Positions 1-37,654 of a DNA stretch of 37,654 nucleotides are shown here, piece by piece. Position 1 is the first letter of the stretch, and each line of letters starts with the position of its first letter. The notes below the pieces were generated by a model. It was not told the origin of the DNA, made no database searches, and saw nothing but the letters and a program-made list of their open reading frames with translations. The stretch is taken from the IMG/VR virus record IMGVR_UViG_3300014711_000004, positions 1-37,654 of that record; one strand, written 5' to 3'. A program made the translations under genes and the position numbers. The DNA is from a virus.

Positions 1-227
1 CCACCGCACAGCGCGCCATCGTCAACCGGCAGGTAGCCAAGGAGGGCATCCCCCTCGAGCTGCACTGTGGCGAGGGCTACCAGTATTTCATCCATGACGA
101 TCCCGCGAACAACCGCTTCGAGACGCACAGCGTCATGGTCCCGTACATCAACCGCCTGACCTACGCGCAATGGCTGAGCGAGGCCCGCAGCGCGTGGAAG
201 GCCATGCAGAAAAGGTGGGAGAAATGA
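1..227 (+). CDS. 3' end of a small phage protein (5' end outside window)
   Basis: An open frame (codons from base 3) runs to a TGA at 225-227 and encodes the last 74 residues of a protein. It contains HCGEGYQYFIHDD, then VPYINRLTYAQWLSEA and a basic Trp-rich C-terminus. The shape resembles small conserved phage proteins of unknown function, and I cannot name a family. The stop overlaps the ATG of the next gene (ATGA), so the two are probably translationally coupled. The start is not in the window. Confidence 0.75.
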   Translation, partial: TAQRAIVNRQVAKEGIPLELHCGEGYQYFIHDDPANNRFETHSVMVPYINRLTYAQWLSEARSAWKAMQKRWEK

Positions 228-514
228 CCGCCGAGGAGATTGCCAAGCTGCGCGCCGCGCGCGCCGCGTTCCGCCGCAAGGCCGCTGGCTCCAAGTTCTG
301 GGTGAAGCGCGCGAAAGACGGCAATCGGGCCAAGCGCGCCGCGCGCATTCTCGCCGCCGTCAGCGACGGCTTGTCCCGCGAGGAGACGGCCGTCCTGCTT
401 GGCATCAGTCACAGCGCCTTGCGTACGTGGCTTCACGCCAATGCGGGATCGACGCTGTGGCCGTTGGGCAGCGAGCAGCTGGCGCTGCTGCGCCGCATCG
501 CGGCTACGCAGTAA
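224..514 (+). CDS. Small HTH DNA-binding protein
   Basis: 96 aa, starting at the ATG that overlaps the upstream stop and follows an AGGTGGGAG ribosome site. The N-terminal half is basic and Ala/Arg-rich. Residues about 50-70 (SREETAVLLGISHSALRTWL) form a clear helix-turn-helix of the kind seen in small phage regulators and terminase small subunits. Nothing identifies the operator. A longer start at 170 is possible but lies inside the upstream gene and has no ribosome site. It is the last gene before the first leader/promoter module (522-562). A role as transcription regulator is inferred from the HTH alone. Confidence 0.7.
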   Translation: MTAEEIAKLRAARAAFRRKAAGSKFWVKRAKDGNRAKRAARILAAVSDGLSREETAVLLGISHSALRTWLHANAGSTLWPLGSEQLALLRRIAATQ

Positions 515-521
515 CCACAGT

Positions 522-562
522 GTGCAATTAGACGTTGCAGTCTGCTGCGGAGCTGGTATGAG
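522..562 (+). promoter_or_regulatory. Leader module 1: TTGCA pair plus sigma70-like promoter
   Basis: The gap after the HTH gene holds GTGCAATTAGACGTTGCAG: a TGCAA half and a TTGCA half 13 nt apart. TTGCAG (535-540) fits a -35 box, followed after 16 nt by TATGAG (557-562) as a -10. Downstream come AGCAACGCAG and a GAGGAGA ribosome site for the gene at 596. The same arrangement recurs at 1285, 2718 and 8083. Confidence 0.55.
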
Positions 563-595
563 GAGACATCAGCAACGCAGTGAGGAGACACCGCC

Positions 596-847
596 ATGTA
601 CGTTACCTTCGAACACACCATCACGCGCGGCGACGACGAGTTCTACGTCGAGGTCGGCTACATCGCCGTGGGCCGTGACGTCGAGATTGACAGCGTCCAG
701 CTGGACGGTGCCGACTTCCCGACCACCCCCGCCGAAGACGCCGAAATCTTGGCCGCGTGCTTCGACCGCGTCGATGAAGACTGGTACGACGCACAGGCTG
801 CATACGGCGACTATCTGGCCGACCTGCGCGCCGAAGATCGCTACTGA
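596..847 (+). CDS. Hypothetical acidic phage protein
   Basis: 83 aa, very acidic (many Asp/Glu), preceded by GAGGAGACACCGCC. The N-terminus (MYVTFEHTITRGDDEFYVEV) looks like paired beta strands, and the C-terminal half is probably helical. I do not recognise a family. It is the first gene behind leader module 1, so it is probably expressed early with the genes to 1284. Small acidic proteins in this position are sometimes host-takeover or inhibitor proteins, but nothing here shows that. Confidence 0.7.
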   Translation: MYVTFEHTITRGDDEFYVEVGYIAVGRDVEIDSVQLDGADFPTTPAEDAEILAACFDRVDEDWYDAQAAYGDYLADLRAEDRY

Positions 848-859
848 GGAGAGACCGAC

Positions 860-1117
860 ATGACCCCGACCAAGACCCGCACGACGTACTCAGCGGAGTA
901 CGAGTTCATCCGCCCGTACACTGACGGTACAGTATGGATCGACGTCCGCACTGGCGCTACCGATGTCGAGCAGGCGCGCACATGGGCGGCTGACGCGCGC
1001 CGGTGGGTGCAGCAGCGCAACGACATCGCTGCAATCGCCGGTGACCGCATCCCCTACACCGGCGAGGTCCGGATCGTGAAGGTCACCACTACGGTGACCG
1101 AGGAGGTGGTGCAGTGA
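860..1117 (+). CDS. Hypothetical phage protein
   Basis: 85 aa with a strong ribosome site (GAGGAGAGACCGAC) 12 nt after the previous stop. The first third is a Tyr-rich, strand-like segment (RTTYSAEYEFIRPYTDGTVW). The middle is helical (DVEQARTWAADARRWVQQRN), and the C-terminus is again strand-like (GEVRIVKVTTTV). No family recognised. It is coupled to the next gene by a GTGA overlap. Function unknown. Confidence 0.7.
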   Translation: MTPTKTRTTYSAEYEFIRPYTDGTVWIDVRTGATDVEQARTWAADARRWVQQRNDIAAIAGDRIPYTGEVRIVKVTTTVTEEVVQ

Positions 1118-1284
1118 AGACGCTCGTCCGCTGGCTGTTCGCCCCGCGTCACAGCCTCGCCGACCTGCTGTTCTTCGCCGCAACCTTCGGTGCCTTCGTC
1201 GGCGGCAGCATCGGCGTGGCCGCGTACTTCGCGCTGATCCTCGGGTGGGCTGTTCTGACGTCAGCATTCAGCGCAAACACCTAA
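1114..1284 (+). CDS. Small two-helix membrane protein
   Basis: 56 aa from a GTG that overlaps the preceding stop (GTGA), with AGGAGGTGG just upstream. Two hydrophobic stretches follow a basic N-terminus (MKTLVRWLFAPRHS): about residues 16-32 (LADLLFFAATFGAFVGG) and 34-50 (IGVAAYFALILGWAVL). This predicts a small inner-membrane protein with both ends on the same side. It is far from the lysis genes, so a holin role is unlikely; superinfection exclusion or membrane takeover is possible but unproven. Confidence 0.65.
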   Translation: MKTLVRWLFAPRHSLADLLFFAATFGAFVGGSIGVAAYFALILGWAVLTSAFSANT

Positions 1285-1325
1285 GTGCAACTAGCTGTTG
1301 CATACCCCAGCCAGCATGGTAGAAG
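1285..1325 (+). promoter_or_regulatory. Leader module 2: TTGCA pair plus promoter
   Basis: Directly after the stop at 1284 comes GTGCAACTAGCTGTTGCAT, again a TGCAA and TTGCA pair 13 nt apart. TTGCAT (1298-1303) as -35, a 16-nt spacer and TAGAAG (1320-1325) as -10 give a plausible sigma70 promoter. CATCAGCAACGCAGAGGAG follows, almost identical to the leader of module 1, and leads to the GTG at 1355. Confidence 0.55.
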
Positions 1326-1354
1326 GGGGCATCAGCAACGCAGAGGAGAGTTCA

Positions 1355-1720
1355 GTGTACGACGCAATCATCAACGTGGGCATGGTCAGCAGCGACGGCA
1401 GCAAGACCTTCGACATCGACGAGGTCTTCGCCGCCCTGCACGCCAACGGCATCATCGCTTACCCGACGTTCGCCACCGTCGTCGAGAGTGACAGCGAGCC
1501 GACCGTCGTGGTCCACGCGATCATCGCGGCCGACAGCGACGTGTACAACGCCGCCGTCGATCTGGAACAGGACTGCATCGCCGTGTGGGCCGGCCGCGCC
1601 CGCGAAGGTAGCCTGATCGGCCCGAACGCTAAGAAGTGGGGCCCGTTCAACCCGCGCTTTTTCTTCCTGCCGAGCGGGAAGCGCCTGTCTGATCTGATCG
1701 GTGAAGAGGAGGCCGCGTGA
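1355..1720 (+). CDS. Hypothetical phage protein
   Basis: 121 aa. The GTG at 1355 is chosen because it lies 6 nt after AGAGGAGAG; an in-frame TTG-type start at 1298 would fall inside the promoter. The sequence alternates strands and helices (YDAIINVGMVSSDGSKTFD, then DIDEVFAALHANGIIAYPTF) and ends with GPFNPRFFFLPSGKRLSDLI. The C-terminal part mentions no known catalytic motif. The stop overlaps the ATG of the next gene by one base. Function unknown; likely early expressed. Confidence 0.7.
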   Translation: MYDAIINVGMVSSDGSKTFDIDEVFAALHANGIIAYPTFATVVESDSEPTVVVHAIIAADSDVYNAAVDLEQDCIAVWAGRAREGSLIGPNAKKWGPFNPRFFFLPSGKRLSDLIGEEEAA

Positions 1721-2010
1721 TGGCCGGCACGATCTACAGCGGCAACGGCTCGTGGCTCCGCAACGCCGTCGTGACGCCGATGGAGCGCCTTGAGCGCACC
1801 GTGCATGACGCGCTGGCCGCAACGGGCGCAGGCGGCCCCTATGTGCTGGTTCTGCCGGTATGGTTCGAGCGCCAGCTCGAGGGCTGGGACGGCAAGTCGC
1901 GCATTGCGGGCCTGCCGGTCTACTGCAGCCACGAGGTGGCCACGCCGACCGTCATGTCGCAGTACCTGTGTAATCTGATTGCCGAGCGCAATTCCGCGCT
2001 CATTTTCTGA
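1720..2010 (+). CDS. Hypothetical phage protein
   Basis: 96 aa starting at the ATG of a TGATG junction, behind GAAGAGGAGGCC. A GTG one codon upstream is an alternative start. Residues around VLVLPVWFERQLEGWDG and IAGLPVYCSHEVATPT suggest a compact alpha/beta protein. No motif I recognise. It sits in the early small-gene cluster between leader module 2 and the terminator at 2258. Confidence 0.65.
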   Translation: MAGTIYSGNGSWLRNAVVTPMERLERTVHDALAATGAGGPYVLVLPVWFERQLEGWDGKSRIAGLPVYCSHEVATPTVMSQYLCNLIAERNSALIF

Positions 2011-2022
2011 GGAGAAGCACAT

Positions 2023-2235
2023 ATGATCCGTGCTCAAGTCCATTTCGACATGGACCCCAACGATGAGGACCGCGCCGTCGTCTATGAAGTCGTCGACGGC
2101 GAGATGCGGGAAGTGGTCAGCATCGACGTGTCCAACCAGATTGGCACCACGATGGCGGGCCTTCTGTATGAAGCCATGATCGCCTACACCAAGATGTCCG
2201 GCGGCGAGGTCCACGAGGTCGACACGCTGAATTGA
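2023..2235 (+). CDS. Hypothetical phage protein
   Basis: 70 aa, acidic, with ribosome site GAGGAGAAGCACAT. It begins MIRAQVHFDMDPNDEDRAVV and continues with a probable helix (ISNQ-type then LLYEAMIAYTKMSGGE). No recognised domain. It is the last gene before a strong intrinsic terminator at 2258-2293 and so closes the transcription unit that begins with leader module 2. Confidence 0.65.
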   Translation: MIRAQVHFDMDPNDEDRAVVYEVVDGEMREVVSIDVSNQIGTTMAGLLYEAMIAYTKMSGGEVHEVDTLN

Positions 2236-2257
2236 CCGCCGAAGCGATTGCACAACG

Positions 2258-2293
2258 GAGGGGGCTGCGGTACTATCGCGGCCCCCTCTTTTT
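2258..2293 (+). terminator. Rho-independent terminator
   Basis: A fully paired 12-bp stem, GAGGGGGCTGCG (2258-2269) with CGCGGCCCCCTC (2277-2288) counting one T-G pair, has a 7-nt loop and is followed directly by five T residues. It lies between the stop at 2235 and the ATG at 2305. Confidence 0.85.
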
Positions 2294-2304
2294 GTGAGCG
2301 CCCC

Positions 2305-2727
2305 ATGCGATTGTACGAGACCGCCGACGATCTACGGAATGAAGCCGTGGCCATTGCCACGCTGTGCGAGGTGCTACAATGCACGTCGGCCAAGATGCCG
2401 CTGCGTTCGCGCGCCGACGCGGTGCTGATGAAGGATGGCGAGGCGCGGACGATTGTCGAGTTCAAGCAGCGCAAGGTGCGCCGGCGCGCCTATGACACGT
2501 ACATGATAGGCAAGGCCAAGTACGATGCGCTGCTGGCGTGGCGCGACCACGGCTTCAAGTCGGTGCTGCTGGTGCAGTGGCGCGACGAGCTGGCCTACGT
2601 CCTGCTGCCGGTCGAGCACGAGGTGGCCGAGGGCGGCCGGACTGATCGCGGCGACCCGCGCGACATCGAGGCCGTCGTCCATATCCCAACTGACGCTTTC
2701 ACCACGGTGAAAGTTATTTGCAACTAA
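2305..2727 (+). CDS. Putative PD-(D/E)XK nuclease
   Basis: 140 aa. The ATG at 2305 is chosen because the earlier in-frame ATG at 2248 lies upstream of and inside the terminator hairpin. The layout matches the PD-(D/E)XK nuclease core: E13 in a first helix, D38 (SRADAVL), then E52-F-K54-Q55 (IVEFKQRK) in the next strand, followed by a helix with Y/K residues (RAYDTYMIGKAKYDALL). It probably cuts or processes DNA; the substrate is unknown. It lies upstream of leader module 3, whose first TTGCAA overlaps its stop codon. Fold assignment is by motif only. Confidence 0.6.
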   Translation: MRLYETADDLRNEAVAIATLCEVLQCTSAKMPLRSRADAVLMKDGEARTIVEFKQRKVRRRAYDTYMIGKAKYDALLAWRDHGFKSVLLVQWRDELAYVLLPVEHEVAEGGRTDRGDPRDIEAVVHIPTDAFTTVKVICN

Positions 2728-2760
2728 GGGGTTGCATTGCGGGCCTATAGGCCTTATGTG
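2718..2760 (+). promoter_or_regulatory. Leader module 3: TTGCA pair, 12-bp palindrome, promoter
   Basis: TTGCAACTAAGGGGTTGCAT has two TTGCA halves 14 nt apart, the first overlapping the nuclease stop. TTGCAT (2732-2737), a 17-nt spacer and TATGTG (2755-2760) form a promoter-like pair. The spacer contains a perfect 12-bp palindrome GGCCTATAGGCC (2742-2753), a likely operator or recognition site. AGCAACAACGCAGAGGAGA then precedes the ATG at 2793. Confidence 0.55.
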
Positions 2761-2792
2761 AGGGGAAGCAACAACGCAGAGGAGAAACTGCA

Positions 2793-3317
2793 ATGCCCGA
2801 CACCGCACCGTGGGCCGTCACAATGGCCGACATCTACGCGCACCGCCCCTGCACCAGAGGGTGGCAGAAACTGCGGAAGTTCACCGGCCTTCACGCTGAT
2901 GACGCAACCACCCCCGTCACGCTGCTGACGATCCTTGAGAGTAACGGACTGGACGATGCGCTGTGGTGCCTGCGTGCCGTCAAAGGCCGCGACCGCGAAA
3001 TCCGGCTGTACGCAGTCTGGTGTGCGCGACAGGTGCAGCACATGATGACCGACCCGCGCTCCGTAGCCGCGCTCGACGTGGCAGAGCGTTATGCGAACGG
3101 CGAGGCTACCGAAGAGGAGTTGGTCGCCGCTGAGGTCGCCGCTCGGGCCGCTACGGACGCCGCTTGGGCCGCTCGGTCCGCCGCTTGGGCCGCCGCTCGG
3201 GCCGCTACGGACGCCGCTTGGGCCGCCGCTTGGACCGCTGGGGCCGCCGCTGGGGACGCCGCTGGGGACGCCGCTCGGGACGCACAGGAAGCTAAGTTCA
3301 AGGAGATGGTTGGATGA
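2793..3317 (+). CDS. Phage protein with Ala-rich pentapeptide-like C-terminal repeats
   Basis: 174 aa. Residues 1-110 form a conserved-looking, mostly helical domain (HRPCTRGWQKLRKFTG, then DDALWCLRAVKGR and REIRLYAVWCARQVQHMM). From about residue 110 the protein becomes repeats of A-A-x-A-A with W, T and D at fixed places (AATDAAWAA), probably one long amphipathic helix or coiled coil. The ribosome site is GCAGAGGAGAAACTGC. I recall proteins of this N-terminal type in other phages but know no function. The repeats are direct DNA repeats (3138-3226), so copy number may vary. Coupled to the next gene by ATGA. Confidence 0.75.
   Translation: MPDTAPWAVTMADIYAHRPCTRGWQKLRKFTGLHADDATTPVTLLTILESNGLDDALWCLRAVKGRDREIRLYAVWCARQVQHMMTDPRSVAALDVAERYANGEATEEELVAAEVAARAATDAAWAARSAAWAAARAATDAAWAAAWTAGAAAGDAAGDAARDAQEAKFKEMVG
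3138..3226 (+). repeat. Direct repeats encoding the Ala-rich helix
   Basis: A 35-bp segment beginning GCCGCTCGGGCC at 3138 recurs exactly at 3192, a period of 54 bp (18 codons). Shorter GCCGCT-GGG variants continue on both sides to about 3285. Codon periodicity is kept, so gain or loss of units would preserve the reading frame. Confidence 0.85.
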
Positions 3318-3646
3318 CTGAGCCGACACAAGCGGATAGGGATGCGGCTGCGCAGGCGTTTTTCTGCAAGCCGTTGCTGGACGCAAAGCACAACGATGAC
3401 CGGCGTGTCAGATCGTTCCAGCGCCACCGCATCGCCAGCACCGCAGCCCTGCAAGCGCGGGTGGAGGAGTTGGAGGGGGCTTTGCGAAACCTTCTAGCAG
3501 CGTGCGACGAAGGCAAGCTGGTCCCGGTCGGAGGCCCTTGCGGAATGACCATCGAGGCGCAGATCAGGGCCAGCGTTTACAACCGCGTTCCTGCGTGGCC
3601 GGTCGAAGAAGCCCGCGCAGCCCTAGGAGGCAACCATGACGATTAA
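3314..3646 (+). CDS. ea22-like small phage protein with ADRDAAA motif
   Basis: 110 aa, ATG overlapping the preceding stop. It opens with MTEPTQADRDAAAQAFF, then SFQRHRIASTAALQARVEEL, a probable coiled coil. The QADRDAAA motif recurs at the start of the protein at 4108 and inside the one at 4537, so this small cluster contains related or recombined modules. Such mosaic proteins are common in phage accessory regions; the function is not known. It overlaps the next gene by 11 nt. Confidence 0.7.
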   Translation: MTEPTQADRDAAAQAFFCKPLLDAKHNDDRRVRSFQRHRIASTAALQARVEELEGALRNLLAACDEGKLVPVGGPCGMTIEAQIRASVYNRVPAWPVEEARAALGGNHDD

Positions 3647-3899
3647 GCCGGAGGAACGCATCCTGATCGCCCTTGGCGTCCATCGTGATGCCATGCCGAT
3701 TGCGGCGGTGAAGGACTTTCAGGCCATCGCAGATGATCTGCGCCGCCCCGCCCCCAAGCCGGTCGATCCGCTGGTTGAGGCGATCAAGGACTGCGAACTG
3801 GCTACGCTAGACGCAATTGAAAACTATGTAGCGAAGAAACTTCGCGCCGCGATGAAGGCCCGTGGATACCAGTGGGCCAAGATCGGGGAGGGCGCGTGA
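3636..3899 (+). CDS. Hypothetical phage protein
   Basis: 87 aa beginning MTIKPEERILIALGVHRDAM behind AGGAGGCAACC, inside the end of the previous gene. The sequence is mainly helical and ends with KKLRAAMKARGYQWAKIGEGA. No family recognised. It shares one base with the next start (TGATG), in keeping with a single polycistronic message. Confidence 0.65.
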   Translation: MTIKPEERILIALGVHRDAMPIAAVKDFQAIADDLRRPAPKPVDPLVEAIKDCELATLDAIENYVAKKLRAAMKARGYQWAKIGEGA

Positions 3900-4111
3900 T
3901 GAGTAGTCCATACCACCATCCAGATTGCCCCCGCTGCAAGGGCCAAGGCTTCTATCTGCGCCGAGAAGAATATGGCTTCTACCGAGATGGGAGCTTCGGC
4001 GGCAACGATTGGCAGGACTGTACTTGCTACCCTGAAATGCCGGTCGAGCGGCTACCGCAGGCTGTTGATCCACGGCGTCCTTTCAAGATCGGCGGAAAGG
4101 TTTACCCATGA
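3899..4111 (+). CDS. Small zinc-ribbon-like protein
   Basis: 70 aa. Two cysteine pairs, CPRCKGQG near residue 9 and CTCYP near residue 43, could bind one zinc ion. The first pair is of the CxxCxGxG type found in DnaJ-like zinc ribbons. The spacer is aromatic and Gly-rich (FYRDGSFGGNDWQ). It starts at the ATG of a TGATG junction and overlaps the next gene by ATGA. Nucleic acid or protein binding is possible; the role is unknown. Confidence 0.6.
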   Translation: MSSPYHHPDCPRCKGQGFYLRREEYGFYRDGSFGGNDWQDCTCYPEMPVERLPQAVDPRRPFKIGGKVYP

Positions 4112-4353
4112 CCACAATCACACAAGCAGACCGCGATGCTGCGGCTGCGGCACAGCGCGATGCCATCATGCGTGTAGGATCACCCGCCCAAGCCTTCGCC
4201 CGCCACCGCGAACAGGCCGAAGCCGAAACCGTCGCGGGGATCGTGGCTTGGTTGCGAAACGAAGCCCTTCGCGCGTGGGGTGCGGACGCCACCGGCAGGG
4301 ATGAAACTACGTTTATCACTGCCGCCATCGAAGCAGGGGAGTGGAAGAAATGA
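4108..4353 (+). CDS. Small phage protein with ADRDAAA motif
   Basis: 81 aa, starting at an ATGA overlap. It opens MTTITQADRDAAAAAQRDAI and continues with QAFARHREQAEAETVAGI. This echoes the protein at 3314 (TQADRDAAA, then SFQRHRIASTAALQAR), suggesting duplication or modular exchange. Helical throughout, with Trp near the end (IEAGEWKK). Function unknown. Confidence 0.7.
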   Translation: MTTITQADRDAAAAAQRDAIMRVGSPAQAFARHREQAEAETVAGIVAWLRNEALRAWGADATGRDETTFITAAIEAGEWKK

Positions 4354-4535
4354 CAAGAACAATCGCAATCGCCGCAGCAGGGCCCGTCCTCGCATACCTG
4401 CTGGGCGCGTACGTCATGGCCGACATCAACGTGCTGCACTGGACGATGGGGCAGCGGGAGGGGAACGCCGTTCTCATGATCGTGTTCTTCATCGTGTCCA
4501 GCTTGGTCGCGCGCGCCAGCCACAAGGCTACCTGA
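4350..4535 (+). CDS. Small two-helix membrane protein
   Basis: 61 aa from an ATG overlapping the preceding stop; a GTG three codons earlier is the alternative. Two membrane segments are visible: about residues 5-24 (IAIAAAGPVLAYLLGAYVMA) and 40-55 (NAVLMIVFFIVSSLVA), with a short loop between. It ends in a basic tail. It resembles no holin I know and is remote from the lysis genes. Possible roles are membrane association or host exclusion, not shown by sequence. Confidence 0.6.
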   Translation: MTRTIAIAAAGPVLAYLLGAYVMADINVLHWTMGQREGNAVLMIVFFIVSSLVARASHKAT

Positions 4536-4536
4536 C

Positions 4537-4734
4537 ATGACCGAGCTTGCATACGCCATCCCCGTTGACCCCGATCTGGCCGACAAGATCGTGCGCGAGT
4601 GGCTGCATCGGCATATCAACTATGCCCTTGCAACGGAGGCGGATTTCAGGTTCAGCGACGCGGATCGCGATGCTGCCGCGAAGGACATCACGGCCATGTG
4701 GCGCGTTCTTGAGTATTTGGGAGACGAGGATTGA
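4537..4734 (+). CDS. Hypothetical protein with internal ADRDAAA motif
   Basis: 65 aa, one base after the previous stop, with weak ribosome-site context (AAGGCTACCTGAC), so coupling is likely. It contains FSDADRDAAAKDITAMW, the same motif found at the N-termini of the proteins at 3314 and 4108. The N-terminus AYAIPVDPDLADKIV and C-terminus RVLEYLGDED are probably helical. Function unknown. Confidence 0.6.
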   Translation: MTELAYAIPVDPDLADKIVREWLHRHINYALATEADFRFSDADRDAAAKDITAMWRVLEYLGDED

Positions 4735-4943
4735 GCTTGCCCGCCACCTTCCGCGCCAATCTTGGCGCGGCGCTGAACGCCGATCCGCGACCGCGAAAAG
4801 CCATCGCCAGCGTGTCGGGCTACAGCGAGAGCTACATACGCCGCGTAACAACCGGCTCCAAGCCCAACCCCACCCTGTCGTTCGTTGAGTGCATGGCGGA
4901 TACGCTGGGCCTCGATCCGATTGCATTGTTGAGAGAAAAATGA
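4731..4943 (+). CDS. XRE/Cro-like HTH regulator
   Basis: 70 aa from a TTG overlapping the upstream stop (TTGA), behind GGGAGACGAGGA. The pattern RKAIASVSGYSESYIRRVTT, then PTLSFVECMADTLGLDP, matches small lambda-Cro/XRE domains: the recognition helix is SESYIRRV, followed by the helix in which CI-like proteins pair with the core. No other domain is present. It probably binds DNA as a dimer. The TTGCA pairs in the leader modules are candidate targets, but this is untested. Coupled by ATGA to the DnaA-like gene. Confidence 0.7.
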   Translation: MSLPATFRANLGAALNADPRPRKAIASVSGYSESYIRRVTTGSKPNPTLSFVECMADTLGLDPIALLREK

Positions 4944-5581
4944 CCATTCGAACTGACATCATAACTACGACGGCGGCCCTGTTCGACGTACACCCGCGCG
5001 ATCTTATCCGCGACTTCCGCTTCGCGTTCCTGACGCGGGCCCGCTTCGCGATGTATCTGGCCCTGCGCCAGCGCGGGTGGACCTACGCCAAGATCGGGCA
5101 GGCCGCAGGCCGCGACCGCAAGAGCGTGGCGCACGGCGTCGCCCGCGCCGAATACATGGCCGAACGCGATCCGGACTTCGCAGCGAAGGTGGCCGAGCTG
5201 GCGAGCACGCTGGACGCCAAGAACACATTCTGGCGGCCGACTGTGGCGGACGTCTTCAAGTTCGTGTGCCACGCGGCGAGCGAAGACGCGCAGGCCGTGC
5301 TGACCGCCCGCACCTTCGACGTGTACAGCCGGATGCTGTGCTCTCTGGCCATGTGCGTGGCGCGGGAAGTCGGGCTGCCGAACCGCACCGTGGGCACGTT
5401 TTTCGGTATCTCGGGCACGGCGGCGCGCAGCGCCGCGCTCCGGTTCGAGGAGCTGTGGGGCGCGTCCGACACGGCGATGGACATCCTCAAGCGCGCCCGC
5501 GAAGAATTTTCGCAGCACAGGGTTGCAATCTCGGATTGCGCGTGCGATGGGGGTGAAGCAACAATGAGGAAAGCAGCATGA
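4940..5581 (+). CDS. DnaA domain IV-like DNA-binding protein
   Basis: 213 aa, ATG overlapping the previous stop. Residues about 8-75 follow the DnaA C-terminal (domain IV) pattern: LFDVHPRDLIRDFR, then TRARFAMYLALR, then IGQAAGRDRKSVAHG, where DnaA has (G)GRDHSTVxHA in the DnaA-box recognition helix. There is no AAA+ domain. The second half (EVGLPNRTVGTFFGISGTAA) contains another probable HTH. It could compete for host DnaA boxes or mark the phage origin; both are inference. The start at 4940 is preferred over 4889, which would lie well inside the previous gene. Confidence 0.75.
   Translation: MTIRTDIITTTAALFDVHPRDLIRDFRFAFLTRARFAMYLALRQRGWTYAKIGQAAGRDRKSVAHGVARAEYMAERDPDFAAKVAELASTLDAKNTFWRPTVADVFKFVCHAASEDAQAVLTARTFDVYSRMLCSLAMCVAREVGLPNRTVGTFFGISGTAARSAALRFEELWGASDTAMDILKRAREEFSQHRVAISDCACDGGEATMRKAA
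5523..5570 (+). promoter_or_regulatory. Leader-like module inside the end of the DnaA-like gene
   Basis: TTGCAATCTCGGATTGC has the same 13-nt paired spacing as modules 1 and 2, and is followed by AAGCAACAATGAGGA before the ATG at 5578. No good -10 is visible (GATGGG at 17 nt from TTGCAA), so it may be an operator or a decayed promoter within coding sequence. Confidence 0.35.
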
Positions 5582-5766
5582 CCAACCATGAAATTCGCGC
5601 CCGTGCGGCTGCGGCATTCGCGAAGCGCGACGAGCTGGAACGTGAACTGCGCGTCATCGACGCGGAACTGCAGGCGCTGCGTAGCGCCCACATGAAGAAC
5701 GAACGGGTGTGGGGGCTGCACATGACCGGCTTTCGTCACGCAATCGAAGGGACGAAGGCGGCATGA
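5578..5766 (+). CDS. Short coiled-coil protein
   Basis: 62 aa, ATGA overlap with the DnaA-like gene. Residues about 5-40 (RARAAAAFAKRDELERELRV and on) form a heptad-type helix like those of small phage accessory proteins. The end, HMTGFRHAIEGTKAA, is less regular. No known family. It overlaps the next gene by ATGA. Confidence 0.6.
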   Translation: MTNHEIRARAAAAFAKRDELERELRVIDAELQALRSAHMKNERVWGLHMTGFRHAIEGTKAA

Positions 5767-6014
5767 GCAATACCGAGAAGCAGCAGCGCGTCACGCACAT
5801 TGACACCGCGATCACCCGCGCCGGCGGCATCCGCAAGTTCTGCGGCATTCACGGCGTGACGCACCAAGCCGTGTACGCGTGGAAGCGTCGCGGCGCGGTG
5901 CCGCTGGACCGCGCGCTCGAGATTGAGCGCCGCCACGGCGTGCCCGCGCTGTTCATCGTAGACCCCAAGATGGCCAACGCCGCCCGCATGATGCTGGCCG
6001 CGCACCGCGCGTAG
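5763..6014 (+). CDS. YdaS/Cro-like HTH regulator
   Basis: 83 aa, start at the ATGA overlap. The sequence IDTAITRAGGIRKFCGIHG, then VTHQAVYAWKRRGAVP, then DRALEIERRHGVP matches the YdaS/Cro-type family of small phage regulators: HTH in residues about 25-45 and a C-terminal helix binding the core. It stands immediately before the primase-helicase gene, so it may control replication gene expression. No YdaT partner is recognisable nearby, so a toxin-antitoxin role is not supported. Confidence 0.75.
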   Translation: MSNTEKQQRVTHIDTAITRAGGIRKFCGIHGVTHQAVYAWKRRGAVPLDRALEIERRHGVPALFIVDPKMANAARMMLAAHRA

Positions 6015-6021
6015 GGGCACC

Positions 6022-8064
6022 GTGGCGAGCAACGTGGCCAAGATCGCGCCGCAAGTGGCCGACATTCACGCCCCCGCACCGCTGCGCGATCTGCCGATCT
6101 GGCTGACGTGGCGGTTCGAAGGCAACCTCGACGGCGGCAAGCCCTTGAAGGTGCCCTACTATTCGTTCGGCGGACGCCGGGCGGGACGGCAGGGCGCGCC
6201 AGAGGACCGCGCCAAGCTGACGACGTTCGCCGTGGCCAAGGCCGAGGCGGCGAAGCGCGGCATGGACGGCGTCGGTTTCGCAGCCCTCGACGGCAACGGT
6301 ATCTGCGCGCTGGACTTCGACCACTGCGTCCGCGACGGCGTGGTCGATCCGGAGGTGCTGAAAGCCATCGGCGCGACCTACGCCGAGTATAGCCCCAGCG
6401 GCACCGGCGTGCGTGCCATCGTGCGCGGCGACTTCGGCAATCGCAAGTCGCACGCGACCGCCGTGGACTATGGCTTCGAGACGTTTTCCTCGTCCGGCTT
6501 CGTGACCATCACCGGCAACATCCTGCCGCACGTCGATCTGGTCGGGCTGGAAGACACGCTGGGCGCACCGACGCCGGAGCTGACGCAGCTGTGCGAGCGC
6601 CGCTTCGGCAGCGCCGCGCCCAAGGCGGGCGATCCGAGCGACTTCATGGCGGGGCGCGAGCCAAAGCTGGGCCTCACGCCGGAGCGTATGGCCGAGCTGG
6701 TCAGCAGCCTCGATCCGGACGTCGGCCGCGACGACTGGATCAAGGTCGGTATGGCCATCCACCACGAGACGGACGGCAGCGACGACGGCTTCCTGCTGTG
6801 GGATAGCTGGTCGGCCACCGGCTACAAGTACCCGAGCGAGGAAGCCCTGCGCGGCCAGTGGGATAGCTTCGAGCGCCGCAAGGGGCTGGGCCAGAAGCAG
6901 GTCACTATGGCCACCGTGATCCGGATGGCGCAGGAAGCCGCCAAGGTGCCGGCGACGGTCGACAGTATCGCCGCCCGCGCGGACAGTCTGCTCGAGGGGC
7001 ACGAGCCCACCGGCGGCGCGCGCACGCCGGACGGCTGGGAAGGCAAGTTCCCCGTGCATTCGGCACTGGCCGCGACGCGCGCCAAGCCGACCGAATGGCT
7101 GATTAAGGGCGTCCTGCCGGCGGCCGATCTGTGCGCCGTCTACGGCGGTTCGGGCTCGGGCAAGACGTTCGTCGTTCTGGACATGGCTGCGGCCATCGCC
7201 ACCGGCACGCCGTGGCGCGGCCACAAGACGCGCAAGGGCCGCGTTCTGGTTGTGGCGGCGGAAGGCGCGGGTGGCTTCGGTAACCGCGTGCAGGCGCTGT
7301 GCTCGCATATCGGCGTGCCCGCCGACCAGCTCGACATCGGTCTCATCACCGTACCGCCGAACATCCTCGAGGACGATGACATCGCCGAGCTGGTGGCGTC
7401 GATCAAGGCCGTCGGCGAAGTGTCGGTCATCGTCATCGACACGCTGGCGCAGGTGACCCCCGGCGCGAACGAGAACACGTCGGAGGACATGGGCAAGGCG
7501 CTGGTACACTGCCGCGTCATCAGCACCGCCACCGGCGCGACCGTGCTGCTGGTTCACCACTCGGGCAAGGACGCCACGCGCGGGGCGCGCGGCTGGTCCG
7601 GCTTCAAGGCCGCGATGGACGCTGAAATCGAGGTCATCCGCCACGAGGACAGCCCTATCCGCGAGATTGCCGTACGCAAGCAGAAGGACGGCTCCGACGG
7701 CGCGCGCTGGGGCTTCAAGCTGGATACCGTCATGCTCGGGCTTGACGCCGACGGCGATCCGATAACGTCGTGCGTGGTGACGCCGGTCGACGAGGTGCCG
7801 AAGCCTGCGGCGAAGGAAGGCAAGGGCGTGAAGCGCAGGGGCACCGTCGAGACGCACATCCTCGAGGTGATGGAGCTGTTCGGCCCCAACGACGTCGTGA
7901 CGACCGAGCACCTTATCAGCAAGGCCGTCGAGCTGATGCCCAAGCCGGAAGAGGGCAAGCGGGACACCCGCCGGCAGATGGTGGCGCGTGCGCTGCACTC
8001 GATCAGCCGCGAGAAGGACGGGCCGCTCAAGGTCGACGGTGGGATCATCGTTTTCTACGAGTGA
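6022..8064 (+). CDS. Bifunctional primase-polymerase / RecA-like helicase
   Basis: 680 aa, GTG start 8 nt after the previous stop behind AGGGGC. Three parts: (1) an archaeo-eukaryotic primase-polymerase domain (about 15-200) with the catalytic D98-F-D100-H and the SPSGTGVRAIV motif; (2) a PriCT-2-type linker (about 230-285, VGRDDWIKVGMAIH and WDSWSATGYKY); (3) a RecA/RepA-like hexameric helicase ATPase with Walker A GGSGSGKT (375-382), Walker B VIVID (469-473) and LLVHHSGK. The C-terminus (about 600-680) looks like a winged helix. It would prime and unwind DNA at the phage fork. It is the central initiator of the replication cassette. Confidence 0.9.
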   Translation: MASNVAKIAPQVADIHAPAPLRDLPIWLTWRFEGNLDGGKPLKVPYYSFGGRRAGRQGAPEDRAKLTTFAVAKAEAAKRGMDGVGFAALDGNGICALDFDHCVRDGVVDPEVLKAIGATYAEYSPSGTGVRAIVRGDFGNRKSHATAVDYGFETFSSSGFVTITGNILPHVDLVGLEDTLGAPTPELTQLCERRFGSAAPKAGDPSDFMAGREPKLGLTPERMAELVSSLDPDVGRDDWIKVGMAIHHETDGSDDGFLLWDSWSATGYKYPSEEALRGQWDSFERRKGLGQKQVTMATVIRMAQEAAKVPATVDSIAARADSLLEGHEPTGGARTPDGWEGKFPVHSALAATRAKPTEWLIKGVLPAADLCAVYGGSGSGKTFVVLDMAAAIATGTPWRGHKTRKGRVLVVAAEGAGGFGNRVQALCSHIGVPADQLDIGLITVPPNILEDDDIAELVASIKAVGEVSVIVIDTLAQVTPGANENTSEDMGKALVHCRVISTATGATVLLVHHSGKDATRGARGWSGFKAAMDAEIEVIRHEDSPIREIAVRKQKDGSDGARWGFKLDTVMLGLDADGDPITSCVVTPVDEVPKPAAKEGKGVKRRGTVETHILEVMELFGPNDVVTTEHLISKAVELMPKPEEGKRDTRRQMVARALHSISREKDGPLKVDGGIIVFYE

Positions 8065-8067
8065 CCA

Positions 8068-8093
8068 CCTATTTGCAGTTTTTTGCAAATAGG
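8068..8093. repeat. Perfect 10-bp inverted repeat
   Basis: CCTATTTGCA (8068-8077) and TGCAAATAGG (8084-8093) are exact inverse complements around GTTTTT. It starts 4 nt after the primase-helicase stop. It could be a weak terminator or, since its right arm supplies the first TTGCA half of leader module 4, an operator. Confidence 0.75.
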
Positions 8094-8127
8094 GGCTTGC
8101 AATCTGGTGATTGCACGCCCATATAGG
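8083..8127 (+). promoter_or_regulatory. Leader module 4: TTGCA pair plus second inverted repeat
   Basis: TTGCAAATAGGGGCTTGCAA repeats the TTGCA pair at 14-nt spacing, as in module 3. With TTGCAA (8097-8102) as -35, CATATA at 17 nt or TATAGG at 19 nt would be the -10. A second inverted repeat, TGCAATC (8098-8104) and GATTGCA (8109-8115), overlaps the -35. A 47-nt leader with CAACAAC and a GAGGAGAAG ribosome site follows. Confidence 0.5.
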
Positions 8128-8174
8128 TTCTACCAACAACGGGGACAGCAACCCCCACAACGAGGAGAAGTCAC

Positions 8175-8483
8175 ATGGCATCTGTCGCCACCATCACCCC
8201 CATCTCGCCGGTCGACCGGCTGGGCGAGGTCAAGGCCGAAATCGCTCGGCTGACCGAAATCGCCAAGTTCTTGGAAGCCGAAATCGCTATCGCCGGTGCC
8301 GGCGTGTACGAAGGCGACGCCTTCCGCGCCGCCGTCTCGGTCGTCGCCGACACCAAGACGCTCGATGCCAAGGCCGCCGAAACCAAGCTGCGCTCGATGG
8401 GCGTGGACGGCCGCTGGTTCAGCAAGAACATGAAGACCCGTCGCGGCTACACCAGCGTCCGCGTCACTGAGCGGAAGGCCTGA
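8175..8483 (+). CDS. Hypothetical replication-cassette protein
   Basis: 102 aa with ribosome site GAGGAGAAGTCAC, first gene behind leader module 4. Residues 14-45 form a probable helix (RLGEVKAEIARLTEIAKFLE). The second half, VDGRWFSKNMKTRRGYTSVR, is strand-like and basic. It might bind DNA in the replication cassette, but I recognise no family. An identical architecture of helix plus basic tail occurs in several small phage proteins. Confidence 0.7.
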   Translation: MASVATITPISPVDRLGEVKAEIARLTEIAKFLEAEIAIAGAGVYEGDAFRAAVSVVADTKTLDAKAAETKLRSMGVDGRWFSKNMKTRRGYTSVRVTERKA

Positions 8484-8486
8484 GCC

Positions 8487-8663
8487 ATGCTCGGCATTCT
8501 GGCAGCCGAGTTCACGCAGCGGAGCGCCACTCGCTCCGCTGTGCTGACCATCAACCGCATCATCGACGGCCGTCGCTGGAAGGTGATCGGCTTCAACGTC
8601 GCCAGCAAGCGGGAAGCCCGCCAGCTGGCCAAGCAGTACGGCGCGAAGCCGTGGAATTTCTGA
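8487..8663 (+). CDS. Small basic protein
   Basis: 58 aa, starting 4 nt after the previous stop with GGAAGGCCTGAGCC upstream. It reads MLGILAAEFTQRSATRSAVL, then IIDGRRWKVIGFNVASK and REARQLAKQYGAKPW. The basic, beta-plus-helix make-up suggests nucleic acid binding. No family recognised. A perfect 9-bp hairpin (AGCGGAGCG, CCACT loop, CGCTCCGCT; 8518-8540) lies 31 nt into the gene. Confidence 0.65.
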   Translation: MLGILAAEFTQRSATRSAVLTINRIIDGRRWKVIGFNVASKREARQLAKQYGAKPWNF

Positions 8664-8676
8664 GGAGGAGGAGACA

Positions 8677-8823
8677 ATGCAAAAAGACCGCGACTATTGG
8701 CGCTGCAAGAGCAACACTGATCTGATCGAAGCCGCCAAGTACGAGCCGAGCATCGAGCTGTGCATCGCGCTGGCCGAGCGGCTTAAGGAAGAGACATCCC
8801 CAACGCGCTACGAGGAGTATTGA
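8677..8823 (+). CDS. Very small helical protein
   Basis: 48 aa with a near-consensus ribosome site (GGAGGAGGAGA) 7 nt upstream. The sequence MQKDRDYWRCKSNTDLIEAA, then IELCIALAERLKEE, is a helical hairpin with two cysteines. No family recognised. The strong ribosome site and consistent codon use support it being real, despite its length. Confidence 0.65.
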   Translation: MQKDRDYWRCKSNTDLIEAAKYEPSIELCIALAERLKEETSPTRYEEY

Positions 8824-8826
8824 GAC

Positions 8827-9315
8827 ATGATTAAGATCGAAGTTACCGGCGGCAGCATCCCCGAAGTGGCGGACAAGCTGCTCGCCATCGGGCGCAGCCT
8901 CATGGGCATTGCCGTCGTGCAGGCCAGCACCGGCGCAGAAGTGACCGTCACGCCGGTTGAGCCGGCAGAGCAGGCCGCACCGAAGCGCACGCGCCGCAAG
9001 GCGACCGATCCGGTGCCGACTGCCGAGGCCGCACCGGTGGGGGAGCCTGCGACCGCTGCCACGGAGGAGGCCTCCACGCCGGATACTTCTGCGAGTGCCC
9101 CGTCGGACAGCGCCGATACTGGCAGCTCCTCGGCGACTGACGCTCCCGCCATCGACTTCACGGCGGACGTGATGCCTGCCGTCCTGCGGGCGGTTGAGCA
9201 GCATGGCCGCGAGGCTGTCGAGGCGGTGCTGACCGAGTTTGGTGTCGGCCGCGCATCGCAGCTGCCGGAGGCGCAGTGGGGCGAGTTCATCACCCGCATC
9301 GAGGACATTGGTTGA
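8827..9315 (+). CDS. Two-domain protein with disordered linker
   Basis: 162 aa. An N-terminal segment (residues 1-45, MIKIEVTGGSIPEVADKLLA) is followed by an Ala/Pro/Thr/Ser-rich linker with a basic patch KRTRRK (about 46-110). A C-terminal helical domain follows (VMPAVLRAVEQHGREAVEAV, then LTEFGVGRASQLPEAQWGEF). Proteins of this build accompany replication genes in other phages, with the linker varying in length. A role in binding ssDNA or tethering a replication protein is a guess. Its stop shares one base with the DUF2800 start. Confidence 0.65.
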   Translation: MIKIEVTGGSIPEVADKLLAIGRSLMGIAVVQASTGAEVTVTPVEPAEQAAPKRTRRKATDPVPTAEAAPVGEPATAATEEASTPDTSASAPSDSADTGSSSATDAPAIDFTADVMPAVLRAVEQHGREAVEAVLTEFGVGRASQLPEAQWGEFITRIEDIG

Positions 9316-10547
9316 TGGCTGCTCATGCCACGCTTGGGCCTTCCGGCGCGCACCGCTGGATGCCCTGCCCCGGCAGCATTGTGTTGGAGGAGCCGTTCCC
9401 GAACGGCTCCACCATCTTCGCTGACGAGGGCACTGCCGCGCACGAGCTTGCTGCGCGGGTGCTGCTGGGTGGCGGTAAGGCCATCGACCATATCGGCGCG
9501 AAGATCGAAGTCGGCGACAACACGTTCACTGTTGACATCGACATGGCGAAGCACGTGCAGGACTACGTCAATCTGGTACGGCAGGAGGCGGCCGGCGGCG
9601 AGTTGCTGGTAGAGCAGCGGCTGCCGATCAGTCAGCTGACCGGCGAGGACGATGCAGGCGGCACTGCTGACGCGGTGATCCTCAACGTCGCCACGCGCGC
9701 GTTGAAGATCGTCGATCTGAAATATGGCATGGGCGTCAAGGTGGACGCGCTCGATAACCCTCAGCTGCAAATGTATGCGCTGGCGGCTACCGACCACTAC
9801 AGCCTGCTGGGCGACTTCGACGAAGTGTCCATGCTGATCCACCAGCCGCGCCTCAACCACGTGGGCGAGTTCCACGTCGCGACGGCGCAGCTTGAGGCGT
9901 TCCGAGGTGACGTGGCAGACGCCGCCGCGCGGGTGGACGAGGCCACCGCGCAGCATGGCGTCATGCCGAAGGCTGAGTGGGCCGAGGCCTACTTGCAGCC
10001 GGGCCAGAAGCAGTGCAAGTTCTGCCGCGCCAAGTCGGTATGCCCCGCGCTGCGGCGCGAGGTGGCGGATACCGTCGGCCGCGCCAGCGTGTCGGACTTC
10101 GCGAAGTTCATGCCGGTGGCCGTGACCGACACGACGGAAGCGGACTACCTGTCGCTCGCGATGGATAAGGTGGCGCTGATCGAGCTGTGGTGCAAGGCCG
10201 TCCGCGAGGAGACCGAGCGCCGCCTGCTGAACGGCAAGCCGGTTGCCGGCTACAAGCTGGTGCAGGGCCGGAAGGGCAACGCGCAGTGGACTGATGAAAC
10301 AGCTGTTGCAAAGCTGATGAAAAGCTTTAGACTGCGAAACGAGGAGATGTACGACTGGAAGCTGATTAGCCCGTCGCAAGCCAAGAAATTGCTAGGTAAT
10401 ACCCCGCGTCGCTGGGAGAAGCTGGACAAGCTGACTACGCGCTCTGCGGGCAAGCCATCTGTGGTTCACGCCACGGATAAGAGGGACGAGATGTCCTTCA
10501 AGTCGGCTGTGGATGATTTTCGCAGCCTTGTTAAAACTGAGAACTGA
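9315..10547 (+). CDS. DUF2800 nuclease (PD-(D/E)XK, probable Fe-S cluster)
   Basis: 410 aa, ATG at a TGATG junction. The start LGPSGAHRWMPCPGSI and FADEGTAAHELAARVLLGG is typical of the DUF2800 family. Nuclease motifs: GTAD (D119) and D134-L-K136-YG, then PQLQMYALA, as in RecB/Cas4-type PD-(D/E)XK enzymes. One cysteine near residue 18 plus a C-terminal CKFCRAKSVC match the four cysteines that hold an iron-sulphur cluster in AddB/Cas4-type nucleases. It probably acts as an exonuclease or recombination nuclease alongside the DUF2815 ssDNA-binding protein encoded next. A 22-nt hairpin (9389-9410) lies near its 5' end. Confidence 0.85.
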   Translation: MAAHATLGPSGAHRWMPCPGSIVLEEPFPNGSTIFADEGTAAHELAARVLLGGGKAIDHIGAKIEVGDNTFTVDIDMAKHVQDYVNLVRQEAAGGELLVEQRLPISQLTGEDDAGGTADAVILNVATRALKIVDLKYGMGVKVDALDNPQLQMYALAATDHYSLLGDFDEVSMLIHQPRLNHVGEFHVATAQLEAFRGDVADAAARVDEATAQHGVMPKAEWAEAYLQPGQKQCKFCRAKSVCPALRREVADTVGRASVSDFAKFMPVAVTDTTEADYLSLAMDKVALIELWCKAVREETERRLLNGKPVAGYKLVQGRKGNAQWTDETAVAKLMKSFRLRNEEMYDWKLISPSQAKKLLGNTPRRWEKLDKLTTRSAGKPSVVHATDKRDEMSFKSAVDDFRSLVKTEN

Positions 10548-10558
10548 GGACTGATAAT

Positions 10559-11137
10559 ATGCAGATCATGCTCGAAAACATCACGATGGCGTTCCCCGCG
10601 CTGGCTACCCCGCAGGCCTTCGGCGAAGGCGAACCGGCGTATGGCGCGAAGTTCCCCGTGAAGCCGAACAGCGATCATCACAAGACGATCAAGGCCGCGA
10701 TGCTGGCCGTGGCGAAGGAGAAGTGGGAAGACAAGGGCGAGGCGATCCTCGCCATGCTGGTGGAAGACGGCAAGGTCTGCTTCACCGAGAAGGTGTACAA
10801 GTCGAAGAAAACCGGCGAACCGTACGCCGGCTTCGAAGGCGCGCACTACCTGTCGGCCCGCAACGCAAGCACGCAGCCGACCGTCGTCAACCAGTACGGC
10901 GAAGAGCTGACCGCCAAGGGCGACATCGAGCGTCTGGCGTTCAGCGGTGCCGTCGTCCACGCCTCGCTTGACATTTGGGCGCAGGACAACAAGTGGGGCC
11001 GTCGCATCAACTGCACCCTTCGCGGTGTGATGACCACCGGCGAGGGCACCAACGTCGGCGGCGGCGCGGCTCCGGCATCGAGGGAAGACTTCGCTGCCTA
11101 CGCCAAGCCGAAGGCCAGCGCGGAAGACCTTCTGTGA
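10559..11137 (+). CDS. DUF2815 single-stranded DNA-binding protein
   Basis: 192 aa, family DUF2815, which is related to the T7 gp2.5-type ssDNA-binding fold. Recognisable parts: LENITMAFPALATPQAFGEG near the start, YGAKFPVKP, and GFEGAHYLSARNASTQPTVV in the middle. It ends in an acidic EDLL tail, as ssDNA-binding proteins use to recruit partners. It would protect ssDNA at the phage fork and work with DUF2800 and the polymerase. Ribosome site GAGGA lies 10 nt upstream. It overlaps the GapR gene by GTGA. Confidence 0.85.
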   Translation: MQIMLENITMAFPALATPQAFGEGEPAYGAKFPVKPNSDHHKTIKAAMLAVAKEKWEDKGEAILAMLVEDGKVCFTEKVYKSKKTGEPYAGFEGAHYLSARNASTQPTVVNQYGEELTAKGDIERLAFSGAVVHASLDIWAQDNKWGRRINCTLRGVMTTGEGTNVGGGAAPASREDFAAYAKPKASAEDLL

Positions 11138-11391
11138 GCGGCGCAGGACACAACAGCGGAGCCGATGATCGGCTCCGCCTCCTGATCGAGCGCGTCGAGC
11201 GCCTTGAGGAAGAGAAAAAGGCCATCGCGGATGACGTCAAGGACGTCTTCGCGGAAGCCAAGGCGGTCGGCTACGACGTCAAGACCATGCGGAAGATCAT
11301 TGCGCTGCGGAAGATGAAGCCGGACGACCGGCGGGAGCAGCAGATGATCCTCGAGACGTACGCGAATGCTCTTGGCCTCGATCTGATTTGA
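11134..11391 (+). CDS. gapR-like: GapR-family nucleoid protein (DUF2312)
   Basis: 85 aa from a GTG overlapping the DUF2815 stop. The sequence GAGHNSGADDRLRLLIERVE, RLEEEKKAIADDVKDVFAEA, KTMRKIIALRKM and EQQMILETYANALGLDL covers the whole DUF2312/GapR family. In Caulobacter, GapR forms a coiled-coil clamp on overtwisted DNA ahead of replication and aids topoisomerases. Full length for the family, with the conserved Lys/Arg in the second helix. Its place between the ssDNA-binding protein and the polymerase suggests it handles supercoiling ahead of the phage fork, or disturbs host GapR. Points to an alphaproteobacterial host. Confidence 0.88.
   Translation: MSGAGHNSGADDRLRLLIERVERLEEEKKAIADDVKDVFAEAKAVGYDVKTMRKIIALRKMKPDDRREQQMILETYANALGLDLI
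11156..11178. repeat. 23-bp near-perfect palindrome in the gapR-like gene
   Basis: GCGGAGCCGAT (11156-11166), one central G, then ATCGGCTCCGC (11168-11178) are exact inverse complements. It spans codons 8-15 (SGADDRLR) of the GapR-like gene. It could fold in mRNA near the start or be a protein-binding site. Confidence 0.8.
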
Positions 11392-11405
11392 GGCTATAGG
11401 CAACG

Positions 11406-11450
11406 GGATAGGGCGGCGGAAGTTGGGGCAACAGGCCCGCCGCCCTATCC
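11406..11450 (+). terminator. Strong hairpin after the gapR-like gene (probable terminator)
   Basis: GGATAGGGCGGCGG (11406-11419) pairs perfectly with CCGCCGCCCTATCC (11437-11450). The 17-nt loop can form an inner GTTG-GGG-CAAC stem. The following tract is TCCTCTTC, a poor U-run, so termination may be partial or the hairpin may act as an attenuator or mRNA processing site. Confidence 0.6.
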
Positions 11451-11533
11451 TCCTCTTCGGCGAGCCGCGCGCTGCGTTGCGGTTCTCCTCCCGCGTTGCT
11501 GATCTGCGGCGCGCGGCTCACCGAAGCGGAGGA
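11448..11533 (+). promoter_or_regulatory. Long inverted repeat covering the polymerase ribosome site
   Basis: The left arm 11448-11472 and right arm 11509-11533 pair at 23 of 25 positions: core CTTCGGcGAGCCGCGCGC with GCGCGCGGCTCaCCGAAG, and outer TCCTCC with GGAGGA. The outer pairs include the polymerase Shine-Dalgarno GGAGGA (11528-11533). The 36-nt loop holds GTTCTCCTCC (11482-11491), an exact complement of GGAGGAGAAC (11528-11537), giving an alternative or pseudoknot pairing that also hides the ribosome site. A translational operator for the polymerase is likely. Confidence 0.65.
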
Positions 11534-11540
11534 GAACGCT

Positions 11541-13502
11541 GTGAACACCCTGTTCCTTGATACCGAGACCTTCTCGGCCATACCCATCACGCATGGCGCG
11601 CACCGCTACGCCGAAGAGGCGGAAGTGATGCTCGTGCCGTATGCGTGGAACGACGAGCCGGTCGAGGTGTGGGATACTCAAGATCGGCCGCACTGGCGCA
11701 GCGAGCTGCAGCAGATGGTCGACCACGCCGACCGCGTCGTTATCCACAACAGCAACTTCGACCGCACCGTGCTGGCGCGCCACGCCGTCGTGATCCCCAT
11801 CGACAAGATCGACGACACGATGGTCATGGCGCTGATGCACAGCCTGCCGGCGGGCTTGGGCGCGCTGGGCGAGGCGACGGGCATCCCGCAGGACAAGGCG
11901 AAGGACAAGGACGGCAAGCGGCTGATCCACCTGTTCACGAAGCCGCTGCCGAAGAACCGCAAGCTGACCCGCGCCACCCGCGAGACGCACCCCGAGGATT
12001 GGCAGAAGTTCATCGGCTACGCCGCATCGGACATCGAGGCCATGCGCTACCTGTACAAGCGCCTGCCGCGCTGGAACTACACCGACGCCGAGCGGCAGCT
12101 GTGGGCCCTCGATCAGCGGATGAACGACCGAGGCATAGCGGTAGACAAGGCGCTGGCCGCTGCGGCTATCCGCGCCTTCGACCGCGCCGTGGCCGAGTTG
12201 GCGCGCCGCATCACTGCGCTGACCGAGGGCAAGGTGACATCAGCCACGCAGCGGCAGAAGCTGATCGACTATCTGCGCGATGACTGCGGCTTCCCCGTCG
12301 CTGATCTGACGAAGGGCACGCTGGACGCGCTGCTCAAGGGCGACTTGCCGCCGAAGGTGCGCGAGCTGCTGGAAATCCGCCGGCAGGCCGCCGCTACATC
12401 GCCCGCCAAGTACGGCGTGCTGCTCGACGCCGCGAACAGCGACGGCCGCCTGCGCGGCATCATTCAGTTCTGCGGTGCCGGTCGCACCGGACGCGACGCC
12501 GGACGCATCTTTCAGCCCCAGAACCTTCCGCGCCCCAGCATGAGCGGCGCGCAGATCGACGCGGGCATCGACGCGATGCTGCACGACTGCGAGGACTTGG
12601 TCTTCGACAACGTCAGCGAGCTGTGCTCAAGCGCCGTACGCAGCGCGCTGGTGGCTGCGCCGGGCAAGAAACTGGTGATCGCCGACCTTTCGAACATCGA
12701 AGGCCGCGTGGCCGCGTGGCTGGCCAACGAGGAGTGGAAGCTGCAGGCCTTCCGCGACTTCGACGCGGGGACCGGCCATGACTTGTACGTGCTCGCGTAC
12801 GCCCGCTCGTTCAACATCACCCCCGAAGAGGTCATCGCCAACAAGAAACACGGCGACGGCATGATGCGCCAGATCGGCAAGGTGCAGGAGCTGGCGCTGC
12901 AGTACCAAGGTGGCGCTGGCGCGTTCAACGCGATGGCCGCTGCTTATGGCGTCGTGCTGCCCGACGAACAGGTAGAAGAGATTGTCCGCGCGTGGCGGCG
13001 GGCGCAGCCCCGCATTCGTAACTTCTGGTACGATCTGGAAGCGGCCGTGCGCGCCTCGATCCGCGAGCCGGGCGCGATCCACGAAGTGGGGCCGCTGCGG
13101 ATGGCCGTCAACGCCGAGGGCTGGCTGCGGATCAAGCTGCCGAGCGGACGCTACCTGTCCTACCCAAACGCCTACATCGACGAGACTGGCAGCATCTGGT
13201 ACTCCGGCACGAACCAGTACACGAAGCAGTGGGGCTCGATCCAGAGCTATGGCGGCAAGTTCTTCGAGAACATCGTGCAGGCCGTGGCGCGCGACGTGTT
13301 CATGGATGGCGTGCGCCGCGCTGAGGCCGCAGGGTATCCGGTCTGCATTCGTGTACACGACGAGCTTGTATGCGAAACGCCGGATACCGATGACTTCACC
13401 CACGAGGGGCTGGCGCGGCTTATGGCGACCAACCCTTCGTGGTCTCTCGGATTGCCGCTGGCAGCGGCGGGCTTCACGACGTACCGATACAAAAAGGACT
13501 GA
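11541..13502 (+). CDS. polA-like: Family A DNA polymerase with 3'-5' exonuclease
   Basis: 653 aa. The GTG at 11541 is chosen because GGAGGAGAA ends 4-5 nt upstream and the protein then begins MNTLFLDTETFS, with exonuclease motif I D7-x-E9. Exo II is HNSNFDRTVL and exo III YAASDIEAMRYL. Polymerase motifs: A, D382-LSNIEGR (usual form DYSQIELR); B, R443-QIGK447 followed by ELALQYQGG; C, VHDE (605-608). All catalytic residues are present, so it should be the replicative polymerase with proofreading; no 5' nuclease domain. The length suits phage family A enzymes. Expression may be controlled by the hairpin at 11448-11533. Confidence 0.93.
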   Translation: MNTLFLDTETFSAIPITHGAHRYAEEAEVMLVPYAWNDEPVEVWDTQDRPHWRSELQQMVDHADRVVIHNSNFDRTVLARHAVVIPIDKIDDTMVMALMHSLPAGLGALGEATGIPQDKAKDKDGKRLIHLFTKPLPKNRKLTRATRETHPEDWQKFIGYAASDIEAMRYLYKRLPRWNYTDAERQLWALDQRMNDRGIAVDKALAAAAIRAFDRAVAELARRITALTEGKVTSATQRQKLIDYLRDDCGFPVADLTKGTLDALLKGDLPPKVRELLEIRRQAAATSPAKYGVLLDAANSDGRLRGIIQFCGAGRTGRDAGRIFQPQNLPRPSMSGAQIDAGIDAMLHDCEDLVFDNVSELCSSAVRSALVAAPGKKLVIADLSNIEGRVAAWLANEEWKLQAFRDFDAGTGHDLYVLAYARSFNITPEEVIANKKHGDGMMRQIGKVQELALQYQGGAGAFNAMAAAYGVVLPDEQVEEIVRAWRRAQPRIRNFWYDLEAAVRASIREPGAIHEVGPLRMAVNAEGWLRIKLPSGRYLSYPNAYIDETGSIWYSGTNQYTKQWGSIQSYGGKFFENIVQAVARDVFMDGVRRAEAAGYPVCIRVHDELVCETPDTDDFTHEGLARLMATNPSWSLGLPLAAAGFTTYRYKKD

Positions 13503-13514
13503 GGAGAAACATTT

Positions 13515-13748
13515 ATGGCACACGTGATGGTCGATCTGGAAACTTGGGGCACGCAGCCGGGCAGTATGCTGCGGTCGCTGGGCGCTGTTGTGTTCGACCC
13601 GATGACGGGCGAGCTGGGCGAAGCTTTTTACACCAACATCGACGAGGCATCGCAGGAGGCCGTCGGGCTGAAAAAGGACGCGCGGACGGTCCAGTGGCGG
13701 GCGGAGCAGTCGGCAGAGGCGTTCCGCGTCGGCGTGTTCCAACCGTAA
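13515..13748 (+). CDS. Truncated RNase AS/Rv2179c-like 3'-5' exonuclease
   Basis: 77 aa with ribosome site GAGGAGAAACATTT. It begins MAHVMVDLETWGTQPGSML, the exo I motif (D7-x-E9) of DnaQ-fold exonucleases, and continues with LGAVVFDPMTGELGEAF. This closely matches the N-terminal third of phage Rv2179c/RNase AS-like exonucleases, which are usually about 180 aa. Exo II and III residues are absent, and neither other frame downstream restores them, so this is a real truncation rather than a simple frameshift. The last 10 residues look foreign (AFRVGVFQP). It is probably inactive, or the 13765 gene replaced its C-terminal part by recombination. Confidence 0.65.
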   Translation: MAHVMVDLETWGTQPGSMLRSLGAVVFDPMTGELGEAFYTNIDEASQEAVGLKKDARTVQWRAEQSAEAFRVGVFQP

Positions 13749-13764
13749 CAGGGAGACCCATGCG

Positions 13765-14160
13765 GTGAAGCTACTGAAACGGATGAAAGACGGCGGCGGC
13801 GAGAGCACAGTAACCGGCTATTTCCTGATCGAAAGCAAGAGGCTCGTCACTGTGGTTCTGCTGCGTTTCGACGGGCCGAGCCGAGAGGCGTATCACGAGC
13901 ACGCGTTCAACTGCGTCTCGTGGCTGCTGGCCGGACGGCTGCAGGAGACATTCGCCAATTCGAAAAGTGTGCGAAGGTATACCCCAAGTTGGCTACCCTT
14001 CATCACCCGTAGGTCTGATTTTCACAAGGTGTCGAGCGAGACGCCGCGAAGCTGGGTTTTGTCGATCCGGGGGCCGTGGTCGGACACGTGGCGCGAGCAG
14101 CTGCCGCTGGAAGGCAACAGGGTGCGAACGCTCACCCACGGGCGGGAGGAATTGCCGTGA
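13765..14160 (+). CDS. Cupin-like conserved phage protein
   Basis: 131 aa from GTG at 13765, behind GGGAGACCC. The stretch VVLLRFDGPSREAYHEHAFN, then VSWLLAGRLQE, has the beta-barrel pattern and the HxH dyad (HEH) of cupin metal sites. The second half, PFITRRSDFHKV, then RSWVLSIRGPWSDTWRE, supplies another conserved His and aromatic strands. I recall similar proteins in other phages, none with a known reaction. A cupin-type sugar or nucleotide role is possible. It overlaps the VRR-NUC gene by GTGA. Confidence 0.6.
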   Translation: MKLLKRMKDGGGESTVTGYFLIESKRLVTVVLLRFDGPSREAYHEHAFNCVSWLLAGRLQETFANSKSVRRYTPSWLPFITRRSDFHKVSSETPRSWVLSIRGPWSDTWREQLPLEGNRVRTLTHGREELP

Positions 14161-14492
14161 CGCCAGCGGGCAAGCTGCAGGATCGCCTGAAAAAGCGGGT
14201 GCAGGAAAGCGGGGGCCAGTACCGCAAGGTGCGGTGGGAGGGGCGGCGCGGCTGCCCCGACTGCTTCATCTGGTGGAGCTGGCCCCGCGCCGCTTTTGTT
14301 GAGGTGAAGGCGGGCGATGACAAGTTCAGCACGCTGCAGGATCGCGAGGTGCGCCGCATGGCTGCGGCGGATATTCCCGTATTCACCGCACGCACTGTGG
14401 AGGATGTCGACCGAATTGTCGAAATCGTGAGAAAGGGCTTGCAACCTGACGTTGCGTCTGGCAGTGATGCGGCAGCAACGACGGAGGATTGA
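14157..14492 (+). CDS. VRR-NUC nuclease
   Basis: 111 aa, GTG start overlapping the previous stop, behind GGGAGGA. Matches the VRR-NUC form of PD-(D/E)XK: helix LQDRLKKRVQESGGQY, KVRWEGRRGCPDC with D35, then FVEVKAG with E49-x-K51, and LQDREVRRM with Q61. These enzymes cleave branched DNA (flaps, Holliday junctions) and usually sit next to the SNF2 helicase in this replication module, as here. The C-terminal tail (DVASGSDAAATTED) is encoded over a TTGCA-pair element, and its low complexity may reflect that. Confidence 0.88.
   Translation: MTPAGKLQDRLKKRVQESGGQYRKVRWEGRRGCPDCFIWWSWPRAAFVEVKAGDDKFSTLQDREVRRMAAADIPVFTARTVEDVDRIVEIVRKGLQPDVASGSDAAATTED
14439..14487 (+). promoter_or_regulatory. 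Leader-like module at the VRR-NUC/helicase junction
   Basis: TTGCAACCTGACGTTGCG (14439 on) has the TTGCA pair 13 nt apart, as in modules 1, 2 and 5523. It is followed by GCAGCAACGACGGAGGA, the GCAAC element and ribosome site of the helicase GTG at 14493. CAGTGA at 17 nt from TTGCAA is a weak -10. It lies wholly within coding sequence. Confidence 0.4.
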
Positions 14493-15851
14493 GTGACCCG
14501 CACGTTCGTGCCCCACGACTACCAGCGCGAGGCGCTGGCGCACATCTACGCGACGCCTCGCTGCGCGCTGTGGATGCCGATGGGCGGGGGCAAGACCGTC
14601 ACCACGCTGACCGCGCTGGACAACCTGTCGCTGGTCGAGGAGGTGTTCCCCGTACTGATCCTCGCGCCGCTGCGCGTCGCCAAGAGCACGTGGCCGGACG
14701 AAGTCGCCAAGTGGGCGCACCTGCGGCACCTGCGCGTCAGCGTCATCGCTGGCACTCCGAAGCAGCGCGAGGCCGCCCTGCGCGTCGAGGCGGACATCTA
14801 CACAACCAACTACGACCAGCTCAGCTGGCTGTGCGAGCAGGTTGGCGACGGCTGGCCGTTCAAGACTGTGGTGGCCGACGAGTTCACGCGGTTGAAGTCG
14901 TTCCGGCTGCGGCAAGGCGGCTCACGCGCCCGCGCGCTGGGTAAGGTGGCCCACACCCACGTCAATCGCTTCATCGGGCTGACCGGCACGCCGGCGGCCA
15001 ATGGCGTGAAGGACTTGTGGGGCCAGACTTGGTTCCTCGACCAAGGGGCGCGGCTTGGGCGGACGTTCAGCGCATTCGAGCAGCGGTGGTTCCGCAAGGG
15101 GTACGACGGCTACAGCCTCGTGCCGTTCGACCACACGCAAGAGGAAGTGCAAGAGCGGCTGAAAGACATCTGCCTCACCGTGCGCGGCCTGCCGGTCGAC
15201 GAGCCGATGACCACGCCCATCTACGTCGATCTGCCGCCGACGGCGCGCAAGGCCTATGACGAGATGGAGCAGGAGATGTTCACCGTCATCGCAGAGGAAG
15301 GCGTGGAGGCGGCGAACGCGGCTGTCCGGACGCAGAAGTGCCTGCAGCTGGCGAATGGCGCGATATACACCGAAGATGGGGGATGGGAGGATGTTCACGC
15401 GGCGAAGCTGGATGCGCTTGACAGCATCCTTGAGGAAGCCAACGGTGCGCCAGTGCTGGTGGCCTACAACTTCAAGCACGATCTTGAGCGGCTACGGGCT
15501 CGTTTCCCTAAGGCTCGGGTGCTGGACACTGACCCTAATACGATCCGCGAGTGGAACGCCGGACGGGTTCCGCTCCTACTCGCTCACCCTGCATCGGCAG
15601 GCCACGGGCTGAACCTCGCCGACGGAGGCAACATCCTCGCCTTCTTCGGGGTTAACTGGAACCTCGAAGAGCACCAGCAGATCATCGAGCGAATTGGCCC
15701 GATGCGGCAGAAGCAGGCAGGCTACGACCGGCCGGTGCTGGTGTATCTGATCCTCGCGCGCAACACCGTGGACGACATGGTGATGGAGCGCCTGCTGTCG
15801 AAGCGCAGCGTACAAGACATTCTTCTCGAAGCTATGGAGCGCAAGAAATGA
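14493..15851 (+). CDS. SNF2/superfamily 2 helicase
   Basis: 452 aa, GTG directly after the VRR-NUC stop. SF2 motifs: Q-like YQREAL, Walker A MPMGGGKT (K34), DEFT as motif II (D129-E130, in place of DEAH), LTGTP (163-167), and SAGHGLNLADGG near motif V. The final motif reads IERIGPMRQKQ, a variant of the usual QxxERxHRxGQ of SNF2 helicases. It is a short, phage-type SNF2 protein that probably translocates on double-stranded DNA with the VRR-NUC nuclease to resolve or repair fork structures. Overlaps the next gene by ATGA. Confidence 0.88.
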   Translation: MTRTFVPHDYQREALAHIYATPRCALWMPMGGGKTVTTLTALDNLSLVEEVFPVLILAPLRVAKSTWPDEVAKWAHLRHLRVSVIAGTPKQREAALRVEADIYTTNYDQLSWLCEQVGDGWPFKTVVADEFTRLKSFRLRQGGSRARALGKVAHTHVNRFIGLTGTPAANGVKDLWGQTWFLDQGARLGRTFSAFEQRWFRKGYDGYSLVPFDHTQEEVQERLKDICLTVRGLPVDEPMTTPIYVDLPPTARKAYDEMEQEMFTVIAEEGVEAANAAVRTQKCLQLANGAIYTEDGGWEDVHAAKLDALDSILEEANGAPVLVAYNFKHDLERLRARFPKARVLDTDPNTIREWNAGRVPLLLAHPASAGHGLNLADGGNILAFFGVNWNLEEHQQIIERIGPMRQKQAGYDRPVLVYLILARNTVDDMVMERLLSKRSVQDILLEAMERKK

Positions 15852-16252
15852 GCGAAATCTATCACTGGTGCCGCGTCTGTCACTGCTCGCACGCCGAGGG
15901 CACAATGTGCCCCGAGACCAACAGGCTGGTCGAGCCGTCTGCCGAGGGCTTCAAGGCCGGCGATCTATTTGTCAGCACCGCGCCTGTTTCGAACAGCCGT
16001 TCCGTCCTGCTGGACGAGGCTGGCGCGCTGATAGACGGGCAGCGGGCCAGTGACTATGGCGACGCGGCCGAGAATTTCACGCGGATCGCGACCGGATGGG
16101 CGGAAATCCTCGGCACCAAAGTCACGCCCGCGCAGGTAGCTCTGTGCATGGACTGGCTCAAGACTTGCCGCCTGATTACCAGCCCGACCCACCGTGACAG
16201 CTGGATCGACAAGCTGGGATATTCGGCCCTCGGCGGGGAGGTCGCGCTGTGA
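15848..16252 (+). CDS. DUF6378 domain protein with N-terminal zinc finger
   Basis: 134 aa. An N-terminal CRVCHCSHAEGTMCP stretch (four cysteines, residues about 8-21) is a likely zinc site. Residues 65-134 (RASDYGDAAENFTRIATGW, then VALCMDWLKTCRLITSPTH) match the DUF6378 domain, which I place near MazG-like all-helical nucleotide pyrophosphatases on the basis of its helical pattern and position in replication cassettes. Function not established. The overlap with the helicase gene (ATGA) ties it to replication. Confidence 0.72.
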   Translation: MSEIYHWCRVCHCSHAEGTMCPETNRLVEPSAEGFKAGDLFVSTAPVSNSRSVLLDEAGALIDGQRASDYGDAAENFTRIATGWAEILGTKVTPAQVALCMDWLKTCRLITSPTHRDSWIDKLGYSALGGEVAL

Positions 16253-16476
16253 AGCCCGCCGTACACCCGCTTCTGCAGCAGGCTCTTGATAGCTTGGAGG
16301 TGCCTTGGGAAATCTCCCAAGGCTCACGGCACTGCAAGCTTATCGTCAATGGCGTGCTCTGCGGCGTTCTGCCGAGCGGCCGAGTGAAAGAGGCCGACCG
16401 GCGCGCGGTGCTGAACACAATATCGCAGGTGCGTCGCGCGGCAGCCGGCGTAGCGAAGCGGAGGGCGCAAGGATGA
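16249..16476 (+). CDS. Small basic protein, possibly HicA-like fold
   Basis: 75 aa, GTG overlapping the previous stop. The stretch VPWEISQGSRHCKLIVNGVL, then GVLPSGRVKEADRRA, and the final ISQVRRAA resemble the dsRBD-like fold of HicA proteins, where a short strand, a conserved His and a basic C-terminal helix contact RNA. There is no HicB antitoxin next to it, so it may simply be a phage homologue with another role. Low-confidence fold call. Confidence 0.6.
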   Translation: MKPAVHPLLQQALDSLEVPWEISQGSRHCKLIVNGVLCGVLPSGRVKEADRRAVLNTISQVRRAAAGVAKRRAQG

Positions 16477-16685
16477 AGCTGCTGCCTATCGTCAACACTG
16501 ACGCAGATATGTCGGAGGATATGGCCCACGCGCTGAGCTGGTTCGAGACGCTGTGCCGAATGCGTGGCGTCTACAGCGTGACGAAGGAAGATGTCATCCG
16601 GCATCTGGCGGAGGAGGGCGAGACCGGCCTCGCCGCCGCCTTCAATCCTTCGATGCTTTACGAACTGCCAGCCGATCCTCAATAG
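16473..16685 (+). CDS. Hypothetical protein, end of the rightward operon
   Basis: 70 aa, ATG overlapping the previous stop with GGGCGCAAGG upstream. Sequence MSEDMAHALSWFETLCRMRG, then VTKEDVIRHLAEEGETGLAA, is helical. No family recognised. Its last 44 bases overlap the 3' end of the leftward gene at 16642-18252. No terminator hairpin is visible between the two converging operons. Confidence 0.6.
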   Translation: MKLLPIVNTDADMSEDMAHALSWFETLCRMRGVYSVTKEDVIRHLAEEGETGLAAAFNPSMLYELPADPQ

Positions 16686-18252
16686 CCCGCAGGATGTCTT
16701 CTGTGATGATGCCGCCCTTCGGTGCCATCTGCAGCGAGCGCAGCGGAGAGGGGCGGCCTGCGACAACGCCGACAGGAAAGTCGAATGGTCCTTCGATGCC
16801 ACTGGCGCGAACGATGTCCGGCAGAAGGTCCAGCGCGCCAACCGGCTCACGAAGGCGGCCTACCCCTTCGCCGGGGATGGCCGAACGGTAGGATGGATGC
16901 GACGACACCGCGAGGTCGCTGCGCGGGTCGATAGTGCCGACGTTTCGTAGGGACGTCAGCGGGCGGCCCAACTGCTCGAGGTCAGTGCTCGCAAGACGAG
17001 CCTCGCCAATACCCATTCCACCTTTCGTGCGGTACTGATCCATGAGGCGGTTCAACGCCGCACGCGCGCTGCCGGTGGCGCGCGTGAACGCTTCCACGCT
17101 GGCGGGGTCGTCGGTGGACTTAAACTCGGGAACGATTTCTCGAATGTCGCGCGCCAGCTGCTGCCGGCCACGCGCCGAAAGCGCCGCGTCGTTGTACCGA
17201 AGCATGGCTTCCCGAGGCATATGCGCGAAGTCGATAGACGTAGGCGACATGGCCCACGGCATGAACAGTGGGTCTTGGCCGGTCTCGACGCGCAGCCTGT
17301 CAGCCAGAGCCATGTGGGCGCGGGCATTGCCAAGGTCAGCAGCCCACACCGAGCCGGGGTTGTCGAACATATAGTCCTGCCCGCCACGACGCACGAACGG
17401 CTCGCGCAGAGCAACGTCGTTGATCGCGGTGACGTCGTCACCAGCGGCCGACAAGTCGGACATGGAAGTGATGAAGGGACGACCTTCCAGATCGAAAACG
17501 CTCAACTCTTCGACAGGAGCCCGACGGCGAGGTTCGATGTTGACCGTCAGACGTTCGACCTTGGGCAGTTCGCCCTTGCGTCCTTCGATGCGAGGGTCCA
17601 TCGCTCGCGCAGCCAGACGCTCGGTGCGGGGCGCTTCCAGCAACGGCTGCCCACCATGCACGCGGAAGTATTCCGGCCCAAACTGCCAGTCGTCGGCGTA
17701 TGGACCGTACGTGCGCCCTTCGCCGCCAGCGTACACCGCGACAGCTTCTTGGTCGAGCATCTTGGACAAATCGAACGCTTCTTCCGGCGTCGGCTCGCGG
17801 CCGAGCGAAAACACGACCGCGTCTTCGTCCCCGCCGGTAACCAGCGACTGGCGCTGGATCGGGATGCCGAAGCTCTTGACGGCGGACACCGCTTGTTCGG
17901 CAGAGATGGGCTCGGGGGTCGGGTTCAGCCGGTTGGCGCGGCCGAGGCCGATGTTCATCATCGGTGCGGCAGGAGCAACGCGCGCGGGGCTGCGGACTGC
18001 TAGAGATGGCTTGGCAGCGGGCTTGCGGGCCGGCGGCTTGGCGGCAAGCGACGGCGGCGACGCGTTCGCCTCGCGACGCACGATGCGCTGCACCTGCTGC
18101 GGCGTCGGCGCGTCGTCCGCGCCGAACGCGTCGGTGATCGCACGAAGGGCCCGCTCGCCAAGCTCCGCACCTTCGGCGAAGATGTCGTCGGAGATGCCGA
18201 GGTCTTTGGCCGCCTGCTTGATAACGCGGCGGAGGTTCCTGCTGCGGCTCAC
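16642..18252 (-). CDS. Virion-associated protein (unknown, last structural gene)
   Basis: 536 aa from a GTG overlapping the stop of the 18249 gene (GTGA); a longer frame to 18351 would lie inside that gene. The N-terminus is basic (SRSRNLRRVIKQAAKDLG). An Ala/Pro/Lys-rich linker (about 70-100) leads to a central domain with FSLGREPTPEEAFDLSKML and EGRTYGPYADDWQFGPEYF, and a C-terminal part with LRVETGQDPLFMPWAMSPT. The tail is rich in Ile/Asp. No enzyme motif identified. It lies at the end of the virion gene cluster, so it is probably a minor or ejected virion protein. Confidence 0.7.
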   Translation of the reverse strand: MSRSRNLRRVIKQAAKDLGISDDIFAEGAELGERALRAITDAFGADDAPTPQQVQRIVRREANASPPSLAAKPPARKPAAKPSLAVRSPARVAPAAPMMNIGLGRANRLNPTPEPISAEQAVSAVKSFGIPIQRQSLVTGGDEDAVVFSLGREPTPEEAFDLSKMLDQEAVAVYAGGEGRTYGPYADDWQFGPEYFRVHGGQPLLEAPRTERLAARAMDPRIEGRKGELPKVERLTVNIEPRRRAPVEELSVFDLEGRPFITSMSDLSAAGDDVTAINDVALREPFVRRGGQDYMFDNPGSVWAADLGNARAHMALADRLRVETGQDPLFMPWAMSPTSIDFAHMPREAMLRYNDAALSARGRQQLARDIREIVPEFKSTDDPASVEAFTRATGSARAALNRLMDQYRTKGGMGIGEARLASTDLEQLGRPLTSLRNVGTIDPRSDLAVSSHPSYRSAIPGEGVGRLREPVGALDLLPDIVRASGIEGPFDFPVGVVAGRPSPLRSLQMAPKGGIITEDILRAIEDRLAVRKASKD

Positions 18253-19667
18253 CCTACATAACCTCCGTTCATGTACTTCTCGCGCAGTTCGGTTGGCGTA
18301 ACGTCGACGGGCTCGTACATCGCCGCCGCACGCCGCGACGAGGGAGCCCACGACGGGCCGAAGTCAGAGATATACCCCGAATACCCGCGATCAGCAACCA
18401 TCCGCTCGAGGTCGGGGAGCGCACTCGCGCCTTCAACACCCTCGTCTTGCAGCGCCCAATACGGCAGCGCCGGCTCGTAGTCCGGCATATTGTACGCGCG
18501 GGCCATCGCAACCAGCCGGTCGGGATCGGCGTTGACGTCGTAGAGGTTCTGCAGATCAGCGGTGTACGCAAAGCGGGGGCTGTTGCGGCCCATGACTTCC
18601 GGCTCGGGGCTGATAGTTCCCGGCTCGCCGCTGTAGAAATACGTACGGCTGGGCAGACCCTCCCGATGGACCATCGGCACTTCGGTGCCCCGATGACCGG
18701 TGCCGAAGAACGACGGGTCGGTCTGCGTCAGCCCTTCCACGCGGCTGATATGCACGCCGGGGGCGCTGGTGGCCTGCAGCGGACGAGCCCGACCGATAGC
18801 GGGCACAGCGCCCCCCGTCGGCCGCGCGGCCAGCGATGCCAGCACGTCAGGGAGGTTGTGCTTCTCAGCCAGCTGCCGTTCCAGCGCCGCCCGCTGCCCC
18901 TCGCGAAACACGCGCAGATCGGCGGGGTCGAAGTCCACTTCCTTCGGCACGAACCGCCCAACATCTGGATGCGGGGCCGTGCCAGCGGCGGCAGCCTCGT
19001 CGCGCAGGCGCACGTTGATGCGAAGGGCGACGGGGTCAACCGACGCGCCGAGCTGCTGCGCGAGCGCCTGCAGCTCTTCGAGCGACGCACCGGCGCGGAA
19101 TGCCTGCTCGAGCGCCCGCAGCGCGCGCGTGTCGCCGCCAGCCACTGCCTCTACGGCGTTGCGGCCAGCTGCCAGCGCGGCGCTTCCCGCACGGCGCAGA
19201 TACGGCGCTGCAGCGTGCCCCGCGCCATACATACCGAGGCCGAGGGCGGCTTCTTCTGCGACCGAGCGCGGGATGTCGCCGATGTCTTCGGCCGAGCCGA
19301 CGCCGTACAGCGCGCTCTCGGCGACCACCGGAGCCGCGCGGAACGCGGCCTTCCCTGCCGCACCACCACGCACAGCCAATCGCGCCGCAGACGGCAGCGC
19401 GCGGGCGAGGCCGGTGGCCGGAATGGCGAGGCTTGGCAGGACAGACCCGCCGACTTCCCAAGCCATGCTTTCGTACGGGTGCGCCTCTTCGTACGCAGCC
19501 TGCTGCCCTCGGATGCGCTCCACTTCGTTGCGGTAGGCCGACGGGTCCAGCTGCGCGAGGGCCGACAGCCCCGCCTCAATCTCGTCACCGAAGCCGAACG
19601 TAGCGCCCGACGCGCCGGCGCGCAGTCGGTCGCGCCAGCGGTTTTCCTCGTCATACGGAGCGGGCAT
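18249..19667 (-). CDS. Internal/polyvalent-type virion protein
   Basis: 472 aa, ATG 3 nt after the upstream stop, ribosome site AAAGG. The N-terminus ATFGFGDEIEAGLSALAQL is typical of phage internal virion proteins. A Gly/Ala-rich stretch follows (about 70-170, possibly membrane active). The C-terminal 170 residues (VHISRVEGLTQTDPSFFGTG, then TEVPMVHREGLPSRTYFY, LYDVNADPDRL, SGYISDFGPSW) follow a pattern I associate with toxin-like or polyvalent phage protein domains; I cannot name it. It may be injected with the DNA and act in the host cell, which is inference. Confidence 0.7.
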   Translation of the reverse strand: MPAPYDEENRWRDRLRAGASGATFGFGDEIEAGLSALAQLDPSAYRNEVERIRGQQAAYEEAHPYESMAWEVGGSVLPSLAIPATGLARALPSAARLAVRGGAAGKAAFRAAPVVAESALYGVGSAEDIGDIPRSVAEEAALGLGMYGAGHAAAPYLRRAGSAALAAGRNAVEAVAGGDTRALRALEQAFRAGASLEELQALAQQLGASVDPVALRINVRLRDEAAAAGTAPHPDVGRFVPKEVDFDPADLRVFREGQRAALERQLAEKHNLPDVLASLAARPTGGAVPAIGRARPLQATSAPGVHISRVEGLTQTDPSFFGTGHRGTEVPMVHREGLPSRTYFYSGEPGTISPEPEVMGRNSPRFAYTADLQNLYDVNADPDRLVAMARAYNMPDYEPALPYWALQDEGVEGASALPDLERMVADRGYSGYISDFGPSWAPSSRRAAAMYEPVDVTPTELREKYMNGGYVG

Positions 19668-19670
19668 ATG

Positions 19671-22613
19671 TCAGCCTTTCAGCGCGCGGGCGAAGCTCTT
19701 GCGGACGCGGCCACCCTTGGCGAACGTCGGCACCGCTACAAAACCGCCGCGCTTGAAACCAGCGGCGAAGTCAGCGACATCCTTAGCCCGCTCACCGGTG
19801 TCCAGATCAACATATTCGTCGGTGCTCGGGTCAAGCTGAACGCGTCGGCCCCCAACGGAGATTACAGGTGCGGAGGCGGCCTTTTCGCCAGCGTATCGCT
19901 GGCCTAGCGCAGCAAGATCGGGAGTGACTGCGCCCTCGGAAGGTGCAGCGCCATACCGCGCGCGCAATTCGTTTAGATTTGGCTGCTCCTCCGCCTTCGG
20001 CATGGTGGGCACGCCCACATAAGGCGGGGCTGCGAGGACCGAGGCGGCATAATCTCGGTCAAAACTGGCGGCGGGGAATGCGAAGGGGTCCGCCTGCGGC
20101 TGAATGAGCGTCGGATTGGCCACGCGAAGGACGCTGGCAGCGCCCGCCCCATACTTCTGGTTGAGGTCGGCCAGTTTCGCTTCGGCGGCAGCGACCGGCG
20201 GCAGCGACCGAACGCCTTGTAGCGCGCGCTCGCCCGTGCCGATGGCCTGTCCGACATTGTAGGCTCGCTCGCCAACAGTGCGCGGGGTAAGCGCCATAGT
20301 GGCCAGCATCTCCGGCGATTGCGTAGCTGCAGCCGCCACAGGGCTGAGCGAACTGGTCAGGCCACTCGGTTCGGTGCCAGAAAGCGCCGCGCCCGCGATG
20401 GCGTCGCCGATACCCTTGCCGCTCTTCGTGCCTTCGAGAATGTCCAGCACCGTGGTTCCGCGCGGCCCGCCTCCGGCGGCAGTGCGCCGTAGGCGGTTCA
20501 GAATTGTGTCGGCGCTGGCCGAATTGCTACTCAGCGACGCCTGAATGTCCGACAGTGCGTCACTGGCCGCACGGTAGTCCTTCATGATGTTGGCGTACAC
20601 CGGCGCTTTGGCGGTGATTGTGCCGTTGATGGACTGGTACACGTCCTGCGCGACTTTGTACTCCGGCGTCCCTCGCTGATACCCGTCGCGGATGTTGCCC
20701 ACCGCGCGCTTCATCGCATCGAAATCTTCGATGGTATTGAAGCCCTGCGACCGGAACTGATCCACGAGAGCATCGACTTGGTCCCAAACGCCGGCGGCGG
20801 CCGAGATGTCGATGCCCTTGTGCCGCCCTACATCCCGCACATCGTTGATGGCAGCATCGACGTCGGAGAAGTCCAGCGCCTCCGTCTTGTCCATTCGCGC
20901 CATACGACGCTGATAATCCGCGCTGCGGCGAGCATACAACTCACCGATAGCGCCTTCCATTTTGGCCACAGGCTCCGCGACCGGCGCAGTCTGCTGCAGC
21001 TGGCCGAGGAAGTCTTGCGATCCACGCCGTCCAGCGGACACCGCCTGCCGCACTTCTGCACCAGACACGCCCGCGATCTTGGCGGGGACCGTCGTGGCGA
21101 CATTGCCGAGGCCGCGACCAACAGTGCGTGCGCCCGCGATACCTACGCCGATGCCGCGCGTTAGAGGGTCTACCTTGGCCGCAAGTTCCGCTAGATTTTC
21201 CGCGCCACGAGCGGCGGAGGAGAGCGCGGCGACGCGGCCCACTCGGCCCGCCGTGCTAAGCCCCTTCGCAGCCAACGTAGCGCCGCCCGTGGCAAGACCG
21301 GCGATGTCGGCGAGGACGGCTGCGGGGTCGGTTTTCAGCGCGTATTTGAACCCCTCGGCGCTGCCATACCGGTCGGTGTAATACGCTTTGACGGCGTCCC
21401 ACGCCTCGGTGTTTTCGGACAGCCCCGTAGCCCCGCCCACGATCTTTACTACACCGTCGATGGTGTCGGGCAGTTCGAGCGTCAGCGCGCGCACCGTGTC
21501 TGCAGCGAGGTCGGCGGTACTCTCCGGCAGCATCATAAGCCCGCCACCGATAGCCTCGCCCCAGCCGGTCTCGGTCGGTGCGGCTGCGCCAGCGTACTCG
21601 GCGGCCTTCCGTCGGGTCTCGGCGTCGGCAGGGGTGAAATCGAACCCCCCGACAGGGTCTGCGCTCTGACCGAGGGAAAGCCCCTCGTCCACCGCGCGCT
21701 CAACGAAGTCCCTCTCGGGCTTACGCCCCGTCGCACGGGTGTACGCCTGCGCCATGTAGGCGGCATAGTCAGCTGGCGAGAAAGTGCCGTCAGCGCGCGC
21801 CTGATTGACGTATTGAGTAAGCAGTTGCTCGTCTTCGGGCAGTGGCCGCCAAGCCGTGATTAGGTCCGAAAATTGCTCGAAATTGGTCGGCCCAAGAACC
21901 TCGGCCAGCTTGTAAGGGTCGCCGCCGATTTTTCCGTACACGTTGATGTAACTGCGGATGACGTCATCGAGGCCAGCCTGAAAATCGGTGTCCGCCATTC
22001 CCTGCCCGATAGGGGCGACGGAGCTTTTCAACATATCCAGTTCGCGCTCGGTCACGTTGCCGAGGGCACCGTTCGTCGGGCTTTCCGCGCGCATTTTCTG
22101 CAGACGATCAAAGGCGATATTACCACCAATGGTATCGAGCAGACCGCGCACCGTAGTGGCCGCCGTACCGCCGAAGTTCTGCATGAAAGAGGAGCCGAAG
22201 CCGGATGCGCCAAATTGTTCCGCGCTCAGCTGCTTGGCGCGAACACCGGCCTTGATGACCGCCAGCAAAGCGGCTTCTGCTTCCTCGGCTTCTTTCCCCT
22301 GTGGCCGCGCGCCGCCCTGCTTGGCTGCTTTATCAAGGGCCATGCGAAGCTGTTGGGCGCGGAGTTCGGCGATGTCCGCTTCTGCTTCGCCTTTACGCAC
22401 CGCCGCCGGACGCGTGGCCTCCTCGGTAGCGGTCTGGCTCGCGGTGCGAGCGATGTCCACCGGCGTGATCGCGCGGGTGCGCTCAGCGGACGCGCGCGAC
22501 GACGCGGCAGATGCTTCGGACGAGCCGATCTGCGCTTCGGTAGATCGTTCCTTTACGCTCGGCCCGCTCCGCACAGGAACCGCATACGCCGCGTAGGGGT
22601 CGTCCTGCGCCAT
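19671..22613 (-). CDS. Large internal (DNA-ejection) virion protein
   Basis: 980 aa. Long helical regions dominate: N-terminal coiled coil (about 1-120), then MQNFGGTAATTVRGLL and IGGNIAFDRLQKMRAESPT, a segment I know from other podovirus-like phages. Gly/Ala-rich stretches (GWGEAIGGGLMMLPESTADL; LAGLATGGATLAAKGL) could insert in membranes. The C-terminus (GGFVAVPTFAKGGRVRKSF) is basic. The length and makeup suit an ejection protein that forms part of a trans-envelope conduit, as with T7 gp15/gp16. No lytic transglycosylase motif is seen. Confidence 0.75.
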   Translation of the reverse strand: MAQDDPYAAYAVPVRSGPSVKERSTEAQIGSSEASAASSRASAERTRAITPVDIARTASQTATEEATRPAAVRKGEAEADIAELRAQQLRMALDKAAKQGGARPQGKEAEEAEAALLAVIKAGVRAKQLSAEQFGASGFGSSFMQNFGGTAATTVRGLLDTIGGNIAFDRLQKMRAESPTNGALGNVTERELDMLKSSVAPIGQGMADTDFQAGLDDVIRSYINVYGKIGGDPYKLAEVLGPTNFEQFSDLITAWRPLPEDEQLLTQYVNQARADGTFSPADYAAYMAQAYTRATGRKPERDFVERAVDEGLSLGQSADPVGGFDFTPADAETRRKAAEYAGAAAPTETGWGEAIGGGLMMLPESTADLAADTVRALTLELPDTIDGVVKIVGGATGLSENTEAWDAVKAYYTDRYGSAEGFKYALKTDPAAVLADIAGLATGGATLAAKGLSTAGRVGRVAALSSAARGAENLAELAAKVDPLTRGIGVGIAGARTVGRGLGNVATTVPAKIAGVSGAEVRQAVSAGRRGSQDFLGQLQQTAPVAEPVAKMEGAIGELYARRSADYQRRMARMDKTEALDFSDVDAAINDVRDVGRHKGIDISAAAGVWDQVDALVDQFRSQGFNTIEDFDAMKRAVGNIRDGYQRGTPEYKVAQDVYQSINGTITAKAPVYANIMKDYRAASDALSDIQASLSSNSASADTILNRLRRTAAGGGPRGTTVLDILEGTKSGKGIGDAIAGAALSGTEPSGLTSSLSPVAAAATQSPEMLATMALTPRTVGERAYNVGQAIGTGERALQGVRSLPPVAAAEAKLADLNQKYGAGAASVLRVANPTLIQPQADPFAFPAASFDRDYAASVLAAPPYVGVPTMPKAEEQPNLNELRARYGAAPSEGAVTPDLAALGQRYAGEKAASAPVISVGGRRVQLDPSTDEYVDLDTGERAKDVADFAAGFKRGGFVAVPTFAKGGRVRKSFARALKG

Positions 22614-22614
22614 G

Positions 22615-23442
22615 TTACCTAATCTCCATTACGCGACCATCAGTAGTGCGGAACTTACGCCCCTTCGCGCGCGGGTCGCGCGCCATAACGGCGACTTGTT
22701 CCGGCGTCAGGGTAGGAAGCTGCGCGTTCTCCACGCTCTCGCCGGTGTCCATAAACACGAGTTCTCCGGTAACCGGATTAAAGCCGGTGCGGCGCTGTGG
22801 CTCAGCCTGCGGCTTGAAGAACGGGGCCAGCTTGCCGGCAGCGCCGAGCTGCTCGGCTGCCGCCTCGCGAGCACCTGTGGCCTGCTGCATGAGGTACTGC
22901 TGCTGCAGCTGCTGCAGCTGCGCGGCGCGCTGCTCTTCCGCCTGCCGAGGCGCTGCCATGCTCTGCGCGATGACCGGCATCACCCTGCCGAGCGACGCGC
23001 CGAAGCCGTGCGTCTTCGACGGGCGGAGGAGGGCCTGCGAAATCTGCATGAGGGTTTCCGAGCGGGTCGGAACGCCGAAACGCTCCTGCTGGATGCGGGC
23101 CCGCGCCTGCTCGTACATCTGGCGGCGCAGGTCCGCTTCGGTGCGAGCCGCGCGCTGCATGGCCGCCATGTTCTGGCGGTAGATGCCGAGGAAGGCGTTC
23201 GGATCGCCAGCGGCCAGCGGGCTGCCCGCCGCGCCGTCGGTCTCGTCTTCGCTAAGATAGTCGGTCTCGTCCATGACGGGTTGCTCTCGAACTGTGATGC
23301 CTTTGTCTTGCAGCCAAGTAGAGAAGGCAGCATTTCCCCGAGGGCCGAGGCTGGCGGCCAGCATAGCACGGTCTGCGGCAGAAATGAAGCCGTCACGTGC
23401 CGCTCGGGCCAGAATTGCCCCAGCCTCGCCGTCGGTCGCCAC
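22615..23442 (-). CDS. Internal virion protein
   Basis: 275 aa from GTG at 23442, 3 nt after the upstream stop; the ribosome site is weak, so coupling is likely. The middle (MYEQARARIQQERFGVPTRS, then HGFGASLGRVMPVIAQSM) resembles proteins found next to ejection proteins in podovirus-like phages. It is followed by a Gln-rich helical stretch (RAAQLQQLQQQYLMQQAT, about 165-185) and a C-terminal domain PVTGELVFMDTGESVENAQL. Probably a minor internal protein that binds the large 980-aa protein encoded next. Confidence 0.7.
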   Translation of the reverse strand: MATDGEAGAILARAARDGFISAADRAMLAASLGPRGNAAFSTWLQDKGITVREQPVMDETDYLSEDETDGAAGSPLAAGDPNAFLGIYRQNMAAMQRAARTEADLRRQMYEQARARIQQERFGVPTRSETLMQISQALLRPSKTHGFGASLGRVMPVIAQSMAAPRQAEEQRAAQLQQLQQQYLMQQATGAREAAAEQLGAAGKLAPFFKPQAEPQRRTGFNPVTGELVFMDTGESVENAQLPTLTPEQVAVMARDPRAKGRKFRTTDGRVMEIR

Positions 23443-23445
23443 GGC

Positions 23446-24726
23446 TTACCGAGCCGCGCCGGCCAAGAGCGCCGCGAGGATGCCGCCGATGGTCTCGCCG
23501 GTGCTTGGACCGGTCTCCGGCTGGTAGCCGAGCGGCGCAATGCCTTCGGTGGTGGTGGCCTTCGGCACAGCACCGGAGACGCCCTGCAGCGTCTTGAGCG
23601 CGGCGTCGATCTGCTCCTGCGGGTAGCCCTGCTGCTTGAGGAAGTCGCTGTAGGCCACGTCGAGGTTCTTCTGGTTGAGCGCCTGCTGCTGCGCGCCGAC
23701 GCCGGTAACCGCTTCCGCACCGGTCAGGCCGTACTTCTGCGCGAGGCCACCCATATCGGCCAGCTGCGCCGCGCCGGCCAGCTGCCGCGTGACGTCGCTG
23801 CCAGCCAGATTGCCCGCGCTCGTGCCCATCGCCGCAAGAGCTTCGCGGTCGGCAGCGGTGAGCTGACCGAGGTTCTGGCCGATGTTGGCAAGGTTGGTGC
23901 CTGCAGACAGCAGCGCCTGCTGCTGCGCGGTGCCGAGGCCGCCGGCGGTCGAGGCCAGCTGCGCCTGCCGTGCGAGGTCGCTGGACGCGAGGCCAGCGGC
24001 TTCGCTGTAGCCAGCCTGCAGAGCTTTCAGCTGCTCCGCCAGCGTAGCTTCCTGCGTGTCGCGGATCGCGCGGGCGGTATCGGTCATCATGCCCGAGGGG
24101 GTGCCAGCGGCACCGCCCTGCGGGCCATACCCAAGCTGACCGGCAGCGATGTATCGACCTTCGATGCCGGGCATGATGTTTTCGGTCAGGTTGCGGTTCG
24201 CCAGTTCACCGATACGATTTACGACATTCTCGGTGTACGGGTTCATGTACGTGTTGATGTTCGAGACCGAAGACTGCCCCGCCTGCTGCAGATACGGCTG
24301 CGCGGCGGACAGGCCCGAAGTTTGGGTCGATGCCCCCAACATACCCGCGCCCTGCTGCATGAGCGGCTGGGCAGCGGTGACGCCCGACATACCGGCGGCA
24401 CGCTGGTAGTAGGGCTGCGCGGTGGCGAGACCGCCGGGCGCGCCCATAGCCGCCTGCGTCGCGCCGGTGGCAGCGGTCAGCGCGGGCTGATATGCGCCAG
24501 CCGCCTGCTGGGTAAGATCGAAGCCCTGCCGCTGCTGCTGCGTGAAGTCAGCAATGCGCGGCGCTTGGTACGGCGTGTACGGCTGCGCGCTGATGGCGTT
24601 CTGGTTCGCCAGCGTTTCCATCGCATAGTTGGTGTACCAATCGGGCAGCACGTTCTGGCTCGTGGTAGCGGTGAGCGCGGAACCTTCCGGCACCTTACCG
24701 TCAACAAGGAAATCAGTCAGAGCCAT
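23446..24726 (-). CDS. Minor virion protein, helical
   Basis: 426 aa, ATG at a TAATG junction. Near the N-terminus LPDWYTNYAMETLANQNAI, then PYTPYQAPRIADFTQQQR, is followed by repeated AAQPYYQ/AAQPLMQ/AAQPYLQ stretches and long Gln/Ala-rich helices (ATLAEQLKALQAGYSEAAGL). It ends with GETIGGILAALLAGAAR, a possible amphipathic or membrane-seeking helix. Similar proteins lie beside ejection proteins in HTVC010P-type phages; that link is from memory. Probably an internal virion protein. Confidence 0.72.
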   Translation of the reverse strand: MALTDFLVDGKVPEGSALTATTSQNVLPDWYTNYAMETLANQNAISAQPYTPYQAPRIADFTQQQRQGFDLTQQAAGAYQPALTAATGATQAAMGAPGGLATAQPYYQRAAGMSGVTAAQPLMQQGAGMLGASTQTSGLSAAQPYLQQAGQSSVSNINTYMNPYTENVVNRIGELANRNLTENIMPGIEGRYIAAGQLGYGPQGGAAGTPSGMMTDTARAIRDTQEATLAEQLKALQAGYSEAAGLASSDLARQAQLASTAGGLGTAQQQALLSAGTNLANIGQNLGQLTAADREALAAMGTSAGNLAGSDVTRQLAGAAQLADMGGLAQKYGLTGAEAVTGVGAQQQALNQKNLDVAYSDFLKQQGYPQEQIDAALKTLQGVSGAVPKATTTEGIAPLGYQPETGPSTGETIGGILAALLAGAAR

Positions 24727-26804
24727 TAGATACGTCCTCCGCCCATGTACGCGCTGGGCATCTTTGCGTTGCGGCTGATCTTGCCCTTCGCAAGATCACG
24801 CCCTTTGTGCTTACGCACGTTCACCCGCCATTCGTCCATCTTGGCCGCGCCGGCGGCGGGATCGCCGTTTCCGAGCAGGGCCATCGTTTCCGCGTCGATG
24901 ACGTACTCGTTGTTGGACAGCATCGCCGGAATGTCGTCGCTGCGTCCGTCGGGCAGCGCGCCACCCTTTGCGAGCGCCATCGGCACGTTCGAGAAGAAGC
25001 TCTGCTCCGGCCCGAAGGCGTAGCGGGTCCAATCCTGCTCCGGCATCTTGCGCGGCGTGCGCGCGGCGAGACCGGGCAGCGTGGCCGACGGCAGCGTGGC
25101 CGAGAAGGTGGGGCTGAGCGCGCCGAGCGACGTGCCGGGGGCGAGAGTAGCACCGCCACTGCTGCCGCCGCCTTTGATGAGGTTTTCGAGGAGCCCCGGC
25201 AGGAGCGGAAGCAGCGTCGTCAGATCGAGGCCGCCGCCTCCCCCGCCACCGCCGCCAGTGCCGTTGTCGGTGACGTCGGTCTTCGGCGGGTTGGAGATGT
25301 CCTTCGGAACGTCGGTCGTCGGCGGGGTTGCCGGCGGGGTTGTGATGGGCGGAGTTACCACCGGCGGGTTCTGCTCAGCCGGCGGCGTCTGCGTCTCGCC
25401 GGTGAGGATCATCGTGTTGTCGGTCAAACCGCCAGTGATGATCGGCGCAGTAGCTCCGGCCAACGCACCGGTGTCGTCGACTTGCGGCGGCTGAGTTTGA
25501 TCGATGACGTTGATGGTGTTTTCGCCAGTCAGCGGATCGGTGAAGTTGTCCGTCAGACCGCCGAGACCGCCAGTTGGCGCGGTCTGATCGACAGTCGGCG
25601 TCTGCGTTTCGCCGGTGACGTTGATGACGTTCTCGCCACTCGGCGTGGTAAACCCATCTACGATGCTACCGAGACCGCCAGTCGGCGCAGTCTGATCGAC
25701 CGTCGGCGTCTGCGTCTCGCCGGTGACGTTGATGACGTTCTCGCCGCTCGGCGTCGTAAATCCATCGGCGATGCTACCGAGACCGCCACCCACGGCTGCG
25801 CCCGCGTCGACCGGCGGGGCGACGGGCGCTTCGCCAGTGACGTTGATGACGTTCTCGCCAGTGTTGAGGTCGGTGAAGTTGTCGGCGAAGTCGGAGCCAA
25901 TGCCCGACACGAGGTTGCCGCCAAGGCCGCCAAGCCCTGCGCCAAGACCAGCGCCGGCGGTGCTGCCGATGATGCTCGGCAGCGCGCCGGATACGATGAT
26001 GTCGCCGCCCACAGACGGCAGCGCGCTGCCTAGCGCGCTGCTCACAGCGCCGGAGCTGATGCTCGGCAGCGCGGTGCCGGTGAGCGACGCAATCTCCGAG
26101 CCGGTTAGCGGCGACGTGAGGGCGGGTGTGTTGAGAAGCTGGTCGAGCGGCGACGTCGCTTGGCCCGAACCGCTTGCTCCACCGCCGAACAGCGAGCCGC
26201 CGGCATAGGTAGCGCCGCCAGCGATAGCCGCGCGCAGCAGGGCGTCTTCCAGCGACCGCCCCTGCAGCGCGCTCGATACGCCGGAGCCGCCCGCCGCAGC
26301 CAGCGCCGCCAGCGGCAGGCCAAGGCCCGGAATAGCCGCTGCGACAATCGGCAGTACAAGATCGGTAAATTCGCCGGCAAGGTTCGGCTGCACGATGTCG
26401 CCGGCGAACGTAGAGGGCGCAAGGCCGCCCATCGCACTGCCGCCGCTGTTCAGCGTCCACTTCGTGGTGCCGGGGTCAAACTGCTGCGCGAGCTTGGCGG
26501 CCTCGGTCAGCCCTGCGCGGCCGACGCCGGTAAACACAGGCTCGCCGTTGACGTTGAGCGTGAACGTCTGGTCGGGGTACACGTACGTCGTCCAGTCGGG
26601 CGACATCGCGTTCGGCGCATTCTCTTCAGCCCCGCGAAAGACGCGCGAGGTGAAGTCCGGCAGCACAACCTCTTCGAAGCCGGGCGCAAAGGGAGTGTAT
26701 TCGCGCGCCTTGCCGCCGGGGCCGGTGAGCCCCGTCTCTTCGGTGTCGAGGATCGTCAGCGGACCAGCCGTGGGATCGTCGTACATGAGATTGTAACTGG
26801 CCAC
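24726..26804 (-). CDS. Virion protein with tandem GENVINVTGE repeats
   Basis: 692 aa from GTG at 26804, ribosome site GGAAGGTGAC. An N-terminal domain (1-130) has EYTPFAPGFEEVVLPDFTSR; a Gly/Ala/Leu-rich core (about 150-290) may be membrane active. Then come about five copies of a GENVINVTGE-type repeat separated by Thr/Pro/Asp linkers, a Pro/Thr stretch (PPATPPTTDVPKDIS), an 11-Gly run, and a conserved C-terminus (GRSDDIPAMLSNNEYVIDA, then VRKHKGRDLAKGK) that I recognise from structural proteins of podovirus-like phages. It is likely a multidomain virion component. The repeats suggest rapid change in length. Confidence 0.75.
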   Translation of the reverse strand: MASYNLMYDDPTAGPLTILDTEETGLTGPGGKAREYTPFAPGFEEVVLPDFTSRVFRGAEENAPNAMSPDWTTYVYPDQTFTLNVNGEPVFTGVGRAGLTEAAKLAQQFDPGTTKWTLNSGGSAMGGLAPSTFAGDIVQPNLAGEFTDLVLPIVAAAIPGLGLPLAALAAAGGSGVSSALQGRSLEDALLRAAIAGGATYAGGSLFGGGASGSGQATSPLDQLLNTPALTSPLTGSEIASLTGTALPSISSGAVSSALGSALPSVGGDIIVSGALPSIIGSTAGAGLGAGLGGLGGNLVSGIGSDFADNFTDLNTGENVINVTGEAPVAPPVDAGAAVGGGLGSIADGFTTPSGENVINVTGETQTPTVDQTAPTGGLGSIVDGFTTPSGENVINVTGETQTPTVDQTAPTGGLGGLTDNFTDPLTGENTINVIDQTQPPQVDDTGALAGATAPIITGGLTDNTMILTGETQTPPAEQNPPVVTPPITTPPATPPTTDVPKDISNPPKTDVTDNGTGGGGGGGGGLDLTTLLPLLPGLLENLIKGGGSSGGATLAPGTSLGALSPTFSATLPSATLPGLAARTPRKMPEQDWTRYAFGPEQSFFSNVPMALAKGGALPDGRSDDIPAMLSNNEYVIDAETMALLGNGDPAAGAAKMDEWRVNVRKHKGRDLAKGKISRNAKMPSAYMGGGRI
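25570..25785 (-). repeat. 108-bp tandem repeat in the 692-aa virion gene
   Basis: Two near-identical consecutive units of 108 bp (36 codons, GLGS-IxDGFTTPSGENVIN and so on) span about 25570-25677 and 25678-25785. More degenerate copies flank them on both sides. The reading frame is preserved in each unit. Confidence 0.8.
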
Positions 26805-27038
26805 TTATCTGTCACCTTCCAGCAGCGGGTAGGAGCGCATCGCCCACTCTCGCCACTCAATGAAACCTTGCGGGTCCGGAAGGGCGCGCTGCGTAAAGGG
26901 GGACGCGCGTACAAGCCCAAGTGCCCAATCGCGCCACTCAGCTTCGGGCGGGGGAGTGCCGAAGGACCAAGCGTCGCCAACGGCCAATATAACCGAAGAA
27001 GCCCAATCTTGCCAAGACATTCCTCGCGGGTCGATCAT
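26805..27038 (-). CDS. Small Trp-rich structural-region protein
   Basis: 77 aa, ATG overlapping the end of the gp10-like gene (ATGA). It has a repeated W-x-x-WA pattern: MSWQDWASSVILAVGDAW, then AEWRDWALGLV, then FIEWREWAMRSYP. Similar short Trp/Arg proteins stand between stabilisation and virion protein genes in related phages. It might be a minor particle protein or chaperone. Function unknown. Confidence 0.7.
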   Translation of the reverse strand: MIDPRGMSWQDWASSVILAVGDAWSFGTPPPEAEWRDWALGLVRASPFTQRALPDPQGFIEWREWAMRSYPLLEGDR

Positions 27039-28810
27039 CCCAGCGTGGTCCCGTCGCCGGGCTGCACGTGAGCGAGCACGAGGCCCATCTGGTAGTTGCC
27101 GCCGACGGTGTCGCTTTCGAACCGGAAGCGCAGCTCACGACGCTGCGTCTTGATGTAGACCACCTGCTCCTGCGGCGTCGATGCGGTGTCGGCGAAGGTC
27201 ATGGCCGGCCCGTCCACCTCCGGTGCGCGGGCGTTCGCGCGACCGCGCACCTGCACGGTCATGTTGCCCGACTGCACGAAGTCCGGCTCGATCATCAACA
27301 CCTGCAGCGCGCGGTTGGTGCCAGAGGACGCCGGCAGCGAGATGTCCGGCGTTTCGAAGTAGCTCTGGATGGGGTTGACGTCGAGGCCATCGACTTCATC
27401 GGTGCCTACTTCGTGGACCCAAAACTTGAAGGGTTCGACGTAGGTAACGTCAAGTTCGACGCCCGTGCCCGAGCCGCCAGTCGGCATTGTCGGGTTGCTC
27501 GGCGTGACCGTGTACGAGCCTGCGGTCACGACCGCGACGTCGGTCACGCCGCCGGACATATCGACAGCCGTCACTTCGAACTGGCTCTGCGTTACGGCAT
27601 ACCCCTCGTCGAGCGTCAGCACGTCGCCCACGGTGTACCCGCTGCCGCCATCGGTCACGGTCGCGCTGACCGCTTCGGGACGCTGCGGCTCAACGCCGCT
27701 CATAAACGGGCGGCGGAACACGGCGGGGAACAGCCCCGCGCCTCGGCCACCATTCGGAAGCGCAGTGTCGTACCACGTGTTTTCACGCACGTTGAAGATG
27801 ACGGCGTGGTTCGGCTCGGTGCTGTTCCCCTTCGGGAAGCACCACCAGATTTCGCCGTAGCGAGGCACCTTGAACGCGAACACCTTCTGGCGGTATTGAG
27901 CGTTCAGGTTGTCGAAGAAGAAGTTCAGCGAGAGGTTGTTCTCCACCTCCCGCACGACGCCGTTGAACATCAGGAACCGGTCGCTGCCGGGCCAGAAGAA
28001 AATGCCGTCATACTCGATCACGCCGTTCGCCGACAGGATCGACGACTGCGTGCTAATCGTGTCGAACTGGAACACCTGCGTGCCGCCGACATAGCTGCCG
28101 CGAATGAGGCTGTCGGCCGACCAAAACAGGCCCGACGGGCTGTTGCCGGGGCCGCCGCGCAGCGGCATGGCGCGGATGATCTTCTGGCCGGTGATGTACG
28201 CGTTGCCCGCGCCAGTGCCGGTGAAGTCGTCGGGCCCGTTCGGGATGCTCCATGCCACATAGCCGTCGTTGCCGTAGACGAAGGTGTACGGCGGCAGCGC
28301 GACGACGCCGCCGGTGGCACTGAAATTGGCCGGCACCGTGGTGACTTGCGTCAGCGGAGCCGAGCCGAGGAGGTCGCCGATGAACAGCTGGCCGCCGACG
28401 CTGTTGCAAATGCACTGCAGGTTAGGCGCAACCTGCCCTACGATCTGGTTGCCGTTCGTCGTGTCATACGCGACAGCGAACTGCCACATATTGTCGGGGC
28501 TGTAGACATAGCCAGCGGTCGGCGTGCGGTCGGTGATGACGCTCGTGTTGAAGTTGCCGTCGACGTAGAACTGCTCGACGTGCGTGGCCGAGCCCGCGTG
28601 GACGTAGGTCAGCAGGTTCTGCGTGTACTCGTGCAGCGCGCGTGCCAGCCCGTGCAGATATTTGTTGATCGAGCGGTAGCCGCCGATCTTGCGCGGCAGC
28701 CCGCGCTGGAAACGACACCACTGCCCGTCAACATAGTTGTCGCCTTCGAACTTGGTGCCGTCCCGCTTGATGCCGGGCTGCGACTGGATTTTGACGATCT
28801 GCTCGGGCAC
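27035..28810 (-). CDS. P22 gp10-like DNA stabilisation / tail hub protein
   Basis: 591 aa. The GTG at 28810 is chosen because it has a GGGAGCG site 9 nt upstream and lies 4 nt past the previous stop. The early part GDNYVDGQWCRFQRGLPRK, then GGYRSI, is the hallmark of the packaged-DNA stabilisation (P22 gp10-like) family, whose proteins sit below the adaptor in podovirus tails and plug and brace the tail. Beta-rich repeats follow (YGNDGYVAWSIPNGPDDF; DGIFFWPGSDRFLMFNG). A Gly/Asp-rich inserted region (about 385-450) is unusual. It would bridge the adaptor and fibre proteins encoded upstream. Confidence 0.8.
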   Translation of the reverse strand: MPEQIVKIQSQPGIKRDGTKFEGDNYVDGQWCRFQRGLPRKIGGYRSINKYLHGLARALHEYTQNLLTYVHAGSATHVEQFYVDGNFNTSVITDRTPTAGYVYSPDNMWQFAVAYDTTNGNQIVGQVAPNLQCICNSVGGQLFIGDLLGSAPLTQVTTVPANFSATGGVVALPPYTFVYGNDGYVAWSIPNGPDDFTGTGAGNAYITGQKIIRAMPLRGGPGNSPSGLFWSADSLIRGSYVGGTQVFQFDTISTQSSILSANGVIEYDGIFFWPGSDRFLMFNGVVREVENNLSLNFFFDNLNAQYRQKVFAFKVPRYGEIWWCFPKGNSTEPNHAVIFNVRENTWYDTALPNGGRGAGLFPAVFRRPFMSGVEPQRPEAVSATVTDGGSGYTVGDVLTLDEGYAVTQSQFEVTAVDMSGGVTDVAVVTAGSYTVTPSNPTMPTGGSGTGVELDVTYVEPFKFWVHEVGTDEVDGLDVNPIQSYFETPDISLPASSGTNRALQVLMIEPDFVQSGNMTVQVRGRANARAPEVDGPAMTFADTASTPQEQVVYIKTQRRELRFRFESDTVGGNYQMGLVLAHVQPGDGTTLG

Positions 28811-28814
28811 GCGG

Positions 28815-31800
28815 TTACGCTCCCAGCCGGGCTTCAAGGGCCTCGATGCGCTCCTGCTGCCGCTGAACGATGGACAGCAGGTGGACGGTCAGACGCTCGT
28901 ACGCGAAGCCGTCCGGCACCATCTGCGCGCCTTCCTTCGGAACGGGGTTATCCGCCTCGTCGCGGTCAAGGTCTTCCGGCAGATAGGCCCAATGCACGAG
29001 GCGCGGGTCAATCTCGGCCGCCTCTTCGGCGATGAAACCCCAATAGCCCCAATCCTTCGGGTCGGCCTCGCACTTCGACCGATACCACACCGGACGCAGG
29101 CCAAGGACCGCATCGGCGTACTTGGTTTCCATCGTCTCGACGTCAGTCTTGTACCGGATGGACGAGGTGGACCGCTGCAGCGCGTTGGTGCTGCTGTTGA
29201 GGAAGGCGTTAGCTGCGCTTGCGGTGGTGGCGTGGCTGACGAAGGCATCGGTGGCGTCGTGCCAGAACCTCCGAGTGCCCGCGCCATCCGACAGGACTAC
29301 CTGTCCGGCGCTGTTGGCTCCCGAATACCCGCCGATGATCGTGTTATTGCTGGCAGAAAAAATACCTCCGCCAGCGCCATAGCCGATTAGCGTGTTGCTA
29401 GAGCCGGTAGAGACGCCGCTACCTGCTCCGTAACCCAATACCGTGTTTCGAGCACCGGTGGTGGCGGCAGAAAGCGCGAGATAGCCGACGGAGACATTGA
29501 AAGAACCGGTGCCGCCCCCGGCCTGCGGGCCAAGAGCCACACTGCTAGCGCCGGTGCTGGCCCCGTCACCAATCGCCAAGGTGCTTGCTGTGGATGTGCC
29601 AGTCAAGAAGCCGGTAGCGTCAATGGTGATGCTGCCCGCGCCATTGGTAATCGAGATGTTCGATCCGGCGGTCAGCGTCGCAGCGGTGAAGCCGGTTCCG
29701 TTGCCGATAAGCAGCTGGCCATTGCTGGCCGTGGTGACGCCCGTCCCGCCATTCGCGGCCGGAAGCGTGCCGGTGACGTGCGTGGTCAGGCCGACCTTGC
29801 CGTACGCCGGAGCAACGCCGACGCCACCGGAAAGTAGGACGTTACCGGTCGCCACGTCAGCCAGCTGGCTGATCGTGGTCGCTGCCGACGCGTACAGCAC
29901 CGAACCGGTAGTATACGAGGTGATGTTCGTGCCGCCGCGATTGACCGGAACGGTGCCCGTCGTGCCGGTGAACGGCAGGCCAGTGCAGTTGGTCAGGGTG
30001 CCGCTGCTCGGGGTGCCGAGCGCGGGGGTCACGAGGGTCGGCGAAGTGGCAAACACCAGCGCGCCGGTGCCGGTCTCGTCGGTGACCGCCGCCGCCAAGT
30101 TGGCGCTACTCGGGGTGCCGAGGAACGTGGCTACACCAGTGCCGAGGGCTGTCAGCCCCGTACCGCCGTTGGCCACCGGAAGGGTTCCGGTGACGTGCGT
30201 GGTCAGGCCGACTTTACCATAGGCCGGAGCCGCGCCGACGCCGCCAGAGAGCAGGACGTTGCCGGTGGCGACGTCAGCCAGTTTCGACAGCGTGGTCGCG
30301 CCAGAGGCGTAGACGAGGTCGCCGATGGTGTAGCTGCTCTGGCCGGTGCCGCCGTTGGCCGCCGGAAGCACGCCGGTGATGTGAACGGCCATGTCGACCT
30401 TGCCATAGGCCGGGGCAACGCCAATCCCGCCGGAGAGCAGGACATTACCGGTCGCCACGTCGGCCAGCTTCGCCAGCGTGCTCGTGGTGTCAGCGTAGAC
30501 GAGGTCGCCCACTGCGTAGCTGGTCTGGCCCGTACCGCCGTTCGTCGCGGCCAGCGTACCGGTGACGCCGGTGGTCAGCGGCAGGCCGGTGGCGTTGGTC
30601 AGCGTCGCGGCGGACGGCGTTCCGAGGTTCGGCGTGGTCAGCGTGGGCGAGTTCGACAGCACGACGTTGCCAGTGCCGGTAGACGTGGTGACGCCGGTGC
30701 CGCCGCTGGCGACCGGCAGCGTGCCGGACACGTGCGTGGCCAGCCCGATCTTGCCCCACGACGGGGCAACGCCAACGCCGCCGGAGATGAGCGCGTTGCC
30801 GGTCGCGACGTCAGACAGCTTCGACAGCACGGTCGGAGCGGAGGCGTACAGCAGATCGCCGATGGCGTAGCTGGTCTGGCCGGTGCCGCCGTCAGCCGCC
30901 ACAACCGGAATGGCCAGCGTGGTGGTGTCGGCGTCAACGACGTTGGTGCCGTTGCAGTAGTAGATGCCGCGCGTGCCCTGCCCGACGCCAATCGGCGAGC
31001 CGCTGGCGGTCTTGAGGTACAGGGCGTATGCGCCGGTGGTGCTGTTATCGACCCAATACTGCTGGATCGTAGGCGGAACGATGATGTAGCAGTCGCTGGT
31101 CAGCGTGCCGACGAAGCGGTAGGTCGTGCGGTTCAGCTCGGAACCGGCGAGCGTGTAGTTGCCGCCGGTGACCGAAATCGACGTGTAGTCGAACGCGTAC
31201 ACCGCCTGCTGGCCGAGGCCGATGGAGTACCACGCCAAGCCATCGGTAATCAGCTGCGCGCTGTCGCCGGGGCGCAGCACGAGGGTCGAGCCGCCGTCGA
31301 TCAGTTCCGAGCCAGCCGGATCAATCGTCAGATCGCCACCGCCCGAGTTGCGGACGAAGATGAAATAGTTGTTGCCGACAGTGACCGCAGACAGCAGGTT
31401 CAACACCCCCGCGCCGGTGCCATCCCACACCAGCGCGCTAGCGCGGTCGGTGTCCAGCAGCGAGCGCGGCGTGTTGTTGAACATCGTCACCGGCGTGGAC
31501 TGCGACAGCGTGTTCGCAGTAACCGAGATGCCATATCCGGCCAGCGCAGACGGCTGCACGGTCGCGGTAGACGCGCCCATCTGCAGCACCTCCCACGAAC
31601 CGCCGGCGGTCGACGTGTCGGTCAGGTACACCTGCCACTGCTCGCCAACGGCGACGGTCGCAATCGTGTTGCCGGTGAAGTCCTTGACGTAGAACAGCGA
31701 GGAGCTGGCGGCTACGTTGTTGAACAGGATCACCTGCCCCGCGCCGGTGAGCGTGGCGTCCGGCAGCACGACGGCGTGCGCGCCGCTCGCGGTGACGTCA

Positions 31801-31940
31801 ATGATGCGCGCCGCAGGCGTCAGCGTGGTGCTGTTTTCGAGAGGCCATTCCAGTTCGACATCCGCGTCGAGCGGCAGCGCCAGATACGAGACGTCCGACG
31901 GGTAAATCGTCGTGCCGCCAAAAACCTGCGTGTAAGTCAT
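28815..31940 (-). CDS. Tail fibre with S74 self-cleaving chaperone
   Basis: 1041 aa. A beta-rich N-terminal part (1-330, capsid/tail-attaching) leads into repeated ADVATGNxLLSGGxGxAP units with NGGTG linkers, then a short hexapeptide-like repeat domain (SVGYLALSAATTGARNTVLG). The last 116 residues (926-1041) are a peptidase S74 intramolecular chaperone: S926-SIRYK931 provides the Ser/Lys dyad spaced five apart, followed by GYWGFIAEEA and a terminal coiled coil (RQQERIEALEARL). The chaperone trimerises the fibre and cuts itself off. It is the likely receptor-binding fibre. Confidence 0.88.
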   Translation of the reverse strand: MTYTQVFGGTTIYPSDVSYLALPLDADVELEWPLENSTTLTPAARIIDVTASGAHAVVLPDATLTGAGQVILFNNVAASSSLFYVKDFTGNTIATVAVGEQWQVYLTDTSTAGGSWEVLQMGASTATVQPSALAGYGISVTANTLSQSTPVTMFNNTPRSLLDTDRASALVWDGTGAGVLNLLSAVTVGNNYFIFVRNSGGGDLTIDPAGSELIDGGSTLVLRPGDSAQLITDGLAWYSIGLGQQAVYAFDYTSISVTGGNYTLAGSELNRTTYRFVGTLTSDCYIIVPPTIQQYWVDNSTTGAYALYLKTASGSPIGVGQGTRGIYYCNGTNVVDADTTTLAIPVVAADGGTGQTSYAIGDLLYASAPTVLSKLSDVATGNALISGGVGVAPSWGKIGLATHVSGTLPVASGGTGVTTSTGTGNVVLSNSPTLTTPNLGTPSAATLTNATGLPLTTGVTGTLAATNGGTGQTSYAVGDLVYADTTSTLAKLADVATGNVLLSGGIGVAPAYGKVDMAVHITGVLPAANGGTGQSSYTIGDLVYASGATTLSKLADVATGNVLLSGGVGAAPAYGKVGLTTHVTGTLPVANGGTGLTALGTGVATFLGTPSSANLAAAVTDETGTGALVFATSPTLVTPALGTPSSGTLTNCTGLPFTGTTGTVPVNRGGTNITSYTTGSVLYASAATTISQLADVATGNVLLSGGVGVAPAYGKVGLTTHVTGTLPAANGGTGVTTASNGQLLIGNGTGFTAATLTAGSNISITNGAGSITIDATGFLTGTSTASTLAIGDGASTGASSVALGPQAGGGTGSFNVSVGYLALSAATTGARNTVLGYGAGSGVSTGSSNTLIGYGAGGGIFSASNNTIIGGYSGANSAGQVVLSDGAGTRRFWHDATDAFVSHATTASAANAFLNSSTNALQRSTSSIRYKTDVETMETKYADAVLGLRPVWYRSKCEADPKDWGYWGFIAEEAAEIDPRLVHWAYLPEDLDRDEADNPVPKEGAQMVPDGFAYERLTVHLLSIVQRQQERIEALEARLGA
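29710..30900 (-). repeat. Four long repeats in the S74 fibre gene
   Basis: A unit coding ADVATGNVLLSGGVGVAP, GKVGLTTHVTG and NGGTG occurs about four times (centred near 29820, 30240, 30430 and 30780). Nucleotide matches are strong over about 70 bases in each. Sites of this type allow recombination within and between fibres. Confidence 0.75.
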
Positions 31941-31945
31941 TTTAC

Positions 31946-32599
31946 TTATGCCTCCTTACGCGCGGCGGCGCGGTCGAGAATTTTGCCGAGGTCTTCGCCG
32001 TTCAGCATTGCGGCGGCGCGGTCGTACATCTGCTGCCACACCGGAATGCGGTCGTCGTTCTTGAGGAACGGGGTTGCTTCCAGCAGCGTGCCGTACAGCA
32101 GCAGCTGCGGCGCATACTCGGTCAGCCAGTTGGTCTGGATCGTGTCGTCGAGCAGCGGCGGCAGCTCGTAATACAGCACCTCCATCGGATACTCGGCGTC
32201 CGGCGTTGGAGCGAGCAGCCAGTGGTCGTAATCGTAGTCGGCGTAGAACACCGGCTGCGCGGTCTCGGCTTCGTTCGGCCAGTACGCGCGCAGGTACTCA
32301 TAGTCGCGGGTGAACAGCGTCTTGCGGGTCGCGTTGCCCGCGCCGGTGCCGATGTTGATCGACACGACGTCGCGCCAGCGGTCGGGCTTGGAATAGACCG
32401 ACTGACCGATGGTCAGGTTCGACGTGACCACGTTGATGAAGCCCTGCACCTTCAACTCGCGGGCGATGCGACGCTCGGCGAGGTTGATAAGACGCGGGAT
32501 TTGCTCGAAGACGACAGGGTCAGAAGCGAGGGTCGCGCCGCGCTCAAGGTAGCGTTGCACGTCCTGCTTTAGCGTCTCGAAGGTCATCGTGGTAGCCAT
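31946..32599 (-). CDS. Phage adaptor (head-to-tail) protein
   Basis: 217 aa, ribosome site AGAGGTACGC. The signature IPRLINLAERRIARELKVQG and NVVTSNLTIGQSVYSKPDRW match the adaptor proteins of short-tailed phages (SU10-like), which form a 12-subunit ring between the portal and the tail nozzle. A beta-sheet stretch PVFYADYDYDHWLLAPTPDA, then LYGTLLEATPFLKNDDR, fits the same family. Starting with this gene, the tail genes follow in order adaptor, fibre, gp10-like. The stop is 5 nt before the fibre ATG. Confidence 0.8.
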   Translation of the reverse strand: MATTMTFETLKQDVQRYLERGATLASDPVVFEQIPRLINLAERRIARELKVQGFINVVTSNLTIGQSVYSKPDRWRDVVSINIGTGAGNATRKTLFTRDYEYLRAYWPNEAETAQPVFYADYDYDHWLLAPTPDAEYPMEVLYYELPPLLDDTIQTNWLTEYAPQLLLYGTLLEATPFLKNDDRIPVWQQMYDRAAAMLNGEDLGKILDRAAARKEA

Positions 32600-32613
32600 A
32601 GCGTACCTCTATA

Positions 32614-32877
32614 TCACTTTTTCGCCGACTGCACAGCCTTCAACCACGCCGAGATGGCCGCGCGGTGCCGCGCGGCGCAGTCAGCATACCGGTTCATCAG
32701 GTCCAGCTCCCACTGCAGCCGATCAGGATCGGCCAGCAATTCAGGGATTGGCGGGAGAGACGGGCAGTTCTGCGCCAAATTCGCCGCCGGCGGCGGCATC
32801 GACACGAGCACGGGCTGCTTCGAGCAGGCTGCGGCCAGCAGGCAGAACGGCGCAATCAGCAGGGACTTCAAATTCAC
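32614..32877 (-). CDS. Rz1-like outer-membrane spanin lipoprotein
   Basis: 87 aa from GTG at 32877, behind GGGAGATTTACC, starting inside the Rz-like gene in a different frame. The signal peptide ends in the lipobox LAAAC (residues 14-18), so Cys18 would be lipid-modified. The mature part is Pro-rich (SMPPPAANLAQNCPSLPPIP) and then helical. It would pair with the inner-membrane Rz-like protein to fuse the two membranes at lysis. The overlapping-gene arrangement is typical of lambda-type spanins. Confidence 0.78.
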   Translation of the reverse strand: MNLKSLLIAPFCLLAAACSKQPVLVSMPPPAANLAQNCPSLPPIPELLADPDRLQWELDLMNRYADCAARHRAAISAWLKAVQSAKK

Positions 32878-33121
32878 GGTAAATCTCCCGAACGGTGTTG
32901 CGCTCGATGGTGGCGGCTTCGGCCACATCCGCGCGGATGTCCTCGTAAGCGAAGGCCTCCTCCGCCACAGCCGCGTCGGCGGCCTCCTTGGCAGCCGCCT
33001 GCTTGGCCATCGCAGCAGCGGCGGCGGCGTCACAGCGCCAGTCGCGCACGGTCCAGCCACCGGCGAAGCCGACCACGGCAGCGCCGAGCGCAAGATACAT
33101 CGCCAGCGGGTTAGGAAGCAT
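32741..33121 (-). CDS. Rz-like inner-membrane spanin
   Basis: 126 aa; the ATG at 33121 is chosen over 33145, which would place charged residues before the membrane segment. The N-terminal anchor YLALGAAVVGFAGGWTV (residues 8-24) is followed by a long Ala/Glu-rich helix (AAAAAMAKQAAAKEAADAA) that would span the periplasm. The C-terminus is Pro/Ala-rich. It overlaps the holin gene at its 5' end and the Rz1-like gene at its 3' end. Function: outer-membrane disruption in lysis. Confidence 0.75.
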   Translation of the reverse strand: MLPNPLAMYLALGAAVVGFAGGWTVRDWRCDAAAAAAMAKQAAAKEAADAAVAEEAFAYEDIRADVAEAATIERNTVREIYREFEVPADCAVLPAGRSLLEAARARVDAAAGGEFGAELPVSPANP

Positions 33122-33362
33122 CGGTCGTCCCCTTGATCTTGCCAAACTCGCGGACAGCGAACGCCGCCGCAGTCGCGGTCACGAGCAGCGACAGGCCGGT
33201 GAGGTCGGTGCCCAGCTGGCCCGTGCTGGCGAATACGAGCAGCGGCAGAATGACGCCGTGCGTCGCAATCGTGCCCGCGATCCAGATGCACGACACCGGA
33301 CGCCACCAGCGGCGGGTGACGCGGAGCGCCACGCGCTCTGCATTGGACGCCCAGCGGATCAC
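33111..33362 (-). CDS. Holin (GTA 3TM-like)
   Basis: 83 aa from GTG at 33362, overlapping the endolysin stop. WWRPVSCIWIAGTIATHGVI and LTGLSLLVTATAAAFAVREF form two to three membrane segments; the pattern R-W-x-RP... and VREFGKIKG resembles 3TM holins of alphaproteobacterial phages and gene-transfer agents. It would make the inner-membrane hole that releases the endolysin. Position between endolysin and spanins agrees. Confidence 0.68.
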   Translation of the reverse strand: MIRWASNAERVALRVTRRWWRPVSCIWIAGTIATHGVILPLLVFASTGQLGTDLTGLSLLVTATAAAFAVREFGKIKGTTDAS

Positions 33363-33901
33363 GGGCGGGGAGCCTTTCGCGCCGCCATGAGCAACGCCTC
33401 GCGCGTGACTTCATCGACGCGCCGCAGCCAACCCTTACCGAACGTCGGGAAGGTCGGCAGCTTGGGGTAGTACGCGCGGCGGGCGTCTTGGTATCGGTTG
33501 ATGGTGTGCGCCAGCCCGTGCTGACGCACGTACTCCTGCAGCCGACGCAGCGTGTCGGGCCCAATCTGGCCGTCGGCGGTGACGCCGAGCATCACCTGCA
33601 AATAGCGAGCGGCGCGCTTGGGGCCGGCGTTGACTGCGAAATCGAACAGGCACAGGTCGAGGCCTGCCGGCAGCTGGTTGCCTTTCACCACGTCCCAATA
33701 GTTGGCCTTGTACAGCGCCCTCACGTGGCTGACGGTCAGCTTCCGCATGAAGTCTACGGAGACGGGGTGCTTGACCCAATCCTCGTAGGTCGCCTTGGTG
33801 ACGCCGAGGTTCGTGACGCCGCCGGGGTCTTTTGGGTGGTTGACGAAGCCGCCTTCGTGGATCAGCAGCTCTTTCAGACAGGCATCAAAGTTCCCGAGCA
33901 T
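33359..33901 (-). CDS. GH108 endolysin with peptidoglycan-binding domain
   Basis: 180 aa; ATG at 33901 preferred (GGAGAGAGCC upstream) over the in-frame ATG 8 codons earlier. The GH108 signature EGGFVNHPKDPGGVTNLGVT gives the catalytic Glu16 in an E-G-G motif, followed by KANYWDVVKGNQLPAGLDL. The C-terminal part (GVTADGQIGPDTLRRLQEYV) is a PG_binding_3-type wall-binding domain. It lacks a signal peptide, so it depends on the holin. It cleaves the glycan backbone of peptidoglycan. Confidence 0.9.
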   Translation of the reverse strand: MLGNFDACLKELLIHEGGFVNHPKDPGGVTNLGVTKATYEDWVKHPVSVDFMRKLTVSHVRALYKANYWDVVKGNQLPAGLDLCLFDFAVNAGPKRAARYLQVMLGVTADGQIGPDTLRRLQEYVRQHGLAHTINRYQDARRAYYPKLPTFPTFGKGWLRRVDEVTREALLMAARKAPRP

Positions 33902-34319
33902 GGCTCTCTCCGCATAGCGCAGCACAAACAGCCTGCCACGTAGCGAGTTCCGCCTCCGGTGTAAACTCCTCTGGCAAGCGCGACACTATGCGGGTCTTCT
34001 GGGGTGGCAAAAAGAGGACAGAGCGTTTGTCCAACGCCACCAGCGCGAGCGCGTCTATGTGCTCCGGATCGCAAATCAGCTTGCGACCGCTGTTCTTGAA
34101 ACGATACCGACTGCGCCTGTCGGCCTCGCGGGAGACCACCGCCGACTTGACTTGCACGCGAATGACATGGCGGTCGTTGAGGGCTACAAGGTCCACGAGG
34201 TCGGTAGGCGACAACATGACGCGCCAGCCAAGAGCCTCGATGGCTGCAGCGGCGATGTGCTCGCCTACGCGTCCCTTAGCACACGACGAAAGGGAGCGAA
34301 GTTGGGCCGTGTCAGGCAC
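33885..34319 (-). CDS. PD-(D/E)XK-type endonuclease (PDDEXK_5-like)
   Basis: 144 aa from GTG, overlapping its two neighbours. E20 in GRVGEHIAAAAIEALGW, D43 in SPTDLVDLVAL, and Q56-V-K58 in RVQVKSA give the nuclease core with Gln in the ExK place, as in group I intron-type and HJC-like PDDEXK_5 enzymes. The late part (PEHIDALALVALDKRSVLFL) completes the fold. Its position within the lysis cassette is odd; a homing-type or exclusion nuclease carried as a passenger is one explanation. Confidence 0.68.
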   Translation of the reverse strand: MPDTAQLRSLSSCAKGRVGEHIAAAAIEALGWRVMLSPTDLVDLVALNDRHVIRVQVKSAVVSREADRRSRYRFKNSGRKLICDPEHIDALALVALDKRSVLFLPPQKTRIVSRLPEEFTPEAELATWQAVCAALCGESHAREL

Positions 34320-34530
34320 CGAACTTGAGTTTCACCGCCGCCCAAATAACCCCGAGCGCGGCGATGAAGCCCGCCACCCACTTGACGAAAGCGACGACGC
34401 CGGAGGCTGTTCGCCACGCGTCCACCAAGCCTTCGACGTCCGACGTCAGTTTCTTCACCTCCGTCCGCAGGCTCGCCATTTCGGCGCGCATGAGGGCGAT
34501 GTCGACGTCGTGAGTGTTCTCGTCGCTCAC
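34312..34530 (-). CDS. Small membrane protein with coiled coil (holin-like)
   Basis: 72 aa. The N-terminal half is a charged helix (RAEMASLRTEVKKLTSDVEG), and residues about 48-70 (FVKWVAGFIAALGVIWAAVK) form one membrane segment. Proteins like this accompany the lysis genes of many phages and are often called second holins, but proof is missing. The stop overlaps the nuclease start by 8 nt. Confidence 0.65.
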   Translation of the reverse strand: MSDENTHDVDIALMRAEMASLRTEVKKLTSDVEGLVDAWRTASGVVAFVKWVAGFIAALGVIWAAVKLKFGA

Positions 34531-34889
34531 TTGAGGTTCCGCAGCTTGTAGATGGTGGAAAGGAACGTGTCGGTTACCGCATCAATCAGGTTGCCGACGG
34601 CGCGGTTTTTCTTGCAGATGGCTTCGTGGTTCTCCTCAATCCAGTCGGCGGTTTCCACCAGCAGCGACAGGATGTCTTCGCCTTCAACGTCTGGCTCCGG
34701 AATGTCGCCGACAAGATCGAACGCGCCTTGGTACGCCTCAACCAGCGCGTCGAGCCCGTCGATCACGTCGTCGTAGAAGCTGCCGAGCGCAACGTGCTTG
34801 GCGTAGCTGCCGACGCCCTTGGCGCGCCAGTGTTCGAAGTGGGCGACGTTGCGGGCGTAGAAGACCCGAGAAATCAGTTGTTCGATCAT
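34527..34889 (-). CDS. DUF5856-like helical protein
   Basis: 120 aa. Four long helices are predicted (ARNVAHFEHWRAKGVGSYAK; HVALGSFYDDVIDGLDALVE; DILSLLVETADWIEE; DAVTDTFLSTIYKLRNLK). The pattern AHFEHWRAKG...SYAKHVALGSFYD I associate with a phage DUF5856-type, Dps/ferritin-like bundle. The ribosome site is weak (GAGCAG). It is the first gene after the terminator at 34917-34949. No known role. Confidence 0.65.
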   Translation of the reverse strand: MIEQLISRVFYARNVAHFEHWRAKGVGSYAKHVALGSFYDDVIDGLDALVEAYQGAFDLVGDIPEPDVEGEDILSLLVETADWIEENHEAICKKNRAVGNLIDAVTDTFLSTIYKLRNLK

Positions 34890-34916
34890 GTCGTACTGCT
34901 CGATCTTCTATGCTTG

Positions 34917-34949
34917 CAAAGACCCGCCCTTCGTATCACGAAAGGCGGG
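34917..34949 (-). terminator. Rho-independent terminator (leftward)
   Basis: Read on the - strand, CCCGCCTTTCGT (34949-34938) pairs fully with ACGAAGGGCGGG (34934-34923) using one U-G pair, with a 3-nt loop, followed by TCTTTG. On the + strand the same position is a C-A mismatch, so leftward use is preferred. It follows the stop of the gene at 34966. Confidence 0.8.
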
Positions 34950-34965
34950 CCGTTGCCAAGAGTGG

Positions 34966-35334
34966 TTATGCCGTCTGGCTGGCCTTGTACGCCGCCAGCA
35001 GCGCGTCGTAGTTCGGGCCGATCTGCGCCTTGAGAGCGTCCAGCACGCGCTGCGCCTTGCCCTGCTCGACGCGCTCGGTGCGCGACAGCGACCGCAGACG
35101 GTCTCGGTACTGGTAGTCAGCCACCGCCTGCTGGTCCTCCTCCGGCATCTCCCACGGCAGGCTTTCGACGGTCGCCGCCTTGTAATCGACCAGATGCGCC
35201 GGCCACTCGTCTTGCGGCAGCGCGGCCAGCATGGCGACGTAGTTGTCGATGTTCAGCTGGTACTGGTACACTTCCAGCTCGCGGTAATACGCCGCAGCCA
35301 CGAGGTTGTTCAGGTGTTCGTCTTCGGTAACCAT
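34966..35334 (-). CDS. Hypothetical phage protein next to the tail fibre genes
   Basis: 122 aa. The ribosome site AGGAGCAGAC overlaps the stop of the propeller gene. Sequence LVAAAYYRELEVYQYQLNID, then LAALPQDEWPAHLVDYKAAT and LRSLSRTERVEQGK, is mostly helical, rich in Tyr and Gln. It could be a fibre-assembly chaperone, as such short helical proteins often follow fibre genes, but no family is recognised. Confidence 0.65.
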   Translation of the reverse strand: MVTEDEHLNNLVAAAYYRELEVYQYQLNIDNYVAMLAALPQDEWPAHLVDYKAATVESLPWEMPEEDQQAVADYQYRDRLRSLSRTERVEQGKAQRVLDALKAQIGPNYDALLAAYKASQTA

Positions 35335-35343
35335 TGTCTGCTC

Positions 35344-36363
35344 CTAGTTGAATGCCAATTCGTTGCCGATCCCGCTTGGAAGCGTGGCCGGATTGGCATA
35401 TTTTACGCCAAAACCTGCCGACCAAGGATACGCCGTTATGTAAGGCGACGTGTTGTGCGCCACCGCGATGGCCGCACCGGAGGCCGAAAACGCGACGCCG
35501 TTTGCGTTCCCAGCAGGCAGTGTTGCTGGGTTGGCGTATTTCGCGCCGAAGCCTGCGGACCACGGGTACGCAGAGATGAAGGGGGTCGTCGAATGTGCCA
35601 CAGCGATGTCGGCCCCGGAAGGCGAGAACGCAGCATCCTGACCCGAGCCTGTGGGAAGCGTCGCTGGGTTAGTGTATTTCGTACCAAACCCAGCGGACCA
35701 AGGGTACACGGAAATGAAGGGCGACGATGTGTGCGCCGCCGCGAGATATGCACCAGAAGGCGAAAACATCACGCCAGTTCCGTTGATGCCGGGCAGCGTC
35801 GCTGGATTAGCGTATTTCGTGCCAAACCCAGCGGACCAAGGGTACACGGAAATATACGGACTTGTGGTCGAGTTTGTCACCGCGACATCAGCCCCTGACG
35901 GCGAAAACGCAACGCTATTTCCGGCGTTCGGCGGCAAAGTAGCTGGGTTGGCGTATTTTGTTCCGAAGCCTGCGGACCAAGGATACGCCGAGACGTAAGG
36001 GGAGGACGAATGCGCTACCGCTATGGTCGCACCGGAGGGCGCGAAAGCGACACCAACGCCGTTCCCCGAAGGTAGCGTGGCTGGATTGGCGTATTTTGCA
36101 CCGAAGCCTGCCGACCAAGGATACGCAGAAATGGCAGGGGAGCCTATATGCGCCGCCGCAATAGTATCTCCGGAAGGCGAAAACGCGACACTATTTCCGG
36201 TGCTGGCGAGGGGTGTACTCGGATTGGCGTATTTTGCGCCAAATCCGGCAGACCAAGGGTACGCCACGATAAACGGCGAGAGCGACTGATGGACGACCGC
36301 GATGGCCGTGCTGTCGGATACGCTGTAGCTCCCGCTTGCCCAGATACCGAAGCTGAACGTCAC
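35344..36363 (-). CDS. Seven-bladed beta-propeller (WD40-like) virion protein
   Basis: 339 aa from GTG overlapping the fibre stop (GTGA). Seven copies of a 46-residue unit, each SPxISAYPWSAGFGxKYANP, then TLPxGxGNxVAFSPSGA, IAVAH, make up almost the whole protein. Seven units fit a closed seven-bladed propeller: the final GNELAFN completes the blade begun at the N-terminus (IAVVHQSLSPFIVAYPW), the usual 'velcro' closure. It probably decorates the tail fibre or binds a receptor, sugar or other partner. No signal peptide. Confidence 0.75.
   Translation of the reverse strand: MTFSFGIWASGSYSVSDSTAIAVVHQSLSPFIVAYPWSAGFGAKYANPSTPLASTGNSVAFSPSGDTIAAAHIGSPAISAYPWSAGFGAKYANPATLPSGNGVGVAFAPSGATIAVAHSSSPYVSAYPWSAGFGTKYANPATLPPNAGNSVAFSPSGADVAVTNSTTSPYISVYPWSAGFGTKYANPATLPGINGTGVMFSPSGAYLAAAHTSSPFISVYPWSAGFGTKYTNPATLPTGSGQDAAFSPSGADIAVAHSTTPFISAYPWSAGFGAKYANPATLPAGNANGVAFSASGAAIAVAHNTSPYITAYPWSAGFGVKYANPATLPSGIGNELAFN
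35405..36270 (-). repeat. Seven tandem 138-bp repeats (propeller gene)
   Basis: Anchor GACCAAGG/GACCACGG recurs near 35421, 35559, 35697, 35835, 35976, 36114 and 36252. The spacing is 138 bp, with one gap of 141. The units are variants, not identical, and each keeps frame. Confidence 0.85.
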
Positions 36364-37654
36364 GCCGCCAAGTCCCCAACCAGCAGCCACTCGTCGGTGG
36401 CGATCTTGATAGCCTCGACGCCCGAATACTGCGCGCGGCACTTGAGGCCCGGCGTAGCACGAAGGGTGACGCCAGCGCCAGCGGCAAATGTCACCTGCCC
36501 CGCGCCGGTTTGCGCGAACTTGACCGCAGTACCGACCGCCCACGACACCGAGCTGTTCGGTGGGATGGTGACCGTGATCGACGCGGCGTTCGCCAGCGTA
36601 ATGAGCTTGTCGGTGTCGCTGGCAGCCAACGTGTAGGTTGTACCGGTCTGCGCGTTCAGTGTCGTGACGACGGTCTTGTTGGTCAGCGTCTGCGTGTCGG
36701 TCGTGCCGACCACCGCGCCGCTCGGAGCAGTCACCGTGGTCATCGCCGAGGTGCCGTTGCCGACAACGAGGCCGGTCAGCGTCGTCGCGCCGGTGCCGCC
36801 GTTGGCAACATTCAGCGTGCCGCCGAGCGTAAGCGTGCCCGACGTCGTGATCGGGCCGCCGGAAAGGGTCAGCCCCGTCGTGCCGCCGGAGCCATCAACC
36901 GACGTCACGGTGCCCGTGAACGCGTCGTTCGAGGTGACGGTGAAGTTGGGGTAGGTGCCCGTGACCGACGTCGTGCCAGCGCCGGTGATCGAGACGATCT
37001 GGTCCGGTGCGGTGTTGGTGATCGTAAGCGTGCCGGACGTCGTGATCGGCGAGCCGGTGATGGAGATGCCAGTCCCCGCCGTGGCGGCCACGCTCGTGAC
37101 CGTGCCCGTGAACGCGTCGTTCGACGTGATCGTGAAGTTCGGATAGGTGCCCGTGACCGATGTCGTGCCCGCGCCGGTAAGGGATACCACTTGGTCCGGC
37201 GCGGTGTTGGTGATCGTGATCGAGCCCGACGTCGTGATCGGGCCGCCGGACACCGAGATGCCGGTGCCGGCCGTGGCGTCAACACTCGTGACCGTGCCGT
37301 TGCCCGTACCCGCGCCAATCGCCGTGCGGAACGTCGCCGCGTCCAGCGCGCTGACGGTGTTGTCGGCGTTAAAGCGCGGGAACGTCACTGCGCTGGGATT
37401 GGTCAGCGTGAATAGGTTGGAGCCGACCGTCGTCGCGCCAAGCGACGCGCGACCGGTAGCGGCCACCAGATTGGTCGATCCACCATCCCACTGCAGCCGC
37501 TCGCTGTACGCCGTATCCCAATTGGTCTGGCTGGCCGTGGTCGGCAGGCTGTAACCCGCCGCAAAGCTTAGCGCGAGCGTGCCGGACGTCGTCACCGGCG
37601 ACCCGCTGACGGTGAAGCCGGTCGGGGCCGACAGGCCGACGCTCGTCACTGTGC
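36360..37654 (-). CDS. Tail fibre protein (5' end outside window)
   Basis: About 431 residues of the C-terminal part; the frame stays open to the window edge. Beta-rich repeats TVTSVDATAGTGISVSGGPI, TTSGSITITNTAPD, then TGAGTTSVTGTYPNFT occur twice completely and once partly, with NGGTG linkers as in the S74 fibre. The C-terminus (QYSGVEAIKIATDEWLLVGD) is like the ends of many phage fibres. It lacks an S74 domain. Likely a second adhesin or fibre shaft, with the propeller protein encoded directly after it. Confidence 0.78.
   Translation of the reverse strand, partial: TVTSVGLSAPTGFTVSGSPVTTSGTLALSFAAGYSLPTTASQTNWDTAYSERLQWDGGSTNLVAATGRASLGATTVGSNLFTLTNPSAVTFPRFNADNTVSALDAATFRTAIGAGTGNGTVTSVDATAGTGISVSGGPITTSGSITITNTAPDQVVSLTGAGTTSVTGTYPNFTITSNDAFTGTVTSVAATAGTGISITGSPITTSGTLTITNTAPDQIVSITGAGTTSVTGTYPNFTVTSNDAFTGTVTSVDGSGGTTGLTLSGGPITTSGTLTLGGTLNVANGGTGATTLTGLVVGNGTSAMTTVTAPSGAVVGTTDTQTLTNKTVVTTLNAQTGTTYTLAASDTDKLITLANAASITVTIPPNSSVSWAVGTAVKFAQTGAGQVTFAAGAGVTLRATPGLKCRAQYSGVEAIKIATDEWLLVGDLAA
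36910..37293 (-). repeat. Two 192-bp direct repeats in the partial fibre gene
   Basis: The same 192-bp unit (64 codons) begins at the GTGCCCGTGAACGCG marks near 36910 and 37102; a third copy is only partly present on the right (about 37294). Sequence similarity between the two is high, with silent and conservative differences. Confidence 0.8.

Follow-up and report, generated by a model that had tools for sequence, protein, structure and literature searches.

Upstream of the family A DNA polymerase gene of the window (the whole 37,654-nt stretch of IMG/VR virus record IMGVR_UViG_3300014711_000004), the leader RNA is predicted to fold into two adjoining hairpins, and the loop of the second reads, in reverse complement, as a repeated start-associated leader, AUCAGCAAC-n-AGGAG-n-AUG. 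Because this loop is complementary to the leaders of other genes and both have changed together in distant relatives, the element is probably an antisense switch for a set of viral genes rather than a private control of the polymerase. Specifically, we propose, as a reading that the sequences make fairly probable, that the polymerase leader is a phage-encoded antisense RNA that would block ribosome binding both on the mRNAs of a group of phage genes and on the transcript that carries it.

Architecture of the polymerase leader

The initial annotation had pointed to a 14-bp hairpin, a long inverted repeat that takes the Shine-Dalgarno (SD) sequence into its outer pairs, and a 10-nt loop complement of the ribosome site, and all three are borne out (Table 1). 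Hairpin 1 is paired throughout, the arms of hairpin 2 are complementary at 25 of 28 positions, with GGAGGA of the polymerase SD among the outer pairs, and loop positions 11482-11491 are complementary to 11528-11537 at 10 of 10. In line with this architecture, the leader from 11392 to 11560 folds with -95.6 kcal/mol, compared with -72.9 +/- 4.0 kcal/mol for dinucleotide shuffles (z = -5.65; 0/200 as low).

Directly before hairpin 1, most relatives carry a TTGG(C)-n17-TATA pair, which predicts a transcript beginning at the first G of hairpin 1; this promoter is put forward as a prediction, because it is missing from a strict consensus promoter scan. Upstream of the polymerase lie an exonuclease-like DUF2800 gene, an Enc34-type ssDNA-binding gene and a GapR-like gene. 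Near the start of the GapR-like gene, the palindrome GGAGCCGATGATCGGCTCC at window 11156-11178 may form a further hairpin over the start region.

Table 1. Leader features and start-associated leaders in the window
Feature	Positions	Strand	Remarks
Start-associated leader ATCAGCAACGCAGTGAGGAG	568..598	+	before ORF at 596; predicted trans target
Start-associated leader ATCAGCAACGCAGAGGAG	1331..1357	+	before GTG 1355; predicted trans target
Variant leader GCAACAACGCAGAGGAG	2768..2795	+	before ATG 2793; TTGCAA promoter-like element at 2718
Degenerate leader GCAACAATGAGGAA	5558..5580	+	before ATG 5578; promoter-like element at 5523
Degenerate leader ACCAACAAC...	8132..8177	+	before ATG 8175; promoter-like element at 8097; canonical leader here in relatives
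Predicted leader promoter	11372..11400	+	TTGGCC, 17-nt spacer, TATAGG; predicted +1 is the first G of hairpin 1
Hairpin 1	arms 11406-11419 / 11437-11450	+	14/14 paired; probable 5' end of leader RNA
Hairpin 2	arms 11448-11475 / 11506-11533	+	25/28 complementary; element span 11448-11540
Hairpin 2 5' arm	11448..11475	+	outer part covarying; inner part GGCGAGCCGCGCGC conserved, with C.A mismatch
Anti-SD loop part GUUCUCCUCC	11482..11491	+	complement of polymerase SD and of SD regions of other leaders (duplex tests)
Anti-leader loop part GCGUUGCUGAU	11493..11503	+	predicted mostly single-stranded; exact complement of AUCAGCAACGC in other leaders
Hairpin 2 3' arm	11506..11533	+	SD at its end
Polymerase SD region GGAGGAGAAC	11528..11537	+	pairs either within outer stem or with loop (cis target)
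Family A DNA polymerase	11541..13502	+	GTG start at 11541; Pfam PF00476
Variant leader GCAGCAACGACGGAGG	14472..14495	+	before GTG 14493 (SNF2-type helicase); promoter-like element at 14439

Hairpin 2 belongs to a covarying RNA element

DNA-pattern scans place hairpin 2 in an RNA element present in dozens of IMG/VR phage contigs, and polymerase relatives at ~60% identity have the same hairpin. Under the covariance model, built from 25 sequences that include the window, the window element reaches 78.9 bits (E 5.5e-21). Among 25 distinct sequences, 10 pairs are changed on both sides, with 41 such cells, and 0 of 500 shuffles are as high on either measure; the signal is lost when the partners are slid against each other, and two-sided changes also occur in the loop-to-AUG pairing. 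The 13 invariant inner-stem pairs are partly selected, because most members were retrieved by an inner-stem pattern; in L400-L408, which were retrieved by polymerase protein alone, the inner stems are altered, still paired and still match the model. Folding and covariation across relatives, proposed as a check in the initial annotation, come out in favour of a structured, SD-sequestering leader whose loop is complementary to the ribosome site and whose pairs change together.

Hairpin 1 is kept in position and unrelated in sequence, an independent upstream hairpin being found in 36 of 37 distinct relatives. In 35 of the 37, this hairpin runs into or reaches the 5' arm of hairpin 2; the overlap is 1-2 nt in 34 of them and 4 nt in one, so the slight overlap of the two hairpins, noticed earlier in the window, is itself conserved. 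Within hairpin 2, the lone internal stem mismatch, window 11461 opposite 11520 (A1 columns 16 and 83), is C.A or U.U in all aligned relatives, which hints at a recognised non-canonical pair.

Searches at greater distance delimit the element. With the consensus, blastn against phage isolates and plasmids gave no homolog, and by model search the element is absent from polymerase leaders at 47-52% identity (L013-L066). A different strong hairpin precedes the polymerase in L017, L049 and L055 (about 2940-2990), with the common loop GAGGTGCCTCTCAG, the complement of which was not found in other leaders of these fetched loci. Caulobacter phage RW, the closest isolate by DNA, was set aside, only a short gap preceding its polymerase. 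The polymerase genes of L395 (Caulobacter phage RW), L043 and L048 are ~0.9-1 kb longer than that of the window (2.9 kb vs 1.96 kb), possibly through an insertion such as an intein. Two further candidates were rejected: window 23132, which shares arm sequence, is inside a long ORF with no hairpin partner in view, and nearly all extra matches from a GTTGCTGAT-n-ATCAGCRTG search without the stem look like chance or coding repeats.

The element is not specific for the polymerase gene

The element stands in 50 distinct downstream contexts, in which the next gene is the polymerase (18), a small gene with an IP[QE]IR motif (24), a ETRYKGYRFRSRLEAR gene (6) or another gene (2), and it is therefore not specific for the polymerase. 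The translational operator of T4 gene 43 is a hairpin over the SD of the phage DNA polymerase gene, and the window hairpin resembles it in covering the SD of such a gene. Unlike that operator, the element also precedes non-polymerase genes, another gene being next in most contexts, and its loop is complementary to the leaders of other genes, which it follows through evolution. Consequently, the operator suggested in the initial annotation stands as a structured, SD-hiding leader and falls as a T4-like operator bound by the polymerase: the stem holds the SD before the polymerase in the window, yet the polymerase is next in only 18 of the 50 contexts, and we regard translational control by bound polymerase as having next to no chance of being correct. 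In L453-L454 (G036), the gene that follows the hairpin is not the polymerase, which begins ~800 nt further downstream with GAGGACACCTGTG, a match to the loop.

Control by a ligand, also suggested earlier, was considered as a riboswitch and is without positive evidence for a small molecule. Rfam 15 gave no family at gathering score, and its permissive matches are weak hairpins, mostly microRNA models, with no C4 family among them.

The loop is antisense to start-associated leaders in one orientation

The largely unpaired part of the loop, GCGTTGCTGAT, has two further exact copies in the window on the opposite strand; these read ATCAGCAACGC, and each lies immediately 5' of an SD, one belonging to the gene at 596 and the other to that at 1355. 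This match between the loop and the starts of other genes, absent from the initial annotation, is the element's principal feature. Besides these two exact leaders, the window contains four degenerate ones (Table 1), among them that of the ATG 8175 gene, which encodes 102 aa and lies upstream of the replication genes leading to the polymerase. Across relatives, a genome may have as many as nine other genes preceded by leaders of the form ATCAGCAAC-n-AGGAG-n-AUG, oriented like the hairpin. Counted over 33 genomes, there are 91 sense copies and 33 antisense copies, the latter all in the hairpin, with 2 antisense copies elsewhere; that is, an SD-containing repeat occurs in one orientation at many starts and has a single antisense copy at another place.

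With most leaders beginning 35-36 nt downstream of a TTGCAA promoter element, the mRNA probably begins with the leader, the predicted start at these target promoters being the A of ATCAGCAAC. Other leaders are intercistronic and without a promoter, and in G034 a TTGAC-type promoter precedes an unchanged leader. The -35 region of this recurrent phage promoter consists of TTGCAA-n-(A)TTGCA inverted repeats (window 2718, 5523, 8097 and 14439, and relatives), which likely serve a phage regulator as its operator.

Loop and leaders change together across genomes

In addition to the natural pair GUUGCUGAU/AUCAGCAAC, relatives contain loop/leader pairs in which both partners are altered: GUUGUUGAU/AUCAACAAC, GUUGCUGAC/GUCAGCAAC, GGUUGUCCC/GGGACAACC and GUUGUUGGUAC/GUACCAACAA. 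In G031 (L357), which has the loop GUUGUUGAU, the leaders are ATCAACAAC in 5/5 cases vs 10/125 in other genomes; in G019 (L081), with the loop GUUGCUGAC, the leaders are GTCAGCAAC, with G in 6/6 vs 7/124 elsewhere. The loop of G035 (L405), GGUUGUCCCA, is accompanied by four GGGACAACC leaders and a cis copy, TTGGGACAACCTATG; that of G033 (L400), GUUGUUGGUACC (including GUUGUUGGUAC), by GTACCAACAA, the single promoter-linked leader in its 4.3-kb contig; and that of G036 (L408), GGUGUCCUCCC...GUUGCUGGU, by GAGGACACC start regions, the polymerase's own among them.

The mean loop-leader duplex energy is -29.9 kcal/mol (138 leaders, 31 genomes); shuffling the loops raises it to -13.7, and taking their reverse complements to -8.4. 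Own loops give -925 vs -877 (sd 8) when loops are permuted between genomes (0/5000), with selected leaders and a permutation that ignores phylogeny. Without pre-selection of leaders, perfect 8-nt complements of the own loop occur in 5-9 start regions of most long-contig genomes, where the remainder of the genome predicts 0.3-2.3, and in fewer in short contigs. For the seven divergent loop types, the own-genome 8-mer sum is 41 vs 22.6 permuted (13/5040, ignoring phylogeny). Duplex energy over all start regions gives a weak signal (44/5040, again with a permutation that ignores phylogeny), because GC-rich false starts dominate the best energies, and exact 8-mer counts are more telling.

The match between loops and leaders is incomplete. 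On the leaders of G019, 30/30 other loops beat its own loop by energy; ten ATCAACAAC-type leaders occur in genomes with a non-matching loop; and only two of the six window leaders match the loop core exactly.

Complementarity to the targets is kept through compensating change, a pattern that an inverted DNA motif would also produce. The main alternative to RNA pairing is accordingly a DNA-binding protein that reads an inverted copy of its site. Such a phage protein would recognise one non-palindromic sequence both at promoters and within the hairpin DNA, where the inverted repeat may be an operator or a replication-origin cruciform. It would have to do so, however, where the sequence persists without a promoter or with another promoter class, next to the SD (which in G035 the sequence contains), in an orientation fixed in three places, with a cis copy at the AUG and an added anti-SD stretch in the loop. 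The fixed distance of 35-36 nt between most leaders and the TTGCAA promoter element and the nearly invariant inner stem of pattern-retrieved members do fit a protein site, and joint change of one protein's sites would look alike. Wobble-compatible variation, as a test of RNA against DNA, offers too few variants and has a mixed outcome. On balance, we judge recognition at the DNA level improbable, at roughly one chance in ten.

A phage or host RNA-binding protein might instead bind the start-associated leader, with the hairpin loop competing with it or masking it. The leaders exceed in length and conservation what an SD requires, as noted for the start-associated sequences (SAS) of mycobacteriophages (PMC3203893); such a protein alone does not explain an antisense loop copy that changes with the leaders, and we give this explanation very little credence.

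Pairing of the loop in cis

Just past the stem, the SD/AUG region offers the loop a complement in cis. The pair is GUUCUCCUCC/GGAGGAGAAC in the window and GGUUGUCCCA/UGGGACAACC in L403-L407; in L081 it is GUUGCUGACA/UGUCAGCAAC and lies over the AUG, and the main group has UGCUGAUAAC/GUUAUCAGCA and UGCUGAUAC/GUAUCAGCA. This pairing is poorly kept in L102, L110, L116 and L147. Because the closed stem keeps the loop from the AUG, as judged from its geometry, pairing in cis would require either that the outer stem open or that another molecule take part.

Proposed mechanism

Comparison across genomes supports the fold and the leaders, the single direction in which the leaders run, and the parallel change between them and the loop. 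From here on we infer pairing in vivo, repression rather than activation, its timing, the transcription start and promoter, and any RNA processing. In the antisense RNA mechanism that we propose, a transcript from hairpin 1, or read-through from upstream, would fold into the two adjoining hairpins. The small apical stem-loop atop hairpin 2 would expose the anti-SD CUCC, with unpaired UUGCUGAU beside it, and these two stretches would pair with the AUCAGCAAC-n-AGGAG-n-AUG leaders of several phage genes. The same loop may pair with the SD/AUG just downstream on its own transcript, and ribosome entry would be blocked. Expression of the replication-gene leader would then lower a set of phage mRNAs together with the replication transcript itself, as feedback or as a timing switch. 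That the leader motif stays with a different promoter class and without a promoter, and that the hairpin is kept before unrelated genes, would argue for such an RNA.

The same pairing could also work with the opposite logic, as a toehold-like switch: early leader-bearing mRNAs would capture the loop from its cis partner and open the hairpin, restricting polymerase synthesis to times at which these mRNAs are abundant. The stem sequesters the SD in most members, the loop has complements both in cis and in trans, and in most relatives a co-directional start-associated promoter precedes the hairpin by ~3.4 kb, all of which would suit activation. However, the GC-rich stem does not come apart through leader-loop pairing alone, the hairpin is retained in front of unrelated genes, and the anti-SD stretch in the loop suits a repressor of the targets. 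We therefore consider activation unlikely, although it deserves some weight.

Small structured antisense RNAs from a phage operon leader that pair downstream on the same transcript are known from P1 (C4) and P4 (CI), C4 pairing over a ribosome-binding site, and each is known to act on one leader. To our knowledge, they are the nearest experimentally studied antisense RNAs. The polymerase leader shares with them a leader-encoded RNA complementary to the downstream ribosome site of the same transcript, as seen in the window cis pair and in the loop/AUG complements of relatives; it differs in that the complement recurs before several unlinked genes.

An extension of the antisense mechanism, which we hold tentatively and with less than even confidence, is a phage-wide RNA regulon, in which one replication-leader hairpin would silence in trans all genes with a matching leader, loop and leaders would drift as a private code, and the same layout would have arisen separately in Cluster K mycobacteriophages, where it would explain SAS. 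Phage gene timing is thought to be mainly protein-based, through repressors, sigma factors and antiterminators; the sequences described here point to one RNA hairpin that would address a whole set of phage mRNAs via their ribosome sites. At least four natural variants of the loop/leader code are available, which are swappable and testable.

A parallel in Cluster K mycobacteriophages

According to Pope 2011 (PMC3203893), Cluster K SAS are short SD-containing repeats that share one orientation and precede many non-structural genes by a few nt; K1 genomes carry a single SAS copy in the opposite orientation, noted there without explanation. About half of the SAS are preceded by the inverted-repeat ESAS, now read as holding a promoter (PMC3203893; Adephagia 2024, PMC11373665). 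Later papers still call the role of SAS unclear (PMC11373665, PMC12699233), and an antisense role is not among the proposals in the available text of PMC3203893 and PMC11373665. The antisense mechanism thus offers a checkable hypothesis for these sequences, unexplained since 2011.

The two systems are alike in having one-orientation SD-containing leaders at many starts and one reversed copy, which lies there in K1 genomes and here in the hairpin loop. They differ in sequence, the SAS being a 13-bp GGGATAGGAGCCC before start codons and the leaders described here ATCAGCAAC-n-AGGAG and variants, with no detectable relation between the two. In Anaya, CrimD, Niklas and Amelie, the reversed SAS copy is in a hairpin loop in a non-coding gap, a parallel that we regard as a lead, not proof. 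In Anaya (JF704106), the antisense SAS is at L382:29871-29883, about 59870, within a gap at about 59,830-59,900, and L384, L388 and L391 are alike. These K1-type SAS hairpins are GC-rich, lie near the right end and have stems that vary from phage to phage; Hammy (L383) has a drifted loop and an unchanged SAS.
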